Shown in pieces: positions 1 through 5,450 of a stretch of 5,450 nucleotides of DNA. Every line of letters begins with the position of its first letter. The first letter of the stretch is position 1. The DNA lies in contig JAKAHF010000201.1 of assembly GCA_021815245.1 (NCBI GenBank), positions 1 to 5,450 of the forward strand, in the 5' to 3' direction. A model generated the notes under the pieces. That model searched no databases and was not told the DNA's origin. It saw only the letters and a list, made by a program, of their open reading frames with translations. Source of the stretch: Actinomycetes bacterium (lineage in GTDB: Bacteria; Actinomycetota; Thermoleophilia; RBG-16-64-13). Both the position numbers and the translations under genes were made by a program.

Positions 1-561
1 GGACGAGACCGAGGCTCCGAGGTACACGATGCCGTTGGCGGCGAAGCCATCGACGTAGTATTTGAAGGCGCCGTCCTCATTGGCCTTGGCGCGTAGTTCC
101 ATCGGGTTGTACTCGGCGCGACCGAGAGCGCTCGAACCCGGAACGAGAGTGTCGGCGAACGGGCTGAGCACGCTGGCGAGGTCAACGGTACCCTTCTGCA
201 CGGCGGAAACCTGGTCGGGAGCCGGGATAGCTTCAGGCCCGCTCAGCTTGATCGTCATGGCTCCACCGGAGTACTCGACGACCTTCGCGATGAAGTCCTG
301 GGCCCAGTTGCCACCCGGCGGGATGTCGGGGATGAAGCTGACCATGGTCAGTTCGATAGGCTCAACGGCGGCAGCGGTGGTAGCCGTCGTCGGGGCCGAC
401 GTGGTGTCGGTGGACGGTGCGGCGGTAGTAGTCGTCTGAGGTGCGGCTGTAGTGGTGCTCTGAGGCGCAGCGGTGGTGGTGGTCGTCTCTTCACCACACG
501 CGGCCGTCAGGATAGAAAGTGCCAGGACAAGGCATACGCCCACAAAAAGTAGCTTCTTCAT
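1..561 (-). CDS. TRAP-type (DctP-like) solute-binding lipoprotein, 3' end outside window
   Basis: This is the 5' part (187 codons) of an open frame that continues past the left edge. The ATG at 561-559 is followed by MKK, a hydrophobic stretch (residues 4-18) and LTAAC, with Cys22 as the probable lipidation site, so the product should be exported and anchored on the outer face of the membrane. Residues 26-65 are a Thr/Ala/Pro-rich spacer. From residue 69 the sequence looks like the N-terminal lobe of a DctP-family periplasmic-type receptor: a short beta strand (ELTMVSF), a PGGNWAQDFIAKVVE helix, a GGAMTIKLSG strand, and PAPDQVSAVQKGTVDLAS, which matches the family's pattern of a helix followed by G-x-VD. 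DctP proteins bind organic acids and hand them to a DctQM membrane complex. The conserved substrate-binding Arg of the family would lie beyond the edge, and no DctQ or DctM gene is visible. The gene is divergent from tetR. An ABC-type receptor is the main alternative. Confidence 0.75.
   Translation of the reverse strand, partial: MKKLLFVGVCLVLALSILTAACGEETTTTTAAPQSTTTAAPQTTTTAAPSTDTTSAPTTATTAAAVEPIELTMVSFIPDIPPGGNWAQDFIAKVVEYSGGAMTIKLSGPEAIPAPDQVSAVQKGTVDLASVLSPFADTLVPGSSALGRAEYNPMELRAKANEDGAFKYYVDGFAANGIVYLGASVSS
415..486 (-). repeat. Thr/Ala/Pro repeat in lipoprotein spacer
   Basis: Three degenerate repeats encode the spacer after the lipidated Cys. At protein level they read TTTTTAAPQS, TTTAAPQ and TTTTAAP (residues 26-49). 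The underlying DNA is built from ACC/ACT and GCC/GCG codons and may slip in length between strains. Such spacers lift a binding domain away from the membrane or cell wall. Confidence 0.8.
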
Positions 562-636
562 AAAAAAGCCCCCATAATCCTTGATTCGCCTGGAGTCAGC
601 GCATTCTCTATCACGTCAGAATACGAGTCGGTGCCG

Positions 637-660
637 CTCTCCTTCTCCTCCTTCCTCCTT
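637..660 (-). other. 24-nt homopurine/homopyrimidine tract, SD-like on minus strand
   Basis: All 24 plus-strand bases are C or T, ending just before G661. Read on the minus strand, the tract contains two AAGGAGG-like Shine-Dalgarno cores, but no start codon lies at a usable distance. The lipoprotein ATG is about 75 nt further on. It would sit in the lipoprotein mRNA leader if transcription begins upstream of it. Confidence 0.6.
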
Positions 661-700
661 GACAACGGACACGGGGACGTGACATGCCCCACCGCCCGGT

Positions 701-784
701 CGGAGCTTGGTGGGCTTCCTGCTGACGCAGGACGAAGCTCCGGCTTTGCGGAGGGACCGTCTTTCACACTTGGGCAAGAAAGAC
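701..784. other. Cluster of overlapping inverted repeats (possible structured leader)
   Basis: Three perfect arm pairs are visible: CGGAGCTT (701-708) with AAGCTCCG (735-742), enclosing CCTGC (718-722) with GCAGG (727-731); CTCCG (738-742) with CGGAG (749-753); and GTCTTTC (759-765) with GAAAGAC (778-784). The single CTCCG at 738-742 can pair with either CGGAG copy (701-705 or 749-753), so the first and second folds exclude each other. The region lies upstream of the tetR promoter, so if transcribed it would most likely be the leader of the minus-strand lipoprotein gene. I do not recognise a known riboswitch class. No U-tract follows on either strand, so it is not a simple terminator. Confidence 0.45.
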
Positions 785-785
785 A

Positions 786-838
786 CCAGAATGTTGCCCC
801 AGAATGGGACAAATACCACTCCCTTGCACGCCCAGAAT
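786..838. repeat. Three CCAGAAT direct repeats
   Basis: CCAGAAT occurs at 786-792, 799-805 and 832-838. The first two are 13 bp apart, and the third starts exactly 13 bp before the first CTACTAG-type repeat at 845. The repeats may be a second protein-binding site in the divergent region, or degenerate units of the adjacent array. No protein can be assigned. Confidence 0.4.
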
Positions 839-839
839 A

Positions 840-869
840 GTGACCCCTACTAGCGAGCACTACTAGCAT
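840..869 (+). promoter_or_regulatory. Candidate tetR promoter
   Basis: A -35-like GTGACC (840-845; four of six match TTGACA) and a -10-like TAGCAT (864-869; four of six match TATAAT) are separated by 18 bp. Transcription would start near 876, about 35 nt before the chosen tetR ATG. Both elements fall inside or beside the operator-like repeats, as expected for an autorepressed gene. The assignment rests on weak hexamers. Confidence 0.35.
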
Positions 870-882
870 ACGCTACTAGTAA
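845..882. promoter_or_regulatory. Operator-like block A upstream of tetR
   Basis: Three direct repeats CCCTACTAG (845-853), CACTACTAG (858-866) and CGCTACTAG (871-879) are spaced exactly 13 bp apart. A degenerate fourth unit may begin at 832. Inverted symmetry is also present: TAGC-N4-GCTA at 864-875, and TACTAG (861-866) facing CTAGTA (876-881). Positions 851-882 match block B (1700-1731) at 26 of 32 bases. Copies of one unusual sequence before a TetR gene and before its neighbouring operon are the classic arrangement for a TetR operator, so this is the likely autoregulation site. Binding is inferred, not shown. Confidence 0.8.
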
Positions 883-911
883 ATGCAAGCTGGGTGTGCT
901 TACCTAGGACC

Positions 912-1595
912 ATGAACACTCCTTCAAAGGAACACGCACGCAGGCCGCTTTCCACTCTCTGGAAACGGATGACCGACGACGAGAAAAGGCGGCGCATCGT
1001 CGACGCCGTCATCACCATCGTCGGCAAGCACGGCGTCCAGGGCGCGACCACCGCCCGCATCGCGAGCACAGTCGGGGTCTCCGAGCCGACTTTGTATCGT
1101 ACGTTCCGCAATCGCAGGGAGATGCTGCTTGCCGCTGCCGACAGGATCTGGCAGCAACGGCACGACGAACTCGAGTCGTTCGAGGCCATCGACGCGATGG
1201 ACTTTCTGAGGAAGGTCTGCGAGTCGCACACCATCGGCATCCGCAACACCCGAGTAGTGCGATTCATCACCGAATTGGCCGTTTCTCACGCGGGCGACGA
1301 GTTGAGCGGTCACATACGCGACCTGCAACTCGACGACGTCCGCCACTTGGCCATAGTCGTCGATCAGGGCAAGGTGGAGGGTTCCGTTCGGCCCGATGTC
1401 GACTCGTGGGAGATCGCTTGGCGCATCCAGAGCGTGTACTGGCTCGAGGCCATGGCTCGGCTGCACGGCCTCGAGAGCGAGGTGCTGACCGGGTTTTCCA
1501 CCAGAAGGTTCGAATCGATCCTCGACGACCTCGCTCCCGTGCGCACGCCTGAGCCCGCGTCGGCCGAAGCCGCCCCTCAGCTGATCGGCAGCTGA
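912..1595 (+). CDS. TetR/AcrR-family transcriptional regulator
   Basis: This 227-residue protein has the usual TetR size. Residues about 22-66 form the DNA-binding domain: an RRRIVDAVITIVGKHG helix, then GATTARIASTVGVSEPTLYRTF, which is the typical helix-turn-helix with the recognition helix at about 56-65. The rest is a helical ligand-binding and dimerisation domain that is too variable to name a ligand. The C-terminal 20 residues are Ala/Pro-rich and probably disordered. The start is uncertain. ATG 912 has only AGGA at 906-909, which is very close; ATG 969 (residue 20) has GGAAA just upstream; a GTG at 894 is also in frame. I chose 912 because it places the start shortly after block A. Repeat blocks before this gene and before the downstream operon suggest it represses both. 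Confidence 0.92.
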   Translation: MNTPSKEHARRPLSTLWKRMTDDEKRRRIVDAVITIVGKHGVQGATTARIASTVGVSEPTLYRTFRNRREMLLAAADRIWQQRHDELESFEAIDAMDFLRKVCESHTIGIRNTRVVRFITELAVSHAGDELSGHIRDLQLDDVRHLAIVVDQGKVEGSVRPDVDSWEIAWRIQSVYWLEAMARLHGLESEVLTGFSTRRFESILDDLAPVRTPEPASAEAAPQLIGS

Positions 1596-1640
1596 CCCGC
1601 CGCCCCGCCTCTACGGCCGGGTCCGGTGCCGGATCTTTCG
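1594..1640 (+). terminator. Weak candidate tetR terminator
   Basis: Directly after the tetR stop, GACCCG (1594-1599) can pair with CGGGTC (1618-1623). Alternatively a short GC hairpin forms at 1621-1634 and is followed by CTTT. The two folds overlap and the T-run is poor, so termination here is only a possibility. No other terminator is seen before the next operon. Confidence 0.25.
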
Positions 1641-1693
1641 CACGCCCACGCACAATGTTGCTTCACCCCCCTTTCTTTTGCGCGCTCTTGCCT

Positions 1694-1731
1694 CTACAGT
1701 AGTGAGCACTACTAGTGCGCGCTACTAGCAA
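1694..1731. promoter_or_regulatory. Operator-like block B upstream of the five-gene operon
   Basis: CACTACTAG (1707-1715) and CGCTACTAG (1720-1728) repeat with the same 13-bp period as in block A, preceded in register by a diverged unit at 1694-1702. AGTAGTG (1698-1704) and CACTACT (1707-1713) form a perfect 7-bp inverted repeat with a 2-bp centre. Positions 1700-1731 match block A (851-882) at 26 of 32 bases. A TACAGT (1695-1700) could be a -10 element overlapped by the block, but its -35 is weak. The site lies about 65-95 bp before the UroD-like start, fitting TetR control of the operon. Confidence 0.78.
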
Positions 1732-1777
1732 TTCGGCGAAACACCTACCGTGATGGGGCCCTGGAGCCGCCGGGGCC

Positions 1778-1785
1778 GGAAGGAG
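1778..1785 (+). promoter_or_regulatory. Shine-Dalgarno site that fixes the UroD-like start
   Basis: GGAAGGAG lies 9 nt before ATG 1795. In-frame GTG 1750 and ATG 1753 lack any such site, so 1795 is preferred. GGCCC (1757-1761) can pair with GGGCC (1773-1777), forming a hairpin that abuts the ribosome-binding site. Confidence 0.8.
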
Positions 1786-1794
1786 CGCTACGAC

Positions 1795-3066
1795 ATGTCC
1801 GCGGTCTCGATGGACTCGGCCAAGACGCCGCACGCCCCCGGGGCGGAGAGGGCGCAGCGCATACGCGATGCGATGGAGCTGAAACAACCCGATACGATCC
1901 CGCTGATCATGTCGATGGGGTACATGCTGGCCGACCTCGGCGGCGTCACCAAGCAAGAGCTGCTTGAGAATCCCGAGGTGGCTCAGGAGCTTCTCGAGAA
2001 GGCGGCCTTCGAATTCCAGCCCGATTCCATCCACGGACCGGTGCCCGCCGACCCCCTACCGCACCTGATCTTGGGCGACCGCATGACGGTCTGGCCCGGA
2101 CACGGCGTGAGCGTCGATTCGCAATACCAGTTCGTCGAGAGCGAGTTCATGAAGGCAGATGAGTATGACGCCTTCATCGACGACCCGACCGGCTGGGTGC
2201 TACGCACCTACCTGCCACGGGCATTCTCGGCGTTGGAGCCGTTCTCGGCGTTGCCTCCGCTCAGCCTCTTCGTGTCGGGCAGCTACTTTCTGAACAACAT
2301 GAGCCCGCTTGCCTCGCCGGCGATGGCCGAGTCGCTGAAGACGTTCGGTGAGGCAGTGCAGGCCGTCGCGCGCGGCATCGAACGCGCGGTGAAGAACCAT
2401 CGCCGCATGGCCGAGCTCGGCTGGTCCGACGGCTTCTTGGCTGGCCCGGTCTTGACTGCTCCGTTCGACATGATGTCTGACGCGCTGCGGGGCATGCGGG
2501 GCATCATGCTCGACATGATGCGGCAGCCCGAGAAGCTGCTCGTCGCCCAAGACAAAGTCGCCCGCGTGCAACTCGAGCATGCCGTGGCTTCAGCCAAGAT
2601 GATGGGCGCCACGCGCGCCTTCCTGCCGCTCCATCGAGGTTCCGACGGTTTCATGTCTTTGAAGCAGTTCGAGAACATGTACTGGAAGCAGCTCAAGGAG
2701 ACCCTCGAACAGTTGGTCGACAGCGGCATAACCCCGGTCGTCTTCTACGAGGGCTGCTGGGATCAACGTCTCGAGTATCTCGCCGAACTTCCCAAGGGCA
2801 AGACCGTCGGGTGGTTCCAATCGAGCGACATCTTCAAGGTCAAAGAGGTGCTGGGCGACACCATGTGCATCGTCGGTGGCATGCCCAACTCTCTGCTCAA
2901 GGCCGGTCCGGTGGAAGCCATCCGCGAGCGCACGCAGCGCGTCTGCGAGGTCGTCGGCAAGGGCGGCGGCTTCATGATGTGCACCGCGGTGGGCGAGATG
3001 GCGGGGAGCGATCCTGAGTTCGTGCATGCCTGGGCGGATGCCACCCGGGAGTTCGGCAAGTACTGA
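1795..3066 (+). CDS. Uroporphyrinogen decarboxylase (UroD/MtaA) superfamily protein
   Basis: This 423-residue protein resembles the UroD-like TIM-barrel family that includes heme-pathway HemE and the corrinoid-dependent methyltransferases MtaA/MtbA. Signs include the N-terminal AQRIRDAMELKQPDTIPL pattern, LPLHRGSDGFMS (277-288), PVVFYEGCWDQRLEYL (314-329), the strand and turn TVGWFQSSDIFKVKEVLG (337-354), and GGMPNSLL (361-368), which corresponds to the family's G-N-x-P segment. It is longer than HemE (about 350 residues), and its operon lacks other heme genes, so heme synthesis is unlikely. MtaA-type enzymes bind zinc through H-x-C plus a distant Cys. Here the matching place reads E319-G-C321, with C396 near the C-terminus, which could be a variant metal site. 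Methyl transfer to or from a small substrate is a reasonable guess. No corrinoid-binding protein gene is visible. The gene leads the operon, 40 bp before the cupin gene. Confidence 0.85.
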   Translation: MSAVSMDSAKTPHAPGAERAQRIRDAMELKQPDTIPLIMSMGYMLADLGGVTKQELLENPEVAQELLEKAAFEFQPDSIHGPVPADPLPHLILGDRMTVWPGHGVSVDSQYQFVESEFMKADEYDAFIDDPTGWVLRTYLPRAFSALEPFSALPPLSLFVSGSYFLNNMSPLASPAMAESLKTFGEAVQAVARGIERAVKNHRRMAELGWSDGFLAGPVLTAPFDMMSDALRGMRGIMLDMMRQPEKLLVAQDKVARVQLEHAVASAKMMGATRAFLPLHRGSDGFMSLKQFENMYWKQLKETLEQLVDSGITPVVFYEGCWDQRLEYLAELPKGKTVGWFQSSDIFKVKEVLGDTMCIVGGMPNSLLKAGPVEAIRERTQRVCEVVGKGGGFMMCTAVGEMAGSDPEFVHAWADATREFGKY

Positions 3067-3091
3067 GGTCATGGCGGGTAGTGTCGGCGGC

Positions 3092-3103
3092 AAGGAGGAG
3101 GAG
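3092..3103 (+). promoter_or_regulatory. Shine-Dalgarno site that fixes the cupin start
   Basis: AAGGAGGAGGAG lies just before ATG 3107. In-frame ATGs at 3026 and 3071 would overlap the upstream gene or lack a comparable site. Confidence 0.8.
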
Positions 3104-3106
3104 CGG

Positions 3107-3523
3107 ATGGGCGGCAAGTACGACGAGTTGTTCTACACAGACGCTGTCGTGCCGGGCAAGTTCGGCGATCGCATGGTCTACTACGCCCGCAACCACGTGG
3201 GCGAGAAGAACTACTCCAACACGTGGAACTACGTGACCGAGCCCTTCCTCATGGTCCGCGATCCGCACACGCACGAGTTCGACCAGTTTCTGCACTTCTT
3301 CAACGCCGATGGCGGCAACGTGGCCGAGTTTCCCGCCGAGGTGGAGCTGACGCTCGGCGAAGAGCTTGAGCCGCACCTCATCACCAAGCCGACCGTCATC
3401 TACGTACCGGCCGGCATGCTGCACGGGCCGCTCGACTTCAAGGTGGTCAGGTCGCCTGTGGTGTTCATGAACGTAGCTTTCACGCCTGAGTACATGAAGC
3501 CGGGCGAGCACCCCAAACCGTGA
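3107..3523 (+). CDS. Small single-domain cupin protein of unknown function
   Basis: This 138-residue protein shows both cupin motifs. Motif 1 is seen in PHTHEFDQFLHFF (53-65), with His54 and His56 and an acidic or amide ligand at Glu57, Asp59 or Gln60. Motif 2 is VIYVPAGMLHGPLDF (97-111), with P-x-G and His106. This matches the usual three-His-plus-acid metal site, with further His63 and His90 nearby. The stretch between, AEVELTLGEELEPHLITKPT, is regular beta structure. Cupins may be metal-dependent oxygenases, isomerases, lyases or ligand sensors, and nothing here chooses between them. I recognise the pattern as a conserved uncharacterised type but not a named enzyme. No signal peptide is seen, so it is cytoplasmic. 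The setting, between a UroD-like protein and an SDR, suggests a role on the same substrate. Confidence 0.78.
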   Translation: MGGKYDELFYTDAVVPGKFGDRMVYYARNHVGEKNYSNTWNYVTEPFLMVRDPHTHEFDQFLHFFNADGGNVAEFPAEVELTLGEELEPHLITKPTVIYVPAGMLHGPLDFKVVRSPVVFMNVAFTPEYMKPGEHPKP

Positions 3524-3578
3524 GCGCGCAGCAGACCTTGAGAGCCGGGTTCGTCGGAAGTCGGACAGAGGAGACACA

Positions 3579-4316
3579 GTGGACCTGAAACTGACGGACA
3601 AGATTGCGCTGGTAACCGGTAGCGGCAGTCCCATCGGCTACGGCCGGGCCATCGCCCTGACGCTGGCCGAGGAGGGCTGCCATGTGGCGTGCGCCGACCT
3701 CGACGCTGCCTGGGCTGAAGAAGCCGCCGCGGCGGTTGAGAAGCTGGGGCGGCAGGCCCTCGGCGTTGGTGTCGACGTGGCCGACCGGGCCTCGGTCGAC
3801 GCCATGGCGCAGGCGGTCGTGGCGAAGTTCGGCCGCATCGACATCCTGGTCAACAATGCCGGCACCAGTAGCCCCGACAAGCCTTTCATGATGAAGACCA
3901 AGGCCGACTGGGACCTCGACATCGGCGTGAACCTGTACGGCCAGATGAATGTCGCCCAGGCGGTGATCCCGTTCATGGCGCAGAACGGGTACGGCCGCAT
4001 CGTCAATACGTCGGGCGGGCAGGGCATTCCCACGGTGTCGACGTACGGCGCGGCCAAGGCGGGCGTCGAAGCCTGGACGCATGCGCTGGCGCTCGAAGTG
4101 GCCGGCATGGGCATCATCGTCAACGGCATCACCCCCGGTCTCGGCGCGACGGGGCTGAACAAGACCACCACCGACGAGCACCGCGAGGGGTTCAAGCGCA
4201 TGTCGGCGCTCAAGCGGCTCTGCGCGCCGGAGGACGTGGCGCCGGCGGTGGCCTTCTTGGCCTCCGACACGTGCAGCTACATGGTCGGCCAGTGGATCAA
4301 GCTCGCGACTTTCTAG
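3579..4316 (+). CDS. Short-chain dehydrogenase/reductase (SDR), classical type
   Basis: This 245-residue protein has the length and motifs of a classical SDR: cofactor loop TGSGSPIGYG (13-22), Asp40 at the end of the second strand (favours NAD(H) over NADP(H)), D66-V67, NNAG (92-95), active-site Y156-GAA-K160, and VNGITPG (181-187). It should oxidise or reduce a hydroxyl/keto group on a small molecule in the cytoplasm. Two oddities stand out. The catalytic Ser region reads NTSGG (143-147), so by spacing the usual second Ser falls at Gly146, with Ser145 one place earlier. The C-terminus ends QWIKLATF instead of the common G-Q-x-x-x-V-D-G-G. The start is GTG with GAGGAG (3568-3573) 5 nt upstream. 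It lies 55 bp after the cupin gene and 19 bp before the ferredoxin gene. The substrate is unknown; FabG-like fatty-acid reduction is unlikely in this setting. Confidence 0.9.
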   Translation: MDLKLTDKIALVTGSGSPIGYGRAIALTLAEEGCHVACADLDAAWAEEAAAAVEKLGRQALGVGVDVADRASVDAMAQAVVAKFGRIDILVNNAGTSSPDKPFMMKTKADWDLDIGVNLYGQMNVAQAVIPFMAQNGYGRIVNTSGGQGIPTVSTYGAAKAGVEAWTHALALEVAGMGIIVNGITPGLGATGLNKTTTDEHREGFKRMSALKRLCAPEDVAPAVAFLASDTCSYMVGQWIKLATF

Positions 4317-4335
4317 AGGATAGAGGAGCCCAAGA

Positions 4336-4557
4336 ATGGCAGTTCGCAACTTTGACCGGGACCTTTGCTCGGGGTGCGGCAACTGCGTGGCCGCCTGCCC
4401 GATGGACGTGTTCCGTCTCGACGAGACCGACGGCAAGGCCGTCGTCGCCTATCCGCTCGACTGCGTCGCCTGCTGGGGATGCGAGTCGTTTTGTTGTGAA
4501 GGCTGCATAGACATCTCACCCGAGCGGGCTCGGGGCGAGATGGTCTCGCCGTACTAG
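4336..4557 (+). CDS. Two-cluster 4Fe-4S ferredoxin (AprB-like small electron carrier)
   Basis: This 73-residue protein has two 4Fe-4S motifs: C11-x2-C14-x2-C17-x3-C21-P, and C43-x2-C46-x2-C49-x3-C53. The second sits in DCVACWGCESFC, where the Trp-Gly-Cys pattern resembles the ferredoxin-like beta subunit of adenylylsulfate reductase. AprB is about twice as long, so this is a minimal version. The residue after C53 is Cys54 rather than the usual Pro, and Cys57 follows, giving ten cysteines where eight are needed. It should pass single electrons in the cytoplasm. The flavoprotein gene starts 14 bp downstream, so the two probably form a complex or an electron-transfer pair. The start is clear: AGAGGAG (4322-4328) lies 7 nt before the ATG. 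Confidence 0.92.
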   Translation: MAVRNFDRDLCSGCGNCVAACPMDVFRLDETDGKAVVAYPLDCVACWGCESFCCEGCIDISPERARGEMVSPY

Positions 4558-4571
4558 GAAGGGGTGACGGA

Positions 4572-5450
4572 ATGACCACAGCAACAGTCACGCCCACGGT
4601 CATCACCACCGACGTGCTCGTGCTCGGCGGAGGCGGTGCAGGCATATGCGCCGCGCTCAAAGCGAGGGAGAGCGGCGCCGACGTGCTCATGGTCGACAAG
4701 TGCGGCATCGGGTACGCCGGGCAGGTGCCTATCGGCGGTGGCATCCTCGCGTATGTCTACCCCGAGAGGGTCGATTCCTGGTTCGAGAAGGTGACTCGCG
4801 ACAGCCACTTCTTCAACAACCAGGAGTGGACCTACCGGTTCGGCAGCCGCATGCACCAGTCGACCCACGAACTGGCCGACATGGGTCTCACCTTCCTCAA
4901 GAAGGACGGCGAGATCGACATTCTCAACTGGGGGCCGACCAACGTCACTTTGTTCGACTCCCCCAAGTCGTTGGTGGCATTGACCAAGACGGCCAAGGCG
5001 CGCGGCATCAAGATGATGGATAAGATCTTTGTCGTCGACCTGCTCAAGAACGGCGACCAGGTGGTCGGCGCGGCAGCGATTGGCCTGGTCGACGGGCGCG
5101 TCTACCTCTTCAACGCCAAGGCGACGATCTGCGCCACCGGCAACTGTGGCTACATGCACGAGAAGACCTACGCGTCGGTGTTGGGCGAAGGCCCTGCCAT
5201 GGGTTACCGGGCGGGTGCACAGCTCACCAACGCTGAGTTCAACAGCATGTGGGTCTGGGGCATCAAGATTCTCGGCAAAGAGCTCATGGGCATCCACTTC
5301 TACCGGTACCTCGAGAACGCACCGGGCGAGAGGATCATGGGCAAGTACTATCCGGAACTCCGGGACGGCATGCCCCCGGTCTTTACCTTCGATCCGCGGG
5401 TGATTCGCGCCATGCACGAGGAAGTCAAGGCCGGGCGCGGTCCCATTTAC
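4572..5450 (+). CDS. FAD-dependent flavoprotein, fumarate reductase/AprA superfamily, 3' end outside window
   Basis: This is the first 293 codons of an open frame that runs past the right edge. The N-terminus holds a Rossmann dinucleotide fold, DVLVLGGGGAGICAALKA (14-31), with glycines at 19-24 and Asp42 ending the second strand to hold the adenosine ribose. ATG (188-190) in TICATGNCGYM is the second FAD contact, and GEGPAMGYRAGAQLTNAEF (205-223) matches the superfamily's G-x-G-x-x-M-x-x-x-A-G-A pattern. Where succinate dehydrogenases carry the His that binds FAD covalently, this protein reads YAGQVPIGGGI (48-58) with no His, so FAD is probably non-covalent, as in AprA. The substrate-binding domain is only partly present. 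Such proteins oxidise or reduce C-C bonds, sulfur compounds or other acids, and the partner ferredoxin 14 bp upstream suggests electron exchange with it. Start ATG 4572 follows AAGGGG (4559-4564). Confidence 0.9.
   Translation, partial: MTTATVTPTVITTDVLVLGGGGAGICAALKARESGADVLMVDKCGIGYAGQVPIGGGILAYVYPERVDSWFEKVTRDSHFFNNQEWTYRFGSRMHQSTHELADMGLTFLKKDGEIDILNWGPTNVTLFDSPKSLVALTKTAKARGIKMMDKIFVVDLLKNGDQVVGAAAIGLVDGRVYLFNAKATICATGNCGYMHEKTYASVLGEGPAMGYRAGAQLTNAEFNSMWVWGIKILGKELMGIHFYRYLENAPGERIMGKYYPELRDGMPPVFTFDPRVIRAMHEEVKAGRGPIY

Follow-up and report, generated by a model that had tools for sequence, protein, structure and literature searches.

In the 5,450-bp stretch of DNA analyzed here (hereafter the window), two similar 32-bp blocks flank a gene encoding a TetR-family regulator, one lying upstream of that gene and the other upstream of an operon of catabolic appearance. 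The arrangement raises three questions: whether the blocks are operators of the intervening TetR, which unit within them would be recognized, and how far the control of this regulator would extend.

Genes in the window

The genes, with the domain matches that identify them, are as follows.

912..1595, + strand: TetR-family regulator, 227 aa (PF00440, 36.9 bits against a cut-off of 24; start at ATG 912, with GTG 894 also possible)
1795..3066, + strand: URO-D family protein, first gene of the operon (PF01208, 66.5 bits against a cut-off of 23.9)
3071..3523, + strand: uncharacterised protein (open reading frame; the start may be 3107)
3579..4316, + strand: short-chain dehydrogenase/reductase (SDR; PF13561, PF00106)
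4336..4557, + strand: small 4Fe-4S ferredoxin (Fer4 families)
4572..5450, + strand: FAD-dependent fumarate-reductase-like flavoprotein, gene cut by the window end (PF00890, 78.1 bits)
1..561, - strand: divergent lipoprotein gene, probable TRAP solute-binding DctP, cut at the window end (open reading frame)

The regulator carries the N-terminal TetR helix-turn-helix of PF00440. Its AlphaFold2 model (mean pLDDT 87.9) contains helices only, and the best Foldseek matches in the PDB are TetR-type regulators, which is consistent with an all-helical fold with a C-terminal ligand domain. The operon occupies 1795-5450 in the window, approximately 10780 to 19600 at the orthologous locus L001 and 9382-17757 at the orthologous locus L065. 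It encodes the URO-D protein, the SDR, the ferredoxin and the flavoprotein, to which the relatives add FAD_binding_4 oxidases and a CCG iron-sulfur protein; the protein encoded at 3071..3523 had no match in Pfam or NCBIfam. The title of L001 carries the name RBG-16-64-13, and a genus of that name is termed actively methylotrophic in an excerpt of PMC10805028. In the 1..561 piece, a gene truncated by the window end, Pfam gave no DctP match. The gene at the divergent position in L001 encodes DctP and is followed by DctQ and DctM, forming a TRAP transporter; orthology between this DctP and the 1..561 product was judged by eye and from position.

The blocks are parts of a 13-bp palindrome array

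Blocks 851-882 and 1700-1731 share 26 of their 32 bases; the remaining six, at block positions 4, 17, 18, 19, 20 and 30, all differ by transitions (C/T or A/G). Both contain GAGCACTACTAG, then a YRYR tetramer, then CGCTACTAG, just as the preliminary description had it. No other pair of 32-mers in the window matches better than 26/32; the best match per shuffle was 22-24 in 30 dinucleotide shuffles of the whole window and 17-22 when the two intergenic regions were shuffled 1000 times. A repeat finder also returned a third copy at 838-869 (72%), offset by 13 bp, so that the block overlaps itself. This shifted copy gave the first hint of periodicity.

The underlying repeat unit is TAGYRNNYRCTA, a 12-bp palindrome that recurs every 13 bp. 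It is exact at 851, 864, 1700 and 1713 and has one mismatch at 838 and 877; the four exact copies in 5450 bases compare with approximately 0.04 expected from base composition. The 32-bp block, which had been taken as a single operator unit, is actually two abutting palindromes and the start of a third. Upstream of tetR, array O1 (838-888) holds four units, two exact and two with one mismatch, and reads TAGTGACCCCTA-C-TAGCGAGCACTA-C-TAGCATACGCTA-C-TAGTAAATGCAA; it ends 23 bp upstream of the tetR ATG. Upstream of the operon, array O2 (1700-1724) holds two units, both exact, lies 70 bp upstream of the URO-D gene and reads, from 1700, TAGTGAGCACTA-C-TAGTGCGCGCTA-C-TAGCA. The units, for which no strand is assigned, are listed here with their counterparts at the orthologous loci L001, L002 and L065.

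838..849: O1 unit 1, TAGTGACCCCTA, one mismatch to TAGYRNNYRCTA; TAGTGATCCCTA in L001, TAGTGGCCCCTA in L002, absent from L065
851..862: O1 unit 2, TAGCGAGCACTA, exact; exact in L001 and L002, one mismatch in L065
864..875: O1 unit 3, TAGCATACGCTA, exact; identical in L001 and L002, TAGCACACGCTA in L065
877..888: O1 unit 4, TAGTAAATGCAA, one mismatch, degenerate right half; one-mismatch counterparts in L001 and L065, none in L002
1700..1711: O2 unit 1, TAGTGAGCACTA, exact; exact in L001 and L002, none in L065
1713..1724: O2 unit 2, TAGTGCGCGCTA, exact; exact in L001 and L002, none in L065

Between 562 and 837, on the dctP side, no TAGYRNNYRCTA unit was found at one mismatch or fewer, and hence no second operator near dctP. 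The gap between the divergent gene and tetR (561 to 912) is 350 bp, whereas the rule that links a TetR to its divergent neighbor, which has exceptions, applies below 200 bp (PMC3511530, excerpt). Given this gap and the lack of a unit near the divergent gene, control of the TRAP transporter by TetR is uncertain. A consensus promoter scan of 562-1800 returned a single promoter-like site, at 763-792, and none at either array. Hexamers chosen by eye around O2 are not claimed as a promoter because the orthologues disagree.

The arrays are conserved at orthologous loci

We searched a species-genome collection with a profile of 38 TetRs (the window protein and 37 of the 120 homologues listed) and found 14 loci; a scan with the window protein alone confirmed none. 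The closest were L001 and L002, whose TetRs are 73% and 65% identical to that of the window. Each carries exact unit pairs, 13 bp apart, at both of the expected places, one pair upstream of tetR and the other between tetR and the URO-D gene. A whole-genome search added a third orthologue, L065 in genome G045. There tetR ends at 9377 and the URO-D gene starts at 9382, so that tetR runs into the first gene of the operon; O2 is absent and O1 is retained as one exact and two one-mismatch units. The absence of O2 from this locus is what one would predict for an array serving an operon promoter of its own. When the four divergent regions were aligned, the longest conserved run was ACTACTAGCAnACGCTACTA, with 19 of 20 columns invariant, and O1 unit 3 lies inside it.

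Bare repetition alone could also come from a duplicated mobile or RNA element that has no regulatory role. We consider the probability of this negligible, since the conservation across orthologues is position-specific and the window gave no Rfam match at the gathering threshold. The recurrence of the arrays at the same places in two orthologues instead supports the proposal of the preliminary description that the two blocks point to probable TetR sites and to their regulon, here a local one of tetR and the downstream operon.

Two-unit arrays are confined to the tetR locus in two relatives

Genome-wide rarity was checked in the relatives G001 and G002, where two-unit arrays with up to two mismatches occur only at this locus. 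At that threshold, two of six genomes were matched, G001 at five places and G002 at four, all at the tetR locus; the reversed control gave none in either and one in G005. At one mismatch or fewer, G001 was the sole match among 396 genomes of the phylum, a sample in which G002 and G045 were not seen, while the control matched six genomes. Among 18 genomes of the family, the tetR locus of G045 was matched with one mismatch. Relaxing the threshold to three mismatches in these 18 genomes added eight places, all with three mismatches, against 71 for the control, and we set the eight aside as noise. Single units elsewhere were likewise dropped as regulon predictions, as chance alone yields them at this genome size. 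Because two-unit arrays are confined to the tetR locus in these scans, the regulator appears to be local.

At E<=1e-30, the TetR family was found in nine of 399 sampled genomes of the class (G001, G002, G003, G004, G005, G016, G045, G062 and G068), with one to seven copies per positive genome among the candidates scored. On these searches, the family is a lineage-specific expansion.

Distant relatives identify the palindrome as the common element

Loci L003, L004 and L006 (genomes G003, G004 and G005) encode TetRs 37-41% identical to that of the window. Adjoining each tetR are two exact TAGYRNNYRCTA units spaced 15 bp apart, for example TTAGTGTCCGCTA-TCT-TAGCGAACACTAA. A search of the 18 family genomes with the 15-bp pattern at one mismatch or fewer returned only these three loci, and the control returned four others, once each.

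This clade bears on what the repeated unit is. The heptamer CTACTAG occurs at 847, 860, 873, 1709 and 1722, and O1 is well described by three successive copies of it, so that the functional element might be a heptamer repeated directly once per 13 bp, as CTA-S-TAG dyads or iteron-like repeats. However, the 15-bp clade has CTA-NNN-TAG in place of CTACTAG and keeps TAGYRNNYRCTA exactly, a solitary exact palindrome, TAGCGCATGCTA, precedes the G005 tetR (L006 139-150), and the GAG-type paralogues described below carry single palindromes in the same frame. We therefore judge the heptamer highly unlikely as the functional element and, on the evidence of the 15-bp clade, abandoned it as the unit. The palindrome centered on NN is the element common to both clades.

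In G005, the 15-bp pair follows tetR. The region preceding tetR yielded no unit in G003 or G004 (L003 and L004), so that auto-control is not general.

Recognition-helix residues correspond to operator type

We examined 56 TetR-like rows, comprising the window protein and 55 others from nine genomes (49 places and six more); the searches scored up to seven candidates per genome, and sites were sought up to 350 bp on either side. TAG-type units lie near seven of the ten rows with Glu-Pro at residues 58-59 (seven of the eight with EPT), and GAG-type units, in which GAG/CTC replaces TAG/CTA, lie near ten of the 11 rows with Glu-Gly or Gln-Gly, the two groups having been named after the sites had been seen. 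Crossed cases (Glu-Pro with GAG-type units or Glu/Gln-Gly with TAG-type units) were absent from the 56 rows. Residues 58-59 thus match the outer base of the operator among the paralogues. Neither site type was found within 350 bp of the Glu-Pro rows L033, L093 and L101 (EPS) or the Glu-Gly row L113 (EGA). The same was true of 11 further Pro-59 and six further Gly-59 rows whose residue 58 is different, which rules out residue 59 alone as a predictor of the operator. Among the remaining rows, L030 (EAT) has a TAG-type unit and the other 17 have none. Across residues 44-72, only residue 59 has disjoint residues between the seven TAG-type and the ten GAG-type genes.

A putative second operator type, TGAGYRNNYRCTCA, accompanies all ten GAG-type genes (L043, L049, L051, L031, L039, L046, L117, L038, L047 and L050), 30-194 bp upstream of where the homology match begins. 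In two of them, L043 and L051, a conserved TAACRTGTACTA comes approximately 14 bp after it, perhaps an extended -10 promoter.

In a tree, the TAG and GAG groups fall on opposite sides of one branch, with the site-less L033 and L093 within the TAG side. The match between helix and operator therefore counts as one evolutionary change, that is, as a correlation, and as evidence that the window TetR binds its sites the correspondence appears strong but correlative. Pro-59 of the window protein aligns with position 39 of TetR (2vpr match, residues 26-103 to 6-83). Position 39 belongs to an altered-specificity set, as the V36F/E37A/P39K substitutions redirect TetR binding to tetO-4C5G (PMC6515661, excerpt).

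These data also bear on which protein uses the arrays. The tie between TetR and the sites rests on sequence, and a different DNA-binding protein might use them instead. Against this stand the arrays of G001 and G002, found solely beside this tetR, and the outer base of the palindrome, which varies with the recognition-helix residues of the TetR beside it; we hold it very improbable that another protein is responsible.

Pyrimidine-purine steps flank the dyad

The preliminary description held that the purine-pyrimidine pattern of the blocks is fully kept and that this could point to recognition of DNA shape. Among the TAGN6CTA sites close to the seven TAG-type genes, 20 of 26 have a YR step on each side of the center, as do 12 of the 17 GAGN6CTC sites close to the ten GAG-type genes; for comparable sites close to other genes, the figure is two of 28. 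The counts are somewhat favored because some genes were first noticed with YR-containing patterns. In the four orthologues chosen by homology, the figure is 13 of 19. At these steps, both Y and both R bases are in use. The central dinucleotide, by contrast, took ten different values among 20 sites, relatives including AG, CT, GA, TC, AA and GT, and of the six transitions between the blocks, four fall on Y/R positions and two on this free center. The YR preference beside the dyad thus looks real across these sites, but the pattern is not wholly kept. The outermost O1 unit, conserved as TAGTGRYCCCTA (window 838-849, L001 9924-9935, L002 5328-5339), departs from the YR rule identically in all three orthologues; it could represent a weaker site or else a promoter element.

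These counts favor, up to a point, the possibility that TetR chiefly reads DNA shape through the purine-pyrimidine pattern of the block. So does the case of FadRSa, where recognition is believed to be helped by a YpG step (PMC6449355, excerpt). Yet the way the sites are defined fixes the bases of TAG and CTA, which change together with the helix, and the center, where two of the six transitions fall, is free. We consider shape as the chief determinant unlikely; what stands of the earlier suggestion is the conserved YR steps beside the dyad.

Proposed mechanism and significance

We conclude that both blocks are very probably operators of the TetR encoded between them, which would exert local, auto-repressing control over the catabolic operon. 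Conserved palindromes of the kind that suits a TetR dimer are present, while binding and release by ligand are predictions from them. One dimer would grip one 12-bp TAGYRNNYRCTA palindrome by its TAG and CTA ends. With units arranged head to tail every 13 bp, neighboring dimers would sit side by side, approximately 86 degrees apart around the helix, and each array would probably hold several. By blocking transcription, TetR on these sites would keep tetR and the operon repressed until a small ligand from the pathway releases it. Physical binding, repression rather than activation, the number of dimers, cooperativity and the ligand are all points that we infer.

Tentatively, and with rather less than even probability, the expanded actinobacterial TetR family may use a two-part operator code made up of helix residues 58-59, YR steps and dimer spacing. 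As part of that code, Glu-Pro would read TAG..CTA, and Glu/Gln-Gly would read TGAG..CTCA as a TpG step; the deformable YR steps flanking the dyad would be kept, and the clade-specific spacing of 13 or 15 bp would separately prevent cross-talk between paralogues. The existence of Pro-59 and Gly-59 rows without sites slightly weakens this proposal.

As predicted here, this is an ordinary type of local control for which the sequence evidence is unusually clear, with a link between protein and DNA sequence that is easy to read. It provides a precise predicted operator, a predicted local regulon and candidate specificity residues for a TetR family that is uncharacterised and adjoins unexplained catabolic operons of uncultured Actinobacteria. 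Of specialist interest are the 13- versus 15-bp spacing and the correspondence of Glu-Pro with TAG and of Glu-Gly with GAG. If helix residues and spacing set specificity, the family would constitute natural orthogonal repressor-operator pairs, and its operators could help to show which pathways are regulated in further metagenome bins.

Comparison with known systems

In the titles and abstract openings of the open-access literature, we found neither this TetR family nor a 13-bp TAGYRNNYRCTA array described; PMC12392098, from its excerpt, concerns bHLH factors and not TetR.

Among solved structures, those nearest in sequence to the profile are of Bacillus FadR (5gp9/5gpa/5gpc, 3whb; E 1.3e-13), which is also among the fold matches, but the window protein scores 39.8 bits against the cut-off of 200 for the FadR equivalog NF053878 (NCBIfam). 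The Tn10-type TetR shares the alignment of its residue 39 with window Pro-59; it differs in its operator, its neighbors and presumably its ligand, and here the variation from Pro to Gly is natural.

FadRSa of Sulfolobus acidocaldarius is likewise a TetR-family local repressor of a catabolic cluster and binds as one or two dimers according to the operator; the excerpt of PMC6449355 describes a contact between guanine and a Gly of the recognition helix and also discusses YpG steps. Unlike the window TetR, it is an archaeal fatty-acid regulator, and its Gly48 resembles the Gly of the GAG-type paralogues rather than the Pro of the window protein.

The dimer-of-dimers regulators QacR, CprB, CgmR and Ms6564 have operators of 22-32 bp for two dimers (PMC4150764, excerpt). 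The two-unit core falls in this range, at 25 bp in the 13-bp clade (window, L001 and L002) or 27 bp in the 15-bp clade, the cooperativity of two dimers being a prediction. Here, however, the palindromes abut rather than overlap, and in the window up to four units are possible. CprB dimers occupy opposite faces of the DNA (PMC4150764, excerpt), whereas spacings of 13 and 15 bp would place dimers approximately 86 and 154 degrees apart.

MbdR of Azoarcus sp. CIB, whose solved structure (4uds) is among the sequence matches, differs in its operator, ATACN10GTAT, and in its pathway genes, and the excerpt of PMC4424350 describes no 13-bp array. In that excerpt, MbdR is a TetR-family repressor encoded next to a cluster for anaerobic catabolism. 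Its operator precedes both mbdR, where three copies are predicted, and catabolic operons, and the mbdR promoter gives several shifted bands. Without a shared subfamily being implied, MbdR appears to work like the window TetR and may be regarded as its functional analogue.
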